Shown here: one piece after another, positions 1 to 64,000 of the stretch | Position numbering within the stretch: position 1 is the first letter of the stretch | How the letters are laid out: every line of letters begins with the position of its first letter | Virus record (IMG/VR): IMGVR_UViG_3300031772_000001 | Coordinates: 62,001-126,000 of that record | Strand: one strand, 5' to 3' | DNA: 64,000 nucleotides | DNA from: a virus | Made by a program: the position numbers and the translations under genes | The notes under the pieces: generated by a model | What the model was told of the DNA's origin: nothing | Database searches by the model: none | What the model saw: the letters and a program-made list of their open reading frames with translations, nothing else

Positions 1-211
1 CACATGGCTTCTTTTCTGAATGTGATTTACAATTCAGACCACGAGCAAGCAAACGGGCAGATGTTGTTTTTCCTGTTCCAAAATCTCCAGACATAACAAG
101 ACATCTTGGCGCATTGATAGGATTCCGTATGATGGACCTAAGAATCTCCACAGGAGCATCTTGCCCGTAAAGCTCATCAAATATTCTGGACCTATACTGC
201 TGTGTGAACAT
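1..211 (-). CDS. dnaX: DnaX-like clamp loader ATPase, N-terminal 70 residues only
   Basis: Start codon at 211; the reading frame runs off the left edge. The visible part reads like the N-terminus of DNA polymerase III gamma/tau: a YRSRIFDELYGQ segment near residue 6 (family consensus YRPxxFxExxGQ), a P-loop GDFGTGKTT at about residues 42-50, and an ARLLARGLNC segment that in the family precedes the zinc module. Family role: AAA+ ATPase that loads the sliding clamp. It abuts the stop of the upstream gene at 212. A clamp-like gene lies at 6359-7534 and a possible Walker-less loader subunit at 19407-19886. The C-terminal collar and tau regions cannot be seen. Confidence 0.85.
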   Translation of the reverse strand, partial: MFTQQYRSRIFDELYGQDAPVEILRSIIRNPINAPRCLVMSGDFGTGKTTSARLLARGLNCKSHSEKKPC

Positions 212-520
212 CTACTTCCCCACCAAAATCTTATGTACCGGACAAGAGGAAATACCAAAAACCATAGCAGCGTCATGTGGCTCACTCACAATCGTAAAAT
301 TACAAGAACAAGTGTCTCCTCTCTTGACAGACCCTACAAGATCGTGACCGTCAACAGCGACTATTACAGCCCTTCCGTCCTCGTGAACAAGAAGACTCAG
401 CTTCACCTCATCACACGCATGAGAAAACATCCTCACCGCATCTTCAGTAAGACCAATCTTTTTTCCAATGTCCCAAAGTATCTCATCAGATCCATGCACA
501 TACACGTCAACGTAATGCAT
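212..520 (-). CDS. hypothetical protein, 102 aa
   Basis: Compact soluble protein with no signal or membrane segment and no motif I recognise. It has four cysteines, two in a CSC cluster near residue 71. It is tightly packed between the clamp loader gene (0 nt gap) and the next upstream gene (3 nt gap), so it is probably co-translated with replication genes. Confidence 0.7.
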   Translation of the reverse strand: MHYVDVYVHGSDEILWDIGKKIGLTEDAVRMFSHACDEVKLSLLVHEDGRAVIVAVDGHDLVGSVKRGDTCSCNFTIVSEPHDAAMVFGISSCPVHKILVGK

Positions 521-523
521 AAG

Positions 524-856
524 TCACCTCGAAGATTTCGGCAAATCTAAGTTGTATCTTTCTAAAAATTTCTTCTTCCATACCAAGGCAAGTTCTGATC
601 CCGACTTCATCTCCCCTATCGCCTTCTGCAACTCATCAACACAAACAGGAACTTCCCCACCCAAAATCTTCAGCTTCTTCTGGGCTATGAAAAGAACAGT
701 ACAGAACGGCTTGTTCAAGACAACTTGCTCACCAAGATCCCCACCATAAACGGCCAAAAATGCCAGCACCCAAACACAAAACTCAGTTGAGTACATTGGC
801 GCACCAACAGTATCAAAAGCGTCACTGAGATCCATCAAAAGTGCAGAATTATCCAT
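524..856 (-). CDS. hypothetical protein, 110 aa
   Basis: Unrecognised. The N-terminal third is hydrophobic and aromatic (residues 20-50) without a clear transmembrane helix; the C-terminal half is lysine-rich and predicted helical. It sits in a run of abutting small genes, 3 nt from each neighbour, which supports it being real. Confidence 0.7.
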   Translation of the reverse strand: MDNSALLMDLSDAFDTVGAPMYSTEFCVWVLAFLAVYGGDLGEQVVLNKPFCTVLFIAQKKLKILGGEVPVCVDELQKAIGEMKSGSELALVWKKKFLERYNLDLPKSSR

Positions 857-859
857 AGA

Positions 860-1282
860 TCACCCCTTAACAAGAACATCCTTGTTCAAATGAACCACAA
901 AACACCGTATCTTTAACTTCTCAAAAACTCCGACTGCGTTCTTAACCCCACTCGCCTGAAAAGCCAGATCCAAAGCATTCTTTTCAAGAAGTAAGATAGA
1001 CCTGACCAACCTACCCATCGGCGTATTAAGTAGCTCTACCTTAACGGTGAAGTCATCCAAAATCTCCTCTATAACACACACCGCACTCGAAAGACCAAGC
1101 TCAGAATTGATATAACACACCCGACCAAGCCAGTTCTCTTCGTTTTTTATCTCATCCCTAAATAAATAGATCGCCTTCCTTAGAACATCCTTCGGTATAC
1201 CATGCGTGTCCTTTATGTGAAACTCCGCGTACACCTTCTGGTTTTTCGCAAACAACACACTTTTAAGGGTTGCCCTGTCCAT
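860..1282 (-). CDS. hypothetical protein, faintly prohead-protease-like
   Basis: 140 aa, alpha/beta composition. An N-terminal GIPKDVLRKA segment followed about 55 residues later by LLNTPMGRLVRSIL resembles the spacing and LxTPxGR signature of S78/U9-type prohead proteases. The usual catalytic His and Ser segments are not visible and the protein is shorter than that family. I treat it as unknown, with the resemblance only a lead. Confidence 0.6.
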   Translation of the reverse strand: MDRATLKSVLFAKNQKVYAEFHIKDTHGIPKDVLRKAIYLFRDEIKNEENWLGRVCYINSELGLSSAVCVIEEILDDFTVKVELLNTPMGRLVRSILLLEKNALDLAFQASGVKNAVGVFEKLKIRCFVVHLNKDVLVKG

Positions 1283-1288
1283 ACATCT

Positions 1289-1492
1289 TTATACGATTTT
1301 ACTTCCACTCTCTGTCAGTAGGTTCCCTTGAGGCATCGTGTGGACGTTAATGTGACCCCCAATAGCATCTATCACACACCGAGAAATCACACCATCCTTT
1401 TCAACCTCAATCTCAATCTTGTCTGATAGCTCCGAGTCAATAACCGAAAAATTGTTTTGGTCTTTGTCTTTCGTGTACAGTGTAACCTTCAT
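1289..1492 (-). CDS. hypothetical protein, 67 aa
   Basis: Small, mostly beta-predicted acidic protein with no recognised motif. It is the first gene after the terminator at 1511-1548, so it needs its own promoter or readthrough. The AGAGAGG just before the ATG is an adequate ribosome binding site. Confidence 0.65.
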   Translation of the reverse strand: MKVTLYTKDKDQNNFSVIDSELSDKIEIEVEKDGVISRCVIDAIGGHINVHTMPQGNLLTESGSKIV

Positions 1493-1510
1493 ACCTGCCT
1501 CTCTAAAAAA

Positions 1511-1548
1511 TGTGGCTGTGACACTAATAGTATAATGTCACAGCCACA
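1511..1548 (-). terminator. rho-independent terminator
   Basis: Perfect 13-bp inverted repeat (TGTGGCTGTGACA) with a 12-base loop; on the minus strand the stem is followed by six Ts. It lies directly after the stop of the gene at 1569-2531 and closes that transcription unit. Confidence 0.85.
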
Positions 1549-1568
1549 TCCCATCACACCACCAATCT

Positions 1569-2531
1569 CTATGCTGACAACCTACTCTTTGCCCAAGCAT
1601 AACTTCCCTTCTCACAATTCTCTCTTACTGCAAAAAGGGTTGACGTTTGACACAGAAAAGTGAAAAGGTTCACCCAATTCCACACTGAATCAAGTGAAGG
1701 TATCCCGGCACTCACAAGATTCTCTTCGTTTGACTTGATAGCCGCTCCCTTAACACGAGCATCCTTAATAACTCTACGAGGAATCATCTTTGCCTCTTCT
1801 GCCTTATCACACACCACCTCGACAGGCTCATCTACCTTCTTGGCATCAGCTTCCTCAACAAACTGCTTCATACCGGCACCATAAATATCACAATCCCTTG
1901 CACGGGCCTGAAGAACATCCGCAATGAATGTTGGTGTTGCGTTCTTTGTGTCAATCTTGTAGGTCTGGCAATGTGTAGCATTTATCAAGCCATTCTTACA
2001 GATTACACGATAAGTCATAAAGTCAGAACTGATTTTCCCGTAGTTGATGTTCGATACCCGAATACGCTGACCAACAAACATGTCCTCCCCAATCGGGTTA
2101 ATTTCCATACTCTTTGTTATGATCCTCAAGGAATCATCAACAAGAGGATCACCATAAATAGACCACACATCTTTTTCAAAAGGCTTAATCAAATCATTAT
2201 ACCGGAGGTACGGCTCCTGAATAGGCTGAATAAAGATAACCTGATTCGGGGAAGAAGGGTTCTTTCCTATACGGAATTTTGCATAATTCCGTCGAATAAA
2301 CTGCTCCTGCAAAAGCTGGTTAAACATCGGAAGCGTAAGTTCCCGCTGCAAACCTTTTGGAATATGTGACCACTTACACACATTCTTAACCGCCCTCTCT
2401 GAAAATACCCCAATACCATCAATCGCCAACGCCCCGTCAACTTTTGTAAAAGACTTGTTAGCCAAATCCACTTCCTCAACCGAGTCATCAATCCTCTCCA
2501 CAAGATCCACAAACTCTGGAGTACACGCCAT
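1569..2531 (-). CDS. DUF932-like protein
   Basis: 320 aa. The centre carries a YRVICKNGLI segment matching the (V/I)CxNG(L/M) signature of DUF932 phage/plasmid proteins, and the overall length fits. The C-terminal 80 residues diverge and end in a hydrophobic stretch. A second DUF932 gene lies at 26105-27079, so the phage carries two members in different transcription units. The biochemical function of the family is unknown. Followed by a strong terminator. Confidence 0.6.
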   Translation of the reverse strand: MACTPEFVDLVERIDDSVEEVDLANKSFTKVDGALAIDGIGVFSERAVKNVCKWSHIPKGLQRELTLPMFNQLLQEQFIRRNYAKFRIGKNPSSPNQVIFIQPIQEPYLRYNDLIKPFEKDVWSIYGDPLVDDSLRIITKSMEINPIGEDMFVGQRIRVSNINYGKISSDFMTYRVICKNGLINATHCQTYKIDTKNATPTFIADVLQARARDCDIYGAGMKQFVEEADAKKVDEPVEVVCDKAEEAKMIPRRVIKDARVKGAAIKSNEENLVSAGIPSLDSVWNWVNLFTFLCQTSTLFAVRENCEKGSYAWAKSRLSA

Positions 2532-2566
2532 ACTACACTCTCCTCACGTTAAGGTTTATCAATCCA

Positions 2567-2917
2567 TCATTCCCAAACCGAAGCCGCGTCAGCAATACCT
2601 ACACTATCATCTGACTTTTCTACTTTTTGTGTGTATCTACAAAGGGGGTAAGAGTCACAAGCTAAAAAAATCTCCTTAGTCAACTTATTTTTTCTCCTAA
2701 TCAACATCCCCTTACACTTAGGACACGGCCATGTCGTAGTGCCGGGCTTCTCATTCTTACTTGCCATCTCCAACCTATTTTTTATAGCAATATCACGATA
2801 TTTTTCATATTTCCCTTGATACACTGCTTTTCGAGCAACAAATATTGATGGGCAACACCCAAGAGCTTTCAACTCTTGTGCTTTCTTCTCGTCCTCATCA
2901 TCCATCATATCACCCAT
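2567..2917 (-). CDS. small protein with topoisomerase-type C4 zinc finger
   Basis: 116 aa. Residues about 65-95 hold CPKCKG, then CDSYPLC, matching the CPxCxG...C-x4-5-YPxCxxT finger found at the C-terminus of type IA topoisomerases. The N-terminal half is charged and helical. No catalytic domain is present. Probably a stand-alone nucleic-acid-binding accessory protein. Confidence 0.7.
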   Translation of the reverse strand: MGDMMDDEDEKKAQELKALGCCPSIFVARKAVYQGKYEKYRDIAIKNRLEMASKNEKPGTTTWPCPKCKGMLIRRKNKLTKEIFLACDSYPLCRYTQKVEKSDDSVGIADAASVWE

Positions 2918-2926
2918 ACTATCTCC

Positions 2927-3358
2927 TTACAAAACCTTCGACAAGTAAAACAACACCCTATTCTTATGTTTCAAAAAAGCCCGAAACTCTTCCCGCTGCA
3001 TATCACGGACATTCATTGACTCACGTATAATACCAATTAAATCATCATAATGCTCTGGAGGATTAAGCACCCCCACATCCACCAACTCCCCTATACCGTC
3101 AGAACTATTCAGATAATTAACTATTTTTTCTAAAACCAAAAGACTATCCTTTGACAATACAATTTTCCTGTTCTTACTATCCCTTGATTTTCTCCCTGTT
3201 ATGTACGCCCACTGAGTAAACCCACCCTTACCCTTACAAATCTTCTTGTACAAAGAAGACCGTATTACCGTCCAAAACCTTTCTCTTAGTAAAGAAGCCA
3301 TATCATCAGCCTCTTCTCTGCTTTCATCAAAATACAAGTAAGAATAATCTTCACCCAT
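2927..3358 (-). CDS. hypothetical protein, 143 aa
   Basis: Unrecognised charged helical protein. Its ATG overlaps the stop of the upstream zinc-ribbon gene (TAATG at 3356-3360), indicating translational coupling. No membrane segment. Confidence 0.7.
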   Translation of the reverse strand: MGEDYSYLYFDESREEADDMASLLRERFWTVIRSSLYKKICKGKGGFTQWAYITGRKSRDSKNRKIVLSKDSLLVLEKIVNYLNSSDGIGELVDVGVLNPPEHYDDLIGIIRESMNVRDMQREEFRAFLKHKNRVLFYLSKVL

Positions 3359-3534
3359 TACTTCTTCTTAGAGAGAATCCCAAACTCAATATCAGACATA
3401 ACCCTAAACGATATATTATGCTGACTTCCACCACTTACCGGAACTATCACCGGATTCTGAGGAAAATGACACTTCTCACACCGACCCTGAGAATTCATCT
3501 TCTCGGATTTACAAATAGGACATATTGAATTCAT
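3358..3534 (-). CDS. zinc-ribbon micro-protein, 58 aa
   Basis: ATG at 3534, one base after the upstream stop at 3536; the stop TAA overlaps the next ATG. The product begins MNSICPICKSEKM and continues with CEKC, a CxxC-x10-CxxC zinc ribbon at residues 5-22, then a short beta-type tail ending in KKK. The coupled overlaps on both sides are the main support. Likely metal-binding; partner unknown. Confidence 0.75.
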   Translation of the reverse strand: MNSICPICKSEKMNSQGRCEKCHFPQNPVIVPVSGGSQHNISFRVMSDIEFGILSKKK

Positions 3535-3535
3535 A

Positions 3536-4282
3536 TTACGCCCTTTGATATGACTGAATTTCTTGAACCAACTGGTCTACAACCATACTGTACTTTGGGA
3601 GATAACCATTCACAGCAATACCCTCGATAAGCTCACCAGGGTCTTTATACTCCTGACCCATTCTTGATATATGGCAAGTAACATCATACTTTTGAAAATT
3701 TTTCTTAGTTATTCTCGCACCTTCGTCCCCCGGAATTATCCCCTGACTGTTCGGCTTATCGTTATCCTTAAAATAAACCACCTTATTTGTGAACATCGAA
3801 ATCAATTGGGCCTGATAATCGTTCACATGATTCGTCAAACAAGCATACGAAAACGGCCACGCCATTGACAACGCCTCAGCGTCCAGTACCCCCTCAGAAA
3901 TCACCAGTATCGTTCCGTAAACAAACATCTCCCCCTTCATTGGACTCAACATTGTCCTCAAAGAACTGTAGATTGCTAACGGGGAATATGACAGCAGGAT
4001 GAAATTCTTATCCGCAAGAGAACGAAACGCATACCCAAAAACAACCTGCCCAAACGTCAACGGATACATCACAGACGGTCCAACCGACCTAATAAAATTT
4101 GATATATAGGAAGAATCCTGTCTTACATCATAAGGAGTAATAACTTTCAAGTGGCTCAAGTCAAAGACTTTAGCTACAACTGCCCACTTCGCGGGAGAAT
4201 TGAATTTAGGGAGAGAGGCTAAACTATCATAAACTTCATCAAATTGCTTAACAGTCTCGTAACCGTAACTCATCAATGACAT
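3536..4282 (-). CDS. TOPRIM-domain primase (DnaG-like, lacking zinc finger)
   Basis: 248 aa. A TOPRIM core is visible: LVISEGVLDAEAL at about residue 127 (catalytic Glu) and VVYFKDND at about 170 (DxD), then an acidic GDEGA segment. The preceding region resembles the N-terminal part of the DnaG polymerase domain. There is no CHC2 zinc finger here; a separate CHC2 protein is encoded at 41170-41613. Family role: synthesis of RNA primers at the fork. The inference is that the two proteins act together as a split primase. Confidence 0.8.
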   Translation of the reverse strand: MSLMSYGYETVKQFDEVYDSLASLPKFNSPAKWAVVAKVFDLSHLKVITPYDVRQDSSYISNFIRSVGPSVMYPLTFGQVVFGYAFRSLADKNFILLSYSPLAIYSSLRTMLSPMKGEMFVYGTILVISEGVLDAEALSMAWPFSYACLTNHVNDYQAQLISMFTNKVVYFKDNDKPNSQGIIPGDEGARITKKNFQKYDVTCHISRMGQEYKDPGELIEGIAVNGYLPKYSMVVDQLVQEIQSYQRA

Positions 4283-4530
4283 CCAACGTAAAAAATTCCA
4301 TCATCCACAGTAATAACAACAGGCTGTCTACAACTGTCCATTACATCAAGCCAATAAGGTTTCCAACCTTCAAGATCCTCGCATGTACCAAAGCCAAACT
4401 CTTTAGGGACAAAAACAACCCAATCCTCATCCCCTCCCTGATCTGCTATCTTCTGGATCTCCTCTGGTGCCTTCTCAAAGGACCAGACCGAGATATGGTC
4501 CAACGCTAACTTCACAAGTCCTCCATACAT
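4273..4530 (-). CDS. hypothetical protein, 85 aa
   Basis: Acidic, tryptophan-rich, no recognised domain. It overlaps the primase start by 10 nt and the upstream Nudix stop by 19 nt, so it is embedded in a coupled string. Possibly an adaptor or inhibitor; nothing in the sequence decides. Confidence 0.65.
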   Translation of the reverse strand: MYGGLVKLALDHISVWSFEKAPEEIQKIADQGGDEDWVVFVPKEFGFGTCEDLEGWKPYWLDVMDSCRQPVVITVDDGIFYVGCH

Positions 4531-4901
4531 GATACGATAAACGGGACAAAATCATCAAGATAATCTTCAAAAGAATCAGTCAATGAAAGATCCTCTAAGT
4601 CCTCTGGCAGCACCCATGCAAACCCCTTCGTCTCAATATTTGGTATCACCTTCATTAACTTCTCACCCGGAGCATACGGAAAAATCTTATTGTCACCAAA
4701 CTCAGCAGGAACCCCAAGGAATAATGGATTCAATGGTATCCCTGTTTCCTCGAAGAACTCTCGCTTAATGCAGTCTACAGTATTCTCATTGCCTGTCCTA
4801 TGACCTCCAAATAATCCCCACGTACCATCAATAGCTCTCTCCTGAATCATTATATGACCATTAAATATTGGAACAACAAAGCATTTCTTGATCTTCTCCA
4901 T
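4512..4901 (-). CDS. Nudix hydrolase
   Basis: 129 aa with a complete Nudix box G33-x5-E39-x7-R47-E48-x2-E51-E52-x-G54. I chose the ATG at 4901 because GAGGAAGGACAGG lies just upstream and it removes the overlap that a longer TTG start would create. The family hydrolyses nucleoside diphosphates linked to another moiety (oxidised dNTPs, NAD-type cofactors, capped RNA). Substrate is not predictable here; nearby nucleotide genes suggest pool sanitation. Confidence 0.9.
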   Translation of the reverse strand: MEKIKKCFVVPIFNGHIMIQERAIDGTWGLFGGHRTGNENTVDCIKREFFEETGIPLNPLFLGVPAEFGDNKIFPYAPGEKLMKVIPNIETKGFAWVLPEDLEDLSLTDSFEDYLDDFVPFIVSCMEDL

Positions 4902-4903
4902 TT

Positions 4904-5125
4904 TTACCTGTCCTTCCTCAACTTTTGACCGTCCGGGCAAACACAGAAATTCTTTCGACCATGTGGCTTATCTGAAGTATCTATGATTCCAGTATCCTCA
5001 CACAAAGTACAGTGACCACCAAATGAATAAAAATCTTCCCAATACCTAACAACAATATATGATGCTCCATTGGGAAACATCTCTCCCCTGCTTGTTTCTC
5101 GCCTTAATTGAGACTCGGATTCCAT
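4904..5125 (-). CDS. cysteine-rich small protein, 73 aa
   Basis: Contains CTLCEDTG and, 17 residues on, CVCPDG: a CxxC-x-CxC arrangement resembling a zinc knuckle with a DnaJ-type CxxCxxTG half-repeat. Co-directional and tightly packed with its neighbours. Function unknown. Confidence 0.65.
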   Translation of the reverse strand: MESESQLRRETSRGEMFPNGASYIVVRYWEDFYSFGGHCTLCEDTGIIDTSDKPHGRKNFCVCPDGQKLRKDR

Positions 5126-5128
5126 CTG

Positions 5129-5302
5129 TCAAACCTTCTCTGTCAAATCCTCTACCCGTACCCACTTCCTTGCCCCTCCAAACAACTCCACAACGACAAG
5201 AGCACCCTTCTCCTCTAAAGCAACAACCTTCCCAATGTATAGAATACCCATACCACACGTCCACTGAACCATCATACCCGGCTTCACAGCTTCTCTTTTC
5301 AC
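5129..5302 (-). CDS. small SH3/KOW-like protein, 57 aa
   Basis: GTG start at 5302 forms a GTGA overlap with the upstream stop, and the product ends just before the next gene. The sequence alternates beta strands (VKPGMMVQW, GKVVALEE, ALVVVELF, KWVRVEDL), the pattern of a five-stranded SH3 or KOW barrel. A longer frame across 5046-5324 is cysteine-rich noise. Role unknown, possibly RNA or ribosome contact. Confidence 0.65.
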   Translation of the reverse strand: MKREAVKPGMMVQWTCGMGILYIGKVVALEEKGALVVVELFGGARKWVRVEDLTEKV

Positions 5303-5568
5303 AATTCCCCCAAAACCTTTTCAAGATTAACGATAATATCTTCTCGCTGTTCCTTCTCCTTAGAAGTTAGATACCCACGTACTAACACCACAATCTTTGA
5401 ATATATGTTCTCCATTATCTCCAAATCAACCCCTACTATCACGCCCTTATCCTGCAACAACTTTTGAAGATATGAAATTCCTCGAAGATCCTTCGCTTCT
5501 TCAACTGTGATGATGTTCTTTTTTGTGAGCAGGTGTAATAATGCTATATGTGAAATATTGTCTGTCAT
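5299..5568 (-). CDS. hypothetical helical protein, 89 aa
   Basis: Almost entirely helix-predicted with leucine/isoleucine heptads in the second half; no cysteines or known motif. Its stop overlaps the GTG of the next gene. Function unknown. Confidence 0.65.
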   Translation of the reverse strand: MTDNISHIALLHLLTKKNIITVEEAKDLRGISYLQKLLQDKGVIVGVDLEIMENIYSKIVVLVRGYLTSKEKEQREDIIVNLEKVLGEL

Positions 5569-5591
5569 AACCTTTCCTAAAAGTTAAAATA

Positions 5592-5618
5592 AAAAGAACA
5601 GGTATGTCAACCTGCCTT
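5592..5618 (-). terminator. possible weak terminator
   Basis: On the minus strand GGCAGGT and ACCTGTT form a short stem with two G-T pairs around a TGACAT loop, followed by CTTTTTA. It lies just after the 53-aa gene at 5627-5788. The weak stem makes this uncertain. Confidence 0.4.
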
Positions 5619-5626
5619 GTTAATCC

Positions 5627-5788
5627 TTATGTTACTGCAATGGTCTTTCGACGTTCCCCCCTTTGAAAATGGCTCAACTTATTCCAAAAACTCTTCTTCC
5701 ATTTCCGAACACCATTAGAGGACAGGTAAGACTGCTTCGGGTTCTCAGGAACAAGCTCTTCAATATTCTTTGCTACTAGACCACGCAT
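5627..5788 (-). CDS. basic small protein, 53 aa
   Basis: Begins MRGLVAKNIEELVPENPKQ, with a strongly basic second half (RKWKKSFWNKL, RGERRK). GAAAGGAAGGA precedes the ATG. Many phages carry similar 40-60 aa basic proteins starting with an MRxxxAKxL(R/E)xL motif, of unknown function. It occupies an otherwise empty 240-bp gap. Confidence 0.65.
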   Translation of the reverse strand: MRGLVAKNIEELVPENPKQSYLSSNGVRKWKKSFWNKLSHFQRGERRKTIAVT

Positions 5789-5811
5789 AAACTATCCTTC
5801 CTTTCAAGTTA

Positions 5812-6336
5812 CTACTTAGAGTAAGACTGAACCTCGTCCTTGTACTTATAATATACGTGTATACCGGCAAAAGCAAAAATGTCTTCAGATTCTTTTGCCT
5901 TCTGATAACATCTCTCACAGAAGACATCCGTGATTCCTACAGTAATTATCGCTTCGGCACACTTTCGGCAAGGAGTCATCCGGCAATACAACATAGAGTC
6001 CTGCAAAGAAATCCCGTACTTTGCCGCATGAAGAATTGCATTCATCTCAGCATGAATGGTACGAACACAGTGCTCTGAAAACGTCCTTATATCAAGGTTC
6101 CCTGTCCCTTTTATATAATCTTTAGAACGTAGTTCAAACTCGTGCCCTACCTTGTCACATTCTGGAAATCCCGCTGGAGACCCAACGTACCCACAAGACA
6201 GGATATGGTTATTCTTTACAATAACACAGCCAGACCTACCTCGATCACAGGTAGCTCTCTTGGAGACAGCATCCATTATCCCAAAGAAATAATCGTCCCA
6301 CTTAGGCTTCACATAAATTCCAGTACCATCAGTCAT
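5812..6336 (-). CDS. dCMP deaminase
   Basis: 174 aa. Zinc and catalytic residues of the cytidine/deoxycytidylate deaminase fold: H95-A-E97 (HAEMNAI) and P122-C-x2-C126 (TPCRKC). A second cysteine/histidine-rich segment (residues 60-90) matches the extra metal site typical of dCMP deaminases. Known role: dCMP to dUMP, supplying dTMP synthesis. It fits with the dTMP kinase at 9913-10506; no thymidylate synthase is in the window. Confidence 0.92.
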   Translation of the reverse strand: MTDGTGIYVKPKWDDYFFGIMDAVSKRATCDRGRSGCVIVKNNHILSCGYVGSPAGFPECDKVGHEFELRSKDYIKGTGNLDIRTFSEHCVRTIHAEMNAILHAAKYGISLQDSMLYCRMTPCRKCAEAIITVGITDVFCERCYQKAKESEDIFAFAGIHVYYKYKDEVQSYSK

Positions 6337-6358
6337 ACCTCAGTCCATTCTATAACCG

Positions 6359-7534
6359 TTAGTTCTTCTTGACAATAATCACACACTCTTTATTACCAGC
6401 CGTAAATGTCACTTTATCATTGATAAAAGTAACACTAACAATAGTATCTCCCTTAAACACCTTGATAACAGTCAAAAGAGTCTTCAAAGAAACCCCAAAT
6501 ACCGCCTCTGAAGTAACACCATCAACCTTATCTGAAACTGTAAACGTAGATACATCACCTCTACGGGTCTTAAACACACACTTCAATGCTTCTTTTGTAA
6601 AAACCAAATCCACAGTACCAGAAGATTCCGGCAACCCTACCAAGGTATTTATTGCAGATACAAAATACAGAACACTAACAAAATAACTACCTGCACCCTT
6701 AACAAATGCTGCCTTATATTGATTTACAAACTGAGTGGTTGTCTTAGGAAAAACGTAACTAAACTTATCAGAATCTATAAAATACTTATCAGCATAACAA
6801 GAAATAGTCAAGTCAGAACTACCAATCACTGCCAATATTGACTGAATCAAAGAAATGTCACTTCTACGAAACACCACCGGAAAACTGTCTCTCTTTACTC
6901 TACCAACTACAGCACCATTACAAGCATAGATCCCGTCAGGCTCAACAAAGATGTAGTCAAAATCAGAAACATCCACATAGGAAAGTATAGGACTTAACGT
7001 CTGAATCGAAGACAAAAGATCGGGTGACTTGGTAACTCCAGTAGATGTCGGAGAACCACTTACAGTATGACTATTGTAAATATTTGCATCCAAATTGAAC
7101 ATAGGAATGTACAACTCCCCACCAAAGAAGTTGACATACATATTTGGACTACGGTAAATCAGGTACGTCTTCCTTTTGTGACTTCGCACCCCCCTGTAAA
7201 ATGTCTCCACGTCAACCATCTTATGATCGGGGAAATGATTGTTTCTGCAAGAAATAAGACAGGACATCAAAGTGACACCTTCACAAAGTTCAAACTTTAC
7301 TTGAGTATCACTGACAACTGAAATTCTCAAAGAACGAGAAATCACCATCCTTGCAGCAGACTTCCTATTTACAAAAGGAGCAAGGAACTTATGGAGAATA
7401 GAAGAATCAAACTCCAGGTAATCCACGCTATTAGGAAGATCCACAGCAACAACATCAACAGACTGATCCTCTGGTGAAACCACTTCATCATTGGAAATAT
7501 CCCCGACTACCTGACCTTCAAAAACATCACCCAT
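6359..7534 (-). CDS. sliding-clamp-like protein (DnaN/beta-clamp fold)
   Basis: 391 aa from the ATG at 7534, which has GGAGGG upstream. Length and a repeated strand-rich pattern suggest three clamp subdomains. Residues around 200-270 read like a DnaN second domain (FVEPDGIYACNGAVVGRVKRD). The last 45 residues (LKTLLTVIKVFKGD, VTFTAGNKECVIIVKKN) resemble the DnaN C-terminal domain, although the usual C-terminal M-P-R/L is replaced by VKKN. A clamp loader gene in the same operon supports the call. A divergent protein, so moderate certainty. Confidence 0.6.
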   Translation of the reverse strand: MGDVFEGQVVGDISNDEVVSPEDQSVDVVAVDLPNSVDYLEFDSSILHKFLAPFVNRKSAARMVISRSLRISVVSDTQVKFELCEGVTLMSCLISCRNNHFPDHKMVDVETFYRGVRSHKRKTYLIYRSPNMYVNFFGGELYIPMFNLDANIYNSHTVSGSPTSTGVTKSPDLLSSIQTLSPILSYVDVSDFDYIFVEPDGIYACNGAVVGRVKRDSFPVVFRRSDISLIQSILAVIGSSDLTISCYADKYFIDSDKFSYVFPKTTTQFVNQYKAAFVKGAGSYFVSVLYFVSAINTLVGLPESSGTVDLVFTKEALKCVFKTRRGDVSTFTVSDKVDGVTSEAVFGVSLKTLLTVIKVFKGDTIVSVTFINDKVTFTAGNKECVIIVKKN

Positions 7535-7535
7535 C

Positions 7536-7757
7536 CTACCCTCCAATATGTTTTACCATCCCTGTCATAGCAACACCTATCACCACAAGAGAAACACCAG
7601 ACACAAGCATGGTTATTAACGAAATCATCGGAACACCAATCCTTGTATGGCACCTATCACATCGCTCATTACAAATGACAAACCCGCAAACTAAAAACAG
7701 TGCAGACAACAACGCCAAAACCCCAACAATAATAAACAAAATTGGAAGTATGGTCAT
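7536..7757 (-). CDS. small two-helix membrane protein, 73 aa
   Basis: Two hydrophobic helices (about residues 4-28 and 43-66) joined by a loop with C-x2-C-x2-C, and a short GMVKHIGG tail. Likely an inner-membrane hairpin. Its start overlaps the end of the SbcD gene (ATGA). Could be lysis- or superinfection-related, but nothing proves this. Confidence 0.65.
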   Translation of the reverse strand: MTILPILFIIVGVLALLSALFLVCGFVICNERCDRCHTRIGVPMISLITMLVSGVSLVVIGVAMTGMVKHIGG

Positions 7758-8761
7758 ACAGAAATCCCGAAATTAGTAAAGTATTGCTTGATAAACTGAA
7801 ACAACGTAAGATCCTTCTCACATAGCTTCATCAGACTACTCCCTATCTCAGAAGAAACATCCTGCTTTGACTTATCCTTCAAAACTGAAATAAACTCTGA
7901 CATCTTCTGTGAGACTGACTCACGCTCAATCCTCGCAAGACTGAATACCTGCTCTGCTGGAGCCACTGGCAAGGTTTCCTGCCTCACATCTACCTTCACC
8001 TGACCATCGACCACCTTCACAGATACCACATCAAAAAACACATCCCTGACGCGGTTCACAGTATGTTTTGTACCGCGTGATAGTGCCCCCGGCCTAACTA
8101 CAATCTTCCCGCCAATGTCTATCACCGGATAAGGCACATGGTCATGCCCCAAGAAAAGACAATTCCATTTAGAATCCTTAATTTCGTCATGTAAAAAAGC
8201 CTCATCCTTTGTAATAACTGTCAAACTATTTACCACAAAGGCATGTCCACAGAACATATTGTAGTCCGCATGGACAGAAGGCTCTGGCAGCTTCGGATTC
8301 AAAAAGTAGTCCTCACCCTGCAAGAGAACTCGTTTACCATCCACGTTAAAAACCAAAGACCCAAGATGTTGTAAACGACCAGATGAAAGTAATACCCCAA
8401 GAGGAGACTTACAAACCGTGTCAGGATTCGCATGGTACACATCATGGTTTCCAAATATGGTATAGACAGGGACTTGAAACTCTGCAAACGTATGAATAAC
8501 TTTCGTCTTGTAAAGATCCGTCTGAGGTTTCTGATGGTAAATATCCCCACCAATCAGCACAAAATCACATGCCATTGCAGCGGAAACTTTTGCCATCTTC
8601 GAGATTTTATTAAGAATAACAGTAGGGTAATCATCTTGTCTTGAGATAGGCCCAACATGGTTTACATGAGGGTCTGAGAAATACAAGAACCGAACTTCCT
8701 TCCGTGACTCAGGAAATTCAGCTACTACCTTGTCCAAAAACCTCAAAGGGAAATCGGTCAT
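7754..8761 (-). CDS. Mre11/SbcD-like nuclease subunit
   Basis: 335 aa calcineurin-type metallophosphoesterase with all core motifs: D30-P-H32, G-G-D73, G-N-H-D at 104-107, G-H at 172-173 and G-H-D-H at 205-208. The C-terminal 80 residues form a helical capping/ATPase-binding region as in Mre11 and T4 gp47. Role: with the Rad50/SbcC ATPase, processing of double-strand ends for recombination. The two SbcC-like pieces lie at 9263-9913 and 10882-12156 in the same operon. Confidence 0.92.
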   Translation of the reverse strand: MTDFPLRFLDKVVAEFPESRKEVRFLYFSDPHVNHVGPISRQDDYPTVILNKISKMAKVSAAMACDFVLIGGDIYHQKPQTDLYKTKVIHTFAEFQVPVYTIFGNHDVYHANPDTVCKSPLGVLLSSGRLQHLGSLVFNVDGKRVLLQGEDYFLNPKLPEPSVHADYNMFCGHAFVVNSLTVITKDEAFLHDEIKDSKWNCLFLGHDHVPYPVIDIGGKIVVRPGALSRGTKHTVNRVRDVFFDVVSVKVVDGQVKVDVRQETLPVAPAEQVFSLARIERESVSQKMSEFISVLKDKSKQDVSSEIGSSLMKLCEKDLTLFQFIKQYFTNFGISV

Positions 8762-8764
8762 CGC

Positions 8765-8962
8765 TTACCTCTCGTCAAGATTGTCCAACAAATCGTTATC
8801 CTCACCCTCCATCAACTTGTCCTCAATCAACTCTCCATCATCCTCATCAATCTTATCAAGTAAATCTCGATCAACTGGAAACTTCTCACTCTCTACCAAC
8901 TCATTATCCCCGTCTGGAACTTCCTGAAACAACGGATCTTCTGTAAAATCTTTCCTCGACAT
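8765..8962 (-). CDS. acidic small protein, 65 aa
   Basis: Very acidic (Asp/Glu about one third of residues), low complexity, probably disordered. GGAGGCG upstream of the ATG supports translation. Position between the two nuclease-complex genes suggests a DNA-mimic or accessory role; this is inference only. Confidence 0.6.
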   Translation of the reverse strand: MSRKDFTEDPLFQEVPDGDNELVESEKFPVDRDLLDKIDEDDGELIEDKLMEGEDNDLLDNLDER

Positions 8963-8973
8963 TGTTACGCCTC

Positions 8974-9261
8974 CTAATCCATGAATTTTGTTAGGTCCAC
9001 ATCCTGTACTTCAGTCTTAGAAACATTATCAGACCCAACAGGCTTAACAGACTCATCAACCTTAACAGGCGAAACAAGGCCAGACCTTTCTAAGTACCCA
9101 AGAACACCTTTACTTTTCAGGTATTTCCTTACTGCAACATGTGACCCGTCGTGAGTAGACCCCTTTGGTGGAGTAATCTCATCTAAGCCATCCCACAAAT
9201 CAAAAAGAATTTTTTGAGATTCCGAAAGTCTAACACTGTCATCCCTAAAAACCATAGACAT
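8974..9261 (-). CDS. hypothetical protein, 95 aa
   Basis: Helical N-terminal half (residues 8-55) with a charged tail ending DVDLTKFMD. No known motif. Lies 1 nt from the SbcC C-terminal half and may belong to the same complex. Confidence 0.6.
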   Translation of the reverse strand: MSMVFRDDSVRLSESQKILFDLWDGLDEITPPKGSTHDGSHVAVRKYLKSKGVLGYLERSGLVSPVKVDESVKPVGSDNVSKTEVQDVDLTKFMD

Positions 9262-9262
9262 A

Positions 9263-9913
9263 CTATCTCTCTTTTTTCAGATTCCCATTAGTCATCCGAT
9301 AAATAGAGTCAGCGTAAGAAATGTATCTTACATCATGGGTTATCCAAAGAATGTTAAACCCCAAATCAGCGTTACACTGCCGAATGAATTTGAAAAGACC
9401 CTCAACATACGCCTCTGAAAGCTGAGACAGGGACTCATCCAGAATCAAGAACCTCCGAAGACCCAACGAAAGCATAAAATAAATTCGGAGTATAAATGAA
9501 ACAACAACTTGAACCCCTCCACCTACACTATCGCGCAACTTGCATTTATGGATATTATTTCCAACACTCTCGACAAGAAAGAACTCAGCAGTCTTTAGAT
9601 CACCCCTATCAGCAATCTCAATCTCTATAGAGTAATTCTTATCATCAAAAATGGTTTGCATTCCGTAAGTCAACAACTCCTGCAACTTACGGATACTCTT
9701 CTCAGACAACTCACCAATCAACAGCTTTGTTACCTCAATTGCTTTCTCCGTATACTCAAGCTGGACAATCTTATCCGCGTGTTGTTTCTTCACATTTCCC
9801 AAGCTAATATCAGTCCCGTTAATAGTCTCACGGGTAGACTGAAGTTTAGCTTGACAAGACACAAACAAATCCTCAAGCTGTGAGGCTTTTGATAAAATCA
9901 ACTCAGCACCCAT
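9263..9913 (-). CDS. Rad50/SbcC-like ATPase, C-terminal (Walker B) half
   Basis: 216 aa starting at the ATG at 9913 (SD GGAAGGGG; TGATG overlap with the dTMP kinase stop). Residues 1-75 form a coiled coil. The rest is an ABC-ATPase lobe with a Walker B segment RRFLILDESLSQL and a following ILWITHD, as in SbcC and T4 gp46. A signature-motif-like SVGGGVQVVVSF segment is visible. There is no Walker A; that is in the gene at 10882-12156. Together they would make one functional ATPase. Confidence 0.85.
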   Translation of the reverse strand: MGAELILSKASQLEDLFVSCQAKLQSTRETINGTDISLGNVKKQHADKIVQLEYTEKAIEVTKLLIGELSEKSIRKLQELLTYGMQTIFDDKNYSIEIEIADRGDLKTAEFFLVESVGNNIHKCKLRDSVGGGVQVVVSFILRIYFMLSLGLRRFLILDESLSQLSEAYVEGLFKFIRQCNADLGFNILWITHDVRYISYADSIYRMTNGNLKKER

Positions 9914-10506
9914 CACACAGCCCCTTCCTGCTCATCAAGCATCTTGATAGTCTGAATTACACGCCCAAGAACAACCGACAACGAAGCTTCAGCATCCACA
10001 ATAATACCATCACACTCCGTCTGGTAGTAAAGATGTACCCTCTTCAGGTACTTCTCACCACGAGTCTCTATATTGTCAACCCTCTGTATCCTACTCCTTG
10101 CAACATCAAAAGGAAGATCCAAAATAATACACAAATCAGGGTGACAAATATCTGAAGTATCTATCAGTTTATCAATAAATGACTTTTCTATCCCATAAGA
10201 AAACTCTTGATGTGCTTTTGTAGAGTAATACCAACGATCTGCAATAACCAACTTACCCTCAACCAATGCTGGCCTCACCACCTTATTTGAAGCCTCAACC
10301 ATCGAAGCAACAAACAAGAATAATTCTGTCTGCTTTTCAAGTTTTTCCCTTGAGTTAAGAAGAATACTACGCAACTTCCCACCAATATAAGTAGTTCCCG
10401 GCTCCTTTACATGCACAGCATCAGGGAACTCTTTTTTCAGATTCCGTATAACAGTAGTTTTACCCGAACCACTAACACCCTCAATACAAACAAACTTTCC
10501 GTGCAT
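9913..10506 (-). CDS. tmk: thymidylate (dTMP) kinase
   Basis: 197 aa. P-loop G10-V-S-G-S-G-K16-T-T, a KEPGTTYIG segment in the position of the DR(E/P)GGT motif, and A-D90-R91-W-Y-Y-S as in the substrate-binding DR(Y/W) motif. Reaction: dTMP + ATP to dTDP. Follows from dCMP deaminase activity in the same operon. It interrupts the two SbcC-like halves. Confidence 0.9.
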   Translation of the reverse strand: MHGKFVCIEGVSGSGKTTVIRNLKKEFPDAVHVKEPGTTYIGGKLRSILLNSREKLEKQTELFLFVASMVEASNKVVRPALVEGKLVIADRWYYSTKAHQEFSYGIEKSFIDKLIDTSDICHPDLCIILDLPFDVARSRIQRVDNIETRGEKYLKRVHLYYQTECDGIIVDAEASLSVVLGRVIQTIKMLDEQEGAV

Positions 10507-10509
10507 AGA

Positions 10510-10647
10510 CTACAGTACCTTTCCAAGTTCTTCGGAATCCTTGATGTCCCTCCGTATCTGACTAATATGCCGCTTATCAGCCCACATATTCTTATAAGGT
10601 TTACATAAGGAGCATGACCTCTTCTTCTGCTTAGTTCTTTTTCTCAT
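10510..10647 (-). CDS. small basic CxxC protein, 45 aa
   Basis: Starts MRKRTKQKKRSCSLCKPYK. The basic N-terminus plus SCxLCKPxK matches a family of very short phage proteins of unknown role seen in many phages. Spacing is tight: the next ATG is 4 nt downstream and the upstream stop 3 nt away. A single CxxC could dimerise around a metal. Confidence 0.7.
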   Translation of the reverse strand: MRKRTKQKKRSCSLCKPYKNMWADKRHISQIRRDIKDSEELGKVL

Positions 10648-10649
10648 AG

Positions 10650-10901
10650 CTACACATTCACTTTTGACAATACCTGTTCCATCGTAGAAAGACTCTGGTT
10701 CAAAGAAGAAGTCAGAGTCTCAATCTCTACTTTCAACTGCTCGTAGGTAGTAATCCCGTACTCCTGCTGCAACTTTTGAAGAATTGCGGTCTTCTGCTCA
10801 TTCAACGCAGTCTGACGCGCTTGGAGCTTCTTCAAGTTGTCCTTGACAGCCTCCACCTTTGAACTAAGCAAATTGAACTTCTCAACTAACTGGTTTGCCA
10901 T
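10650..10901 (-). CDS. coiled-coil protein, 83 aa
   Basis: I take the ATG at 10901 (AAGGAAGG upstream), which overlaps the SbcC-like N half by 20 nt; a longer frame to 10976 would overlap it by 95 nt. The protein is one long heptad coiled coil (residues 5-45) followed by a YGITTYEQLKVE helix-turn and a second helix. Given its position between the Rad50-like pieces it may supply the returning coiled coil of the zinc-hook arm. Confidence 0.7.
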   Translation of the reverse strand: MANQLVEKFNLLSSKVEAVKDNLKKLQARQTALNEQKTAILQKLQQEYGITTYEQLKVEIETLTSSLNQSLSTMEQVLSKVNV

Positions 10902-12156
10902 GTAGACCTTCCTTGTGTGAGTCAAATGACGTTTGGCATAGAGGGCACACCCCCACATCCTTCTTATACGATTCAAGATCGGAAATAGACAACCTCAAAA
11001 CCTTTTCATCTTTCACAACAGAATCACCAACACCCAACAAGGACAGTGTTAAATTACTTAGGTTAATCTCCTCTCCCAACAAAAAGACATACTTCTCAAC
11101 CAATCCCTTATCCGGTACGTTTGCCTTATGTAGAATATCAACACAATTGCCTTGCTCATCAAAACACGCCGCGAGCTGCATATCTGTGTTGTAAAGACCT
11201 ACTGCTATCTCCCGAAGTTTTTCTTCTTTATCAAGACTACTCCTATTTGGAATCTGTATAGAACTAACTATCTTCTCCCTCCCACTCACGGCAACATCAA
11301 CACCACACAACTCAGAATCAATTTTTGAAATTTCGGACTCAACACCAACCAACTTCTGACACTTTGAAACCTGTGATGGTACGTTTGAAAATGCTATCAA
11401 CGGAGTAACTACTTCATTATCCAAAAAAGATATTGACGTTGAAACCTGCTCCAACTGAGGAACAACAACATTATAACTCTGTTGAATCCCCAATAACCTC
11501 TCATAACGAACTTTCCACTTCCGTAAATTTACAAAATCATCTTGAATAGTAGAAATCTGTGCTAACACACCCTCACGCTGCTTCAACTGGATAAGAGAAT
11601 TTTGGTACGCTTGTATCTGACCTTCCAAGGAGACAAGATCAACTCGTATCGCCTTCGAGTCAACCGTCATCTGTTTGAGAACAGGTGTAAGTTTCTTGTC
11701 CTGCATCAACTGAGAAACAAAGTCGAAAATATACGAAGGAGCACGAAACACAAGAAAAGGCTCTTCCATCTGTCTCCAAATGAAAAGCCGTTCTTTATTA
11801 TCACGAATCACTATGTCCTTAATACCCGACTTCTCTAACTCATCCGGCGCGGTCTTGCCTGTCTTCTTGTACTCCACACCATCAATCACATATTCCGACC
11901 CGCCCTTCCTCCCCTTTGTCCATGTAAGATCCAAATCTTTTCTCTCATCATCCGCTGGAAACTGCATAGACACTTCACACTGGTCCATATCATAATTGAT
12001 AAAGTCACTGCCCTGATTAGAACATAAAGCAGACTCCACTGCACGAGTCAGTGCTGACTTACCGTGATTGGTAGAACCAACAATCATGGTAATACCATCC
12101 ACAGCAAGAGCAGCTTCTTTTATGATCTGAAAACCTTTGACACTTATTGCTATCAT
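10882..12156 (-). CDS. Rad50/SbcC-like ATPase, N-terminal (Walker A) half with zinc hook
   Basis: 424 aa from the ATG at 12156 (AGGAG six bases upstream; a GTG three bases earlier is the alternative). The ABC N-lobe has the P-loop GSTNHGKSAL near residues 27-36. A coiled coil spans about residues 160-390. A CPLC zinc-hook motif sits near residue 408, close to the C-terminus. So the chain ends at the hook, where a full-length SbcC would turn back towards Walker B. The Walker B lobe is encoded at 9263-9913. Confidence 0.85.
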   Translation of the reverse strand: MIAISVKGFQIIKEAALAVDGITMIVGSTNHGKSALTRAVESALCSNQGSDFINYDMDQCEVSMQFPADDERKDLDLTWTKGRKGGSEYVIDGVEYKKTGKTAPDELEKSGIKDIVIRDNKERLFIWRQMEEPFLVFRAPSYIFDFVSQLMQDKKLTPVLKQMTVDSKAIRVDLVSLEGQIQAYQNSLIQLKQREGVLAQISTIQDDFVNLRKWKVRYERLLGIQQSYNVVVPQLEQVSTSISFLDNEVVTPLIAFSNVPSQVSKCQKLVGVESEISKIDSELCGVDVAVSGREKIVSSIQIPNRSSLDKEEKLREIAVGLYNTDMQLAACFDEQGNCVDILHKANVPDKGLVEKYVFLLGEEINLSNLTLSLLGVGDSVVKDEKVLRLSISDLESYKKDVGVCPLCQTSFDSHKEGLHGKPVS

Positions 12157-12158
12157 CA

Positions 12159-12698
12159 CTATCTCCTGCTAAAGCTACGATCATCCCGGTGCTCATATCT
12201 ATCATCACGCCGACCATCACGATCATCACGCCGGTCATCCCTATCACCCCACTCACCCCTGCCTAAATCCCTACGAAATTCCCGGTCATCATTCCGAACA
12301 GGATAGTCCCCAAAACTATTCCCCCGCTTATTTACAAAAATAAGATAGGCTTTGCAGATAGCCAAAGTAGGGTCTTTTGATCTCGCCAAATGCTTATAAT
12401 AAATACCCCTCTTCTGGTAATCTTTTGGAAAAATCCGAAGCTCACACCAAAAATCATCATCTTCGTGACTCTTTGACAAACGAAACCAAGAAAAACCAGC
12501 TACTATGTACTCAAAACACAGCCCTATGTTAGACGAAAATGGTCTAGGTTCATCCCCCTCTTTTCTTTCATCAAAAGAATCCTCTATCATCTGGTCCATC
12601 TTCTCACCAGCCTCAAGATCATATATATCTTCACGAGTCAAATAACCCCCTCTAACATCTTCTCTATCATATCCTCGATCAAAAATCTTCTCACTCAT
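12159..12698 (-). CDS. hypothetical protein with Arg/Asp-rich repetitive tail
   Basis: 179 aa. An ordered core (residues 55-135) is followed by a low-complexity tail of RDDR-type repeats, encoded by imperfect CATCACG repeats at about 12170-12260. Mixed-charge RD tails are typical of RNA-associated disordered regions. The core is not recognised. The stop overlaps the next gene's start region. Confidence 0.6.
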   Translation of the reverse strand: MSEKIFDRGYDREDVRGGYLTREDIYDLEAGEKMDQMIEDSFDERKEGDEPRPFSSNIGLCFEYIVAGFSWFRLSKSHEDDDFWCELRIFPKDYQKRGIYYKHLARSKDPTLAICKAYLIFVNKRGNSFGDYPVRNDDREFRRDLGRGEWGDRDDRRDDRDGRRDDRYEHRDDRSFSRR

Positions 12699-12729
12699 AG
12701 ATGCTGCTCCTTACTATAGTGTTGTAAAC

Positions 12730-13941
12730 TCAAAGTCTTTCTTTTGATTTCAAAAAATCTATCACCGCAATCTCGTTCTTAATAACCCACTCCTCTACCT
12801 GCCTCCGTCCTTGACAAGTCTCTTTCATACCATTCATGTCAATGTAGTAGTATGACTTATTCTGAGTCATCGCCCCCTCCTCCTGAAGAAGGAAGGTAAA
12901 GGCCCGAATATTAGAAATCCCCCTCCCAAAGAAAACTGATATGATTGTCTTCACAAAAGGCATAGTTACTTTGTTCTTTGGACACTCCGCAGTAATATCT
13001 GCTCCTATCTTCCTCTTTACACCACCGGACTCCTCTTCAATCCAACTTGCAAGAGACATATCCACCCGAATATCAGGGTAAAACTCTAAGGCAACACCTC
13101 CCGCTGCCTTAACAACAGAAGGACCAAAGAAGTTTATCTTGGTTCTTTTTTGATTCACAATGACAAGACTCGATCCGGCACGAGCAACAGCATCCTTATA
13201 CTTCATCAAAAATGAACTTGACATCCTTGAATGCCATCCCGGTTCAACCTCTTCAATTTTTAACTCCCCTGAAACAATTTTCTCAGAAAGTAAAGATGTA
13301 ACAGAATCCACCACAATAATATCTGGTATTCTATTACAATTCAAATACGAATCCATGATGTCTTCTGTATGTGCGAACGTACCAACCTTCAAAACAGTGA
13401 ATGACTTCTTATAATAAGGTTCCAACCCCACACCAAAAATCAAACTTTCATTAAGTGCCTTCTCAGCGTCCAAGTACAGAGCAACCCCGCCCATCTGACA
13501 AACCTTCAGACACCAACAAAGGACACAAGTAGTCTTTCCCAGACCTGAATCCGAGTGAAGCTCTATGATCCTACCTCTTGGTATCCCACCACCAAAAATA
13601 TAATTAAACCCAATTGATCCACTATCAATCATCTTGACTTCACTACTAATTGTAAATCTCTCTGCAAAATTCTGGCATAAAGTGTCGTAGTCTTTTGAAG
13701 ATTCCTTTGACGATCCCCTCTTACCAGACTTCCCTTTAATAGTAACAACAGGTGTAGCTGTTTCCATTTGCACCACAGAAGCAGTAGGGGCAGAAACTCC
13801 CGCACTCTCTGTCTGACTCATCAAAGGCTGAGGAGCTTCTGACTTCTCAATTACGGTTTCTGGAGTAATCAAAGGCTTCTCTCTTGGAGGAATACTTGCT
13901 ACAGCAGGAACACCATTCTTCTTTTTATCAAGATCAAGCAT
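12730..13941 (-). CDS. RecA/UvsX-type recombinase
   Basis: 403 aa. A proline/threonine-rich leader (1-95) precedes a RecA core: GGGIPRGRIIELH, Walker A SDSGLGKTT (130-138), ALYLDAEKAL (a RecA-type DAExAL motif, 154-163) and Walker B DIIVVDS (207-213). A loop near residue 275 corresponds to L2 (KAAGGVALEFY). Role: strand exchange and recombination-dependent replication. Next to RuvC and SSB genes. The N-terminal extension is unusual for RecA and may bind a partner. Confidence 0.9.
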   Translation of the reverse strand: MLDLDKKKNGVPAVASIPPREKPLITPETVIEKSEAPQPLMSQTESAGVSAPTASVVQMETATPVVTIKGKSGKRGSSKESSKDYDTLCQNFAERFTISSEVKMIDSGSIGFNYIFGGGIPRGRIIELHSDSGLGKTTCVLCWCLKVCQMGGVALYLDAEKALNESLIFGVGLEPYYKKSFTVLKVGTFAHTEDIMDSYLNCNRIPDIIVVDSVTSLLSEKIVSGELKIEEVEPGWHSRMSSSFLMKYKDAVARAGSSLVIVNQKRTKINFFGPSVVKAAGGVALEFYPDIRVDMSLASWIEEESGGVKRKIGADITAECPKNKVTMPFVKTIISVFFGRGISNIRAFTFLLQEEGAMTQNKSYYYIDMNGMKETCQGRRQVEEWVIKNEIAVIDFLKSKERL

Positions 13942-13959
13942 CGAAAACTCCTCCTGTTA

Positions 13960-14601
13960 TCAGTTATCAATATACCTAACCATCAACCCGCGCATCTTCA
14001 AAGACTCACTATCCTTTAATACGGAAAACTTGTCCTCCCACTTCACAGAAAGATCCAACGGTATATTCAGCTTACGAACAAAATTATGGAAGGCCCACAA
14101 CACCAACAACAACGCATCCGCACAGTCACTCACAATCTTAATACTTCCATCTTTCGTAAAAGTTGAAAATTTCAACTTGTTCTCTTGTGACAGATAAACG
14201 ACATAATTCTTTATCTCGGTCTTTGTTGACTTCCTACCCATCAACATGTGAATCTTATTTGGATGAGCTAAAAGCAAGTCACAATTTCTAAGACCTTGAA
14301 TGATTATCATATAATCAAGAGCATACAACAATGGAGAACTTAGATTATACGGGACAGGATATTCCGAAACAAACAAAACCTCATGTGTTGAAAGCTGCTT
14401 ACTCTTCAAAAACTCCTCAATTGTCTTAGTCAGTAGGTCATAGATGTCACCCACCCTACCAAGCCATGCGTGAAATCGAAAATCCTTCTCCCCTTCTGAT
14501 TTGAATAGAAAGGTAGTAACTTCCAAAGTATCCACACTTAAAAAGGATAGACCCAACTTTGCGGGAGCCGGGTCTATCCCACACACATAGCGGTACTTCA
14601 C
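13960..14601 (-). CDS. RuvC-like Holliday junction resolvase
   Basis: 213 aa RNase H-fold endonuclease: D10 in CGIDPAPAKLGLS, E80 in LFVSEYP, and a C-terminal SDCADALLL (D159, D162). A lysine-rich segment (RKSTKTEIKNYV) precedes the last acidic pair as in RuvC. Role: resolve branched DNA before packaging. Located between the recombinase and SSB genes. Confidence 0.85.
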   Translation of the reverse strand: MKYRYVCGIDPAPAKLGLSFLSVDTLEVTTFLFKSEGEKDFRFHAWLGRVGDIYDLLTKTIEEFLKSKQLSTHEVLFVSEYPVPYNLSSPLLYALDYMIIIQGLRNCDLLLAHPNKIHMLMGRKSTKTEIKNYVVYLSQENKLKFSTFTKDGSIKIVSDCADALLLVLWAFHNFVRKLNIPLDLSVKWEDKFSVLKDSESLKMRGLMVRYIDN

Positions 14602-14649
14602 AAAATTACCTCGATTTGTTTCAATCCACGTACTTTCTTAAAAGTACGA

Positions 14650-15816
14650 CTACCTCAGAAACGATTTTAGGTTCGTTCCCTGTGAAGGAATAGGCTGAGA
14701 AGCATCCGATTGTCCTGAAATAACTTTCATAAAAGATGCTTCGTTGAGAACACGAGCAATGACCGTAGGAAGCAACGCTCTCAAAGCAGGAATACCAGCT
14801 TGAGGATTGCCGTTCCACTTCTGCATTACCTGTTCTCCCAACTGAGGATACTGTCTCCACGTAGCGGGTCCAACATTCTGCATGTGCAAAGCCTGAAACT
14901 TCTGATCAGAACACGTCACAATGAAGTCCAATTGGTCAATAGGGATATTTGCATCAAGGGACTTCAGTGCCTTATACTCATCATCGGCTACTGACAAATA
15001 CATCACGTCAAACTTCGGTGAAATAATCTGCCCGGTCATGTCAGTATCATAAAGAACGATAGGGACGATATACCGGACAGACGGAATCCCGATCTGCTCA
15101 CAACACTTCCCCTGGAAACAGTAAAAATATCCAAAATCATCTAGCCAGTGAGTACGCACTACCCCGATATTACGATCAATCACAGATAGCCGATAGGTAG
15201 GCCCAACTGATGCCTTGAAACGATTGATTGGGTATCTCTGCACCTCAATTCCAAAACTTCCCCACATAAACCCCGACTGAGGAGGTGCTGAGACATTTGA
15301 CGCTGTAGGGTTTACCATCATCGGGGGCTGAAATTGCTGAGTAGGGTACTGCATCGGCTGAGATGCCTGTGGTGCAAACATCGTCTGCATTGCCTGAGAT
15401 ACCTGTGGTGCCTGCTGTGGAGCTTGCTGAGGCCCAAACATCTGCTGCATCGGTTGAGGTGCCTGCTGTGGTGCAAACATTGGCTGTGGTGCCTGCTGAG
15501 ATGCCTGCTGAGATGCAAAAATAGCAGGGTTGACAGGAGCAACTTGTATAGGTTGCATACCGGGAGTAGGAACTTCTGCTGATGCTGTATTAAGTGCAGT
15601 TGAAACACGTTTTGCTACATCAGGAGCTTCCACTACTGTCTCTGGAGTCAATATCTGTGATTGACTTATAGGGGCAATAGGGGCAGCAATAGGGGCAGCA
15701 ATAGGGGCAGCAACCGGAACAACTTGAGCGACTTGAGTAGGTTGAGCAGCAGGAACCTTACCACCCAAAATATCATCAAGACTCATCGTACCCATCCCCG
15801 GCTTACCATCCGACAT
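14650..15816 (-). CDS. single-stranded DNA-binding protein with Pro/Gln/Ala-rich N-terminal arm
   Basis: 388 aa from the ATG at 15816 (GGAGG upstream). Residues 1-170 are low complexity (PIAAP and QQAPQPM repeats). Residues 180-320 hold an OB-like core, with RYPINRFKASVGPTYRLSVID, HWLDDFGYFYCFQGKCC and VPIVLYDTDMTGQ, as in phage gp32-type DNA-binding proteins. The LDANIPIDQLDFIVTC segment also fits. The C-terminus is not the usual acidic tail. First gene of the recombination operon after the terminator at 15901. Confidence 0.7.
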   Translation of the reverse strand: MSDGKPGMGTMSLDDILGGKVPAAQPTQVAQVVPVAAPIAAPIAAPIAPISQSQILTPETVVEAPDVAKRVSTALNTASAEVPTPGMQPIQVAPVNPAIFASQQASQQAPQPMFAPQQAPQPMQQMFGPQQAPQQAPQVSQAMQTMFAPQASQPMQYPTQQFQPPMMVNPTASNVSAPPQSGFMWGSFGIEVQRYPINRFKASVGPTYRLSVIDRNIGVVRTHWLDDFGYFYCFQGKCCEQIGIPSVRYIVPIVLYDTDMTGQIISPKFDVMYLSVADDEYKALKSLDANIPIDQLDFIVTCSDQKFQALHMQNVGPATWRQYPQLGEQVMQKWNGNPQAGIPALRALLPTVIARVLNEASFMKVISGQSDASQPIPSQGTNLKSFLR

Positions 15817-15859
15817 AGAAACCTCCACCTTTTAAGATAATATGAATTACATGATCGGC

Positions 15860-15895
15860 ACAGTATATTATACGTTATCAAAGGCAAAAATCATC
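15860..15895 (-). promoter_or_regulatory. probable promoter for the SSB-recombination operon
   Basis: The 127-bp gap between the terminator and the SSB gene holds CGTATAAT (15867-15874) in an AT-rich stretch. No convincing -35 lies 16-18 bp upstream. The same CGTA(t/g)(a/t)AT core recurs at 16606-16630, 46900-46907 and 49541-49560, so it may be a phage-specific promoter class. Confidence 0.4.
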
Positions 15896-15900
15896 AGAAA

Positions 15901-15928
15901 AAAGCCCGTAGGGATCACTACGGGCTTT
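15901..15928 (-). terminator. rho-independent terminator
   Basis: Perfect 11-bp stem (AAAGCCCGTAG) with a 6-base loop; the minus-strand reading ends in six Ts. Closes the unit containing the HU-like gene. The stem is also followed by TTTT on the plus strand. Confidence 0.9.
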
Positions 15929-15955
15929 TATTGTAAGTGCGAACAGAAGAAAATG

Positions 15956-16555
15956 TTATTCCTCTGAAGGCTTCTGAATCACACCCTCTTCAATGAGCTT
16001 TGCAACATCGACGTTATTGATCTTTTGAATAAGCCACTTAAAATACCGAAATGACGGCTTCCAACGGAAATGCGGAATCTCACCAAGAGCCGCGTATTTG
16101 CTCACAGGCTTTGTGCTGATTCTACGCGGATGCCCCATCTTAATATAGAAACGCCCAATACCTGTCAAGGAAATCCTTCTTTTCTCACATGTAGCCGTGT
16201 GCATCACGATTGTATCAAAGGCTTCAGCAAAAAGATCATACGCCAACCCCTGGGAAAGTGGGGGCTGTCCCTCAGTAATAAGGACTTTCGACAAGTTGAC
16301 CTGAAGAAGTGCCTTAAACTTCTCAATCTCTTTGATATTAAGTACCAAAACCCTCTTTTTACGTCCACGTTTTTTTGGCAGTACAACAGGAGCATCAGCC
16401 GGGGCAACCACCTCTACCGGGGCAACCGGGGCAACCGGGGCAACCACCTCTACCGGGGCAACCGGGGCAACAGGGGCAACCGGGGCAACAGGGGCAACAG
16501 GGGCAACAGGGGCAATAGGGGCAACAACCGCAGCCGCCAAAGTCGAATCACTCAT
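15956..16555 (-). CDS. HU/IHF-like DNA-binding protein with Ala-Pro-Val repeat arm
   Basis: 199 aa from the ATG at 16555 (perfect AGGAGG). Residues 11-55 are APV/APVEV repeats and 58-65 a basic KKRGRKKR patch like an AT hook. From about residue 85 the chain resembles [20 protein letters not shown], then [18 protein letters not shown] matching the VxLxGFGxFxxxxRxxR core and its beta arm. Probable genome-architecture protein. A hydrophobic N-terminal extension from an earlier start is rejected on SD grounds. Confidence 0.75.
16391..16525 (-). repeat. 9-bp tandem repeats encoding Ala-Pro-Val
   Basis: GGGGCAACC/GGGGCAACA units repeated about a dozen times inside the HU-like gene, interrupted twice by ACCTCTACC. 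Similar GGGGCAATA units occur in the neighbouring SSB gene near 15670-15710, giving its PIA repeats. Likely prone to slippage and length variation. Confidence 0.85.
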
Positions 16556-16605
16556 CTCAAACCTCCTAAAAAGTGAAGAGAAAACAGATAGGGCTGACCA
16601 TCTTA

Positions 16606-16630
16606 CCAATACTACTAATACTACGCTAAA
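16606..16630 (-). promoter_or_regulatory. promoter-like element upstream of HU-like gene
   Basis: Minus strand reads TTTAGCGTAGTATTAGTAG. It matches 49541-49560 (TTTCGTATTATTAGTAGTGT) over about 16 positions, both in short gaps ahead of a new gene. No sigma-70 -35 box is evident. Candidate for recognition by the phage sigma-like factor at 20739-21734. Confidence 0.4.
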
Positions 16631-16660
16631 CACACAGAAAAACAAAAGTAAACTTCTTAC

Positions 16661-16933
16661 CTATCCAACATCCTTTCGCACGTCCCTCCTCTCAACTGCC
16701 TCACTTACTTTAAGCACACGACCACTCAACAACTTCCCATTCATGTCAACTATAGCTTTCTTAACAAGGTCTTCACTTTCCATCTCAACAAAAGCATAAC
16801 CTTTAGATTTTCCTGTTTCTTTGTCCTTTACAATAAAAACCCCAATTACCTTCCCGCTAGTAGAAAAAGCCTCTACCAACTCTTCATCTGTTAGCTTAAA
16901 TGGAATATTACCTACATAAAGTCTCTTAGACAC
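16661..16933 (-). CDS. RNA recognition motif (RRM) protein
   Basis: 90 aa, a single RRM: RNP2 LYVGNI at residues 5-10 and RNP1 KGYAFVEM at 44-51, with the usual beta-alpha-beta-beta-alpha-beta spacing, and a short charged tail. Matches the small RNA-binding proteins of cyanobacteria and other bacteria. Binds single-stranded RNA through the aromatic residues on the two RNP strands. Target unknown; a phage-encoded RRM is uncommon. Confidence 0.92.
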
Positions 16934-16946
16934 AGATACTCCTTGG

Positions 16947-17465
16947 CTAATTGTCTATAAACTGAGCAGGTAGACGATCTGACTTGGGAGCGTCATACTT
17001 CAAAGTCTTCAAGGCCCAATGACACTTATCAAGCGTCTCCACCTTACTTCTCAGTATATTCTCTACATCCACTAGCCGAGATATGTAGAAGTTCACATCT
17101 TTTGCAAAACTCTTTACTGAACCTTCCCCACACTCCCGCTCCGTATTATGTAAGAAAACTCGCACTTGTATCTTCTTAGTTGCCAGTTCGTGCATCGCAT
17201 TAGCAACCTTTATCAATGCAGACTCATACTGTGCTACCAACTTAGCAACAAAACTCCAATTAAGAATACCGTTATTCACAATCTCATTTATTGTAGGAAA
17301 ATCATCAACTTTCACACAAGCTATACCAATAGGCCCGTTTTGTGGGTTATCATTCACAAGACCCATAGTGTACTCAGAAATCAACTTCAATAATCTTTCC
17401 TGAGAAGATAAATTGTAAGCTGAATTAGGATTAGTAACTGGAGACGGGGGCTGTGAAATATTCAT
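16947..17465 (-). CDS. hypothetical helical protein, 172 aa
   Basis: Proline-rich first 20 residues, then helices throughout with a coiled-coil-like segment at 75-160. Unrecognised. Sits between the RRM and uracil-DNA glycosylase genes with 12-13 nt gaps. Confidence 0.65.
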   Translation of the reverse strand: MNISQPPSPVTNPNSAYNLSSQERLLKLISEYTMGLVNDNPQNGPIGIACVKVDDFPTINEIVNNGILNWSFVAKLVAQYESALIKVANAMHELATKKIQVRVFLHNTERECGEGSVKSFAKDVNFYISRLVDVENILRSKVETLDKCHWALKTLKYDAPKSDRLPAQFIDN

Positions 17466-17477
17466 ATAAAACCTTTC

Positions 17478-18179
17478 TTAAACAAGCCACTTCAGTCTTC
17501 CTTCTCTGTCTGCCTCTATAATCTCTTTTGCAGCCGTAAGGTAAGCAAACACTCCCCCTGCAAGCTCATTACCTCGCTGTGTAGCTGCTGGATGTGGTAC
17601 AGGGAAGACAAGAAGAGGTTTACCATAAAAACGGGCTTGATACACGTCACCAAATATCCGCATGATGGACATAAACTCGTAACCCATCGTCTGCTTCAAA
17701 GCATCCCCTCCAAGAAGGAAGAGATACTTCATATTTTTCAATCTAAGAAACTCTAAATATCGCCAGACAGAACACCATAGAAGTTCTACATCCGTAGGTG
17801 AACGATCCTTTTCTGTGTGACAAAGCAAGGCATTTGTTAGGTATATTTTTGATCTATCAACACCAAGAGTCTCAAGGTATCTCATAAACCATGCACCAGT
17901 AGTCGAAGACGGATGAAATGGTTTACAGTAAATATCCTCAGTAGATCCTGGATTTCTACCAACAAACACTGTATCTGCTGTAACATCCCCCTCAGACAAC
18001 ACAACATTTTTTGATTCTTTACGTGCATCACAAGACACACAATTTGACATCATAAATCGAAACTTCTGATAATCCATATCTGAAAACCGAGCAATAACAG
18101 ACTTATAATACCCTTGGTACTCCTGTCTCTCATACACCAGTTTATTAGTGTAAGGCTTGATGAAAACGCCGGAAGACAC
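17478..18179 (-). CDS. uracil-DNA glycosylase, family 4/5-like
   Basis: 233 aa. NCVSC at residues 46-50 gives the first cysteines of an Fe-S-type site. VFVGRNPGSTED (about 71-82) is the active-site motif (family GEAPGxxED). FHPSSTTGAWF, YLTNALLCH and a C-terminal VPHPAAT match the later motifs. Removes uracil from DNA, consistent with the phage's dCMP deaminase raising dUMP. GTG start with AGGAG upstream. Confidence 0.85.
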   Translation of the reverse strand: MSSGVFIKPYTNKLVYERQEYQGYYKSVIARFSDMDYQKFRFMMSNCVSCDARKESKNVVLSEGDVTADTVFVGRNPGSTEDIYCKPFHPSSTTGAWFMRYLETLGVDRSKIYLTNALLCHTEKDRSPTDVELLWCSVWRYLEFLRLKNMKYLFLLGGDALKQTMGYEFMSIMRIFGDVYQARFYGKPLLVFPVPHPAATQRGNELAGGVFAYLTAAKEIIEADREGRLKWLV

Positions 18180-18196
18180 GCATACTCCTAAGTAAA

Positions 18197-18271
18197 TTGC
18201 GGGAACTGGATTTGAACCAGTGATGCATGGTTATGAGCCATGTGTCTTAGACCGGGCTAGACGACCCCGCA
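18197..18271 (-). tRNA. tRNA with CAT anticodon (Met or Ile2)
   Basis: 75 nt cloverleaf. Acceptor TGCGGGG/TCCCGCA (one G-T), D stem GTCT/AGAC, anticodon stem CATGG/CCATG with loop CTCATAA, T stem ACTGG/CCAGT with TTCAAAT loop, discriminator A. No CCA is encoded. CAT could be elongator Met or, after lysidine modification, Ile (AUA); an initiator is unlikely because position 1-72 is a T-A pair. Its 5' end overlaps the 3' end of the gene at 18247-18492. Confidence 0.93.
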
Positions 18272-18492
18272 TTATTTTCAAGGTACTTCTTCTTGTACCA
18301 CTCCAACCATTTCTGATATACCTTACCTTTCAAGTCAACATCAATAATCCCATCAAACTTTTCTGGGTCCAATCTAAACTCAAGCTGAAAATGCCTTATG
18401 CAAAAAGTCAAGCACCCTACACGAACCATAAACCTCTCAACATTATCACAACAAACACACTCGTTATTTACAAAAACAACAACCTTAGCCAC
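18247..18492 (-). CDS. cysteine-rich protein, 81 aa, ending inside the tRNA gene
   Basis: GTG start with GAGGGGG six bases upstream, 1 nt after the upstream stop. Cysteines at ECVCC (11-15) and near 27-34 with a His suggest metal binding. The last seven codons (AGSSSPV) and the stop are made from the tRNA acceptor and D arm, a 25-nt same-strand overlap. Tail residues are therefore probably functionally neutral. Confidence 0.65.
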   Translation of the reverse strand: MAKVVVFVNNECVCCDNVERFMVRVGCLTFCIRHFQLEFRLDPEKFDGIIDVDLKGKVYQKWLEWYKKKYLENNAGSSSPV

Positions 18493-18493
18493 A

Positions 18494-19240
18494 CTACCCC
18501 CTCAACGCCAACAAAAAATAAAGAACCCGACTATCCATCGGCACCTCATTCTTTATACGAATAACCTCACTCAAAACAACAGGAATACTTTCAGGCTTAA
18601 TTACATTCTCTAAAGAAGCCAATAATCGTAGATAATAGTCAGAAAATCTCTTGTCCTTCCTGTTATCCTTAGACTTAAACTTATATAACATTGTCAAGAC
18701 AGAGGAGAATATCTCATTAGCAGACAACCTCTTTCTAAGTAAGAAATATTCTGCTACCAACGCCTCCTTAGATTCTCGCAATGCCTCGAACAACTGGTAC
18801 ATCCGCTCTTGTTTTTCAAAAAGCTCGTGATACCACCTGCCTAAGACTATGGACATCTTGATAAAGAAAAAGAACTCCTGATCCGTGAAAATCTTCTTCT
18901 CTTTCCACTTCTGCTCCTGTCCCTCTTTCACCGGAGGACAAGCATACTTCTCAACAACCTTTGTCAACCGAAGTCTCTTTATCTCAGACACATATTTCGT
19001 AATACTATCTGAATTTTCAAACTTTCGGTCAACAATATGTGAATCATTCTTTGTTACTATCACATAATCAGTAAATCTATGCTGCATCTGCCTGTCAATC
19101 TCAACTATCTTATCCTTCGGCTGAACAAAATAAATAACTTTCCCACTCGCGCCACTCCACTCAACATCAGCTACCGTCTTGTACCCTGGGAACAAGAAGT
19201 ATAAAAGTTGAATAGTATCTTGATTAAAGTAGACCCTCAC
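18494..19240 (-). CDS. hypothetical protein, 248 aa
   Basis: N-terminal 90 residues alpha/beta, the rest helical with aromatic EFFFFIKM and LYFLLALRG segments. GTG start. No motif recognised; not obviously a membrane protein. Confidence 0.65.
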   Translation of the reverse strand: MRVYFNQDTIQLLYFLFPGYKTVADVEWSGASGKVIYFVQPKDKIVEIDRQMQHRFTDYVIVTKNDSHIVDRKFENSDSITKYVSEIKRLRLTKVVEKYACPPVKEGQEQKWKEKKIFTDQEFFFFIKMSIVLGRWYHELFEKQERMYQLFEALRESKEALVAEYFLLRKRLSANEIFSSVLTMLYKFKSKDNRKDKRFSDYYLRLLASLENVIKPESIPVVLSEVIRIKNEVPMDSRVLYFLLALRG

Positions 19241-19242
19241 AG

Positions 19243-19410
19243 TTACTCCATCCCTACTTCTTGATCCCCTATGTCCTCATAACAAACATCATCCTCGTAC
19301 TCATCTCCATTACTCTCCTCTTCCTCCTCCAAGTCATAAACAAACGCTTCCTCTTGCCAATAAAACTCCCGAAACTCGTGTGAAGATAGATCAGTAGTTT
19401 GTATTGTCAT
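19243..19410 (-). CDS. acidic small protein, 55 aa
   Basis: ATG at 19410 overlaps the upstream stop (ATGA). Strongly acidic with a DLEEEEESNGDEYEDD run, no positive patch. Could be a DNA mimic or anti-restriction-type protein, but acidic composition alone does not show it. Confidence 0.65.
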   Translation of the reverse strand: MTIQTTDLSSHEFREFYWQEEAFVYDLEEEEESNGDEYEDDVCYEDIGDQEVGME

Positions 19411-19886
19411 AAGTATATCTGCCTCATTTTATCTTTTGTTGGTAAATTAGTCCGGTCTATCGCTACATGTAAAGGGTAGTACGAAACTGCTAACCTTACC
19501 CAATCCGAATCTGTAACATTACCCTCCACAAAATCTTCACACACCAATTTGAAATTGTCTGCTTCTCTTTTCAAAATCACTGGTGTCTTCTTAACCGTCT
19601 TAAACCTTGACAGAAAGATAGGTGAGAAGTTATCCTCAGATGCAAGGCATATCAACGGGATCTTTGTTTCCTCTATAAATTTCAACAATTTTGAATAATA
19701 CCTTTGCAAAACTGACAAGTTAGAAAGAGCTACCGGACTGTTCAAAGAAATGCATGAATATTGCCTAATGAAATCAGATAAGTCCTCTTGTCCCGTAACT
19801 ATATTAATGTCAATCCCACAAGCAGCCAAGTTTTCGTGTAGGACCGCAAGATGGGATGATATTACTAGTGCAGGATACTCACTCAC
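19407..19886 (-). CDS. possible clamp-loader small subunit (Walker-less AAA+)
   Basis: 159 aa. The middle reads like a degenerate delta-prime/DnaX core: LLKFIEETKIPLICLASEDNFSPIFLSRFK corresponds to the LLKxLEEP...IL(A/T)T...SR(C/F) region of clamp loaders. No P-loop is present. A DnaX-like ATPase at the left edge would be its partner. The remaining sequence is not recognised, so this is a lead rather than a firm call. Confidence 0.4.
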   Translation of the reverse strand: MSEYPALVISSHLAVLHENLAACGIDINIVTGQEDLSDFIRQYSCISLNSPVALSNLSVLQRYYSKLLKFIEETKIPLICLASEDNFSPIFLSRFKTVKKTPVILKREADNFKLVCEDFVEGNVTDSDWVRLAVSYYPLHVAIDRTNLPTKDKMRQIYL

Positions 19887-20302
19887 TGTAGTTCCTTACC
19901 GCGACGGTTTTTCAAGGCTATCTGACACAGCAGGTCAGCCCTCTCGTTATAAAATGAACCCGCGTGTCCCTTCTGCCACACCCACACAACCTTTTTATGC
20001 GGAATAACCAGCCTGTCAATTTCTTCCCAAAGATCAATATTTGCCCCTCTATTCCAACCCTCATTCATTGTATTAACAAGGTACTGACTATCGGAAAATA
20101 TCGTCACTACAGCAACACCGCGCTTCAACGCGCTCAATCCCTGAATTGCCGCCATCAACTCCATTCGATTATTTGTCGTGTGTTCTGACACATACCCTGA
20201 AATGTCTTTAGTCTTACCTTTACAAACAAAAACCGCAGCCCAAGACCCTGGCCCCGGATTACCTAGACACGCCCCATCGACGTAAATCTCCACATACTCC
20301 AC
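19883..20302 (-). CDS. rnhA: ribonuclease HI
   Basis: 139 aa with the full RNase HI active site: D9 (YVDGACLGNPGPG), E48 (NNRMEL), D71 (SDSQYL) and D123 (NERAD), plus H113 in KGHAG. Degrades RNA in RNA-DNA hybrids, removing primers. Overlaps neighbours on both sides. Slightly shorter than E. coli RNase HI at the C-terminus, as in many phage versions. Confidence 0.95.
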   Translation of the reverse strand: MEYVEIYVDGACLGNPGPGSWAAVFVCKGKTKDISGYVSEHTTNNRMELMAAIQGLSALKRGVAVVTIFSDSQYLVNTMNEGWNRGANIDLWEEIDRLVIPHKKVVWVWQKGHAGSFYNERADLLCQIALKNRRGKELQ

Positions 20303-20727
20303 TATGAATTTACTCCAACGTAGGGAAATGTATCAATAACCTCAATATAGTTCTTTTCCATCGAATGTGCCAAAAAAGCCGCAGTAACTTCCTTTTCAGC
20401 CGTACCCTGAATAACTCCGGGGGATACCCTATTGTATGCACAAAGTAAACATCCGTCTGTATCTACTGCCGTGTTACCCCCATGAGCACGTATACCATCA
20501 AATCCCGGAACATTCAGCAACAAAATCATCTGTCTTTGAAATCTATTTGAAAAGTTTACCACCACCTCATACCGTCCAGCCGGTATCGCTGTCTTACCGG
20601 GCACTTTCACAGCACCCTTTGGCCTGACCACATCTTCCAACATGTAACAAAATCTGGCATCGTTTACTACAAAAATCCCCTCTGTCCAAGAAGGATTATA
20701 CAGTTGACGCAAAAGATATGTCTGCAT
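20302..20727 (-). CDS. DUF5675 family protein
   Basis: 141 aa. TAIPAGRYEVVVNFSNRF, then VPGFDGIRAHGGNTAVDTDGCLL match the conserved IPxGxY...S.RF...PGF.GIRxHxGNxxxDTxGCxL pattern of DUF5675. The fold resembles L,D-transpeptidase/YkuD-like barrels, with His, Asp and Cys conserved. Found in phages and secretion-system loci; cell-wall related activity is suspected but not shown. Confidence 0.8.
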   Translation of the reverse strand: MQTYLLRQLYNPSWTEGIFVVNDARFCYMLEDVVRPKGAVKVPGKTAIPAGRYEVVVNFSNRFQRQMILLLNVPGFDGIRAHGGNTAVDTDGCLLCAYNRVSPGVIQGTAEKEVTAAFLAHSMEKNYIEVIDTFPYVGVNS

Positions 20728-20738
20728 TTTCTCTCTCC

Positions 20739-21734
20739 TTAATTGTTAATAACTGGTTGCAACTTCATCAATGAAATACCTATCTCAATACGCTCCTCAT
20801 CGGTCAAATCACGCACCGCCCTCCTCTTAATCCTCGTCTTCTGAGACTGAGACAGCTTATCAAGATCAATCATTTTCCCCTTATCCGTCACTGCTACCCA
20901 CTTACTTTTTGGAACACCAACCCACCCCTCAAAATACCCGTCCAAGTCATCAAAACCACCCCTCGGGGCACACAATTTTTTGTCTTTGTCTCTGTTCTTC
21001 ATAGAAACTACATCAAAATACTCCCGCCTACCATCAACCCTATCTATCCCGGAAAGTATGGACCTACAGCCCTGAAGTATCTGGTGTATTCTAGTGATAG
21101 ACACATTAAATAACTCAGCAATTTCTGTATTAGACCAATCCTCCAAGTGAAGGTAATAAATCCAATAATGACAAAACCAAACCGTTACTTTCTCGGGTTG
21201 TCCTTTGATGTTTATATAAACTTCGTGATCCTCGTGAATTTTTCCGTGAAAAAGATGCTTACGCCTGTCCTTGGGAAGAACACTAATTGCTTCCTGTAAA
21301 ATTAACTCACCCAAAACATCAACATTATCATCATCTGGAATAACATCGTAAAGTGACAATTCCTCCCCTTCTTCACACCTGAAGGTATTGCGAGATACCT
21401 TCATCTTACGAGAATCCTCTCTAAGAATATCGACTGCCCTGTTTTTCATTCCCCGAAGAAGATAATAGAACTTTGTACAAATTCTCACTGACGGGTCAGA
21501 CACTACTCCATACTTTTCAAGGAATTTAGATTCCTTAAAATGAATGTAGCAATTAGATATAAACTCGTCAATTTCCATGATGTAACACAAAGACGGGTAT
21601 CTCTTAAAAAGTCCAAAAGCCAACGGGCGAAAGTAATCCAACGCCTCCTTAACCGTAAACGAAGTTACAGTTACCACAGGAGAATTATCGGTTGTAGACA
21701 CAGAATCAAGGACTATGGAAGTAGTGGGCAGCAT
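20739..21734 (-). CDS. RNA polymerase sigma-factor-like protein
   Basis: 331 aa. Residues 35-110 resemble sigma region 2 (DEFISNCYIHF, then FYYLLRGMKNRAVDILRED). Residues about 200-222 are a helix-turn-helix like region 4 (WSNTEIAELFNVSITRIHQIL). The C-terminal 100 residues are basic and unrecognised. If functional it would redirect host RNA polymerase to phage promoters. The CGTAtaAT elements at 15867, 16606, 46900 and 49541 are candidate targets. Confidence 0.65.
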   Translation of the reverse strand: MLPTTSIVLDSVSTTDNSPVVTVTSFTVKEALDYFRPLAFGLFKRYPSLCYIMEIDEFISNCYIHFKESKFLEKYGVVSDPSVRICTKFYYLLRGMKNRAVDILREDSRKMKVSRNTFRCEEGEELSLYDVIPDDDNVDVLGELILQEAISVLPKDRRKHLFHGKIHEDHEVYINIKGQPEKVTVWFCHYWIYYLHLEDWSNTEIAELFNVSITRIHQILQGCRSILSGIDRVDGRREYFDVVSMKNRDKDKKLCAPRGGFDDLDGYFEGWVGVPKSKWVAVTDKGKMIDLDKLSQSQKTRIKRRAVRDLTDEERIEIGISLMKLQPVINN

Positions 21735-21759
21735 CCAATCCTCCGATATTCTTTGAGAT

Positions 21760-22158
21760 TTATTCCATTGTTTTCTTTAGGTCATCCTCAGTCACTCCTA
21801 ACCCTACCGCAAGTTTCGATAGAGTCTCTGAATTAACCCCCCGAGTCACACCCCTGATAATTTTTGATATTGCCATCTGAGTTACACCACTTTGAAAAGC
21901 TAAGTCATGCTGAGAGTAACCCAACTTAGCCATCTTCTTCTTGACAAAAGCACCAAGAGAAGATGTAGCTGTAGGCTCAAATATCTTATCAAAAATTATC
22001 TTAGGAACTGACAGGCACACATTATCTTCCCCTACTTTTGCCGCAACCTGCACAGAGTCAGTCTCCTTGCAGTATAGGAGATAGTGCCATTCCTTCACGA
22101 TACAATGAAAGACCTGACTTGACTTGCTGGAATCAACTTTCAATCGCAATCGGCTCAT
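21760..22158 (-). CDS. Xre-family helix-turn-helix protein
   Basis: 132 aa. The C-terminal half is a standard HTH-3/Xre domain (YSQHDLAFQSGVTQMAISKIIRG, then LSKLAVGLGV). The N-terminal 65 residues are a separate beta-type domain resembling the HicB/antitoxin N-domain layout. No adjacent toxin-like gene is evident. Likely transcription regulator. Overlaps the DUF4326 gene by 26 nt. Confidence 0.8.
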   Translation of the reverse strand: MSRLRLKVDSSKSSQVFHCIVKEWHYLLYCKETDSVQVAAKVGEDNVCLSVPKIIFDKIFEPTATSSLGAFVKKKMAKLGYSQHDLAFQSGVTQMAISKIIRGVTRGVNSETLSKLAVGLGVTEDDLKKTME

Positions 22159-22519
22159 ATTCTTTTTCTCGCCTCAATGCCTCAAGGATATAGTGCTTCA
22201 TCACCGACCCATGACAAAACAAACCTCCCGCATCAACACAATCACAAACCAGAGTAACGTCCCCCTTTCGAGCTAATCCTACTAAAATAGAAAATGATGC
22301 TGCGAAATGCTCATCCGCAGACATCATATATGTAAGATACTCTCTGTAGTTAGTAAAGGCAAATCTTATCCTCTTGGTAAACACCCTTCCTACTACTCTA
22401 AAAAACCTAAAAGAAAACCACCGAGGAAACGGCTTGTACTTCTGCTCAAAAACCGACCCATCACCAATAAAAACTGAATTCCGAGAAACCCTTGCATTGC
22501 AGGAAATAACGTAAACCAT
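22133..22519 (-). CDS. DUF4326-like protein
   Basis: 128 aa. LVCDCVDAGGLFCHGSVMKHYILEAL matches the C-terminal CxC...CHGxVL signature of DUF4326; the N-terminal part is more divergent. The family is widespread in phages and unassigned biochemically. Confidence 0.65.
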   Translation of the reverse strand: MVYVISCNARVSRNSVFIGDGSVFEQKYKPFPRWFSFRFFRVVGRVFTKRIRFAFTNYREYLTYMMSADEHFAASFSILVGLARKGDVTLVCDCVDAGGLFCHGSVMKHYILEALRREKEYEPIAIES

Positions 22520-22527
22520 AACTCAAA

Positions 22528-23154
22528 CTACTTCCCGCGCCGAAACGTCACCAAACTGCCCTTTACAACTAACCCCTTTACAGTAGGCACAACACGACCA
22601 CTCAAAGAATACTTCACAACACCAGAAGTATGTGTTATATTTCTACATTGTAAAGTATTTCTAACAGTAGCAGATGTTCCCCACTCCCGTACTCTAAAAG
22701 TCTTAGAGATTATGACCGTACCCCTACGAAAATCATAGAACTTAATTGCATATCCAGTATCCGGTAACATATTCACATTTATAGTAAAAACTATCCAAAC
22801 TGTATCTCCCTTGCTAAAATCACTACTCAAATGCATCCTATCCAATTCAGCACCTCCTTTATTGACCCTTATCTGACTTATAGAATCCCCATCATGTAAC
22901 AACACAAATCTCCAATTCACCGATTGACCAACTGAAGGATCTGACTGATAATTCCAATGAGCTTGATGAGTCAAAAAAGCACACCCTCCCGTAGGATACA
23001 TCCTGTTATAACCACACCCAAGACCACAGGTATTTTCAGCCCCACCATACGAAAGAAAAAAGAAATCCCCTTCAAAATCTATCTGACTCTGACCAAAAGA
23101 CAACCCACAAAACAACGCAACAATTCCAAGAACCTTACCAAGAACCTTACACAT
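22528..23154 (-). CDS. secreted beta-sandwich protein
   Basis: 208 aa with a signal peptide (hydrophobic VLGIVALFCGLSFG, cleavage near residue 22). The mature chain is beta-rich with several cysteines. The last 35 residues (KYSLSGRVVP, KGLVVKGSLVTFRR) resemble the C-terminal segments of secreted Fibrobacter/Bacteroidetes proteins. May be acquired from such a host. Function unknown; an exported phage protein could alter the host surface. Confidence 0.65.
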   Translation of the reverse strand: MCKVLGKVLGIVALFCGLSFGQSQIDFEGDFFFLSYGGAENTCGLGCGYNRMYPTGGCAFLTHQAHWNYQSDPSVGQSVNWRFVLLHDGDSISQIRVNKGGAELDRMHLSSDFSKGDTVWIVFTINVNMLPDTGYAIKFYDFRRGTVIISKTFRVREWGTSATVRNTLQCRNITHTSGVVKYSLSGRVVPTVKGLVVKGSLVTFRRGK

Positions 23155-23184
23155 AACACACCTCCTGTTTATTAAAAATATTAC

Positions 23185-24498
23185 TTAGAACACCATATCT
23201 TTCAACATAGCCTCATAAACCTCACACTGATCCGAGTTCTTATCATCCCTCCACCGAATCAATCTACAATGACGTATCCTCATAGCCTTTGACGAAATAT
23301 TCTGCCCATCAATTTCTGCAACCTTACCCATAAATACCGGGTCAAGATGAGGAAGACCTTGCTCGTCTACAACTGTTATTGATTTTCGGAAATCCAAAGC
23401 AAGTCCAGAGATATTACCTATCTCATGTTGCACACGCTCACCATTAGGCTTTACAAGCCATACAGAGAACTTCAAAGTTCCCACCAAGCTCTCGTATGCC
23501 TTACCCTTATCCCCCGGCTCCCAACCGCTCACAAAGGCATCCATAGTGTCATTAAGCGCAGTATCCGTCAACGACCCTGAAACAGTACGCTTAATCTTAA
23601 TCCACTTACAGCGAGCACGACTCTCTTGTGCCAAGTACAGAGCTTTAACGTGCTTCGCAATCACTCCCTCACCCTTGGCCGCAATAATCTTTTCGTAAAA
23701 ATCCTTCTTGCCTACCTTATCGTAAACCGTCTCAAGAAACTCTACGTTAAGCCCCGCAGCCTTTTCCACAGTACAAACAATCCTTGTGACTTTCTCTCGC
23801 TCGATCTGTGTAAGCTGCCGGTTTCCACCCTCAATCAACCATGACCCATTAAAATTCATAACGTCAAAAGCAAAAAACTTCAGTGGACAACCTTCGTTTT
23901 TCTGAATTGAGATAGAGTCAGCATCGTTAAGACCAAGCAACGCAGTTACAGCACTCAACTGAGTCTCCGTATCCGAGACACCCCTTGACCTCATAACAGT
24001 GCTGATATTTGGATTCGTACAAACTAACTCTGAGTCTGCCATGTACTCATCAAACTGACAAGACAACTCTTCGAGATTAAGATTCGGTTGATAGATGTTT
24101 TTGTATTCTATCGGCAGATAATCACGAACTGAAATACCTCTTGAATAAAAATAAAGACCTTCCCCACGCACAAACACGCGCAATAAACGAACTCCGTCCA
24201 TCTTCTCCTGAAATCCCCACTCATCAGAGTCCCATATCGCAGCCTGCACATCAGGAGCAGCCGCGTTAAAACGATTAGCCAACATTGGACTTTCCAGCCT
24301 CATTACCATCTGTAAATGCTTTGGAATACGCCCGTCAGGATACCTCAATTTGAGATGATAATTACGAAGTGCTAGAATATAGTCATCCTTTGAGCACTTC
24401 TTTCCACCTGTCTTACTATTCCGTGTAGGCTCAACAAAAAGCCCGTACTGACGGCACTCTCTGTCTAAATCAGCAATTGTTCTTATTCCAATACCCAT
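23185..24498 (-). CDS. ATP-dependent DNA ligase
   Basis: 437 aa. Adenylation motif I K99-M-D-G-V-R104, motif III FFAFDV, motif IV EGVIAK, motif V KWIKIKR; a C-terminal OB domain follows. Seals nicks using ATP. A 90-residue N-terminal extension before motif I and an insert near 190-200 make it longer than T7 ligase and close to T4-type size. Confidence 0.92.
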   Translation of the reverse strand: MGIGIRTIADLDRECRQYGLFVEPTRNSKTGGKKCSKDDYILALRNYHLKLRYPDGRIPKHLQMVMRLESPMLANRFNAAAPDVQAAIWDSDEWGFQEKMDGVRLLRVFVRGEGLYFYSRGISVRDYLPIEYKNIYQPNLNLEELSCQFDEYMADSELVCTNPNISTVMRSRGVSDTETQLSAVTALLGLNDADSISIQKNEGCPLKFFAFDVMNFNGSWLIEGGNRQLTQIEREKVTRIVCTVEKAAGLNVEFLETVYDKVGKKDFYEKIIAAKGEGVIAKHVKALYLAQESRARCKWIKIKRTVSGSLTDTALNDTMDAFVSGWEPGDKGKAYESLVGTLKFSVWLVKPNGERVQHEIGNISGLALDFRKSITVVDEQGLPHLDPVFMGKVAEIDGQNISSKAMRIRHCRLIRWRDDKNSDQCEVYEAMLKDMVF

Positions 24499-24507
24499 GA
24501 GATCCCC

Positions 24508-24903
24508 TTAGACATCACTAATCTTCGACACCCGCTGACACCAATTCAACGCCCACTGATTCCGAACATCCTCATAACAAGAGTTCCCGGCCCTATCACC
24601 GAGCTTTGCAATAAGTTTTTTCAAAAAGAACACCATCTCATGTTGATTAGACCTATGCTGCTCTACAAAAATCTCTGCTACTGCCTCTGAATCCAGCCCC
24701 TCAAAATCAAAAGGGGTCTTACTGACCAATGCAGCAAAACCCTCTATAACCTTCCGGTAACGCTCCACTTTTCTCCTCAGAGCCTCACGATTCGCACAAC
24801 CCACACAGACAGACTCCCCGTGTGTGAGCGGCCCTACGGTGTCCAGATACAACCGCGTACCATCTTGTACAATACTCTTATGGCAGATGAAACAAGACGG
24901 CAT
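24508..24903 (-). CDS. zinc-finger protein, 131 aa
   Basis: N-terminal C4-8-C pattern CFIC (4-7) and CVGC (33-36), as in small treble-clef fingers, then a coiled-coil and helical C-terminal part. Likely nucleic-acid or protein binding. Function unknown. Confidence 0.65.
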   Translation of the reverse strand: MPSCFICHKSIVQDGTRLYLDTVGPLTHGESVCVGCANREALRRKVERYRKVIEGFAALVSKTPFDFEGLDSEAVAEIFVEQHRSNQHEMVFFLKKLIAKLGDRAGNSCYEDVRNQWALNWCQRVSKISDV

Positions 24904-24908
24904 ATCAA

Positions 24909-25142
24909 TCAGCCCTTCACAATATCTTCCCGAACAACAGTCACACCATGCTTTTCAAGGTACTTAATCACCGTGTTGTGCAAAATCAAATCGTCTACCA
25001 ACTTGCGCTTAACCCTGAGCTTCTTAACCTCTCCCTTTTCGACCTGAGATAAAACCTCAAGCAGATCGAACCTGCCCCGAATAGCAAGCTCAATCCATAA
25101 TCTCTGCTCAACATCCTTGCTAAACCCGTTCAATATACTCAC
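24909..25142 (-). CDS. hypothetical protein, 77 aa
   Basis: I use the GTG at 25142 with GGAGG eight bases upstream. A longer frame to 25220 would translate through the promoter at 25162-25190. Helical and lysine-rich, no motif. First gene behind that promoter. Confidence 0.65.
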   Translation of the reverse strand: MSILNGFSKDVEQRLWIELAIRGRFDLLEVLSQVEKGEVKKLRVKRKLVDDLILHNTVIKYLEKHGVTVVREDIVKG

Positions 25143-25161
25143 TTGTGACTCCTCCCTCTTG

Positions 25162-25190
25162 AATATAATCTTTGAAAACTGTAAAGTCAA
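25162..25190 (-). promoter_or_regulatory. sigma-70-type promoter P5
   Basis: Minus strand TTGACT, 17-bp spacer, TATATT. Upstream AAAAACTTC resembles the AAAAGTTTTTGAAG block of the other four promoters. Transcription would start about 12 bases before the SD of the 77-aa gene. Confidence 0.75.
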
Positions 25191-25240
25191 GAAGTTTTTG
25201 AAAAAAGATTGAGTAACCAAGCCAAGAACCGGGCTAACAA

Positions 25241-25435
25241 CTATCTTTGTAAAACTACCTTACGGCCATCTACCAACGTATGAATAATAGCAACATCATC
25301 CACGGTATACCGATATGAAGGATGAAACTTAGAAGCCTCCACAAGAACAGTCAACGCTTCTCGTGTAATGGACACAAAAGGCTTGTCCAACTCCAGAGAA
25401 ATCTTAGCAAGCTCTACGGCTTTCTTGACATCCAT
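25241..25435 (-). CDS. hypothetical protein, 64 aa
   Basis: Short alpha/beta protein, no cysteines, C-terminal beta segment VAIIHTLVDGRKVVLQR. AGGAGTAG precedes the ATG. Part of the small-gene cluster; function unknown. Confidence 0.6.
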   Translation of the reverse strand: MDVKKAVELAKISLELDKPFVSITREALTVLVEASKFHPSYRYTVDDVAIIHTLVDGRKVVLQR

Positions 25436-25440
25436 AACAA

Positions 25441-25668
25441 CTACTCCTGTTTTTTCTCAACAAGATTCTCAATTGGCTTCCCGCACTTCTGGCAAACACC
25501 AGCAACTTCCGCGCAACCACGACACGCAACCGACACTTGAGGATAAAAATCATACTCCCCATGAAGACGGCATACCTGCTTTCCCTGGTAGACAAACAGG
25601 GAAGGACACGGGGAATACATCTCCAAACACCTTGCGCAAAGCTGAAAAACTCGTTCTGGGTTATTCAT
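25441..25668 (-). CDS. multi-cysteine zinc protein, 75 aa
   Basis: Eight cysteines with CARC, CRGC and CQKCGK pairs: at least one and perhaps two zinc ribbons. Coupled in a row of small genes. Function unknown. Confidence 0.65.
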   Translation of the reverse strand: MNNPERVFQLCARCLEMYSPCPSLFVYQGKQVCRLHGEYDFYPQVSVACRGCAEVAGVCQKCGKPIENLVEKKQE

Positions 25669-25677
25669 AAAAGCTCC

Positions 25678-25980
25678 TCACGAATCATCCACACTTAGCA
25701 TAGCCTCATTGTGCCGAAGCCGCATATTAACATCATGCAAGGACATCCCCAAATCCTCCTCTTCGAGGATCTGCTCTTGATCCTGCTCATTTCTCAAAAA
25801 ATCCTGCACACCCTGCACCTGATCCGAATTCCAAATAGGGCAAACCCGAAAGTTACATTTGTCATAACCCTTCTTACACGTCACGAAGAACTTCCCCGAC
25901 ACTCCCATATACGAAAAATGCCGGTCATCACAATGGTTCTGAAAAACGTGAAAGGGAACTACCTTTTCTGAAACACTCAT
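25678..25980 (-). CDS. hypothetical protein, 100 aa
   Basis: Start taken at the ATG at 25980; a longer frame to 26238 would run antisense to a DUF932 coding frame and over its terminator. Contains a CKKGYDKC and VCPIW segment and an acidic Glu/Gln-rich C-terminal part. Unrecognised. Confidence 0.6.
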   Translation of the reverse strand: MSVSEKVVPFHVFQNHCDDRHFSYMGVSGKFFVTCKKGYDKCNFRVCPIWNSDQVQGVQDFLRNEQDQEQILEEEDLGMSLHDVNMRLRHNEAMLSVDDS

Positions 25981-26072
25981 GGTATATCTGCTACTTTCTA
26001 TGTGAGCACAAGTGAGGGGTTTACAACCCCGCGTCACACACACACAAATCAAAGAACAAAACTTGAAAAGAA

Positions 26073-26096
26073 GGAGGAGGCTTTTCAGCCCCCTCC
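26073..26096 (-). terminator. rho-independent terminator
   Basis: 10-bp GC-rich stem (GGAGGGGGCT/AGCCTCCTCC, one G-T) with a GAAA loop followed by TTCTTTTC on the minus strand, 8 bp after the DUF932 stop codon. Confidence 0.85.
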
Positions 26097-26104
26097 CCAC
26101 CAAC

Positions 26105-27079
26105 CTACGGAATCTGCACGGTATCAAGCTGGACCGCCAGCCCAAAAGCCTTCTCCTTGATCGCCGCACCCGAACCGAACCAGATATTCTCCAGCCGGGC
26201 CGAACCCTTGATACTCCGGTAGTAATCCACGTACTCAACTACCGAGTTGTAAAGACCCCACGCAGTTCCCTTAAATTCAGGAAGATCGGCACCCTTTGCC
26301 TTACCCTCAAAAAGTTCCTTGATCGTATCTCGAACATTGATCGACCGAGTTGAATTCCCACCCACACCCATTGAAGGGATCACGTACTCAAGAAAGTAGG
26401 CCAACATCCCGGTATCAACCTGAATCCGCGCCATCTTCGAGAAAGCATCTTCGGCCTGAGCACTCTGCTGCTTGGCAAGTCCCAACACCCGAAGCCCTTC
26501 CTGCAACCCGGCATCCATCGACTTCGTGTGACGAACCTTTATGATCCGCGAAGCACGACCCAACGCCATTGACAGAGTGTTCTGACACACAACCCGAACC
26601 GAAGTCAAAGCGGCAGTGATGGAAGAAGTACCATCGTGCGAGTTTGACAGAAGAAGATACTGGTCAATAATGTCGTTTGCGCCAACCTTAATCTGATCCG
26701 GCAGTTTCGCCAGCACCCAAATCCGCTCACCGCGACCAAGAGCACCTGCCGTATCATAAGCAGCCGCCCCTTTGTCAATCACGGTATCGAAGAACTTGAA
26801 AGCCTCACGGTTTTGCAGTGGGAGGTACTGTTTGCCTACCGCACCAATCACCCCCGGCAACCCGTCTACATCTGACCGCTTGACGAAGAAATTTTCCTGA
26901 GACTCCGCAAAAGAACCATCGGGAGTTTTCAGGAAACACGGCATCTTAACGGCATCCCAATTCAGCCCCGCCGCGACGATTGCTTCCGAAGCGGTCAGAA
27001 GCCCTTGCACGATTGTCCCTTCCTTGTGCCACGGCACAATTCCCTGGCCCGAAAACATTGAGTTCACATTCGCTGACAT
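26105..27079 (-). CDS. DUF932 phage/plasmid-like protein
   Basis: 324 aa from the ATG at 27079 with AGGAGG upstream. Family features: MFSGQGIVPWHKEGT near the start, GVIGAVGKQYLPLQNREAFKFFD, LLLSNSHDGTSSITAALTSVRVVCQNTLSMAL. Sits alone between promoter P1 and a terminator, so it is a monocistronic and probably strongly expressed early gene. Biochemical role of the family unknown. A divergent second member lies at 1569-2531. Confidence 0.88.
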   Translation of the reverse strand: MSANVNSMFSGQGIVPWHKEGTIVQGLLTASEAIVAAGLNWDAVKMPCFLKTPDGSFAESQENFFVKRSDVDGLPGVIGAVGKQYLPLQNREAFKFFDTVIDKGAAAYDTAGALGRGERIWVLAKLPDQIKVGANDIIDQYLLLSNSHDGTSSITAALTSVRVVCQNTLSMALGRASRIIKVRHTKSMDAGLQEGLRVLGLAKQQSAQAEDAFSKMARIQVDTGMLAYFLEYVIPSMGVGGNSTRSINVRDTIKELFEGKAKGADLPEFKGTAWGLYNSVVEYVDYYRSIKGSARLENIWFGSGAAIKEKAFGLAVQLDTVQIP

Positions 27080-27174
27080 AACCGTCCTCCTCTTAGATGA
27101 TTGTTTATTTGCCCTTACATCCCACATCTTTCTCTTCTTCTCTCTTCCCTCACTCTCATCTTCCCTACACTCTT

Positions 27175-27203
27175 AATATAACACAAGTCGAAACAAAAGT
27201 CAA
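27175..27203 (-). promoter_or_regulatory. sigma-70-type promoter P1
   Basis: Minus strand TTGACT-17 bp-TATATT, preceded by the AAAAGTTTTTGAAGATTTCTA block shared exactly with P2 and P3. About 95-bp leader before the DUF932 gene. Confidence 0.85.
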
Positions 27204-27251
27204 TAGAAATCTTCAAAAACTTTTAAGGTCTGTAACCCATTGAAAAATAAC

Positions 27252-27270
27252 AAGTTACATCAGGTAGCTT
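27252..27270 (-). terminator. possible weak terminator
   Basis: AAGCTAC/GTAACTT stem with one mismatch and a CTGAT loop, then GTTATTTTTC, immediately after the stop of the gene at 27273-27605 and before promoter P1. Confidence 0.35.
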
Positions 27271-27272
27271 TT

Positions 27273-27605
27273 TCAAAAATCCGTCTTCACCCAACACAGC
27301 TTCTTTGGGGGCCACTGCTTCGGCAGTATCTCGGTGTCTGCCCAATCATAGACCCGACTGAAAATTTCATCAAAAATATCAACGTCATCCTTATCCTCTG
27401 ACCCGGCAAGATCGCGCAAATCAAAAACAATATCATCAAGCTCAGAAAGTATACCTGAATCCTCTTTGAACTTGATAGCCAACGATGGGCGAAGAGCTTC
27501 CATCTTATCAGCAATCTCATTTGACAAGACAGACAACGCAACTTCCTCGTTCTTAGACTTCTTCCAAGTCTTCTCAATGTCAAGAGTATACTGCCAGTTC
27601 GCCAT
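27273..27605 (-). CDS. hypothetical protein, 110 aa
   Basis: Acidic helical protein with conserved-looking aromatic ends (ANWQYTLDIEKTW, WPPKKLCWVKTDF). No recognised domain. AGGGAGG before the ATG. Confidence 0.65.
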   Translation of the reverse strand: MANWQYTLDIEKTWKKSKNEEVALSVLSNEIADKMEALRPSLAIKFKEDSGILSELDDIVFDLRDLAGSEDKDDVDIFDEIFSRVYDWADTEILPKQWPPKKLCWVKTDF

Positions 27606-27615
27606 AAAACCTCCC

Positions 27616-28029
27616 TTATATCATCCGATTGTACCCACAAACCTTGATGCCATTCTTCCTATCCTCCCACACAGTCTCAAACCCCGCCTGAGAGTATGGA
27701 CCGTCAGGATAAACAAAAGTTGAAATAAAAGATATGTCTATCTTCTCAGGAAGGTACTTTTGGTATGCCTCCATCGTATCAATCAGAGACAACACAGCAC
27801 GACCGGGATTACCTTGTGCAAAAAGCTCTAAAGCAAGTAGCGCAGATTTTTCAAACAAAGGTAGCTGAAAAGCCTCAATACGCTTCTCCAGCACACTAAG
27901 GATGAAAGAGTTTTCTCTCATCTCAGGATAAACCAAAGCAAATGCCTGTGGATCTTTCTTATTGATCAGCAAAATAGCAAGAAAAGTTTGCGCCTCATCA
28001 TCGGTCATTGGTCTATGTGCAAAGCTCAT
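27616..28029 (-). CDS. hypothetical protein, 137 aa
   Basis: Helical first two thirds, beta C-terminal third (ISTFVYPDGPYSQAGFETVW). Unrecognised. Overlaps the upstream gene by 17 nt. Confidence 0.6.
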   Translation of the reverse strand: MSFAHRPMTDDEAQTFLAILLINKKDPQAFALVYPEMRENSFILSVLEKRIEAFQLPLFEKSALLALELFAQGNPGRAVLSLIDTMEAYQKYLPEKIDISFISTFVYPDGPYSQAGFETVWEDRKNGIKVCGYNRMI

Positions 28030-28261
28030 AGACTACCTCCACAAGAACAACACCGGATTTTTTCTTTTTCCACTGAAGTAAACCCGACAGGGATTTAGGG
28101 ACACGACAAGAGCACTTTGGCCGAAGAACAATCACCGTATCAGGATCGTAAATGTTAAGCCCAATCATCCCAAGAGCAGGCTCAACAACACCACGATCCG
28201 GCCATACCAAAAGATCACCCTCTTGCACATGACCCTTCAAAATATGCTCATACCTCTTCAT
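28013..28261 (-). CDS. hypothetical protein, 82 aa
   Basis: Beta-rich with a CSC pair; no known motif. In the run of coupled small genes. The strand-rich N-terminal half (GDLLVWPDRGVVEPALG) is SH3-like in pattern only. Confidence 0.6.
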   Translation of the reverse strand: MKRYEHILKGHVQEGDLLVWPDRGVVEPALGMIGLNIYDPDTVIVLRPKCSCRVPKSLSGLLQWKKKKSGVVLVEVVYELCT

Positions 28262-28273
28262 AAATCGCTTCCC

Positions 28274-28534
28274 CTATCCATAAATATACTCTATTGCAGA
28301 ATGTACCATGTAAACACAAGGCACGCCATCGTAAAAACTCTTGTGATAAGATACATGATAGTCATTCTTCAAAACAAGCCACTCCCGGCCATACCCAAAC
28401 TTCCGGTTAATCTCCCCGGTATCTACATACTTCCGAAAAGTTTCGTAGGTAATAGACCGTGCCCGATCCACCATCCTGTGAATCTTCTCAGCAGTTGAAT
28501 CAACACAGCAGATAATGTAGTGGTATTGTTTCAT
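28274..28534 (-). CDS. hypothetical protein, 86 aa
   Basis: Start chosen at 28534, where ATG overlaps the upstream stop (ATGA). Tyrosine- and histidine-rich alpha/beta protein. Unrecognised. Confidence 0.6.
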   Translation of the reverse strand: MKQYHYIICCVDSTAEKIHRMVDRARSITYETFRKYVDTGEINRKFGYGREWLVLKNDYHVSYHKSFYDGVPCVYMVHSAIEYIYG

Positions 28535-29001
28535 GCCCACTCAGACCACACCCCATCCTTGATCACCCCGCGAGGGTAATCTTTTGGGTCAAGGCTAAGG
28601 TGGGTTTTTATGGAGTCCAGAAGAACCTCATAGTTATTCTCAATCCGTGAACCAAACCGACGAACCCACTCACCCAACTCTCCCCCAACAAACTCCTCAG
28701 AAAAAACCTCCAGACAGACTCGCAAAAATTCCTCAGCAGGAACCTCAACCCTTCCCGAACTCCGAACAATAACACCATTGAAAAGGGCAACCCCGTCTTC
28801 CTCTTCCAAATCTAAAAACATGGAAGACCTACGGGATCGAACCTCATGCACTGCCTCATCATTAGAAAGAATAAACCGCTCCTTCCCAACAATCAAAGCC
28901 CGCATATCAGGAGTTTTAGGGCGAGGAGTAACGTGATCCCCACCAGCATTCAGCAACTCCCGAATCACAGCAGACACATCAATGATCTTGACGAGACTCA
29001 T
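28531..29001 (-). CDS. hypothetical protein, 156 aa
   Basis: Acidic alpha/beta protein with a beta-rich centre (residues 60-90) and a helical tail. No motif recognised. TAGGAGG precedes the ATG. Confidence 0.65.
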   Translation of the reverse strand: MSLVKIIDVSAVIRELLNAGGDHVTPRPKTPDMRALIVGKERFILSNDEAVHEVRSRRSSMFLDLEEEDGVALFNGVIVRSSGRVEVPAEEFLRVCLEVFSEEFVGGELGEWVRRFGSRIENNYEVLLDSIKTHLSLDPKDYPRGVIKDGVWSEWA

Positions 29002-29011
29002 TATCTACCTC

Positions 29012-29239
29012 CTATAAAGAAACATCCTGCCCTATTACGGGAAAATGCGTTTCAAGAACGCCGGGACGTGAAGAATCTATCCCACCTGACTGTTGCCCGT
29101 GACTCCCCTTATATGCGGCGCGTTTTTCGCAACAATTACTGGCAATGTCCTTAAAAAAATGAGGGCATACTTCACCAGACAAACAACACATTTCGCTGTC
29201 ACTCTCGTTAGTAAAAACATGTTCACAATATTTGTTCAT
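29012..29239 (-). CDS. cysteine-rich protein, 75 aa
   Basis: Cysteines at residues 5, 18, 19, 25, 36, 37 with several histidines in the first half; the C-terminal half is glycine/serine-rich. Possible zinc protein. Its ATG abuts the stop of the small membrane-protein frame upstream. Confidence 0.6.
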   Translation of the reverse strand: MNKYCEHVFTNESDSEMCCLSGEVCPHFFKDIASNCCEKRAAYKGSHGQQSGGIDSSRPGVLETHFPVIGQDVSL

Positions 29240-29338
29240 TCACAACTCCTTAATAAATGGTGAGCATTTCTTACAACCACACTTAAAGAGAATAAGCACG
29301 AGAAACACCACCACCAGAAACCAACCGATTGACAACAT
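29240..29338 (-). CDS. candidate 32-aa membrane micro-protein
   Basis: Starts MLSIGWFLVVVFLVLILFK: one transmembrane helix followed by CGCKKC. It overlaps the 3' end of the gene at 29283-29555 in another frame. Its stop directly abuts the next ATG, which is typical of real genes here. A longer frame to 29500 is less likely because it would be almost wholly embedded. Confidence 0.45.
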   Translation of the reverse strand: MLSIGWFLVVVFLVLILFKCGCKKCSPFIKEL

Positions 29339-29555
29339 CTTTGTAACCTTGCCCACCATCCCGAAGAACTTGTTTGAACTTTTTAGGATAGTAGAATCCG
29401 TTACCACCAGACTGAAACGCCAGATTCTCAACTGGCACCTTACCATCCTTCCAACAAGATTCTGGGAGTATATACCCAAGCCCAACACCACCCAACTCAC
29501 ATACCGTTGTCACCTTTTCACCAATCGCCTGTACTGTACTTGCTCTGAGATTCAT
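29283..29555 (-). CDS. hypothetical protein, 90 aa
   Basis: Glycine-rich, mixed composition, no motif I recognise. GGGAGGTAGAGA precedes the ATG. It is the first gene behind promoter/leader cassette P2. Confidence 0.65.
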   Translation of the reverse strand: MNLRASTVQAIGEKVTTVCELGGVGLGYILPESCWKDGKVPVENLAFQSGGNGFYYPKKFKQVLRDGGQGYKDVVNRLVSGGGVSRAYSL

Positions 29556-29560
29556 TCTCT

Positions 29561-29696
29561 ACCTCCCTTATTTTTTCTTCTCTTTCCCGTCTCTCCCCTG
29601 TCTCTCCCCTGTCTCTCTTACACCTTTAATATACACCTTATTTGGATGATTGTCAATAGAAATCTTCAAAAACTTTTGACCTCTGTAAGTGATTGA
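29561..29696 (-). repeat. 136-bp promoter/leader cassette, copy 1
   Basis: Nearly identical and equal in length to 36457-36592. Contains the upstream AAAAGTTTTTGAAG block, promoter P2, and a purine-rich leader with 11-bp AGAGACAGGGG tandem units ending in AAATAAGGGAGGT, the ribosome binding site. Confidence 0.9.
29628..29656 (-). promoter_or_regulatory. sigma-70-type promoter P2
   Basis: TTGACA, 17-bp spacer, TATATT on the minus strand; a near-consensus promoter preceding the gene at 29283-29555. Confidence 0.9.
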
Positions 29697-29715
29697 AAAT
29701 AAACGACATAAAAAA

Positions 29716-29739
29716 GGCCAGAGTAATCCAACTCCAGCC
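29716..29739 (-). terminator. rho-independent terminator
   Basis: GGCTGGAGT/ACTCTGGCC stem (9 bp, two G-T pairs), 6-base loop, then TTTTTTA on the minus strand. Lies after the TSCPD gene and just ahead of promoter P2. Confidence 0.8.
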
Positions 29740-29775
29740 AACTTTCAAATCACCTTGTTTTCAACTTGACATTTT

Positions 29776-30603
29776 TCAGCACTTGGAGAATGAGCACCGC
29801 CTACAGATCACACACCCCTCCTCATGCCCCAACGCAGCCCGACACTCAGGGCATAACCCCCGCTGTATCCAGTAATCCTCACCCTTGCCCTCATCACCAA
29901 CGTAGGGCACACCAGCCGTAAAAAACTTTGCTCTCTCCTTCGCCTGACTCAACCGAATAGGTTCCAACAAAGGAGATCCTACAGAAATGTCACTTATTTC
30001 AAAACTTTTCACTCCAGCAACATTGTCTTTGACCACACTCATGTCCGCTGGAAGATCCACCAGAAGATCCTCTGGCAACACATCAAACGGTTCTGATTTC
30101 TCAAAAATCTCAGACAATCTTGATTTTTCGATCCTATCCTTCGCAAGTTCTACGGTCTTACCTCGCAAATCATCTACGGATGAAAAAATCGCCCTCAACT
30201 CATCTTGATGATCCTCAAAAAACTTTTGCGCTTGTAAAGTCTTTCGTATCGCAGATGCAAGTGCCTTACTACAAGAACTATTTCCAGTTTTCTTAAACCC
30301 CTCATCACGCCCTGCACGATACCGAGCCGTAGGACATATCTCAGACTCAAGCTGATCCAAAATCTCCTCAATAGGGACATTGTTTTGTAAAGCGAGAGAG
30401 ACAAGCCGCCCCGTCATTTTTGTATTTGAAGAACACCCGCCCTTAGAAGATGACCCACAAAACACTTCGACCAGCTTCACCTTATCATGCCAATTAAACT
30501 TGATAGAGAAAAAAGATGACCCACAACCTGTCTGCTCCTTGAAAGTCAACCCGATAGTAGGATTATCCCTATGGACTCTTGCGTCTGTAAGACCGTCACC
30601 CAT
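29776..30603 (-). CDS. TSCPD-domain protein with NrdJ-type zinc ribbon
   Basis: 275 aa. Residues 22-125 match the TSCPD domain (EQTGCGSSFFSIKFN, GGCSSNTKMTGRLVSLALQNNVPIEEIL). The last 26 residues (LCPECRAALGHEEGC, CRRCSFSKC) match the C-terminal ribbon of adenosylcobalamin-dependent ribonucleotide reductase NrdJ. No reductase catalytic domain is encoded in the window. Possibly a trans-acting reductase partner or regulator; this is inference. Confidence 0.8.
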   Translation of the reverse strand: MGDGLTDARVHRDNPTIGLTFKEQTGCGSSFFSIKFNWHDKVKLVEVFCGSSSKGGCSSNTKMTGRLVSLALQNNVPIEEILDQLESEICPTARYRAGRDEGFKKTGNSSCSKALASAIRKTLQAQKFFEDHQDELRAIFSSVDDLRGKTVELAKDRIEKSRLSEIFEKSEPFDVLPEDLLVDLPADMSVVKDNVAGVKSFEISDISVGSPLLEPIRLSQAKERAKFFTAGVPYVGDEGKGEDYWIQRGLCPECRAALGHEEGCVICRRCSFSKC

Positions 30604-30784
30604 CTACCCTCCCTTTAAGTTCTCTATACACGACCAAAAGACTCACCATTGACATCTTATATAGATTATCCATGAGAAGTCTCACAATGTCAATAGCAAT
30701 TTCCCGTCTCTTGTCTAATGCCTTTGAAGAAAGGTCAAGAGAAGTCTCAGAGTTTTCAACAACAAAATCAGGGGAGTCGTTCAT
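30596..30784 (-). CDS. hypothetical helical protein, 62 aa
   Basis: Amphipathic helices throughout (LDKRREIAIDIVRLLMDNLYKMSMVSLLVVYREL). Its stop overlaps the TSCPD gene start. Could be a small partner of it. Upstream 226 bp hold no convincing gene. Confidence 0.55.
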   Translation of the reverse strand: MNDSPDFVVENSETSLDLSSKALDKRREIAIDIVRLLMDNLYKMSMVSLLVVYRELKGRVDG

Positions 30785-31010
30785 TGGTAAAGTCTATCAC
30801 ACCTACACAACAAAAATCGGGAAGACGGCAAGTTGGGAAATCCTAAGTACAACAACTAACAACAACCAATGAAGGTTTGTGTATGTAAGGTCAGCAACAA
30901 CAAGATAAATATAGCCCTACATTGCCACAACCATGACGTAAAGGAAATTCCCCGGCAACAAAGCAAGCCCTGTCACCCTTGCCGTCTATCCCGCATTATC
31001 CCACGTACAC

Positions 31011-31292
31011 CTACTCAATCGGCTTCATCAGAGAGGCACAATCCACATCAACATCAACCATCGTCTTTGCATTGGACTCTTTGATTGCATTCTCAATCGT
31101 AAAGAGAGCGTTCTGAAGATCCGTTGTCAGCCTGTCTACCTTCTTAACATCATAGGTAGGCTCAATAATTTTCTTGTCATCCCCGTAATAAGATGTACGG
31201 GAAGTCAAAGAACCCTTCATGTTGACCAACTCAGACAACCGGCCACGAAGCTGCTTCTCCCGCACAAGCCACGAATTAACAGACGCTACCAT
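31011..31292 (-). CDS. hypothetical coiled-coil protein, 93 aa
   Basis: Helical, with a NSWLVREKQLRGRLSELVN start and a second helix ending in IENAIKESN, similar in layout to DIP1984/septicolysin-like small proteins, though I cannot confirm the family. GAGGAGGGG precedes the ATG. Confidence 0.6.
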   Translation of the reverse strand: MVASVNSWLVREKQLRGRLSELVNMKGSLTSRTSYYGDDKKIIEPTYDVKKVDRLTTDLQNALFTIENAIKESNAKTMVDVDVDCASLMKPIE

Positions 31293-31325
31293 AGCCCCTC
31301 CTCAGTGTAGGTGATAATCCTTGTA

Positions 31326-31838
31326 TTAGAACTGGTCAAGATCAAACCGCTCAAAAGACTTCATCCCCTTGATCTTCTTAACAAGAGCAATACTGACCTT
31401 ATTATACCAATCAATATCCTTCTGCCTTTTGGCAAAAAGTTTTCTCCTCTTATCATAATACAACCTCTTCCTCTGCATTGCATCCACATCAAGGGCATCA
31501 ATCACTTTCCTACCAGAAATAAGTCTCTCCCGTACAGCTTGCCGCCACTTAATCAGATCATCAGAAGAGTTTTCCTCTACAGCCTTCTGCTTTTTCAAAA
31601 ACTCCGTTGCTTCCTGAATATCTGACAAACACCCAAAAGAGACGTACTTGTACCTTTTCAGAAAATCCTTGGTCTGCTCTGGTGTCTCCAACCCAAGACG
31701 TTTCCCCTGAGCAAACAACTCACAAAAAACAACTGCCTTATCCTTCTTTGTAGCAACAAAATCATCAGCTATACGCTTTGCACTGTTGTCAATCTTCTTA
31801 TCCAGGATCTTATCTGGAATATTAACCAACTTCTTCAT
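31326..31838 (-). CDS. hypothetical basic protein, 170 aa
   Basis: Start at the ATG at 31838 with AAAGGG upstream. Lysine-rich and helical, possibly a nucleic-acid binder. No motif recognised. Confidence 0.65.
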   Translation of the reverse strand: MKKLVNIPDKILDKKIDNSAKRIADDFVATKKDKAVVFCELFAQGKRLGLETPEQTKDFLKRYKYVSFGCLSDIQEATEFLKKQKAVEENSSDDLIKWRQAVRERLISGRKVIDALDVDAMQRKRLYYDKRRKLFAKRQKDIDWYNKVSIALVKKIKGMKSFERFDLDQF

Positions 31839-31860
31839 ACAAAACCCTTTCAAGAAAATA

Positions 31861-31886
31861 GAAGGTGTTACTTGAATAACACCCTC
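31861..31886 (-). terminator. rho-independent terminator
   Basis: 10-bp stem (GAGGGTGTTA/TAACACCTTC, one G-T), 6-base loop, then TATTTTC on the minus strand, 20 bp after the SPFH gene stop. Confidence 0.75.
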
Positions 31887-31905
31887 ATGTTATCTGTTAA
31901 TCACA

Positions 31906-33123
31906 CTACTTCTTACCGGGAACACTCAAATCCAAAGACAGATCACGCGCCGCCTTCGCAGTCATAATCTCCATGAAGTTCGTAGCACCATTTCCACCAC
32001 CAACCGACCCACCCATCACCGTAGTCGGAACAATCTGACCTGAATATTTTGAAAAAGCCTCTGACCACATCTGCTGAACAGCCTTGTATGCTTCGAGCTT
32101 CTTCTCCAAAGCACCATCCGCTGACATAATCAACTTACGCTTTTCAGCTTCACCCTCTCCCTCCAAAATGAGCTTCTTCTTTGTAAACTCCGCTGCATCC
32201 CGCATCAAAGAAGCAACAGCCTTTTCCTTCTCAGCATCAGTTACCGCTGCTTGTTTCTCCTGCTCCTTCTGATACTTCACCTTCATCACAGCAGCAAGAC
32301 CTTCAGCTTCCGCAGTCAACTTATCCTGATTCGCACGGATAGCGTTCTGCTTCGCTACCTCCGTCTGCAATGTCTGATCCCTCTGCTTCTTAATCATATC
32401 ATCCACTGCATTATCAAACTTCGGTACGTCAATCTGACACTGCGTTACTCGACACCCCAACTGCTCCAAAACTGTAGGATTTCTTAGTGGTTTATTCGTA
32501 CTGTCAAGCACAATCTCAGTCATTCGTACACGCTCGGAATCACCTACAGCCCTATGAATCCACTTATCAACAGAACGTGTCTGATAAGTACCATACATCA
32601 ACTGATCCTCAATCTCACTCTGCAAAACAGCAAGAGTAGTATAAGCCTCTCGTGCTGAATGAAGATTCGCTGAAAGTTTAATTGCATTCGCACCTACAGG
32701 CACAATGCCGTTACTCACAAGATGCTCAAACCCTCCGGCAAACTGACTTTTAATTGCCTTCATCTGTTCAGAATTTGACGGAAGAGAAACACGAAGTTGA
32801 GCACGGATCAAAGCACGAGTACCATCATTGAAAATAACAGGAACTTCATCAGCCTCAAAACTCTTGTGTCCCGGTGCCTGTCCAAAAACTACTGTCACTA
32901 CCTGACGGTACACATCCACATGACCAAGAAATTTCCCATACGGCCCTGCCGTTGTCTTTACATGAAGCGCACCACCAAGATCCTGCACAATCACAAACTC
33001 ACCGGCCTTATTGAACCCCACAATGTTAAGAGCAACAACCAAAGCAATCAACAAAGCACCACCAAGACCAATAAGAGACAAAATGGACTTGAGAGGCACA
33101 ACAGACGGATCATTCTTTGGCAT
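31906..33123 (-). CDS. SPFH/band-7 (prohibitin/flotillin-like) membrane protein
   Basis: 405 aa. One N-terminal transmembrane helix (about 14-36) anchors an SPFH domain (residues 40-235: GEFVIVQDLGG, VPVIFNDGTRALIRAQLRV). A long Ala/Glu/Lys coiled coil follows (255-360: AEAEGLAAVMKVKYQKEQEK, EGEGEAEKRKL) and a Gly-rich tail. The family forms ring or cage oligomers in membranes. In a phage it may protect or remodel the host membrane. The 72-aa membrane protein upstream is a likely partner. Confidence 0.9.
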   Translation of the reverse strand: MPKNDPSVVPLKSILSLIGLGGALLIALVVALNIVGFNKAGEFVIVQDLGGALHVKTTAGPYGKFLGHVDVYRQVVTVVFGQAPGHKSFEADEVPVIFNDGTRALIRAQLRVSLPSNSEQMKAIKSQFAGGFEHLVSNGIVPVGANAIKLSANLHSAREAYTTLAVLQSEIEDQLMYGTYQTRSVDKWIHRAVGDSERVRMTEIVLDSTNKPLRNPTVLEQLGCRVTQCQIDVPKFDNAVDDMIKKQRDQTLQTEVAKQNAIRANQDKLTAEAEGLAAVMKVKYQKEQEKQAAVTDAEKEKAVASLMRDAAEFTKKKLILEGEGEAEKRKLIMSADGALEKKLEAYKAVQQMWSEAFSKYSGQIVPTTVMGGSVGGGNGATNFMEIMTAKAARDLSLDLSVPGKK

Positions 33124-33154
33124 ACCAGAATCTCCTTAAAAAAATTGTGAAATA

Positions 33155-33373
33155 TCACTGTCTCAGAAAAGAATCAACCTTCTTAGAAGCCTTGTCTGCT
33201 TTCTTCATATCGACCTTAGAAACCGTATCTGCCAAAGAAACATCCTCCTCTATTGCAGCTTTCTTAAAAAGAACTGCAATAAAAGGAACCCTTGACAAAA
33301 CCAACTTCCAAGACACAAAAAGAAAAGCAACCAAAATCAAAACAACAAGAAGAAACTCCATCAACATACGCAT
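33155..33373 (-). CDS. single-pass membrane protein, 72 aa
   Basis: One N-terminal helix (MEFLLVVLILVAFLFVSWKLVL) and a cytoplasmic charged helical tail (KVDMKKADKASKKVD). Perfect AGGAGG at the start. Adjacent to the SPFH gene, which it may regulate or dock with. Confidence 0.75.
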   Translation of the reverse strand: MRMLMEFLLVVLILVAFLFVSWKLVLSRVPFIAVLFKKAAIEEDVSLADTVSKVDMKKADKASKKVDSFLRQ

Positions 33374-33412
33374 ACAGTCCTCCTATTTTGGATAATTCAT
33401 ACATCCTCCTTA

Positions 33413-33640
33413 TCAAACATCAACATCCTTGAGAACAGCAGATACCAGCTTCCTAATACCATCTGATTTGTTATGATACACCTGCCCCCGCTTTATCTTA
33501 GACTTTACTTTCTTTTCTAAAGAAGGTTGATAATACTCATAATCATAAACACCTTCACCTTCCTCAGTTGCCCAACCCGTATTCTGTCCGGTAGCACATG
33601 CCACAAGACTACCATTAACACGAATCTCAACTGTAAACAT
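33413..33640 (-). CDS. hypothetical protein, 75 aa
   Basis: Beta-type first half (FTVEIRVNGSLVACATGQN), basic centre, helical end. No known motif. Its start lies 12 nt after the KTSC gene. Confidence 0.6.
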   Translation of the reverse strand: MFTVEIRVNGSLVACATGQNTGWATEEGEGVYDYEYYQPSLEKKVKSKIKRGQVYHNKSDGIRKLVSAVLKDVDV

Positions 33641-33652
33641 CAGACCGTTCCT

Positions 33653-34042
33653 TCATACGCCTTCTGGTTTTTTACACACTACCCTATCCCGAAAGAAAGG
33701 CTCATCACAATCCTCAAGACGAGCAAGGTTTGGTACTTCAATTTTGAACTTCTTACACATAGGAATACGGATATTTTCATACTGATCACTAACCACAAGA
33801 TCAAGAAACTCACACCCCCGGCACGTCCCATCCTCTACCTTGAAAAAAGAAAACTTCCGAGCCACATTCTTAGCGAAGTACGAACCCACGGAAGGAGCAC
33901 CCAGACACTCGATAAACACGTTCTCCGGCACGTCATGGTACTCGTACAAAGAACCATTCGTAAACGCGGCATGGAGTACCTGCTTACTTGCAATGTATCC
34001 CAAAGAACTAACATTAGAAGATTTAACTGGAATCAACTTCAT
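33653..34042 (-). CDS. KTSC-domain protein
   Basis: 129 aa. Residues 5-62 match KTSC (VKSSNVSSLGY, LHAAFTNGSLYEYHDVP, GAPSVGSYFAKNV). The C-terminal half adds cysteines at CRGC and a basic end. KTSC occurs alone in phages and fused to lysyl-tRNA synthetases; its function is unknown. GGGAGGTAGG precedes the ATG. Confidence 0.85.
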   Translation of the reverse strand: MKLIPVKSSNVSSLGYIASKQVLHAAFTNGSLYEYHDVPENVFIECLGAPSVGSYFAKNVARKFSFFKVEDGTCRGCEFLDLVVSDQYENIRIPMCKKFKIEVPNLARLEDCDEPFFRDRVVCKKPEGV

Positions 34043-34100
34043 AATCCTACCTCCCTATAAAACAATACGAATATTTCACAAAAAAGAAAAGAAAAAGTGA

Positions 34101-34127
34101 GGGGCAGAGGGTCATTCCCTCCACCCC
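34101..34127 (-). terminator. strong rho-independent terminator
   Basis: 11-bp stem GGGGTGGAGGG/CCCTCTGCCCC (two G-T pairs), AATGA loop, then CACTTTTTCTTTTC on the minus strand. It ends the non-coding region, not a protein gene, as expected for a non-coding RNA. Confidence 0.88.
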
Positions 34128-34334
34128 TTTCTCAGCTACCCGACGATAGACTCCATGCACGGTATCCTCGGAAAAGAGAACAGTCTACCATAATCTGCCG
34201 TTACACAGGGGCTTTTTTAGGTACAGAGCATAACGCTCCCTGTACTTTGTTAGCCCGAAGCCGTCCAAAGATGTAAAGCTCCTACGTGAACGATCTCAAT
34301 ATTCAATGAAGTAGCATAAATCCTCCAAAATCAA
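34128..34334 (-). ncRNA. candidate structured RNA element E
   Basis: Minus strand holds GTACAG...CTGTAC with an inner AGC/GCT pair, enclosed by GGGCT/AGCCC, and a separate 8-bp GGTAGACT/AGTCTATC stem. A 5-codon frame (ATG after GGAGGATTT) is the only translation signal. Ends at the terminator 34101-34127. Not a family I recognise. Confidence 0.4.
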
Positions 34335-34503
34335 AAAAGAAACAAGATAACAGGGTTCTGCACGTTTACTCCCTACATTATCGGAAGCTGGTTTGCACTT
34401 TGCAGACAAGAAAGGGTTCCCTCAAAAAGTGCTGAAAGTCATCCCGAAAGATGGCAGTCAACAATGTTCCCACCTTTGCCACACCCTATTACTTGTTTCT
34501 CTT
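34335..34503 (-). ncRNA. candidate structured RNA element D
   Basis: Closed by a 21-bp long-range stem with one bulge: AAGAGAAACAAG then TAATAGGGT pairs with ACCCTGTTA-t-CTTGTTTCTTTT. It begins one base after the stop codon of the gene at 34505 and is followed by TTTTTTGATTTT. Inside, GCACTTT/AAAGTGC and GGGAACCC form further hairpins. The closing stem with T-run is terminator-like but encloses about 125 nt. Confidence 0.5.
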
Positions 34504-34504
34504 G

Positions 34505-35026
34505 TTATACGATTTCAACGTACTCACTCATCAGGTTTATTGCCTCGTGATACCCGTCACATCTTGGCAACCTCTCGTAAAACTCGTCTGCCCTATCACC
34601 AAGACCAGCCCGATTGAGAGTCTTACCCACCTTCCCGGCAAGAACAAACACATTACCATCACCCTCAAGCAGCTTACACTCAGGCTTCAAAACCTCTACC
34701 TTCGGAGACTCCTCAGTCACTTGTTTTTGAAAATACTGAAGAGACTCGGAAGGTATCAACTCCCGATTATTCCGAAAATAATCATCATCCCAAGAAAAAC
34801 CACCCTGAAGATGCATTGGATGTATGGCGAGCTTCGGAATATCCTTGTCATCAAACTCAACAAGAACATCACTTCGTCCACCTTCACCACCCTTTCCGGG
34901 CATAGTATTAAACTGGTGAATGATCTTCGGAGAAGTAAAACCCAACTCAACAAAACCGCCGTAAAGCCCCTTCTTGTCCTCATCCGACTCAACAAGCAGA
35001 CCAATCATCACCGCTCTCGTTGACAT
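34505..35026 (-). CDS. hypothetical protein, 173 aa
   Basis: N-terminal part has VMIGLLVESDEDKKGLYGGFVELGFTS. The C-terminal 55 residues (LLEGDGNVFVLAGKVGKTLNRAG, YHEAINLMSEYVEI) match a short domain common in phage and bacterial small proteins (dGNaFai...V..aLr.aG). Function unknown. It is flanked on both sides by the structured RNA segments. Confidence 0.7.
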   Translation of the reverse strand: MSTRAVMIGLLVESDEDKKGLYGGFVELGFTSPKIIHQFNTMPGKGGEGGRSDVLVEFDDKDIPKLAIHPMHLQGGFSWDDDYFRNNRELIPSESLQYFQKQVTEESPKVEVLKPECKLLEGDGNVFVLAGKVGKTLNRAGLGDRADEFYERLPRCDGYHEAINLMSEYVEIV

Positions 35027-35057
35027 ACAACATCCTTTTCTTAAAAGTTAAAAAGAA

Positions 35058-35212
35058 AGGTTGACAACACCGCCGAGCGAAGCGAAGCCCTTGCAGGGGC
35101 CAAGGATTTATCAGTTGGAAATCTGCAACTTTCCCACTGTTTTAGCCTTGTGAAAAATTTGCTCATCACCCACATGCCATTTACGGTCAGAGGATCTGTA
35201 AGCTGTCAACCT
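35058..35212 (-). ncRNA. candidate structured RNA element C
   Basis: Closing stem AGGTTGACA/TGTCAACCT (9 bp) spanning 155 nt and followed by TTCTTTTTAA on the minus strand. Inner hairpin CCTTG/CAAGG at 35089-35105 and an AGAGG/CCTCT pair. Contains the GCGAAGCGAAGC dodecamer (35077-35088) also found in the tmRNA. Confidence 0.5.
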
Positions 35213-35226
35213 CTCAAAGAACAAAA

Positions 35227-35348
35227 TGGCAGTAGACGTTAGCCTGATCGTCAACAAAAGACTTATGCTTCAGTTACATTGCTGTAACCAAGCCCTGTAC
35301 TCCACAACCATCCTTCTCAAATCAAGCCTTTGCCGTTGTCTACTGCCA
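35227..35348 (-). ncRNA. candidate structured RNA element B
   Basis: Closing stem TGGCAGTAGAC/GTCTACTGCCA (11 bp) spanning 122 nt, followed by TTTTGTTC. Inside, GTTACA-GCAA-TGTAAC is a perfect 6-bp hairpin with a GNRA tetraloop (35273-35288), a hallmark of folded RNA. Confidence 0.55.
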
Positions 35349-35361
35349 AAAACTTCTGTAA

Positions 35362-35452
35362 AATGGTGTGGAAGGCAACCTGCCCGATACGGTTGTTGTC
35401 TAAGAACCGCCGTCGCTTGATCGCATCCCTTAGACGGAATTTCCACACCATT
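35362..35452 (-). ncRNA. candidate structured RNA element A
   Basis: Closing stem AATGGTGTGGAA/TTCCACACCATT (12 bp perfect) spanning 91 nt. Inside, GTCTAAG/CTTAGAC (7 bp) and CAACC/GGTTG hairpins. Preceded by TTGAAG-18-TATAGA, a possible promoter, and followed by TTTTACAGAAGTTTTT. Confidence 0.55.
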
Positions 35453-35477
35453 CTATAAAAGTCTTCAACAAAAATCT

Positions 35478-35669
35478 TCAACAATTCACAGAATTAGGAT
35501 GGGAGTCGTAATCTTCGTAATCCTCCTCTACCTTCTCCGTTAATACCAACGGTGATGGACGTTCACACTGTATATACGAAACTGGCACGCAACCATCACA
35601 GTTTAATGGGTCGCGTTTGTATTGATCACAAATCACAAGTACCTCCCACTTCGTCACTCCCTTAGTCAA
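35478..35669 (-). CDS. cysteine-rich small protein, 63 aa
   Basis: TTG start at 35669 with GAGGG six bases upstream; a GTG at 35657 is the alternative. Five cysteines (including CDGC) and an acidic EEDYEDYD tail. Last gene of the P4 operon before the structured RNA region. Confidence 0.55.
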   Translation of the reverse strand: MTKGVTKWEVLVICDQYKRDPLNCDGCVPVSYIQCERPSPLVLTEKVEEDYEDYDSHPNSVNC

Positions 35670-35838
35670 CAGAACCCTCGTTCAGGTAATACTCTATCTG
35701 TATAGCAGCTTCTTGGTTCCGTGCATGTATTGTTATGTCTGCGTAAGCGTTCCTCACATTATACGCTTTTGACCCGTCAGACAGTAACTCTTCCTGCACC
35801 GCCCACGAAGGATTCTTCACAGTCACAAACAACCTCAC
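35662..35838 (-). CDS. hypothetical protein, 58 aa
   Basis: GTG at 35838 overlaps the upstream stop (GTGA). Predicted beta-alpha-beta-alpha (MRLFVTVKNPSW, YADITIHARNQEAAIQIEYYL). No known family. Coupled arrangement supports it. Confidence 0.65.
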   Translation of the reverse strand: MRLFVTVKNPSWAVQEELLSDGSKAYNVRNAYADITIHARNQEAAIQIEYYLNEGSVD

Positions 35839-36014
35839 TTCCGATTGCTGGAATTGACTGCGTGATTGATAGCCGATTGCTTGTCTAAATAAGTGGCAAT
35901 TAACCGATCATCCGTAGCACCACGAACCACGTACCGCCCCACCTCATAGGTCACTCTTCGAGTACCACACAAGAAAGGACGAAAGTAACTGACAGGATCA
36001 AAGGTGTTCTTCAT
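35835..36014 (-). CDS. hypothetical protein, 59 aa
   Basis: ATG at 36014 overlaps the upstream stop (ATGA). Arginine- and tyrosine-rich (RRVTYEVGRYVVRGATDDR); no motif recognised. Confidence 0.65.
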   Translation of the reverse strand: MKNTFDPVSYFRPFLCGTRRVTYEVGRYVVRGATDDRLIATYLDKQSAINHAVNSSNRK

Positions 36015-36115
36015 TTGGACCCCTCATGGTATCCGGCTTTGAAGTCACGGACAGCCCCGCGAACCAAAGAGACAACCACAAAAACCATTAAGACCAAAAC
36101 AAGAAAAACACCCAC
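36011..36115 (-). CDS. membrane micro-protein, 34 aa
   Basis: GTG at 36115 with GGAGG six bases upstream, about 35 nt below promoter P4. The product begins MGVFLVLVLMVFVVVSLV, one transmembrane helix, with a charged tail. First gene of the P4 operon. Confidence 0.6.
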   Translation of the reverse strand: MGVFLVLVLMVFVVVSLVRGAVRDFKAGYHEGSK

Positions 36116-36156
36116 ACCAAACCTCCAATTTTTCTTCTTTCCCCTCTTACATCTCT

Positions 36157-36185
36157 AATATACCACAAACCAGAAGCAATGTCAA
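36157..36185 (-). promoter_or_regulatory. sigma-70-type promoter P4
   Basis: TTGACA-17-TATATT on the minus strand, preceded by AAAGATTTTTCGTGATTCTAC, a diverged version of the shared upstream block. Drives 36115 to 35478 and possibly the RNA elements beyond. Confidence 0.88.
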
Positions 36186-36191
36186 GTAGAA

Positions 36192-36452
36192 TCACGAAAA
36201 ATCTTTGACCAACTCCATAATGTCTCTGAGCCTTACCATCTTCCACGGCTCAGGAACATCCCACCCCTCCGGCACTGGATCTAAGCACTGGTGCGGCTGA
36301 CCTTTCTCAAACGGTCGCTTCCATCCACACTCACCACAACGCGGGTAAATCTCTCCATAGTGATTAGTCTGGTGCGAACTCACCGCCCCACACTTGAGGC
36401 ACCTGTACGACTTGTAACTCATCTTCCCCGTAACTCTCTTCGCTTCTGACAT
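36192..36452 (-). CDS. zinc-ribbon protein, 86 aa
   Basis: Ribbon YRCLKCGAVSSHQ...YPRCGECGWKRPF (two CxxCG knuckles, residues 17-45), then a helical tail. First gene behind cassette P3. Likely nucleic-acid or RNA-polymerase binding; unproven. Confidence 0.7.
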   Translation of the reverse strand: MSEAKRVTGKMSYKSYRCLKCGAVSSHQTNHYGEIYPRCGECGWKRPFEKGQPHQCLDPVPEGWDVPEPWKMVRLRDIMELVKDFS

Positions 36453-36456
36453 CTTT

Positions 36457-36592
36457 ACCTCCCTTATTTTTTCTTCTCTTTCCCGTCTCTTTCCCGTCTC
36501 TCCCCTGTCTCTCTTACACCTTTAATATACACCTTATTTGGATGCTTGTCAATAGAAATCTTCAAAAACTTTTGAGGGTTGTAAGTGATTGA
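36457..36592 (-). repeat. 136-bp promoter/leader cassette, copy 2
   Basis: Near-identical to 29561-29696, differing mainly within the 11-bp leader units and in a few bases near the -35 box. Confidence 0.9.
36524..36552 (-). promoter_or_regulatory. sigma-70-type promoter P3
   Basis: TTGACA-17-TATATT, upstream AAAAGTTTTTGAAGATTTCTA identical to P1 and P2. Precedes the zinc-ribbon gene at 36192-36452. Confidence 0.9.
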
Positions 36593-36593
36593 T

Positions 36594-37109
36594 TTACATA
36601 GGCATTAGATCATCCATAGAGTCCATCTTCAACTCCACATCATCGTAATGAATCAAAAAATATTCATTGCACCCGGCATTGATCGAACGCACCGCCAAGT
36701 CCTGGAACATCACTATATCCCCCACAACCACGTTAGGACAGTGGTACATTCGTCCCTTTGGCACCTCCACTACCTGCTGACCAAACGAGTTTCTTTTACC
36801 CCCACCTTGCGACCAGTACACAGACGGACCCCCAAGCCGGACCACCCTACCAATTCTCCACACACGCCAACACGTAGAGGGGATAATCAACCCTACCTTT
36901 GTTTTAACTTCTTTTTGAATAGGCTCAATCATTATATATGGGCCAATAATCTTAATCATGTCCGCTACAACCAAACTCCGGCCACATCCCAGACACTTCC
37001 GGGCTGCTCTCGCCTCGGCGTTAATTTTTTCAAAATTATCGTCTTCAATCTTGAACTCCTTCGTACCAAGGCAATACCTACAAGCATAAACATCTTCCTT
37101 CGTAACCAT
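36594..37109 (-). CDS. GroES-like co-chaperonin with N-terminal zinc ribbon
   Basis: 171 aa. Residues 10-45 form a CRYC...CLGC ribbon. From residue 50 the chain follows GroES: IKIIGPYIMIEPIQKEVKTKVGLIIP, GRVVRLG, VVVGDIVMFQDLA, EYFLIHYDDVELKM. The mobile-loop region is short (KTKVGLIIP) and an insert is present near 90-115. Such phage co-chaperonins adapt host GroEL for capsid folding. The zinc ribbon fusion is unusual. Confidence 0.8.
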   Translation of the reverse strand: MVTKEDVYACRYCLGTKEFKIEDDNFEKINAEARAARKCLGCGRSLVVADMIKIIGPYIMIEPIQKEVKTKVGLIIPSTCWRVWRIGRVVRLGGPSVYWSQGGGKRNSFGQQVVEVPKGRMYHCPNVVVGDIVMFQDLAVRSINAGCNEYFLIHYDDVELKMDSMDDLMPM

Positions 37110-37321
37110 CAGACACTCTCCTTCATATCATTGACAATAGGAGAAGACTCACATACCACAAACTGATTTGATTGACCAGCCATAACCTCTCTCTGAAACA
37201 CACCACCGTACACCGACTCCTGATCCTGAAACTCCATCACAAAAGTAGGCCGAGTTATCGAAGCCACACACTTCACAGGGCGACCGTCTAACACATAATT
37301 TTTTCCAATAAGCAAGGTCAT
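37109..37321 (-). CDS. small beta-barrel-like protein, 70 aa
   Basis: Begins MTLLIGKNYVLDGRPVKCVAS; strand-rich, SH3-like pattern as in many phage carry-along proteins. Overlaps both neighbours. Function unknown. Confidence 0.65.
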   Translation of the reverse strand: MTLLIGKNYVLDGRPVKCVASITRPTFVMEFQDQESVYGGVFQREVMAGQSNQFVVCESSPIVNDMKESV

Positions 37322-37764
37322 ACAGGCAACTCTCCTTCTGGAATCTCATCAGAGTTGAGATATGGGTTATTTACAAAATTCAAAGCAACATCTACAATCA
37401 ACATCTTCAGGATAGTACAATCATCACATATTGCAGTAAGGACATCTGCAAGCTCAGAACTCTTCGTAGTACAAACTATATTCACAATCCAATCAGCATC
37501 GTCAGCTTCTTCCTTCACCTCTTGCTCAGAGACATCTATCCCGATGTCCCCAAAACCCTGCACCGCATCAAAAAACAATCCACCATCACGTATTCCCTTA
37601 TCCACGATGTAAGCTGTGATCCCACGACCTATACAAGTAGCAACTGCCATTTCCAAATAATTGATAGCAGATGGGTATATCTTCCCAGAACTGCCCTCGA
37701 AGATAGTATTCTCCCACATTATCTCAACACTCGCACACGACAGAATATTTAGTCCTACTGCCAT
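37318..37764 (-). CDS. OsmC-like protein
   Basis: 148 aa. YPSAINYLEMAVATCIGRGITAYIVDKG resembles the OsmC TPxxLLxAALxxCxxxxxxxxxxKxG helix with its redox cysteine; the second cysteine region may be ICDDCTI near residue 115. The fold order (beta hairpins, long helix, beta, helix) fits. The family reduces organic hydroperoxides. Divergent, so only moderate certainty. Confidence 0.5.
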   Translation of the reverse strand: MAVGLNILSCASVEIMWENTIFEGSSGKIYPSAINYLEMAVATCIGRGITAYIVDKGIRDGGLFFDAVQGFGDIGIDVSEQEVKEEADDADWIVNIVCTTKSSELADVLTAICDDCTILKMLIVDVALNFVNNPYLNSDEIPEGELPV

Positions 37765-37985
37765 CAGACACCCCTTGTTTCTGGTTCAATTCCAAACACA
37801 GTCCTTACATACTCAACACCATAATCCTTTGTAGTCTCAAACTGCATAATAAGACCACCCTTTTCCCGTATACCACCAAAGTAAACCTTCGGGTTTGAAT
37901 AATTTGTCAAAAACTGGACAACATCAGTATCAAACCCTTCCCTGCTGTAAACAATAATCCTATCCACATTCACAGGAAAACTCAT
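37764..37985 (-). CDS. hypothetical protein, 73 aa
   Basis: Start at the ATG at 37985 (AGAGGTGG upstream), overlapping the glycosyltransferase stop by 4 nt. Alpha/beta, no motif recognised. Confidence 0.65.
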   Translation of the reverse strand: MSFPVNVDRIIVYSREGFDTDVVQFLTNYSNPKVYFGGIREKGGLIMQFETTKDYGVEYVRTVFGIEPETRGV

Positions 37986-38506
37986 CTGACCACCTCTAAT
38001 CTTTGAAGACCTGCCCGAATACCCTGAGTTGTAAAGAAGCCATGCACATAACAAGCATCGGGTATCATATAGCACTCATTAAAATAATCTATAGCATGAA
38101 AAAACCAAGTAGCACTTCCCATAAACTTCTTTCTTCTCCTATCAAGCCACTCAGAAAACATGTTACAACAGTTGTTTACATAGAAGATAAAAATATCCCC
38201 AAACACAAAATACGGTTTGTCCTTCTTATCAAATACCGGGATAGACCTCAAATAACAATCAGTATCAAGATATAAAAGGTCCGGTATCTCACAAGCCATT
38301 TTGAATCGTACTATATCAGATAATTCTGATACACTACACAAAGGACTTCTTAGGTCGTGCGGTTTTATGTACCTGTCTCTTTCTACGTCTGTCACAATCG
38401 AGTAGGTATGACCATTCTGATTCGCAAGCTCAATAGCCCGGCTTACACAAACATCCCTGTGCTCACGATACGTCTCATTACCCAACCTAATCAAGACAAA
38501 ATGCAT
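37982..38506 (-). CDS. glycosyltransferase-like protein (DXD)
   Basis: 174 aa from ATG 38506 (TGATG overlap, SD GGGGAAG). Rossmann-like start HFVLIRLGN, conserved R-F-K-M-A helix, then IPDLLYLDTDCYL (DxD at about 99-101), and a TWFFHAIDYFNEC acceptor-side segment. Small GT-A type, similar to capsular or glycosyltransferase-sugar DXD families. May glycosylate host surface or phage product. Confidence 0.7.
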   Translation of the reverse strand: MHFVLIRLGNETYREHRDVCVSRAIELANQNGHTYSIVTDVERDRYIKPHDLRSPLCSVSELSDIVRFKMACEIPDLLYLDTDCYLRSIPVFDKKDKPYFVFGDIFIFYVNNCCNMFSEWLDRRRKKFMGSATWFFHAIDYFNECYMIPDACYVHGFFTTQGIRAGLQRLEVVR

Positions 38507-38706
38507 CAATCTTCCCCTAAAAATTTCAGGATTCTCTTGTGTCTCTTCTTCTTCGCACACATCCGACAAAATAGATCATCCTTTATCTTACACTCTATGC
38601 ACGGGTCTTTAGCAGCACGATCAATAGCCTCATCTTCGGCCTTTTCTTCATCAGAAAGAGCATTATGAACACTCTCACCTTTTTTAACAACACCCACATC
38701 CCTCAT
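38506..38706 (-). CDS. zinc-binding small protein, 66 aa
   Basis: CIEC and CRMC pairs (residues 36-49) followed by a KKKRHKR basic run. Helical acidic N-terminus. Coupled to the glycosyltransferase start. Confidence 0.65.
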   Translation of the reverse strand: MRDVGVVKKGESVHNALSDEEKAEDEAIDRAAKDPCIECKIKDDLFCRMCAKKKRHKRILKFLGED

Positions 38707-38707
38707 A

Positions 38708-38980
38708 TCACACCACCCTATACATCAACTTAGAAGAAAAAATCTTCGATCTCGAAAGATCACAATACGAAAACCTTACCCACCCATACTGACAATTTTT
38801 ATCTTCTTCCTCCATAGTAACAACTACAGAACTACCATCAACCAAGACGCCCCTCTCCACAAGTACAAAATCACCATGCATCTCTTTAGAAACATGAATA
38901 CTTACATACTTCTTGTAGATAGAAGTAAAAGGGGTCTTAAACGTCAAAATAAACGGTTGACCCTTTTTCAACACCAGCAT
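38708..38980 (-). CDS. hypothetical beta-rich protein, 90 aa
   Basis: Start at ATG 38980 (AAAGGG upstream), 2 nt after the polymerase stop; a longer frame to 39085 would overlap the polymerase by 103 nt. Mostly beta strands, no known motif. Confidence 0.65.
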   Translation of the reverse strand: MLVLKKGQPFILTFKTPFTSIYKKYVSIHVSKEMHGDFVLVERGVLVDGSSVVVTMEEEDKNCQYGWVRFSYCDLSRSKIFSSKLMYRVV

Positions 38981-38982
38981 AA

Positions 38983-41166
38983 TCACCCTTTCTTCGGAAC
39001 CCACATTCCGTTTGTATAAGTAAATGGAAACATCGTCCCCCATGACCTTCCAATAGAAATCTCCGCAAGCATAGGCACCTTCCACTCCGGTATCTTAATC
39101 TGCATAATGTCTTGTAGAGTCAACACCATCTCCGTAAACCTGACAGGATCTCTTGCGTCAATAGAGAAGTTTATCTCATCATGTATTGACGATTTCAGAA
39201 AAATCCCGTCTTCTTTTCCAATCCACTTCCTACAAGAGTTATATATTTTTATTAAAGCTATTCTCATCATATCTGCTGCTGTTCCTTGAACAGAGTGATT
39301 CACAGCAGTTCTATCTGCATATCCTTCCAACCTACGGTTTCCAGAACTGTACCAATACCTCACCCTTCTCTTACGCCCAAAATATGTTGAAACTTCACCG
39401 TACTGTCTCCCATAAGCCTTCACACCATTACTCCAACTACGGATTCCTAAAAGATTACCCCACCAATTGTCAAGTAATACCTGTGCCTCATTCTCAGGTA
39501 TACCAAGCTGCCTTGAAAATGACTTGGCTGACCCACCATATAAGCTCCCAAAATTTAACACCTTCGCTGTCTTCCTTACCTCTCTGTTATACAACGACTC
39601 ATCACCATGACATATACAAGTCATAGCCGTTGACACATGAACATCCTTACCTGTAGTAAATGCATCAATCCATACTGGTTCATTTGCTAAATTAGCGGGA
39701 ATCCTGAGTTCTTGTGAGGAATAATCTATTGAAACAAGTAGATGGTAAGGATAATTAGGCATATAAGCAGCACGAACATTCTCCTCAAGGGAACATCCTT
39801 CCACCCCCTCCTTACCATCTACCTTCTCAAAATGATACCCAAGAAATGAAAACAAATCCGGGGAGTCTACTGGTGTATTCACTACCACTGCATTATAATA
39901 CTGTGAGTGCGGCTTAGGAATAGCTTGCCCATTTATTTTACAATAATACTTGTTCTTTGCATCAGAACCAGAGGCAAACCTACCAGAGGGTGTTGCATTG
40001 TACTTATAAGCAAATCTTACTGCCCCTCCTAAATCCTCTCTCCACTCATTCAAAAACGGCTTACAATATGTTGTCTCAAACTTTTTCAATTTTTTATACT
40101 TCATTAACAAAGGTATAACAGGATGCTCGTCTTGTATCTCCTCTAACGCCTCTTCATCTGTTGATACGCTCTTACCTGATTTCGTCCTCTTGGATGGTGT
40201 GATTCCAATAGTTGCCAAAGCCTGTAAGACCTGCTTCGGGGAACCTAACCCAAAGTTATACCCAAACTGAGTAAAGATTTCCGCAGATAAATTTGCGAGT
40301 GTGTTAGTAACATCTGCATCTAACTTCAAAATCATGTCTTTGTTAATCTTAAAAGGGTCATCTTCCATTACCATTAACGGAACAAGAACCTGATTGTCTA
40401 TGTCGTTTACAAACTTACATTCATTGTAGATGTTGTACATCACATAAATCAAGTTGTATGGAGCAAGAACATCATCACACGCATACTCAAAGCACTCGTT
40501 CGGATCATTGTAAGCGAAGTTGGTAGCTGCTTCTGTTTTCTTCCCAAAGTCTTCCCCGGCCTCTGGGATCTCTTCTGTCGGCACGTCCCCACCACCAGCA
40601 TCTCCAACGTCAGCCTCAGTCTGCATGACCTCCTCGAAGGTCCGCATCTTCCACCCAAGGAAATGTAGTGCAGCCCACTTCAGGCTTGGCATTGCTATAT
40701 TTGTGTCAGCATTGTAAACAACAACTGACATATCGAAGTATGGCAACTTTTCAAGATCGTAAAACTTACCCAACCCCGCCTTCTTTAAGAAACGGTAGTC
40801 AAACCTGTAATTGTAAAACAATACCCTCTTTGCATGACTACAGAAAGCCGCCACAACCTGCAAAGCCAAGTCCATTGAAACATTCTGACCGTTGAAATGA
40901 CCCACTGGCATATAGAACGCCTGAGTCCTGCTTATCGCCATTGAAATACCAACAATATTTTCCTTTTCTATATTCAACCCTGTTGTTTCTGTATCAATCG
41001 CTATCATCTCAGGCTGAAAGGCATGTGCAGCCGCAACCAATGCCCGTAACTGGTCATCAGTAGTTATCAATCTCCTCTCCTGACCGGAAGGATAGTTCGG
41101 GTCTGGCTTTGCAGGTGCAAACCAGTGGACATATCCCTTTTGTCTTACATCTTTACCTACAGCCAT
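38983..41166 (-). CDS. family A DNA polymerase with 3'-5' exonuclease
   Basis: 727 aa. Exonuclease motif I D58-T-E60 (IDTETTGLN) and Exo III-like YACDD near residue 230. Polymerase motif A SIDYSSQELR (about 490), motif B KVLNFGSLYGGS (about 545), motif C SIHDEINF (about 665). No 5'-nuclease domain; that activity is encoded separately at 47999-48952. A 40-residue acidic insert lies near 185-215. The main replicative polymerase, next to helicase and primase zinc-finger genes. Confidence 0.96.
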   Translation of the reverse strand: MAVGKDVRQKGYVHWFAPAKPDPNYPSGQERRLITTDDQLRALVAAAHAFQPEMIAIDTETTGLNIEKENIVGISMAISRTQAFYMPVGHFNGQNVSMDLALQVVAAFCSHAKRVLFYNYRFDYRFLKKAGLGKFYDLEKLPYFDMSVVVYNADTNIAMPSLKWAALHFLGWKMRTFEEVMQTEADVGDAGGGDVPTEEIPEAGEDFGKKTEAATNFAYNDPNECFEYACDDVLAPYNLIYVMYNIYNECKFVNDIDNQVLVPLMVMEDDPFKINKDMILKLDADVTNTLANLSAEIFTQFGYNFGLGSPKQVLQALATIGITPSKRTKSGKSVSTDEEALEEIQDEHPVIPLLMKYKKLKKFETTYCKPFLNEWREDLGGAVRFAYKYNATPSGRFASGSDAKNKYYCKINGQAIPKPHSQYYNAVVVNTPVDSPDLFSFLGYHFEKVDGKEGVEGCSLEENVRAAYMPNYPYHLLVSIDYSSQELRIPANLANEPVWIDAFTTGKDVHVSTAMTCICHGDESLYNREVRKTAKVLNFGSLYGGSAKSFSRQLGIPENEAQVLLDNWWGNLLGIRSWSNGVKAYGRQYGEVSTYFGRKRRVRYWYSSGNRRLEGYADRTAVNHSVQGTAADMMRIALIKIYNSCRKWIGKEDGIFLKSSIHDEINFSIDARDPVRFTEMVLTLQDIMQIKIPEWKVPMLAEISIGRSWGTMFPFTYTNGMWVPKKG

Positions 41167-41169
41167 AAA

Positions 41170-41613
41170 TCAAATCTTCCTGTTATTCAGTGTTCTTACA
41201 AAAGAAGTACAAACCATGTTAGAGTAATCAAGAAATTTCAACTTACCAGCCATAAACTTAGACCGCTCAAAAAGCAAGTCCCCACGTAAATCTATACGTT
41301 CAAAATTGGTAAATCCTAAAGCTATCTCTTCCGGCACATCCCCCCGTGATCTTAGTGTTCTCTCTATTTCAACATCGGAATATCCAAGAAATACCAAGAT
41401 GTCATAAGGACGATACTGTTTTGCCTCTGAAAAACAATGAAAACACTCTTTGAAAATCTTTCCAGAACGCTTTCCACCAGCCTCGTCATCGTGAAAAGGA
41501 CAAAAACAGTTCTGCCCTACCCACGGCTCCTGTAACCCCACAAACTCAAGCAACGGCAGGAGCTTAAAATCATGGTTTGCCCACCGTATCAATATTCCTT
41601 TTGGTAAACTCAT
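41170..41613 (-). CDS. CHC2 zinc-finger protein (primase zinc-binding domain)
   Basis: 147 aa. CFCPFHDDEAGGK, then FKECFHC matches the DnaG CHC2 finger (C-x2-H ... C-x2-C). The rest is helical with no TOPRIM. Located 4 nt from the polymerase. The complementary TOPRIM protein is at 3536-4282. Probably provides template recognition for priming. Confidence 0.85.
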   Translation of the reverse strand: MSLPKGILIRWANHDFKLLPLLEFVGLQEPWVGQNCFCPFHDDEAGGKRSGKIFKECFHCFSEAKQYRPYDILVFLGYSDVEIERTLRSRGDVPEEIALGFTNFERIDLRGDLLFERSKFMAGKLKFLDYSNMVCTSFVRTLNNRKI

Positions 41614-41643
41614 CCCTGCACCCCATAACCAATAATCCGGTAA

Positions 41644-41820
41644 TCAAAGATGCTTCAAAGCAGGAATCACTTCTTGATGAATCTTCTTCCCAAATAACTG
41701 ATGTGCCGCAGAAAATACAACCTCTACAGTCACAAGAGCTACACACATCAAAAGTATCATCGTCAAAACCATCATAACCCCAGAAATTCCTGTCTTATTA
41801 CGAAAAGAAAATACTGGCAT
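41644..41820 (-). CDS. single-pass membrane protein, 58 aa
   Basis: ATG at 41820 preceded by AAGGAGGGGG. A transmembrane helix (VMMVLTMILLMCVALVTVEVV) lies at about 15-35 with a cytosolic basic tail. Embedded between helicase and primase genes; may tether replication to the membrane, though that is speculative. Confidence 0.7.
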   Translation of the reverse strand: MPVFSFRNKTGISGVMMVLTMILLMCVALVTVEVVFSAAHQLFGKKIHQEVIPALKHL

Positions 41821-41829
41821 ACCCCCTCC

Positions 41830-43215
41830 TTACGTCATAAAGTTTGGAAGAGTGTTTGTCAATAACAACTGCGAATAATCAATCGAACCTGCATCACCCA
41901 CACCCTGACGTTCATCACCAACAACACAAAACTCAGGGTCAAATGGTATGGTCACTGGCTTATCAAATGAGTTTACATAACGGTTCTTCGGAAGATTAAC
42001 CATCATTTCTTTTCTCTGCTTCAATGAATCATTTAGATAAACAAACGAGACATACGTTGAATCCCTCTCTAATGAATTTATCTCTGCCAACGCTGTAAGC
42101 GGATACAACCCCTCCGTTCCCCCACGTCCCGGCTGTCTCGCCAACTCATACCATGTCCTGTTTGTCTGTGAAAGCATCATCAACGAGAATGATCTTCCGT
42201 TGAAGTCCATACACATATTATTGAAAAATGAAACATACCTGTTTGCTGGTTCATCCATACCCGGAGGTGCAATGAACTTAAACTTCTGAGCATAGTCTAT
42301 AACCATGTAATGTATAGGAAAATTCACCCTCATCAACCGTGACATAATACCTGAAAAAGACGTGTTTGAGAAATCAGATATATCAAGAAACTCTATCTTG
42401 CCATACTCAGAATTATTAAACAAATCCTCATGTACAGGACCAAGGATATGCTTCTCTTCGTCTGCGTTCATGTTTGCAAAGATCAACTTCTCCTTCGGGA
42501 CAGGTCTGAACAATTTCTGAAATTTTTCATGCTTTGAGTGCCTTGACAAGTAGTAAGATATGAGCAACGCTTTCGGCATCTCAAATGAAAGAAACACTCC
42601 ATTTAACCCACACTTAGTAGAATTACCATAAGATGATGAAATTGCAAAAGATGTCTTCCCTTGTCCTGCAAAACCCCCAACCGTGTACATGGTTCCAAAA
42701 GCTACACCACGCATCTCATCATCAAGATTTTTCACAAATGTCAACATCCCGGCAGGCTCATCTTTACGCTTCAGATAAGCCTCAGCATAGTCAAACTTCT
42801 TTTGCTCGTTTACGGTACTTACTGACTCCAAGACCTTTGAGAGTCTGGTAAGAATGTCCTCTCTTGATAGGTTCTGTATGTCTTTGGAAATCTCCCCTAA
42901 CTTCCGTGATAACTCACCTTTCTTTACGCTCTCTTGATGACCCTCTACTTGGTCAAGAAATTCCGCTAAGTTAATCCCATCTTTTAACTGAGGCACAGAC
43001 CCCACGTACCCCAAACTCCCAACCATATAGTCCAGGGAAGGTACTGTGCCTGCCTTCACAACAAGAGTGGAGATTTTCTTTAGGACAGGATCATCTACAG
43101 TAGGAAGTATTGCCTGTATCAAGGCACACTTGTTAGCAAATACCTCACTGCCCAACAAGTAGGCAATGACGTAATCCGTAGCTGTATAGCTGACGTAACT
43201 ACTTTGTTCTGGCAT
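41830..43215 (-). CDS. DnaB-like replicative helicase
   Basis: 461 aa. N-terminal helical domain (1-140). RecA-type core: GGFAGQGKTS Walker A (180-189), VFLSFEMPK (H1a-like), MVIDYAQ Walker B, and a MMLSQTNR sensor segment. Hexameric 5'-3' helicase at the fork, with the polymerase, primase pieces and a loader next to it. Confidence 0.9.
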   Translation of the reverse strand: MPEQSSYVSYTATDYVIAYLLGSEVFANKCALIQAILPTVDDPVLKKISTLVVKAGTVPSLDYMVGSLGYVGSVPQLKDGINLAEFLDQVEGHQESVKKGELSRKLGEISKDIQNLSREDILTRLSKVLESVSTVNEQKKFDYAEAYLKRKDEPAGMLTFVKNLDDEMRGVAFGTMYTVGGFAGQGKTSFAISSSYGNSTKCGLNGVFLSFEMPKALLISYYLSRHSKHEKFQKLFRPVPKEKLIFANMNADEEKHILGPVHEDLFNNSEYGKIEFLDISDFSNTSFSGIMSRLMRVNFPIHYMVIDYAQKFKFIAPPGMDEPANRYVSFFNNMCMDFNGRSFSLMMLSQTNRTWYELARQPGRGGTEGLYPLTALAEINSLERDSTYVSFVYLNDSLKQRKEMMVNLPKNRYVNSFDKPVTIPFDPEFCVVGDERQGVGDAGSIDYSQLLLTNTLPNFMT

Positions 43216-43555
43216 CTTTTTTCTTGTTCTTGTAGGAAGAAATAATCATCGCCCTGATGCACTTGTCAATTTCCGTTGACTTTGTTGGGTATGCTATTTC
43301 CCCTACAGCATGAAGATAAAACCATCTTGATAATCTGGACACCACAGACGGGGAATCCTTCACGACTATGTAGGTAATTCCACTCCACCTAATAAACCAA
43401 TACCTAAGAAAAGACAACTTATTATTTGAGATAAGCAGGTACTTCGTGGTCATATCTTTAAGGCTTTTCACAGCCTCATACTCGTGACCACCCTGACCAA
43501 GAACTATACTCAGGATGTCAAGCGATTCCTTGTCAAGCATAACTGAGATTTTCAT
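43199..43555 (-). CDS. hypothetical protein, 118 aa
   Basis: Helical with an aromatic middle (RYWFIRWSGITYIVV) and basic C-terminus KNKKKDARTK. Lies between helicase and loader genes, overlapping both. Possibly a helicase accessory factor. Confidence 0.6.
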   Translation of the reverse strand: MKISVMLDKESLDILSIVLGQGGHEYEAVKSLKDMTTKYLLISNNKLSFLRYWFIRWSGITYIVVKDSPSVVSRLSRWFYLHAVGEIAYPTKSTEIDKCIRAMIISSYKNKKKDARTK

Positions 43556-44403
43556 AATTTACGGCTCGGTCCTTTCCTTGGAGGCATTGGACTTCTTGAC
43601 GGGTCTGACGCTGTGTAGGTTAATTTTATGTCTGCGGAACTCTTTGCCTTTCTCTTCTCAACCGGCTTATCTACAACCGGCCTACTCACCAAAACCGTAT
43701 CTAACTTTTGCTCTACAAGAGGTGCCTCTTGTTTCTGTGTCTTACACGGGTCACTACCAGCCACACCACCCCACGACTTCGGTACATCACACCCGTATGT
43801 TAGTAAACCAAACTTCGCTTTTTTGAAAAACTCAGACAGAACTACATCCCCAACAACATCCCCTAAAACCCTCTGGCCTACCTTCGTGTAGTAATACTTG
43901 CTATACAGCGGGAACTCTCTCCCCTTTACAAAAACCCATGTGTGCCTGTCCTGCATCTGCCTACGTTCAACCAGATTCGCAATAAGAGTCGGCATAAGAT
44001 TGTTTGTAGGGTCATGGAATCCCACAAACAAGGCAAGATGTTTATACCCCGCTAAATCAGACAGGCTCTTGCAAGGCTCCACCTCTGGATTCGACTGCAT
44101 GAAAATCTTAATAACATCTTCTGTCTCTATCTTCCTGAAAGAGCCTGAAAACCCTGTCTTTGTCCAAAAATAAGCTGCTGCCCAATTGATAATACGAACA
44201 TCATCTACGTTTACAAAGAATACTATATCCCGGTCAAGATTCTCGTTCTTCAGTTTATCCACTATTCCCAAATCCCCAATAACATCACCTATTGACATCT
44301 GAATCATCTTCTGCATCGAAGTGTACCTGTAACACTCACAGGCAACCCATAGGTCATCCTTCTTATAGTAATTCTCACCCTTACATAGAGGACAATCAGA
44401 CAT
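43552..44403 (-). CDS. probable helicase loader (DnaC-like, degenerate)
   Basis: 283 aa. N-terminal finger CPLCKGENYYKKDDLWVACECYR resembles the DnaC/DnaI zinc motif. The centre (HLALFVGFHDPTNNLMPTLIANLVERR, TWVFVKGRE) follows the Walker B to sensor region of DnaC AAA+ domains. No clear P-loop is visible. Basic Pro/Lys-rich tail (225-283). Its position next to the DnaB-like gene supports a loader role. Confidence 0.55.
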   Translation of the reverse strand: MSDCPLCKGENYYKKDDLWVACECYRYTSMQKMIQMSIGDVIGDLGIVDKLKNENLDRDIVFFVNVDDVRIINWAAAYFWTKTGFSGSFRKIETEDVIKIFMQSNPEVEPCKSLSDLAGYKHLALFVGFHDPTNNLMPTLIANLVERRQMQDRHTWVFVKGREFPLYSKYYYTKVGQRVLGDVVGDVVLSEFFKKAKFGLLTYGCDVPKSWGGVAGSDPCKTQKQEAPLVEQKLDTVLVSRPVVDKPVEKRKAKSSADIKLTYTASDPSRSPMPPRKGPSRKL

Positions 44404-45877
44404 ACACTTTCCCTTTTGCTAACCCTCGTAACTCTTTCTTCTTCCACAACAAATCCTTACGCATCTTGATTATATAATCTTTAGTTGGTTCTGAATCAAT
44501 CTCAGGTAGGTTAGGGTTTTGAGAAATAACCTTCTTAATCTTGTCTGCATTATGCTCTAACATCAACCTCTTGTAGGTATCTATCGTGTCTTTAGCCTCA
44601 ATTATGAATATCTCCATGAAGTTGTGCTCGGTGTTCACTCGCACGACTCGGCCTACCACCTGCACAAACTCCCCTATTGAAAACGTCAGGTTGAAGAATA
44701 TCACCGTATTCGACACCTGAAGATTCAAACTCTCACCACCTGCACCTGTCATAACAATAATTGATTTTTTCTTAAAACTTTCAACAACATCTTCCCTCTT
44801 CTCCAAAGACGTTGCCCCTGTAATCACATATATATCTACGTCAGGGAACTCCTTCTTAAACAGCTTCTTCAGCCTATCCACAGGCTCCTTCAGGGATGAA
44901 TACACGATCACTGCCTTGTCCTCGGCCAACTTCTTAGCAACAAGCTCTACACATCGTCGCTCTTTTGATGAAACTTTAGATAAATCTTCTCCGTCTCCCC
45001 CGGTGTCTGCCGCACGCTGTAAGTCAGGAAGTCTTGCCGCAAAATCCTTGTAAGTACCACCAAGAATACCCATTGCCGCACGAAGGTATAGGGTATTCTC
45101 TTCAGGTGTCAACTCTACAACCTCACTAATGAATCTTACATCATACTCTCTGAATCTCACCAACACATACGGCTTGATTATCTCGTGCAGGATATTAAGG
45201 TTCCTGTATCCCACAACCTCAAAGAATGTAATCAACCCCATCTTCCGCATCTTCTGAATTGTAAACTGCCTCATGTACGATGTCTTTGTTCCCAATACCT
45301 TCGGAAATAGGAAATCTACTAACACGAACAGGTCTTCTATGTGGTTTAACAGGGGAGTTGCGGTTAGTCCCCACGTTACTAAACTATGCTGCCTCAAAAC
45401 CTTACACAGACCATACCAAGTCATGCCCTTGTTCTTATCATTATCCCTGTAAAACTTTCTATTCTTAATCTTGTGCATTTCATCAAGAACTAAGATAACC
45501 TTATTTGTCAAGAACAACTTCTCAAGGTAGAATCTTGCTTCTTCCAACTGATGATACGTTACAATCGTTATATCCTCATCCCCAGGAAACAAAGGGCCAT
45601 ACTCCTGTAATGTCCACTCAGAACGACACAAGAAGTATTTGTAATTAGTCTTACTCTCAATCTCTTTACGCCATGTCACTGTTGCTGATTTTGTACAAAC
45701 TACAAGAAGATGAAACTTACCAGCAGGATTCTTTCTCCTCACAGCCTCGTAAGCCGCTAACGCAGCATACGTCTTACCCAAGCCTGTTCCAAAAGCTAGT
45801 AAATGATCAACAGGCTGAGACAGTATCTTTACCGCCTCAGCCTGTTCTTCCAGCAACAATGTCTCGAAATGGGGCAT
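44396..45877 (-). CDS. SNF2-type superfamily 2 helicase
   Basis: 493 aa. Motif I GTGLGKT (30-36), motif II DEMH (132-135), motif III GLTATPLLN, C-terminal motifs YVITGATS, GAGGESLNLQ and QVVGRVVR. Resembles phage recombination or remodelling helicases (UvsW/Snf2-like). ATP-dependent DNA translocase, likely acting in recombination or fork restart. Confidence 0.9.
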   Translation of the reverse strand: MPHFETLLLEEQAEAVKILSQPVDHLLAFGTGLGKTYAALAAYEAVRRKNPAGKFHLLVVCTKSATVTWRKEIESKTNYKYFLCRSEWTLQEYGPLFPGDEDITIVTYHQLEEARFYLEKLFLTNKVILVLDEMHKIKNRKFYRDNDKNKGMTWYGLCKVLRQHSLVTWGLTATPLLNHIEDLFVLVDFLFPKVLGTKTSYMRQFTIQKMRKMGLITFFEVVGYRNLNILHEIIKPYVLVRFREYDVRFISEVVELTPEENTLYLRAAMGILGGTYKDFAARLPDLQRAADTGGDGEDLSKVSSKERRCVELVAKKLAEDKAVIVYSSLKEPVDRLKKLFKKEFPDVDIYVITGATSLEKREDVVESFKKKSIIVMTGAGGESLNLQVSNTVIFFNLTFSIGEFVQVVGRVVRVNTEHNFMEIFIIEAKDTIDTYKRLMLEHNADKIKKVISQNPNLPEIDSEPTKDYIIKMRKDLLWKKKELRGLAKGKVYV

Positions 45878-46056
45878 TACTCCCTCGGAGGGTCTAACTC
45901 AAAAATCTCATCACAATACTTACATTTGTACTGGCCGGGAACACCAGTAGGATAAGCTACACTATGCGTACAAATCTTCTGATCTCTCTTATCAAATATC
46001 CTTCCCCAATCTTCATCACTGATTTTATTACTTGTAGGTCTTGAAACAATTGACAT
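45877..46056 (-). CDS. zinc-binding small protein, 59 aa
   Basis: ATG at 46056 (GGAAAGG upstream). Stop overlaps the helicase start (TAATG). C-x-H (29-31) and CKYC (45-48) make a plausible zinc site. First protein gene downstream of the tmRNA. Confidence 0.65.
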   Translation of the reverse strand: MSIVSRPTSNKISDEDWGRIFDKRDQKICTHSVAYPTGVPGQYKCKYCDEIFELDPPRE

Positions 46057-46104
46057 TGACTATGACCTTTCCTAATATATTCAACTAACCCCTAATAATC
46101 ATTC

Positions 46105-46140
46105 AAATAAGAGAAGAAATTTTATTCTCTTCTCTTATTT
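46105..46140. terminator. hairpin terminator between tmRNA and helicase operon
   Basis: Perfect 13-bp AT-rich stem AAATAAGAGAAGA/TCTTCTCTTATTT with a 10-base loop. The T run follows on the plus strand (TTTTTTAG); the minus-strand side continues TTTGAATG. It may act in both directions or as an RNA end for tmRNA transcripts. Confidence 0.5.
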
Positions 46141-46280
46141 TTTAGAGAAACAGAACATTATATGTATGAGTGTTAGCCTTCTCCACTATGGTATTATCCA
46201 TAAAGGATTGAGCCAATTGACTCCGAAGAAAAGAAGAAGGTAGGAGCATCACCAAACACTCCAATAAACAAAGAAACAAG

Positions 46281-46693
46281 TGGAGGTGGGGGGAATTGAA
46301 CCCCCGTCCAGAAAATACTCAATATTGACATCTACGTGTGTAGTCTCAGTTAAGTGTCATGATAAGTATACTGAGGCCAAAATACTTACCACCAAGTTTC
46401 AGGTATTTTTCGGTGCTTTATGTCATGAAACCACCCACTTGCACCTAACCCTACTTTCGCCCACACACTCGGATACTTGTGTGGGCTAGTCACCTTTAGT
46501 TAGGCGACGCTGACAACTGGCATCGCCAGATCACACATCGCCGCGAAGCGAAGCGCAAAAGCAACACCAGCGTTGACCGTCGATTTCTCGGCAGCTAACA
46601 TCTCCCCCGGACGATTTATGAGGCCAACCGGGAGAACCCTCCTCAACACGCAGTCAATACTTTATACATTCTGTCGAAAACCAGATCACCCCC
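46281..46693 (-). ncRNA. ssrA: transfer-messenger RNA (tmRNA)
   Basis: 413 nt. 5' end GGGGGTG-ATCTGG-TTTTCGACAGA pairs with the 3' CACCTCC to form the acceptor (7 bp, one G-T). T-arm GGGGG-TTCAATT-CCCCC; preceding GGAC as in other tmRNAs. PK1 conserved core CGGTTGGCCTCATAAA with GAGG/CCTC and TCTCCC/GGGAGA stems. A tag frame starts soon after PK1 at or near GCC GAG AAA and ends with TAA at 46500-46502. A later 8-bp hairpin CCCACACA/TGTGTGGG fits PK2-PK4. CCA is not encoded. Function: rescue of stalled ribosomes with host SmpB; no smpB is seen here. Confidence 0.93.
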
Positions 46694-46935
46694 CCTAAAA
46701 TGAAAAATGCTGGCAGGCTGGCATCTCAGTGGTTGCAACTACCAAGCACAAAATAGCCCGGCACTGAGACTTTTTCAGCCCACACCCTCCGGCAACAATA
46801 CCCCACAATCAAAGATACCGAGCCGAGAGCGTGGTCAGGTTGTACACCCTGATAATAGATTGATCAATTCCACACGCCCCGGACACGATACCCTACAACA
46901 TTATACGCTTCTGCGACCAAAAACGTAAACCCAAG
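46694..46935 (-). other. 242-bp non-coding leader upstream of tmRNA
   Basis: No protein frame of note. Contains the promoter-like TATAAT at 46900-46907, a CAGG/CCTG hairpin, and an 8-bp TCTCAGTG/CACTGAGA stem (46724-46731 with 46762-46769). Could be a tmRNA precursor leader or a separate small RNA. Confidence 0.5.
46895..46930 (-). promoter_or_regulatory. promoter-like element for tmRNA
   Basis: Perfect TATAAT (within CGTATAAT, 46900-46907) with TTTACG 18 bp upstream as a poor -35. Lies about 200 bp before the tmRNA 5' end. Confidence 0.45.
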
Positions 46936-47331
46936 TCAGTTTCGCTTACGACCCTCCCACGAGACAAAACCTTTCACGTCCTGATATGCCTTCTCCCAAT
47001 CACCTGTAAAAGTAACCCCTCTATCGTCTAAATATATGTCAGAAACGCACTTACGGCTGTTGGTTATCTGATCTGGGTTATCATTTATATGATCAAAAGG
47101 GATGTCATTCGACTCAAGATACTGCCTAACCTGCCCTAGCTCATCCCTCGCCGTCCAAATAATGATCTTCCAGCCATCGTCTCTCAATTTTTTCAAAAAC
47201 TTACTTGCACCCTCAATAGGCATCCCAAATCTGCCTCTGCCTTTGAAGCCCTCAGAGTAGTCCGCAATCACACCGTCAAAATCAACGGCTATTGTCTTTC
47301 TTGTATCACCATTCTGCACAGGCAGGCCCAT
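46936..47331 (-). CDS. HAD-superfamily phosphatase
   Basis: 131 aa. Motif I D17-F-D19-G20, motif II WTAR at about 57-60, motif III/IV YLDDRG near 107. Similar in size and motifs to T4-like polynucleotide 3'-phosphatase and pyrophosphatase-type HAD proteins. Substrate not predictable. Could act in RNA or DNA end repair; no kinase domain is attached. Confidence 0.8.
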   Translation of the reverse strand: MGLPVQNGDTRKTIAVDFDGVIADYSEGFKGRGRFGMPIEGASKFLKKLRDDGWKIIIWTARDELGQVRQYLESNDIPFDHINDNPDQITNSRKCVSDIYLDDRGVTFTGDWEKAYQDVKGFVSWEGRKRN

Positions 47332-47341
47332 GATCTTCTCC

Positions 47342-47536
47342 CTATATATGTTTCACCAAAGAAGAACCATTCTTCATGTCTACAAATTCAGCATCAACCT
47401 CACCTTGGCGATTAACAACCTGAAAGGATCTCACCTCGTTTTGAACTATAGAAAAATGTACGCCCTTATATCGTTGAGTCTTACGATACTCCCTTCGTAT
47501 CTCCGCGTCGTTCACTGTATAAGTCTGCATCATCAT
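47342..47536 (-). CDS. hypothetical protein, 64 aa
   Basis: Three consecutive ATG codons at the start (47536-47528). Basic, beta C-terminal half. Overlaps the upstream gene end by up to 56 nt, so the later ATG is as likely. No motif. Confidence 0.5.
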   Translation of the reverse strand: MMMQTYTVNDAEIRREYRKTQRYKGVHFSIVQNEVRSFQVVNRQGEVDAEFVDMKNGSSLVKHI

Positions 47537-47984
47537 TACTATCCAAAGATATGTCGTAGTAAGAACAAACAGATTTGATTATCTCGTCATCCCTCTTGAG
47601 AACCTTCTCTGCAATCAGAAGTAAAAGAACCTCTTTAATAACATACACAGAACTACTTGTTAGTTCTGGTGAGTATGAAACACAGTCAGGTGAAGTTACG
47701 TGAGGACACTTATATACATTGACACACAACCTACATCTGCTAATTACAAACCGCTCGTGAAAAGCCTTACCATCCTCACCTACCCACCTTTCAACAAACT
47801 CCTCACCCGGATCTTTCTTTATCTTCTCTCCCTCTACCCACTTATCAAGCTCCAACTTGTGAATCTCAGCAACCTGTTTCTTATGAAACGCCCCATACTC
47901 TATTGCTTTCCGAATGTTATCTTTTATCTCTCTACTATCATAATATCCAAATAATTTCAAGAGTTTTCGTAATAAAGAAAGCAT
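47481..47984 (-). CDS. hypothetical protein with zinc-like cysteine cluster, 167 aa
   Basis: Helical N-terminus, then CRLCVNVYKCPHVTSPDC (residues 84-101) forming a probable metal site, and a hydrophobic helix VYVIKEVLLLLIAEKVL. Unrecognised. Confidence 0.6.
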   Translation of the reverse strand: MLSLLRKLLKLFGYYDSREIKDNIRKAIEYGAFHKKQVAEIHKLELDKWVEGEKIKKDPGEEFVERWVGEDGKAFHERFVISRCRLCVNVYKCPHVTSPDCVSYSPELTSSSVYVIKEVLLLLIAEKVLKRDDEIIKSVCSYYDISLDSNDDADLYSERRGDTKGVS

Positions 47985-47998
47985 ATTTCAGCCTCCTA

Positions 47999-48952
47999 TT
48001 AAAGTCGTAACGAAACATACCCCCCACTTGAGAATAAAAGAAACTTCTCAAAATCACCCTGCACTACCTTTAGTCTATAACGGGTAATATACTCCCAAGA
48101 AGAATTACATCTATAGACAGGAAGATTCTCAATAAATCGAGACTTCATAATATTGTACACAGACATCATAGGGTCAGGGTTATCTCGTAGCATCTCAATC
48201 CACTTCTTGTCACACTTCTTCTCCCCATAGTAGTCAGATTTCAAAAAATTCTCTGGACATCCAAACAGGTTTGCCACTTGCACACCAAGCCTGTGCGGGA
48301 AACGAGGATACGCCGCCTTCATTGAGTCACTACTATCCCCTCCGCACAACGACCGAAAGAATGATGTATTTTGAGGCTCACAACCCTCGAAGATTTCCTT
48401 GACTTCGGCCACACCCCTCTTCAAGAACTTCTGCCCTTCACATTTATTCCATAAGAAACATCTATCAGAAACAGACTGCATAAGATCTTTATCGTACCCA
48501 TAAATCAAAACTTCTGGTACAACACCAGAAAACCTCTTTGCCAGTGTATACACTACATCATCACCCTCAAAACCATCAGAGGCAGACAAGTATACATGAG
48601 GAAACAAAGAAGCAGACTGAATTATCTCAAACAACTTAGACCATATCTCAGGTCTAAACTCTCGGTCAGCCTTATACTCGGAATTTTCTTCTTTTCTGGT
48701 GTTATTTCTTGAGTCAAGACACAAAATAATAGATGCATCTGGACTTCTTCGTATTATCATCAACAAACCATAAAGAAACCCATGAATATCTCCGGTAGAT
48801 GTTACTATCCCCGTCCGCTCATCCAACATACTGAAATCAGGATACCCAAAAAAAGACTTATGAAGTAGCCATGAAGCGTCCACAAGAAATACCTTATTGA
48901 TATTTCCGTACAGAGGACGCAGTTCTGTCTGAGGTTCAACGTGTGTTTCCAT
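47999..48952 (-). CDS. 5'-3' exonuclease (FEN/PolI 5'-nuclease-like)
   Basis: 317 aa. Acidic metal-binding motifs: VDASWLLHKSFFG, LCLDSR, SDGFEGDDVVYTLAKR, YGYDKDLMQ, CGGDSSDSMKAAYPR. Matches T4 RNase H/T5 D15 class flap nucleases, separate from the polymerase here. Removes primers and 5' flaps. A terminator lies just upstream in the gene order (48992-49018). Confidence 0.9.
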   Translation of the reverse strand: METHVEPQTELRPLYGNINKVFLVDASWLLHKSFFGYPDFSMLDERTGIVTSTGDIHGFLYGLLMIIRRSPDASIILCLDSRNNTRKEENSEYKADREFRPEIWSKLFEIIQSASLFPHVYLSASDGFEGDDVVYTLAKRFSGVVPEVLIYGYDKDLMQSVSDRCFLWNKCEGQKFLKRGVAEVKEIFEGCEPQNTSFFRSLCGGDSSDSMKAAYPRFPHRLGVQVANLFGCPENFLKSDYYGEKKCDKKWIEMLRDNPDPMMSVYNIMKSRFIENLPVYRCNSSWEYITRYRLKVVQGDFEKFLLFSSGGYVSLRL

Positions 48953-48991
48953 ACCTACCTATACGAAATATGCCAGAAATCCTAAAGAAAA

Positions 48992-49018
48992 ACCCCACGA
49001 GACACAATCCCGTAGGGT
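48992..49018 (-). terminator. rho-independent terminator
   Basis: 11-bp stem ACCCTACGGGA/TCTCGTGGGGT (two G-T), TTGTG loop, then TTTTC on the minus strand. Separates the gene at 49045-49506 from the exonuclease. Confidence 0.85.
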
Positions 49019-49044
49019 CAATATACAACAAATACACATTAAAA

Positions 49045-49506
49045 TCAAGAAATTGAAGCAACAACTTCGGAAACTGGAACAGGCACAGACTCAGGCTTGC
49101 CTGCGCCATTATTCCTTGCCTCTATCAGCTTCTCCATGATACTCTTTACTCTTTCAGGGATCTCTGGTACGTCTATGTCCCCGCTCAAAATCGTATCCCC
49201 AACCTCACCAACAATCAAAGAACACTTCTGGGATTTCAGACAATCACACAGCAGCTTAAACTCTATACTAAACTCTTCCTTCTCAGGATTATCTGTGGGA
49301 GAATCATTTTTGAAAAGATGCTGCCTAAGAAACGTCTTCACAGCCTGTCCAACCGCACATGTAAACCTCATCTCCCCAATCATTTTTACATCAGGAAGGA
49401 TAGGTGCCTCTTGAGGACTCGGCTGAAAGAACCGTAGCCTATAAAACACGGTATGCTTAGTTACATCTGTAACAAACTCGGAAAACTTCACATACGAATG
49501 AATCAC
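49045..49506 (-). CDS. hypothetical protein, 153 aa
   Basis: GTG start with GGAGG upstream. Alpha/beta, acidic linker (VGEVGDTILSGDIDVPEIPE) and a Pro/Val-rich tail. No motif recognised. Alone between a promoter-like element and a terminator, so it may be expressed separately. Confidence 0.6.
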   Translation of the reverse strand: MIHSYVKFSEFVTDVTKHTVFYRLRFFQPSPQEAPILPDVKMIGEMRFTCAVGQAVKTFLRQHLFKNDSPTDNPEKEEFSIEFKLLCDCLKSQKCSLIVGEVGDTILSGDIDVPEIPERVKSIMEKLIEARNNGAGKPESVPVPVSEVVASIS

Positions 49507-49540
49507 TGAAACCTCCTATGAATGTGATTAAACAAAGACA

Positions 49541-49560
49541 ACACTACTAATAATACGAAA
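49541..49560 (-). promoter_or_regulatory. promoter-like element ahead of the gene at 49045
   Basis: Minus strand TTTCGTATTATTAGTAGTGT, near-match to 16606-16630. It sits in the 70-bp gap after the tail fibre gene, where a switch from late to middle genes is expected. Confidence 0.4.
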
Positions 49561-49576
49561 GAACATAAAAAATACC

Positions 49577-50749
49577 TTAAATAATAGGATACTCAACACA
49601 CAAAGGGGAAATGTTTATTCCATCTACTCCTGTACCGGTAGGCCAACCTGAAAAAGACAATACCCCTGCCTTCAACACTGCAAATCCTAAATTTCCCGAT
49701 GAATCAATTTCCATACTTGCTGGTAAATTAGCTCCCGGAATACCACCACCAACCTCCCCCACTATAGAAAATCGGGCACGATTACTTGCAAGTGGTCTAA
49801 ACCCTACTGGTATAATAGCAGAAGGTAAAGATAATGTTCCCGATCCATCAACACTTCCAACTATGTTAGAAATTTCTAACCTAACTACTGTATTTGGATT
49901 TATACCCGGATAAAATATCTTCTTTCCATTAACAGAGCAAGTAACAGAATAGAGAAGTCCTGTAACAAGAACAGAAGCATTATAAAACTCACCTATTGTA
50001 CTTGGACACACATTCAAAGCATCCTTAACAGTCCTCCCCACAACAGTAGAATCATTCATCACCTCATCGGAGTGCTTATCCCGACTTTCAATATATGGAA
50101 GAACATCATACCCACCAACAACAAAGCTACAATTTCCAGCTTCAAAAAGTGTAAGTAATCCACCAGTTAGTTTATATGGTGTAAATCCTCCACAAGAAAT
50201 ATAAATTACCAACTCTCCAAAATTAACATCATTAGGTAAAAGTGAGGCAGTTACCCACAATCTATGTGATCTACCATCACCGATATGATTGTAGCTGCCC
50301 CTTACATCTGTAAACTCCGTCAAAACCCCACCAGAAATCTTCCTCTTGAATATTCCTATCTTAACATTAGGTAGACTTGTAAGAACATCACATGAAAAAG
50401 TAACCACTTGACCAACACAAAGATCCTTTGGAATTTTCTGCCATACAGAATGACTTTTAACAGCAAAAGAAGGATCTAAAATATTCCCAATAACTGCCTT
50501 AATACCCCCATAAAAAGAAGAAGTATCTACAGTAAATACCTCAGCAGAAGATATTGGTAATCCAGCACCGGGATTTACTAAATATGAAAAATTTGAGTCA
50601 ACATGCCATTTATCTGCAAATTCATCCCCACTATTAATAATAACTCTAGGTAACGTAGAAGATACAGACAAAAACTGTGGGTTAAAACAATGATTAATAC
50701 AATTCTTCAACAAAAGAGAAAACCCCTTAACACTTCCACCAGTATTCAT
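49577..50749 (-). CDS. tail fibre-like protein, 390 aa
   Basis: Beta-rich, Gly/Ser/Val-rich throughout, with several short jelly-roll-like repeats and a C-terminal domain (residues 270-390: TVVRLEISNIVGSVDGSGTL, AIIPVGFRPLASNRARFSI) of the kind seen at phage fibre tips. Directly after the large fibre gene. No enzymatic motif. Confidence 0.65.
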   Translation of the reverse strand: MNTGGSVKGFSLLLKNCINHCFNPQFLSVSSTLPRVIINSGDEFADKWHVDSNFSYLVNPGAGLPISSAEVFTVDTSSFYGGIKAVIGNILDPSFAVKSHSVWQKIPKDLCVGQVVTFSCDVLTSLPNVKIGIFKRKISGGVLTEFTDVRGSYNHIGDGRSHRLWVTASLLPNDVNFGELVIYISCGGFTPYKLTGGLLTLFEAGNCSFVVGGYDVLPYIESRDKHSDEVMNDSTVVGRTVKDALNVCPSTIGEFYNASVLVTGLLYSVTCSVNGKKIFYPGINPNTVVRLEISNIVGSVDGSGTLSLPSAIIPVGFRPLASNRARFSIVGEVGGGIPGANLPASMEIDSSGNLGFAVLKAGVLSFSGWPTGTGVDGINISPLCVEYPII

Positions 50750-50781
50750 AAAATTTCACTCCCGGTTTATTGTCAAACAAA

Positions 50782-53700
50782 CTATCTTGACTTCAAAAGA
50801 TGTCGGCCACAAGGAACCATCATTGATGCAAATGCATCCGAAGAAAAAGAACTGTTTGCAGGATTCTCTGACCCGAATGAGAACGAAATAGCTAAACACC
50901 CTGACGAAGTTCTTGCCACAGAAAACACAGACACAAATACCTTATCACCAAAATTAATAGGAAAGAAAGTATCAAAATCTACTGCCTCAGAACGAATATA
51001 GTCACTAACAGCATGAATATTTGCATAAACATCAGAAACATCTTTAATCTTTACAATAAACTCAGGGTAAATGGCAAGGTTTGTACATAACCCTTTAATA
51101 AAATTCCCTGAATAGAAAAATTGCTGTAAAGCATCTCTAACTTTGTAAGAACTACATGATATAGCTCGGACAAACTGAAATGCACTTCCCAAAGAATACT
51201 GATTCACAATGTCATTACTCACAGAAAAAGCCCGACCATCAAAAGGTACAACTGCACGAGCCATAAAAGAATGCATCAAATAATCAACAAGTCCCCCTAC
51301 AAGACCTCCTACACCATTAAGCTGATCAAGAACATTCACTGCCCCTCGTGCGGGAATTACCTGCATATTCTTATACCCAGATCCAAAAGTTGAAACCAGC
51401 ACAGGACTCTCAGGAACATGGACAACCTTATAATCCTCTTCTGTACTTGATGACCCACCAGCAAATAATATACGTCCTGCGTGAACCCTTGGAGCATACT
51501 CAGCAAACAAAATGAAAGAATCATCTGGCAAACTTCCAATAGAATCATCATACCTTATAGCATGATCCATCGCACCACGTCCAGAATATGTCCCATTTTG
51601 TGAAGTTCCTACTCCACTTCGATCAATCATACCAAGAACAACCTTTGAAAAAGTAATATTTCTTGCAGGATTACTAGAGAGAATCTTAAACGACTTTGCC
51701 GCAAAAGTCCTGTAAACTTTACTATCCTTAAAGACATTAAAAAATGTCAAAGTCTCAGGGTATACTGCATCTTGGTATGTTAAATAATTATTCTCTGCCT
51801 TCCAACGGGGAACAGAAGATATAGTCCAATACTTCCCATTATTAGAAACACCATAAAAAATCTTCTTATATCTTATAGTATTTGCAGGAACTAAATCAGA
51901 AAAACCATCTCTCATAACATCAGGAGCATCAGTAGCCTGCAACCATATCTTATACAAACTAACCCCACCCTTTGTTTCCTTAATAACACAAACATCGTCA
52001 ATATAGTCAGGATTAATTGGGGCCGATGAATTACTTAACTGTGTATTTATTGGAGAATCCCATGTTATTCCATCTGACGACTCTGAATACCACAAAGAGT
52101 TATAAGTAATGTCCACATACCATATCTTAAACTTAGAAACAGTTGTATCATAAATAACACTAACCCTTGAAGGATAGTAAAGATTACAAGGACTAGGACT
52201 TGTCCAAACAACACCATCCGTAGAAGAATATCGAACTAAAGTAATAGTAGACCTGTCCACAACAAAAGCCTTATAAGAAGAAGGAGAGTCTTTTACAATT
52301 GAAATGCTTACAACACTTACCCCATTTGCTATTCCACTACAAACAACAGGTGAAACAGAAAAATTATTAATGTCAGTAGACTTATAAAGATAAAAACTAC
52401 CAACTATACTAACCCAAAACTTGTAATAATCATCAGAATCCTTCATACAACAACCAAAAGGAATACTTTGGGAGTTAATATGAAGAAAGTCTATCCCATT
52501 ATAAATCTTATCTGATATAAACGCAAAAGTATTCACTTTGCGTATCTGCTCATCAAATCCAAGAGGCTCATAAATATTATACCCAAATGGCTCCATCAAT
52601 GGAGTACCATCTGAGGTCAAATAAATGTTCTTTGCGCCCTTCCATACAGGAGTCCTATCAAGAAAAGAAGATCCACGAGAAAACTTGATAAAAGCCTCTC
52701 CGGTCATTGCGTCAGTTGTGTGTCCATCATTCCAACCCTGACTTGCATAACCACCACCAAATTGTTGAATAGTTCCAGTAAGAACATTACCAACTAACTG
52801 ATCCCAAGAAATAGCTACAGGAGCACCGTTATTTGCCCATGTAAACATAGGAGTCTGACCTGTAAACTGTACCCTATTAATATCTCCACTAACCCATGCT
52901 GCCAAATTTCTTACATCAATCTCAATAATATGTGAGGTAGAAGTATACTTAAAAAACCCGTAAGGGAAAATATCATCATTACTTCCATTAGGAATATAAC
53001 AAACACACGACTGAATTTCTTCAGCATCCGACCAGACCATTCTCATACCATCTGGAGATGCAGAAATTCCATTATTTGTATTTATTTTCCTACGAATTTG
53101 ATTCGTACCGGAAAAAGAAGCAGCCCTTATTCCCAAACCTTCAACCTGTTTATTTCCATAAATATCTAATTGTGTAGAAGAAGATCCTGTTGGATTTACA
53201 TACTGTTCATGCCAATAAGTTCCAAGAGAACCAGACATTAATTTATACATTGTTCTCTCATAAACTTCACCCAAATCAAAATTACCAAGAGTAACTGTGT
53301 GCCGCATATCCATAACATCACGATCAACAATACCACTCGCAGTAAGTAAATCCGGCCTCCCTGACCCACCATTAATATTATCCAAACTAAACGCACCAGA
53401 ATTTCTACGTTGTACTAAGCAAATAGGAACACACCAAGCTAACCCACCAACTCCTAAATTAGCATCACCGGAAGCTGTAAACAAACCATAATCTCCAAAA
53501 GTTGATAAAAAGTGACTTGTGGAATTTGAACCTTTTTGCCCAAACGCCCAAAGACCAGAACTCGTAAGAACATTATGAGCAGACAAAGGATTAACAGAAG
53601 TTACTACAAAATCAAGACTGAAAACTCTTATCCTATATCGAATCTGAATAAGATGTCCTGTTGTTTTATCAAGATAAACAGTACCAACTACAGAAGGATG

Positions 53701-54477
53701 TGTTGAATCATAAGTTCCATTCACTGTACCTATCACATAAGGATAATCAGATGCAGCAATTAAAGTAGGAGAAGAATCATCAGATAACACACCCCCGCCA
53801 TACTGAGTATTCCCATAGTAGAAAAACTTCGGAACAACCAAGTCAATTCGCTCTCTCCAAACTTCAAGAAATACCATATCCTGCCTAGTAGTCGTTGGAA
53901 GATTAGGAGGTGTTGGTAAAGACACGCCAATTCTATATGCAGAATCTTGAGTTTGTGATAGAACAAGCTGATAACCATTTACAAGAGCAACAATATCTGT
54001 ACCATTACTGTCAGTTTGAATAAATACCTTATTTGTCTCTGAAGAAACACACATCAAATCACCAACAACCACATTAACATCAGAAATTAACGAAGCATTC
54101 TTAACATCACCAGTATTACCAGAAAGAAACCCAGACGCGGCAAGGCTTCTTCGGTAAAAAGCCTCACGCTCCACAGAAGACAAAGCACCTGAGCTAAAGT
54201 CAACCCCGCTCAAATAATCAATAACATCATCAACTTTCTTAGCGATCAAAGAATCTCTTCCACCAAGACTCTGAAATACCGGCTTCTCAGCAGGAGCATA
54301 CACCGGCGTAGATGTATCCCAATAATTGATATTGTAAGGATCACCGGAAGCATAATTCTGTGAACTTCCCCAATTGAGATAAGAATTAGGATCAGGAGCA
54401 GGATTGAGATTAGACCACGGGTTAAGTGAAGCAGGCCCATGTCCTAAGTCATTTTTGATCGTTGTTGGAAGAGACAT
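50782..54477 (-). CDS. large tail fibre / receptor-binding protein, 1231 aa
   Basis: N-terminal 130 residues suit baseplate attachment. Residues 170-330 contain QDMVFLEVWRERIDL and strand-rich repeats common to phage neck or fibre proteins. Residues 700-930 look like a beta-propeller (repeated SSDGVVWTSP, SSDGITWDSP, SNNGKYW blades, as in sialidase/glycosidase-like propellers). The C-terminal end is a separate beta domain. Probable host-surface glycan recognition. Confidence 0.75.
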   Translation of the reverse strand: MSLPTTIKNDLGHGPASLNPWSNLNPAPDPNSYLNWGSSQNYASGDPYNINYWDTSTPVYAPAEKPVFQSLGGRDSLIAKKVDDVIDYLSGVDFSSGALSSVEREAFYRRSLAASGFLSGNTGDVKNASLISDVNVVVGDLMCVSSETNKVFIQTDSNGTDIVALVNGYQLVLSQTQDSAYRIGVSLPTPPNLPTTTRQDMVFLEVWRERIDLVVPKFFYYGNTQYGGGVLSDDSSPTLIAASDYPYVIGTVNGTYDSTHPSVVGTVYLDKTTGHLIQIRYRIRVFSLDFVVTSVNPLSAHNVLTSSGLWAFGQKGSNSTSHFLSTFGDYGLFTASGDANLGVGGLAWCVPICLVQRRNSGAFSLDNINGGSGRPDLLTASGIVDRDVMDMRHTVTLGNFDLGEVYERTMYKLMSGSLGTYWHEQYVNPTGSSSTQLDIYGNKQVEGLGIRAASFSGTNQIRRKINTNNGISASPDGMRMVWSDAEEIQSCVCYIPNGSNDDIFPYGFFKYTSTSHIIEIDVRNLAAWVSGDINRVQFTGQTPMFTWANNGAPVAISWDQLVGNVLTGTIQQFGGGYASQGWNDGHTTDAMTGEAFIKFSRGSSFLDRTPVWKGAKNIYLTSDGTPLMEPFGYNIYEPLGFDEQIRKVNTFAFISDKIYNGIDFLHINSQSIPFGCCMKDSDDYYKFWVSIVGSFYLYKSTDINNFSVSPVVCSGIANGVSVVSISIVKDSPSSYKAFVVDRSTITLVRYSSTDGVVWTSPSPCNLYYPSRVSVIYDTTVSKFKIWYVDITYNSLWYSESSDGITWDSPINTQLSNSSAPINPDYIDDVCVIKETKGGVSLYKIWLQATDAPDVMRDGFSDLVPANTIRYKKIFYGVSNNGKYWTISSVPRWKAENNYLTYQDAVYPETLTFFNVFKDSKVYRTFAAKSFKILSSNPARNITFSKVVLGMIDRSGVGTSQNGTYSGRGAMDHAIRYDDSIGSLPDDSFILFAEYAPRVHAGRILFAGGSSSTEEDYKVVHVPESPVLVSTFGSGYKNMQVIPARGAVNVLDQLNGVGGLVGGLVDYLMHSFMARAVVPFDGRAFSVSNDIVNQYSLGSAFQFVRAISCSSYKVRDALQQFFYSGNFIKGLCTNLAIYPEFIVKIKDVSDVYANIHAVSDYIRSEAVDFDTFFPINFGDKVFVSVFSVARTSSGCLAISFSFGSENPANSSFSSDAFASMMVPCGRHLLKSR

Positions 54478-54491
54478 TTTTCAAAACCCCT

Positions 54492-55064
54492 TTAGATAGT
54501 AGAACCAAATCGAATCTGATGCCAAATATCAAGTTTCATACCTGGAGAAATAGGAATAGGAGTAGATAGTTGCTTATATGCAATTATCCTATTTTCTTCA
54601 TTTTCATAAAAAGAACTTGCCCAAGGAACAACAGGGAAAAGACCTTCTTCATAAATAGTATGGGAACTAATAGGTTCCCAACCATTAACTTCATAAGTAA
54701 TAAAAGAATCAGGAGAGGATGGAATTACAACAGTTGAAAAAGAAAGATAAACCCCCTCTGCTGTCTCATCAGGAATAGGAACAGATAAAGGAGACAAATC
54801 AGATACAAGACGAGTCCTTGTAAGATCCATAGGATTACCTAAAGGATCAGAAAATGGAGAATGAAATCCCAACCCCATATTACTTATTTGTCGTGAAGCA
54901 TAGGTGATAGGATCAGTTGCCATCAAAGCAACATGCCGCCTACCACAATACGGGATCACATTCTTATCATGGTAGAGTAACGATGGAGTACCACGGAAAT
55001 CTCTTCTTTCCCACTGATAAATCCAAAGCTGACCCTCTATCATGTCAAAAGTATCAATATCCAT
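54492..55064 (-). CDS. tail-associated protein, 190 aa
   Basis: Start at ATG 55064 with AGGGAG upstream, leaving a 29-nt gap to the tail protein; an earlier TTG would overlap it. Beta-rich. Occupies the position of a fibre connector or assembly protein; no motif proves this. Confidence 0.6.
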   Translation of the reverse strand: MDIDTFDMIEGQLWIYQWERRDFRGTPSLLYHDKNVIPYCGRRHVALMATDPITYASRQISNMGLGFHSPFSDPLGNPMDLTRTRLVSDLSPLSVPIPDETAEGVYLSFSTVVIPSSPDSFITYEVNGWEPISSHTIYEEGLFPVVPWASSFYENEENRIIAYKQLSTPIPISPGMKLDIWHQIRFGSTI

Positions 55065-55093
55065 TAAGAACTCCCTGCAAAAAGTACCATGAA

Positions 55094-57085
55094 TCAATAT
55101 GGGTATCCCGTACTCTCATAAATTGGAACAGAGTGGTCATTGTGGTCATATATCCAAAGTTTATCGTTCTGGCAATCATTGTTATGAAGAACACTGTCAC
55201 CAGCAATGTTAGGTAATCCATAAGACGATTGAAATTCAAACTTACTAAAAGAGTAGTAGTTCTGACCGAACGGAAAGTACCCATTTGAGTCTATGTTAAG
55301 CTGACCAGCAATACCATAAGAATCAGGAAATGAAAACCACCCGACACCAACATTATAATATCCAGTAACTAACCCACTAACTCTCTTTAATCGCAACTGA
55401 ATCTCTTGATAAGGGGTCCAATGAAACGAAAATGTCAAAATATTGGAAGGTGTTATCCAGTAAATCCATTGATTAAGTACAGGTGCCCCAAAAACACCAA
55501 GCATAACACCACCAAAAGGATCACCTAAAAAACTTATCAATCTCAACAACAAATTCTGAGTTGTAGAATTATGCACTCCTGACATCTTTATACTAAAATC
55601 AACCTGCGTATCCCCATCTATATTTGAAAAAACTCTCCACCAAACCCCATGATCTACCGGATTAACTAACGTAGCACAATAATCTCCACTTAGGGGAGGA
55701 CGAATATCTAAAGCATACTTACCCGTAAATTCAGAGTCCCAACCGGGATCAATTATTCCACTACTAAAATCATCCCCCTTGTAAGTATCTAAGTAAACCC
55801 AAGATGGAGTTGACAAGGGATTATCGTGAAATTCACACCACCCACGATAAGGATAGCTGCTATCATACTTATGAGAAAATGGAGCATCTTCTATGTCATC
55901 CCACAAAGCACCAAAAGCATTCCCATGTGAAGCAATAGCAATCCCGTCATGCCTTGGAGGAGGAAAACACGTACTTCCATGCGTTAAACAATTTGCAGGG
56001 TTCCAATTAAACTTATCTAAAAACTTACTTGGATTTATACCATTAAGATCAGCCCAATAATGTAAGTACGGAAAAATATCGTCAGATATTGGAAGAACAT
56101 CACCACAAATAGAAGTATCTTGAGGACACTCACCAGTAAACGAAATAGCCATCACAAACTCATAAAGCAGGTGGGCAGGAATTACCTCGTCTATCCTTTT
56201 CAAAATATCATTAAAAGCCTTTGGTACTAACCCAATAAAATAGGAAAGTTCTGGTACTATTCGTATTATTGAATCTGGGTAATAAACCCACTGGTCAACT
56301 GGCTTATCTTCCCAATGACCGGGACTACTTTCATATTTATTCTCAGAAGGAACATCCCCATAATGCATAACTCGTGTATCAAGTCTGTTATTCCTGTTTG
56401 ACCACACATAGAAAATATTTACAGTCTTACCAATAGCCTCAAAAAGAACCTCATACCCGCGAGGTACGCCTTTTAACTTATACCATTGAGTTGCCCACTT
56501 AACTTCATTTCTTCTTGTCTTTTCAGAGGAAAGAGCATTGTATGAAGACCAATACATAGGACTAACATCAGGAATCTTCCCAACATTACTAGTCTCGTTT
56601 ATGCTTATATATGTATCACCACCATAAGTAACTACATCATTAACAGAATAAGAATTACTGACAGACCAGGGGGTTCCTACAGCACTTGAAGGAGTAAGTA
56701 TTAAATCTTGAAAAATAAACTCATACCCGATATTCCTTGCCAAATAGGTAAGCAACGATATTGGAACATCATCAGGATCAACCAAGGTAGCCAGCTTCTT
56801 AATCTCGTCTCGAAGACTCTGCATTGCGTCTATGGTATTCCCGTGTACATCAACAAACGAAGACGCACCCTCCAAGAAAACCTTCTGCACTAAGTAAAGC
56901 ACATACCGAAGTATCCCACGCCCGTTTGGATCTTCGGTAGGTAACTGTGCAGAAGCATACGACGGCTCTGAAGGAAGAATAGCCCTATTCTCCACATCCC
57001 CGTCTACATGCTTATCAGTAGAATCAGGAGGATCTGCCCAATCCCCCTGACCCTGCCTCCAGAAATTTCGTCGCGTCCAATCCAT
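55094..57085 (-). CDS. gpI-like baseplate protein with carbohydrate-binding insert
   Basis: 663 aa. The N-terminal part is like P2 I/T4 gp7-type tail proteins (FVDVHGNTIDAMQSLRDEIKKLATLVDPDDVPISLLTYLARNIGYEF, TRRNEVKWATQWYKLKGVPRGYEVLFEAIG). Residues about 135-185 insert a CBM5/12-like module (WSVSNSYSVNDVVTYGGDTYISINETSNVGKIPD...YW). The C-terminal half (430-663) is a jelly-roll-like domain. Links baseplate to fibres and may bind polysaccharide. Confidence 0.8.
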   Translation of the reverse strand: MDWTRRNFWRQGQGDWADPPDSTDKHVDGDVENRAILPSEPSYASAQLPTEDPNGRGILRYVLYLVQKVFLEGASSFVDVHGNTIDAMQSLRDEIKKLATLVDPDDVPISLLTYLARNIGYEFIFQDLILTPSSAVGTPWSVSNSYSVNDVVTYGGDTYISINETSNVGKIPDVSPMYWSSYNALSSEKTRRNEVKWATQWYKLKGVPRGYEVLFEAIGKTVNIFYVWSNRNNRLDTRVMHYGDVPSENKYESSPGHWEDKPVDQWVYYPDSIIRIVPELSYFIGLVPKAFNDILKRIDEVIPAHLLYEFVMAISFTGECPQDTSICGDVLPISDDIFPYLHYWADLNGINPSKFLDKFNWNPANCLTHGSTCFPPPRHDGIAIASHGNAFGALWDDIEDAPFSHKYDSSYPYRGWCEFHDNPLSTPSWVYLDTYKGDDFSSGIIDPGWDSEFTGKYALDIRPPLSGDYCATLVNPVDHGVWWRVFSNIDGDTQVDFSIKMSGVHNSTTQNLLLRLISFLGDPFGGVMLGVFGAPVLNQWIYWITPSNILTFSFHWTPYQEIQLRLKRVSGLVTGYYNVGVGWFSFPDSYGIAGQLNIDSNGYFPFGQNYYSFSKFEFQSSYGLPNIAGDSVLHNNDCQNDKLWIYDHNDHSVPIYESTGYPY

Positions 57086-57094
57086 TAAACTGCC

Positions 57095-59113
57095 TTATGG
57101 TGACGATGGAACATACAACGTAATATACACGTCATTAAGAGTAAATAAATAATTTACTCCGTAAATATCCTTCGTATCATCAATAATCTCATTCCCCCAT
57201 GTTACACTATATAATTTTAAATTAAAAGAAATAACTCCGGGTGTGTTTCCTATTACAGTATATAGTAAGTATTTCTTTAATGAATCCCCCGGAACAAAAG
57301 TTGAAAACAAATCATACAATGCTTTCTTAATAGAATTAGTTACTTCAACCTTATCATACTTTTCATCTATTATCAAACTATCAATAACAACATTAACAGT
57401 ATCAGAAAAACCCTCCAACACCTTAGTTTGAACAACTGTCATCCCAACATCACCTTGACGAGAACCATTATCATAATTACCCTTATTAAGATAATCTTCC
57501 AATTCTAGTACAATAGCATTTTTACTTGGAGACATACTTGACGGTGGAAGATATTTTGTAGAAACAACGTCACTTCCAGAAGCAGCGTTACCGTTCACAT
57601 CTATGTAAACAGGACACCAAATATAAACCAACATCACATTACACATATAAGACGGGTAATACACATTAACAGTTAAATCCGGGGCAACTATGTCAACAAC
57701 AAATATTCCGGGGGATGTCTCCTTTACCGGAACTTGTAAAGCAGTAGACGAGTCGTTCTGAGGTCTTACTATAGCAGCTTTCCCTACAGCACCATAAGTA
57801 GGAGAAACATACTTCAGAGCCAACACAAGAAAATCATTCTTTGTAATAGCCCTCTCAGTTGTCTTAAACCATCCGGGGGCAAGATACCTGATATGGTCCA
57901 AACTCTCACGATCAACCCCTCCAAACCCTCCAGATGTACTCTTGTTATCTACTGTGAACTGATTATCAATAAGGTCAATAAACCCTGAAACATTCGCTGA
58001 TATAGCTCCCTTAATAACAGAATTACCAATCACACCACCACCTACACGATAGAACAAAACAACATCCAAACCAGCCGGAGGCAATGCCCCATGAGTAACA
58101 CCATCACCAAAGATGATTTTGATGTTCCCTTGGTCTGTAAACTGTACTGTGTAAACCTGCTCAGTTGGTGATGCCAAGACAAGAGTATTTTTTGACTTTT
58201 GTTCCCACCGTGTTCCATTGACAAAAACTACCCACGAATCCTCTATGACATTTCCAGTAGAAGAAACAAAAGAAGGAAACAACACTCCCGGCTGAGGAAT
58301 AAACACATCAGCCTTCGATGTCCCCTCAAGTAAAGCTAACCCATAAACACTCTCACCGGGAACAACAACCCACCAACCCGGATCAAGTGCATCCCCCGGA
58401 ATATGCCCAACATTTCCATCTTGCTGACTTGCATAAGTCAAATCATTATAGACACATTTCTTACCAGAATCAAAAGAATAAGCAACACCCCAAAACAAAG
58501 GATATTCCCCAACAAAAACAGTGTTTGGAAATTGAGAATCTTCATCTATCTTGTAAGAACTACCATCATACCTAACAGTAACCTTCTTGTAATCAGATAA
58601 ACCAACAGAAGGGAAATCAAGAAGGTTCTCGCCCCCGTCATTCTTAAAGTAAGCCAACTCAAAATTCAAATTATCTACGGAGATACTTGATGGAGGAACA
58701 AGAGACTTCGTAGATGTATCAAAGTATGCCCCACGAAGTATCAAAGTTTTTGGAACTGGAAGTGTAGGAATAGTCGGAGCACCACGAACAGGAACCCTTG
58801 CGGCAACAGGAGCAGTTGGAGTATACCCAAGAAGGTTAGTTATATGAAGCATCCCACGGTATCTCTCAACAGTATCAATAAAGCTATTATTAGCAACTTT
58901 ATCCATGTTGAAAGACATAACATCTGACAGGTAGCTTATCAAGTCTATAAAAGCAACACCAATATTAGACTCAAATAAGTCATTCCAATACGGTGAGTCA
59001 TGCGCCTGCACCCAAGCACTCAATGACTCCTTCATCAAAGCAAAATCTCGTGAAGAGTATCTTACTTCTGGTAACGGCTGAAATGTCTTTTGAACTAACG
59101 AAGAAATAGCCAT
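57095..59113 (-). CDS. baseplate J-like wedge protein (gp6-like)
   Basis: 672 aa. N-terminal LESxxGxAFIDLxSY-type segment (FESNIGVAFIDLISYLSDVMSFN) and WTxQxxxLNxxxxxTAxxxxxxxLLGY-type segment (ERYRGMLHITNLLGYTP) are gpJ hallmarks. The centre has KIIFGDGVTHGALPPAG, as in gpJ/gp6 proteins. Forms the baseplate wedge ring with the gp25-like protein encoded next. Confidence 0.9.
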   Translation of the reverse strand: MAISSLVQKTFQPLPEVRYSSRDFALMKESLSAWVQAHDSPYWNDLFESNIGVAFIDLISYLSDVMSFNMDKVANNSFIDTVERYRGMLHITNLLGYTPTAPVAARVPVRGAPTIPTLPVPKTLILRGAYFDTSTKSLVPPSSISVDNLNFELAYFKNDGGENLLDFPSVGLSDYKKVTVRYDGSSYKIDEDSQFPNTVFVGEYPLFWGVAYSFDSGKKCVYNDLTYASQQDGNVGHIPGDALDPGWWVVVPGESVYGLALLEGTSKADVFIPQPGVLFPSFVSSTGNVIEDSWVVFVNGTRWEQKSKNTLVLASPTEQVYTVQFTDQGNIKIIFGDGVTHGALPPAGLDVVLFYRVGGGVIGNSVIKGAISANVSGFIDLIDNQFTVDNKSTSGGFGGVDRESLDHIRYLAPGWFKTTERAITKNDFLVLALKYVSPTYGAVGKAAIVRPQNDSSTALQVPVKETSPGIFVVDIVAPDLTVNVYYPSYMCNVMLVYIWCPVYIDVNGNAASGSDVVSTKYLPPSSMSPSKNAIVLELEDYLNKGNYDNGSRQGDVGMTVVQTKVLEGFSDTVNVVIDSLIIDEKYDKVEVTNSIKKALYDLFSTFVPGDSLKKYLLYTVIGNTPGVISFNLKLYSVTWGNEIIDDTKDIYGVNYLFTLNDVYITLYVPSSP

Positions 59114-59116
59114 AGT

Positions 59117-59653
59117 TTATCCTACATTGTCAACTATTCGTAAAGAACCCAACACACCTTTTTGTGCCTGCAAATACATATCAACTGCCTGACCTGACTC
59201 TCGTATCTGATAGTTATGATGGATCAGGATATTTGCTTCGTTAGAGTAAACACTGATTCCCAGAAGGTTAATTCGAGGCTCCCACTGATTGATTGCATTT
59301 GTCATATACACCACAACTTCGGCTCTCAATACCGAGTCATTCGGCTCGAACAAAACATCCAAAAAATGAGAACCAAACAACGGATTCATCAGACGAGAAC
59401 CAACCCTCGTCGTATAGATCATCAAAATAGAAGCCTTAACAAGGTCATTAGTGTACTTAACCCCAAAACGCCCATCTTTTCTTTTTGAAAGAGGGACCGC
59501 TGCTCCACGCCACTTAGAACCATAAGCAGTCAGGTTAGTCGGTGGGAGGGCGTACCCTGTAATAGTCGGAGAAATAGCAGGAGTAGCTTGCCAAACTTGC
59601 GGGTCTACAAGCTGACTCTGATACAACTCTGATTGAAAAGGTACGTTTGCCAT
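59117..59653 (-). CDS. baseplate wedge protein, gp25/W family
   Basis: 178 aa. ILMIYTTRVGSRLMNPLFGSHFLDVLFEP, then AINQWEPRINLLGISVY match gp25/GpW (tRxGxRxxxPxFGs...L...l..WePRi.l..v.v). An N-terminal 80-residue extension precedes it. Nucleates the wedge with the gpJ-like protein. Confidence 0.92.
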   Translation of the reverse strand: MANVPFQSELYQSQLVDPQVWQATPAISPTITGYALPPTNLTAYGSKWRGAAVPLSKRKDGRFGVKYTNDLVKASILMIYTTRVGSRLMNPLFGSHFLDVLFEPNDSVLRAEVVVYMTNAINQWEPRINLLGISVYSNEANILIHHNYQIRESGQAVDMYLQAQKGVLGSLRIVDNVG

Positions 59654-59668
59654 ACAACTAAGTTTATC

Positions 59669-60112
59669 TTACGCCATAAACGGATCTTCCCTTGCACCCT
59701 CTTGCTTTTTAACAGAAGTCAACATAGGAGGAGGTTTGTCATACACCCACGTCCACCCATAAATATCTGTTGCAGGAAGTGGAGGAGTCAGAGCACCACT
59801 ACCACCTGCAAGATGCTTATGCGCGTTAAATTCCATCAACAAGTTCTGGTATATTTTCACTTTTGGATCTTGAGCACCAGCATCTACCTGTCTCTTGTCA
59901 TCCTCTGACTGTCCAGTACGACCGTGCATGAAGAATTTTGAGAAGTCTGAATCCACATTCACATCCGGCGCGGCGTACACATCATGCTTCATCATTGCTG
60001 CTACAGTATCCATCTTAGCTTGAATATCAATCGAAATAGTAACAATAGCACTTGTTACTGCTAAAGACATCGCATCAATAGCGTTCACTACATCATCAAG
60101 AGTTGCTGGCAT
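59669..60112 (-). CDS. hypothetical baseplate-region protein, 147 aa
   Basis: Helical N-terminus (Ala/Ile-rich 1-45), Pro/Gly-rich C-terminal half (GSGALTPPLPATDIYGWTWVYDKPPP). Located between wedge and PAAR genes; no family recognised. Confidence 0.6.
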   Translation of the reverse strand: MPATLDDVVNAIDAMSLAVTSAIVTISIDIQAKMDTVAAMMKHDVYAAPDVNVDSDFSKFFMHGRTGQSEDDKRQVDAGAQDPKVKIYQNLLMEFNAHKHLAGGSGALTPPLPATDIYGWTWVYDKPPPMLTSVKKQEGAREDPFMA

Positions 60113-60118
60113 AATCCC

Positions 60119-60436
60119 TCACCCTGAGAATGTTATCATAGAACCCTGTGTAATAACACCAGAACCACCAGAACCAACAACAGAATCCATCACTCTTGCA
60201 AAACCCGAACCGTTATCACCCTTAGTTATCACTGACCCACCCACAACATGACCAGTACCACAGATATTACAATTCAATTGAACCTGATCCCCCTGACGAA
60301 CAACATAATTTCCATCCAGTTTCTTAGTCTTATCTCCTGAAATCAACTGACCACCCGGAGGTTGAAAATACGGGTATGCATTGTGACTGCAATTGTATTG
60401 CACAAGATCATTATTTCGTGCCGCTGCTTGACCCAT
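60119..60436 (-). CDS. PAAR-like spike tip protein
   Basis: 105 aa. Repeating short strands with GGQLISGDKTKKLDGNYVVRQGD, CNICGTGHVVGGSVITKGD, and a final GSGVITQGSMITFSG, the pattern of PAAR-repeat cones. Cysteines and histidines could bind the tip metal. Caps the spike encoded at 61167-61820. Confidence 0.8.
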   Translation of the reverse strand: MGQAAARNNDLVQYNCSHNAYPYFQPPGGQLISGDKTKKLDGNYVVRQGDQVQLNCNICGTGHVVGGSVITKGDNGSGFARVMDSVVGSGGSGVITQGSMITFSG

Positions 60437-60439
60437 TAC

Positions 60440-61156
60440 TCACCTATTCGACAAAGAAGACAAATTCTTTCGCATATCCGTACAACTATTCATCGTTGCC
60501 TGTTGAGAACTGGTCATTACTTGTACGTTTCCAGCAGGATCAAAATTCAGTAAACTTTTCAAAGAATTGTACAGAACTACATTCGGGTCACTCTGTCCGT
60601 CAGGATACTTACCTAACAAACATGACAAAGAATCATCCGTAGCTTTTATCAAAACTTGCACTCCAGACACACGAATAATCGCGTCAAACGCCTCCTTCAT
60701 CCTCGCTATAGACCCCAACGGTGACTTCGCCAGAGCCACAGAAACCATCTGAGAAGCCAATGCCTGTGCGTCCTTGGCCTTCGAGTTGGCAAGGTTCACA
60801 TAAGACGTTACCTGTGCTAAAACCGCTGCTGGAGGATTATATGGATCAAACGGACCATTGTTAAGAACATACGTCTGAACCCAATCAATAATAGCCTGAG
60901 CACTCGGCAAAAGACAGACTGCTATTGGACAATTCAAAATCAAATCAAGGTACTCTGTCGGAGTTAGCAGATGTACCGGAGGAATTGCAAAGTTACTAAG
61001 CAACGCATCCAAATCATACCCCGAAGAGAGCTTTGCCAATTTAGCTGTGATCTTGTTCATTTTATCTACAACAACCTGAAGTTTCTTGTTTACATTTGCT
61101 AAATTAGCAATACCATTATCAAACAAATCTTGACAAGTCGAAGTAGGTAATGCCAT
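60440..61156 (-). CDS. baseplate hub-associated helical protein, 238 aa
   Basis: Long amphipathic helices at 15-50 and 110-165; hydrophobic LILNCPIAVCLLPSAQAI centre. Lies between PAAR and spike genes, as do structural accessory proteins in other contractile phages. No family assigned. Confidence 0.6.
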   Translation of the reverse strand: MALPTSTCQDLFDNGIANLANVNKKLQVVVDKMNKITAKLAKLSSGYDLDALLSNFAIPPVHLLTPTEYLDLILNCPIAVCLLPSAQAIIDWVQTYVLNNGPFDPYNPPAAVLAQVTSYVNLANSKAKDAQALASQMVSVALAKSPLGSIARMKEAFDAIIRVSGVQVLIKATDDSLSCLLGKYPDGQSDPNVVLYNSLKSLLNFDPAGNVQVMTSSQQATMNSCTDMRKNLSSLSNR

Positions 61157-61166
61157 AGCTTACTGC

Positions 61167-61820
61167 TCAGTACATGTCGTTAGTAATCTGCATTGCCTTA
61201 TGCGCCAATGTACCGGGAGTCTCTTCTGTCATACCACCATCTGCCTTCAATTTCCAGTTACCACCAACACTAAAAGTACAGTCACCAGAAACATCAATAG
61301 TAAGATCACCTTTTACCTTAATATCCATGTCATCTTTCGTTGAGTCAATAAGAATAGAATTCCCGTTTTTGTCAGAAATTTCTACTGACTCTTTCCCACT
61401 CTTATCTACAAACTTGAGATAATGACCGCCCCTTGTTTTCAACATTCGAGTTTCAGGGTATCCATCCTGAGCTTCTTTTGGAATTTCCGTCTGACCATTC
61501 GGAGCACCAAACCACGTACCCACCCAAACAGGGTACATATAATCACCATTTATGAACGTAACCCAAACAGTATCTCCAACATTCGGAATAAAAACAAACC
61601 CGTAGTTATTTCCCCCACCATCCAATGCCATATACTCAGCCCACGGCAATTTGTCCTTGTCATCCTCATACTCAGAATCGTGAATAAAGGGGATATAGAC
61701 CTTGAGCTTACCTACTTTATCAGGGTCATTATTGTCCTTGCACCACGCACGATAAATACCACCCAGACGCTCCTGTGGGGTCATCCCGTCCTTTATCATC
61801 TGTGCAGCAGTAATACCCAT
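61167..61820 (-). CDS. baseplate spike protein (gp5/VgrG/gpV-like)
   Basis: 217 aa. OB-fold domain (1-115: KVGKLKVYIP, GFVFIPNVGDTVWVTFINGDYMYPVWVGTW) then a beta-helix stretch (KTRGGHYLKFVDKSGKESVEISDKNGNSI, GDLTIDVSGDCTFSVGGN). Forms the trimeric spike below the hub. No lysozyme domain is inserted, unlike T4 gp5. Confidence 0.9.
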   Translation of the reverse strand: MGITAAQMIKDGMTPQERLGGIYRAWCKDNNDPDKVGKLKVYIPFIHDSEYEDDKDKLPWAEYMALDGGGNNYGFVFIPNVGDTVWVTFINGDYMYPVWVGTWFGAPNGQTEIPKEAQDGYPETRMLKTRGGHYLKFVDKSGKESVEISDKNGNSILIDSTKDDMDIKVKGDLTIDVSGDCTFSVGGNWKLKADGGMTEETPGTLAHKAMQITNDMY

Positions 61821-63076
61821 TATTTCTCCGCAGTCTTAGTAACCAAATTTGATTCTCTAACCTCTCTTAGAATATTTCCAATCTTATTCTTTGTCTCTTT
61901 GTCATATTGTGAAGCTGATTTTGGAGTATTCATAGTGCTTCTTGATAACTCCAAACTGGATGTGAAGTTTCCCCCATCAATACTATCAGTAATACCAGTT
62001 ATCCAATATATCCCTGACAAAGGATGTATTCTATCTTGAGAAGTAATCACAATAAATTCAACATACCCCATAATCGGCAAGTGTGAATCACCCAAAAGCT
62101 CTGCTGTAGCTGTATAATTATTTAGATTATACACAGCAAATCTTGACTTTGCCTGATCATCTATATGCTCTTGTTTTGGATGTGCTGACTTAATTACCCT
62201 TGATGGAGAATTACCTTTTGCAGTCGGAGCATTTGATAGTTTTCCAGAAATAATCTGTATAGATGAATTTGAACTATCCACAATACTCTTGATTATTTTC
62301 TTTGTCTTTGGATCAACACTTTCTACATACACACTATGCGCCCCAAGAAACGCTTGCATATATGCTTCATCATTAGGAGCAAAAGAAATCACCTCACCAT
62401 TCATACCCCGATACACAATATAAGTCTTATAGACACTAATATCATTACTATTCTTTGAATTATATAGAGGAGTGTGAAAATGAAGTGCTCCTTTTTCATC
62501 GTAGAAAAAGGTATAACCACTCAAACCTTTAAGATTTACCGCTCTTGGTACAAGTTCATTCTGAATAAAATACACATCATTACAATTTCTCTTAACAATA
62601 GGACTATCAAACCCACCTCTTGTTTTTTCAATCATAGTCTCTTTTATGTTGTTATCATCTGCATACTGTTGAACAATATCAGAAATCCGAGTCCCTGCCT
62701 TATATGACAAGTTATTTCTGTTGTATGTAGAAACAACACTCTCATCATAGAAATCCAGTTTTAGTGTAACACCGTCAGAAGAAAACTCCGGTGTATACGC
62801 TGTAATCTTCCCCTTTCTCTTAGGAGAGGGAGCATCCGACCACCCATAAACAAACTCAACATCAGCCAATGTCTGATTCTTCAAAAGAACAAAAGACTCT
62901 AAATAAGTCCAATTTGGATCAAACAAGGTAATTGATCCAGTGTTCCCTTTACCATTAATCTTTCTATCGTAAGTAAAGCTCTGAAAATAGTTGTAAACAG
63001 GGATAGACGTTCCGTTAATTGATAACTCAAAATACGTCTGCCTTAATGTACCTGAAGGAAGATATGTCTCTACCAT
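61820..63076 (-). CDS. baseplate hub protein (gp27/gpD-like)
   Basis: 418 aa. NTGSITLFDPNW, FVYGWSDA, ITAYTPEFSSDGVTLKLDFYDESV, RISDIVQQYADDNNI and ALHFHTP match late-control-D/T4 gp27 hub proteins. ATG/TAA coupling with the spike gene. Forms the trimeric hub binding the spike. Confidence 0.85.
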   Translation of the reverse strand: MVETYLPSGTLRQTYFELSINGTSIPVYNYFQSFTYDRKINGKGNTGSITLFDPNWTYLESFVLLKNQTLADVEFVYGWSDAPSPKRKGKITAYTPEFSSDGVTLKLDFYDESVVSTYNRNNLSYKAGTRISDIVQQYADDNNIKETMIEKTRGGFDSPIVKRNCNDVYFIQNELVPRAVNLKGLSGYTFFYDEKGALHFHTPLYNSKNSNDISVYKTYIVYRGMNGEVISFAPNDEAYMQAFLGAHSVYVESVDPKTKKIIKSIVDSSNSSIQIISGKLSNAPTAKGNSPSRVIKSAHPKQEHIDDQAKSRFAVYNLNNYTATAELLGDSHLPIMGYVEFIVITSQDRIHPLSGIYWITGITDSIDGGNFTSSLELSRSTMNTPKSASQYDKETKNKIGNILREVRESNLVTKTAEK

Positions 63077-63078
63077 AT

Positions 63079-63396
63079 CTAACTCACAAGACTATTAAGA
63101 ACAAGTTTGACACTATCAAAAGCTGGAATCCTTATTCGCATACCGGGAATAAGTTCTTCAAAAATATCCTCAACCTTATTTGCATGAGCAATAACCCACC
63201 ACAAATTAGGGTCATTATAATACATAACAGCAATCAAATCCAATCTTCCTATTTGAGTTTCAATAACAGTATGAATAATATCGTTATCAGACTCAGGAAA
63301 CACTATAGGTTCCCAAATGTCAAAATACTCCGTACCATTTCGATTGATTAACGGGGTGTTCAACATCCGAGAAGTTGGCTTTAGGTCTATGGACAT
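63079..63396 (-). CDS. LysM-like baseplate protein (gpX/gp53-like)
   Basis: 105 aa. TEYFDIWEPIVFPESDNDIIHTV, then YYNDPNLWWVIAHANKVEDIFEELIPGMRIRIP, a LysM-type module as in tail protein X and T4 gp53 (WxxIAxAN...L.xGxxLxIP). Bridges hub and tail tube. Confidence 0.82.
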   Translation of the reverse strand: MSIDLKPTSRMLNTPLINRNGTEYFDIWEPIVFPESDNDIIHTVIETQIGRLDLIAVMYYNDPNLWWVIAHANKVEDIFEELIPGMRIRIPAFDSVKLVLNSLVS

Positions 63397-64000
63397 CAGA
63401 ATCCCTGCCTTACTTCAGTTCTCCAAGTATCCTGTAACACGGCAGAATTAGCAATATTAGTATACTGTCCATCCTTACGAAGAAGATTGTCTGCACCAAA
63501 AGAAACATCATACCCAGATATAGGAATATCACTAACAACACCAAGAGTCAAACTACATTCGGCAGACATAGGTAACAAAGGGTAGTTAGCTCTCCCCGGA
63601 ACATCTGCAAGCTCGTTTACTTCCCAAGGTGCCCTATAAACAGGAGTAGCCTCTTTTACAATGCACATCTTTGCAATCAACTCTCCAAAAACAAAAAGAA
63701 CTTTTGGAGGCCTGTATGATATTCCACCATAATTAACAGGGTATTTCAGGGATCTTAGAAAGTTTACCTTGGCTATCACATCTTGAAACACATTTGTATA
63801 TGAAAAGAACTGAAGTGTGAAAGAAAACTCCTCGGCAGAAGTATTCTGGTATACCTGATACGGTGCCCAACGTCCAACAATCTCTATGTCATTATAGGTT
63901 GGTTCTGCCCCAGAATGGTTTATCTCCTCTGGTAAGTAGGTAAATCCAAGCCGAGTAAAGGCAAACAAGTCCCTCAACTTCTGAGGATAGTCTCTATCAA
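63396..64000 (-). CDS. baseplate/tail-tube junction protein, 5' end cut by window edge
   Basis: The frame stays open to the right edge; a TTG at 63977 is not a convincing start. Visible part of at least 200 aa: EIVGRWAPYQVYQNTSAEEFSFTLQFFS and VNFLRSLKYPV, YRPPKVLFVFGELIAKMCIV, SAECSLTLGVV. This is the layout of the tail-tube initiator/LysM-partner proteins that follow the tape measure in contractile phages. Overlaps the next gene start by one base. Confidence 0.75.
   Translation of the reverse strand, partial: DRDYPQKLRDLFAFTRLGFTYLPEEINHSGAEPTYNDIEIVGRWAPYQVYQNTSAEEFSFTLQFFSYTNVFQDVIAKVNFLRSLKYPVNYGGISYRPPKVLFVFGELIAKMCIVKEATPVYRAPWEVNELADVPGRANYPLLPMSAECSLTLGVVSDIPISGYDVSFGADNLLRKDGQYTNIANSAVLQDTWRTEVRQGF

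Follow-up and report, generated by a model that had tools for sequence, protein, structure and literature searches.

The small stable RNAs C and D of phage T4 (species 1 and 2), of 139 and 119 nt, lie in tandem between genes of a myovirus and are annotated without function. The packaging RNA of phi29 is also a phage RNA of about 120–174 nt, and its two ends are paired. GOLLD and ROOL are single RNAs of hundreds of nucleotides, belong to Rfam families and usually occur near tRNAs (PMC12286853, PMC7567579). In phage K, small and long non-coding RNAs with no assigned function were detected in intergenic regions by RNA-seq (PMC9241854). Here, a locus is described in which several small RNA modules, each closed by a terminal helix and followed by a U-run, lie around and between the genes of a phage.

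The phage and its relative

The window, i.e. the whole stretch of DNA analysed (64,000 bases), corresponds to bases 62001–126000 of the 167,660-base IMG/VR virus record IMGVR_UViG_3300031772_000001, in which nearly all genes lie on the minus strand. The window encodes a Gp23-like capsid protein, a T4-like portal, a tail sheath, a family-A DNA polymerase, a UvsX-like recombinase and a GroES-like protein, as well as a tmRNA and a tRNA-Met. The isolates nearest by capsid protein are Listeria phage LIS04, Bacillus phage SP-15 and Streptococcus phage vB_SagM-GXN1 (30–39% identity). A close relative, IMGVR_UViG_3300036774_000066 (G001; 156,609 bases), has a capsid protein 94% and a polymerase 73% identical, and its gene order is largely collinear. 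No other close relative was found by searching IMG/VR with the polymerase, the capsid protein and a 173-aa protein of the locus, or genome contigs with the polymerase.

Three large genes gave intein-splicing matches (L003:6253-9483, L003:9776-12298 and G000:C1:158970-159353) that were not found in the relative; one of them encodes the T4-like portal protein, with an HNH domain. ARAGORN and Rfam identified only the tRNA-Met and the tmRNA, both elsewhere in the window, and a tRNA or tmRNA identity of the modules was rejected. The tmRNA (window 46278–46693) specifies an unusual 30-residue tag, AEKSTVNAGVAFALRFAAMCDLAMPVVSVA, with an ending other than the usual ALAA; it was not found in the relative, and its matches in phage databases cover about 35 nt at one end only. 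Downstream of the tmRNA slot, both phages have a long hairpin around AAATTTCTTCTC (window 46057–46277; L016:12306-12521), the paired positions of which differ, TAAGAGAAGAGAA versus ACAGGAGAGGGAA, in what looks like a compensatory change.

Architecture of the locus

An earlier note on this DNA, made from the letters alone, had drawn attention to two gene-free stretches of 462 and 451 nt beside one 173-aa gene. Both are present, at 34043–34504 and 35027–35477, on either side of the ORF 34505–35026. The note called them exceptional, and they do rank among the most stable gaps of the genome, but their size is not unique, the gap of the tmRNA being longer. Neither stretch showed a coding signal, and no ORF within them looks coding by codon usage. 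On the minus (transcribed) strand, helices of 11 to 21 bp close four modules, A to D, of 91–169 nt within 34043–35480. Each of the four is followed by a U-run, which the note had seen after most modules. No promoter above chance was found next to the modules. The features are:

35359–35455, minus strand: module A, two inner hairpins enclosed by the closing helix TAGAATGGTGTGGAA / TTCCACACCATTTTA, with a U-run at its 3' arm
35227–35348, minus strand: module B, 11-bp closing helix TGGCAGTAGAC / GTCTACTGCCA, then TTTT; span 122 nt, dG −20.9
35055–35215, minus strand: module C, 14-bp closing helix GAGAGGTTGACAGC / GTTGTCAACCTTTC, then TTTTT; dG −23.0
34505–35026, minus strand: 173-aa gene between the modules; residues 111–172 match phrog_1933 (function unassigned)
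34335–34503, minus strand: module D, 21-bp closing helix with one bulge, span 169 nt, U-run after it
34134–34317, minus strand: element E, weakly structured, between D and the terminator
34100–34128, minus strand: strong intrinsic terminator, 12-bp stem, 5-nt loop, U-rich tail
33653–34042, minus strand: KTSC-domain gene directly downstream of the array; orthologue in the relative (49%)

The stem lengths and spans first described for A to D were recovered, with pair probabilities mostly of 0.8–1.0 when folded in the context of the whole stretch. In module A, 12 Watson-Crick pairs lie inside a 15-bp helix (span 91–97 nt; pair probabilities 0.97–1.0), and in module C the 9 bp extend to 14 with two G-U pairs (span 155–161 nt). 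A GTTACA-GCAA-TGTAAC hairpin proposed within B can form, but is absent as such from the minimum free energy structure. The description of the locus as an array of structured RNA elements is supported by comparison with dinucleotide-shuffled sequences, which gave z-scores of −5.3 and −4.7 for the 5' and 3' segments and of −5.1, −3.9, −3.0 and −4.3 for A, B, C and D. Element E, thought to consist of smaller hairpins, is not convincingly structured (z −1.75).

Nearly all of the excess stability resides in the closing helices, the interiors being ordinary (z −2.1 to +0.3), and spacer therefore fits these interiors as well as functional RNA does. The strong terminator with which the array was said to end, at 34128–34100, is the only ordinary one at the locus (GC-rich stem, short loop, U-run). 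None occurs at the U-runs of A to D, where local hairpins amount to only −5.8 to −9.7 kcal/mol; these are too weak, in keeping with the view that the modules are not ordinary terminators. The transcribed strand folds more stably in 10 out of 10 modules from both phages, an outcome that a G/T-rich strand favours.

Further modules in both genomes

For each TTTT run, the bases immediately preceding it were paired with those 55–200 nt upstream to find the best duplex; sites were counted in gaps on the transcribed strand after filtering against ordinary local hairpins, and 200 shuffles served as reference. The gaps of this phage contain seven strong long-range helices with a U-run against 0.4–0.5 expected, a number reached in none of the 200 shuffles, and the opposite strand of the gaps contains two. 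One of the seven (25549–25618) lies in a stretch that may be coding. The strongest gap sites include A, B, C and D together with two new modules:

30817–30993, minus strand: module G, 15-bp bulged closing helix CGGGATAGACGGCAAG / CTTGCCGTCTTCCCG, then TTTTT; dG −27.9
36876–36971 of the record, outside the window: module F, same closed architecture

In the relative, the scan returned three modules, R146, R86 and R72, against 0.3 expected. A fourth, X, was hidden inside an over-extended ORF call, and an extra structured RNA of 289 nt (R289) lies upstream of the KTSC gene. In six further phages with related capsids, counts on the coding strand were near background. Hence, the modules are a property of this lineage and not of large phages in general.

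Placement of the modules

With the exception of B and C, which follow A and B, respectively, with no gene between, each module is flanked by the stop codon of the preceding gene and the ribosome-binding site of the following one. The start lies 1 nt past the stop codon for D (that of the 173-aa gene), a few nt past it for F, R72, R146 and R86, and 15–25 nt past it for X, G and A. The U-run with which each module ends lies shortly before the next gene, save where another module comes next. Judged from the sequence, the closed architecture of the modules, their non-randomness, their strand and their placement are established.

Three slots match between the two phages. The first, upstream of the gene preceding KTSC, holds A to C here and X in the relative. 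The second, directly upstream of KTSC, holds D and E here and R289 in the relative, each with a terminator. The third, one gene after a 175-aa orthologue, holds G here and the 72-nt R72 in the relative. Between the first and the second slot, the two phages carry unrelated genes, for the 173-aa protein with its phrog_1933 domain here, of which no counterpart was found in the relative, and for a pilin-like protein there. In addition, R146 of the relative occupies the gap that holds tRNA-Met in this phage, as expected if the modules are stable RNA genes.

As the two sequences indicate, the interval from KTSC to GroES is a variable region. In this phage, it is taken up by the RNA array and by small, unrelated genes. 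The corresponding interval of the relative (99818–102722; L015, L016) encodes a papain-like protease and the pilin-like protein, which has the prepilin motif FTLIELMVV at its N terminus; both names were assigned by eye from the sequence. A 405-aa protein with a high coding score (window 31906–33123; phrog_11908, function unassigned) was likewise not found in the relative. KTSC itself was present in one out of 20 other phage records examined.

Searches for homology and targets

Homology between modules, within or between the phages, was at chance level in pairwise alignments, shared k-mers and blastn. ACAGGG occurs five times among the modules against 0.6 expected, which is not beyond the shuffled maxima. 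Element E and R289 aligned with p < 0.005 when the terminators were included and with p 0.06 without them, and R289 was not recovered with a covariance model built on an E domain. As the modules share no alignable homology or motif, there is no covariation support, and this is the main weakness of the case.

An Rfam search, as the earlier note had proposed, returned no match at the locus or at its counterpart in the relative, at gathering as well as relaxed thresholds (E up to 10 for the locus); one such search covered L011–L017. Recognisable GOLLD, ROOL, OLE, riboswitches and others are thereby excluded. DNA similarity in phage and plasmid records was at chance level only, and an exact 23-mer of module A had no occurrence in IMG/VR.

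A 22-nt stretch at the 3' end of D (34329–34350) matches, as its complement and with a single mismatch, the phage's own UvsX-like recombinase mRNA (window 13134–13155, plus strand). None of 150 shuffles gave as good a match, and the sequence is of low complexity. This is the best antisense match of all modules and the only notable one inside the phage; at the level of sequence, it offers one lead for a target.

Discussion

The best explanation, to which we give about an even chance, is that the modules constitute a lineage-specific set of small, structured, stable and trans-acting RNAs (about 90–170 nt for A to D), the ends of which are set by the terminal helix and the U-run. The modules would be transcribed together with neighbouring genes and released from the operon transcripts either through termination at the U-run or through processing. 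The terminal helix with its U-run would end the RNA or define its 3' end and would shield the 5' and 3' ends from exonucleases, which would allow discrete, stable RNAs to accumulate during infection. In trans, these RNAs might act on targets of the host or of the phage, for example as antisense RNAs or as decoys of host factors. Transcription, release and stability are thus presumed along with trans action, the least certain step of the proposal.

The main rival, which we regard as somewhat unlikely, is that the modules serve the preceding genes as very-large-loop terminators or as stability elements of the 3' UTR, with functionless interiors. Most modules begin 0–25 nt past a stop codon and end with a U-run, and the confinement of the excess stability to the closing helix would suit such a role. 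However, the same genomes have ordinary short-loop terminators and hence no need for loops of 70–150 nt. Intrinsic termination is inefficient with long loops. This rival also leaves the large interiors unexplained, as well as the succession of A, B and C after a single gene.

Alternatively, the modules could be cis-acting, riboswitch-like leaders, A to C regulating the 173-aa gene and D and E, with the terminator, attenuating the KTSC gene. A structured RNA with a terminator does precede KTSC in both phages, the 173-aa gene lies just behind the end of C, and the pilin-like gene is downstream of X. Yet the gene behind A to C bears no relation to the one behind X, different genes follow F, R72 and others, no alternative antiterminator pairing came to light, and three consecutive closed units are more than a normal leader would have. 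We therefore consider regulation in cis improbable.

The phage origin and the hundreds of structured non-coding nucleotides had suggested a single large ornate RNA, either GOLLD/ROOL-like or related to these. This is now very improbable, since Rfam gave no match, a coding gene splits the array, the modules fold as closed units of their own, which are also found singly at other places in the genome, and tRNAs are not adjacent, the single tRNA of the window being 16 kb away. DNA-level inverted repeats such as MITE-like insertion remnants, which the modules resemble as short inverted terminal repeats around 50–150 bp, are hardly credible either, as all terminal repeats differ, the interiors share nothing, the U-runs lie on one strand and the strongest helices are strongly strand-biased.

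The matching slots raise a further idea, namely that closed RNAs were kept in the same slots while their sequences turned over fully, only helix, U-run and position being retained. We hold this to be unlikely. If true, this is the kind of turnover to be expected from RNAs engaged in an arms race with the host, e.g. decoys of a defence component or antisense RNAs directed at it. A class that keeps its position but not its sequence would be missed by similarity and covariation searches. The class appears to be undescribed in Rfam and in the literature searched. Phage non-coding RNAs usually come from sequence similarity or RNA-seq; here, the architecture reveals the class. It provides a simple finding rule for other phages, namely a terminal helix with a U-run located between a stop codon and a ribosome-binding site, together with ten concrete candidates.

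Comparison with known RNAs

Retron non-coding RNAs and Y RNAs are similar in that pairing of the 5' and 3' ends encloses an interior of comparable size, and Y RNAs also end in U. They differ in their protein partners, as neither phage encodes a reverse transcriptase (PF00078; control genomes were positive) or a Ro60/TROVE protein (PF05731), the latter result concerning a phage-encoded Ro60 and not that of a host. Both results speak against these identities. GOLLD and ROOL compare as large structured phage RNAs with no assigned function. The non-coding RNAs of phage K were defined by expression and not by a shared closed architecture; DNA searches of phage records found no relation to them. The T4 RNAs C and D are located in a tRNA cluster. 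A tRNA-like GGTTCGAATCC element is present in rnaC, and both RNAs lack a long closing helix followed by a U-run. Finally, the packaging RNA of phi29 is one RNA of the motor of a small podovirus, whereas the modules described here are many and dispersed, in a myovirus with a T4-like portal.
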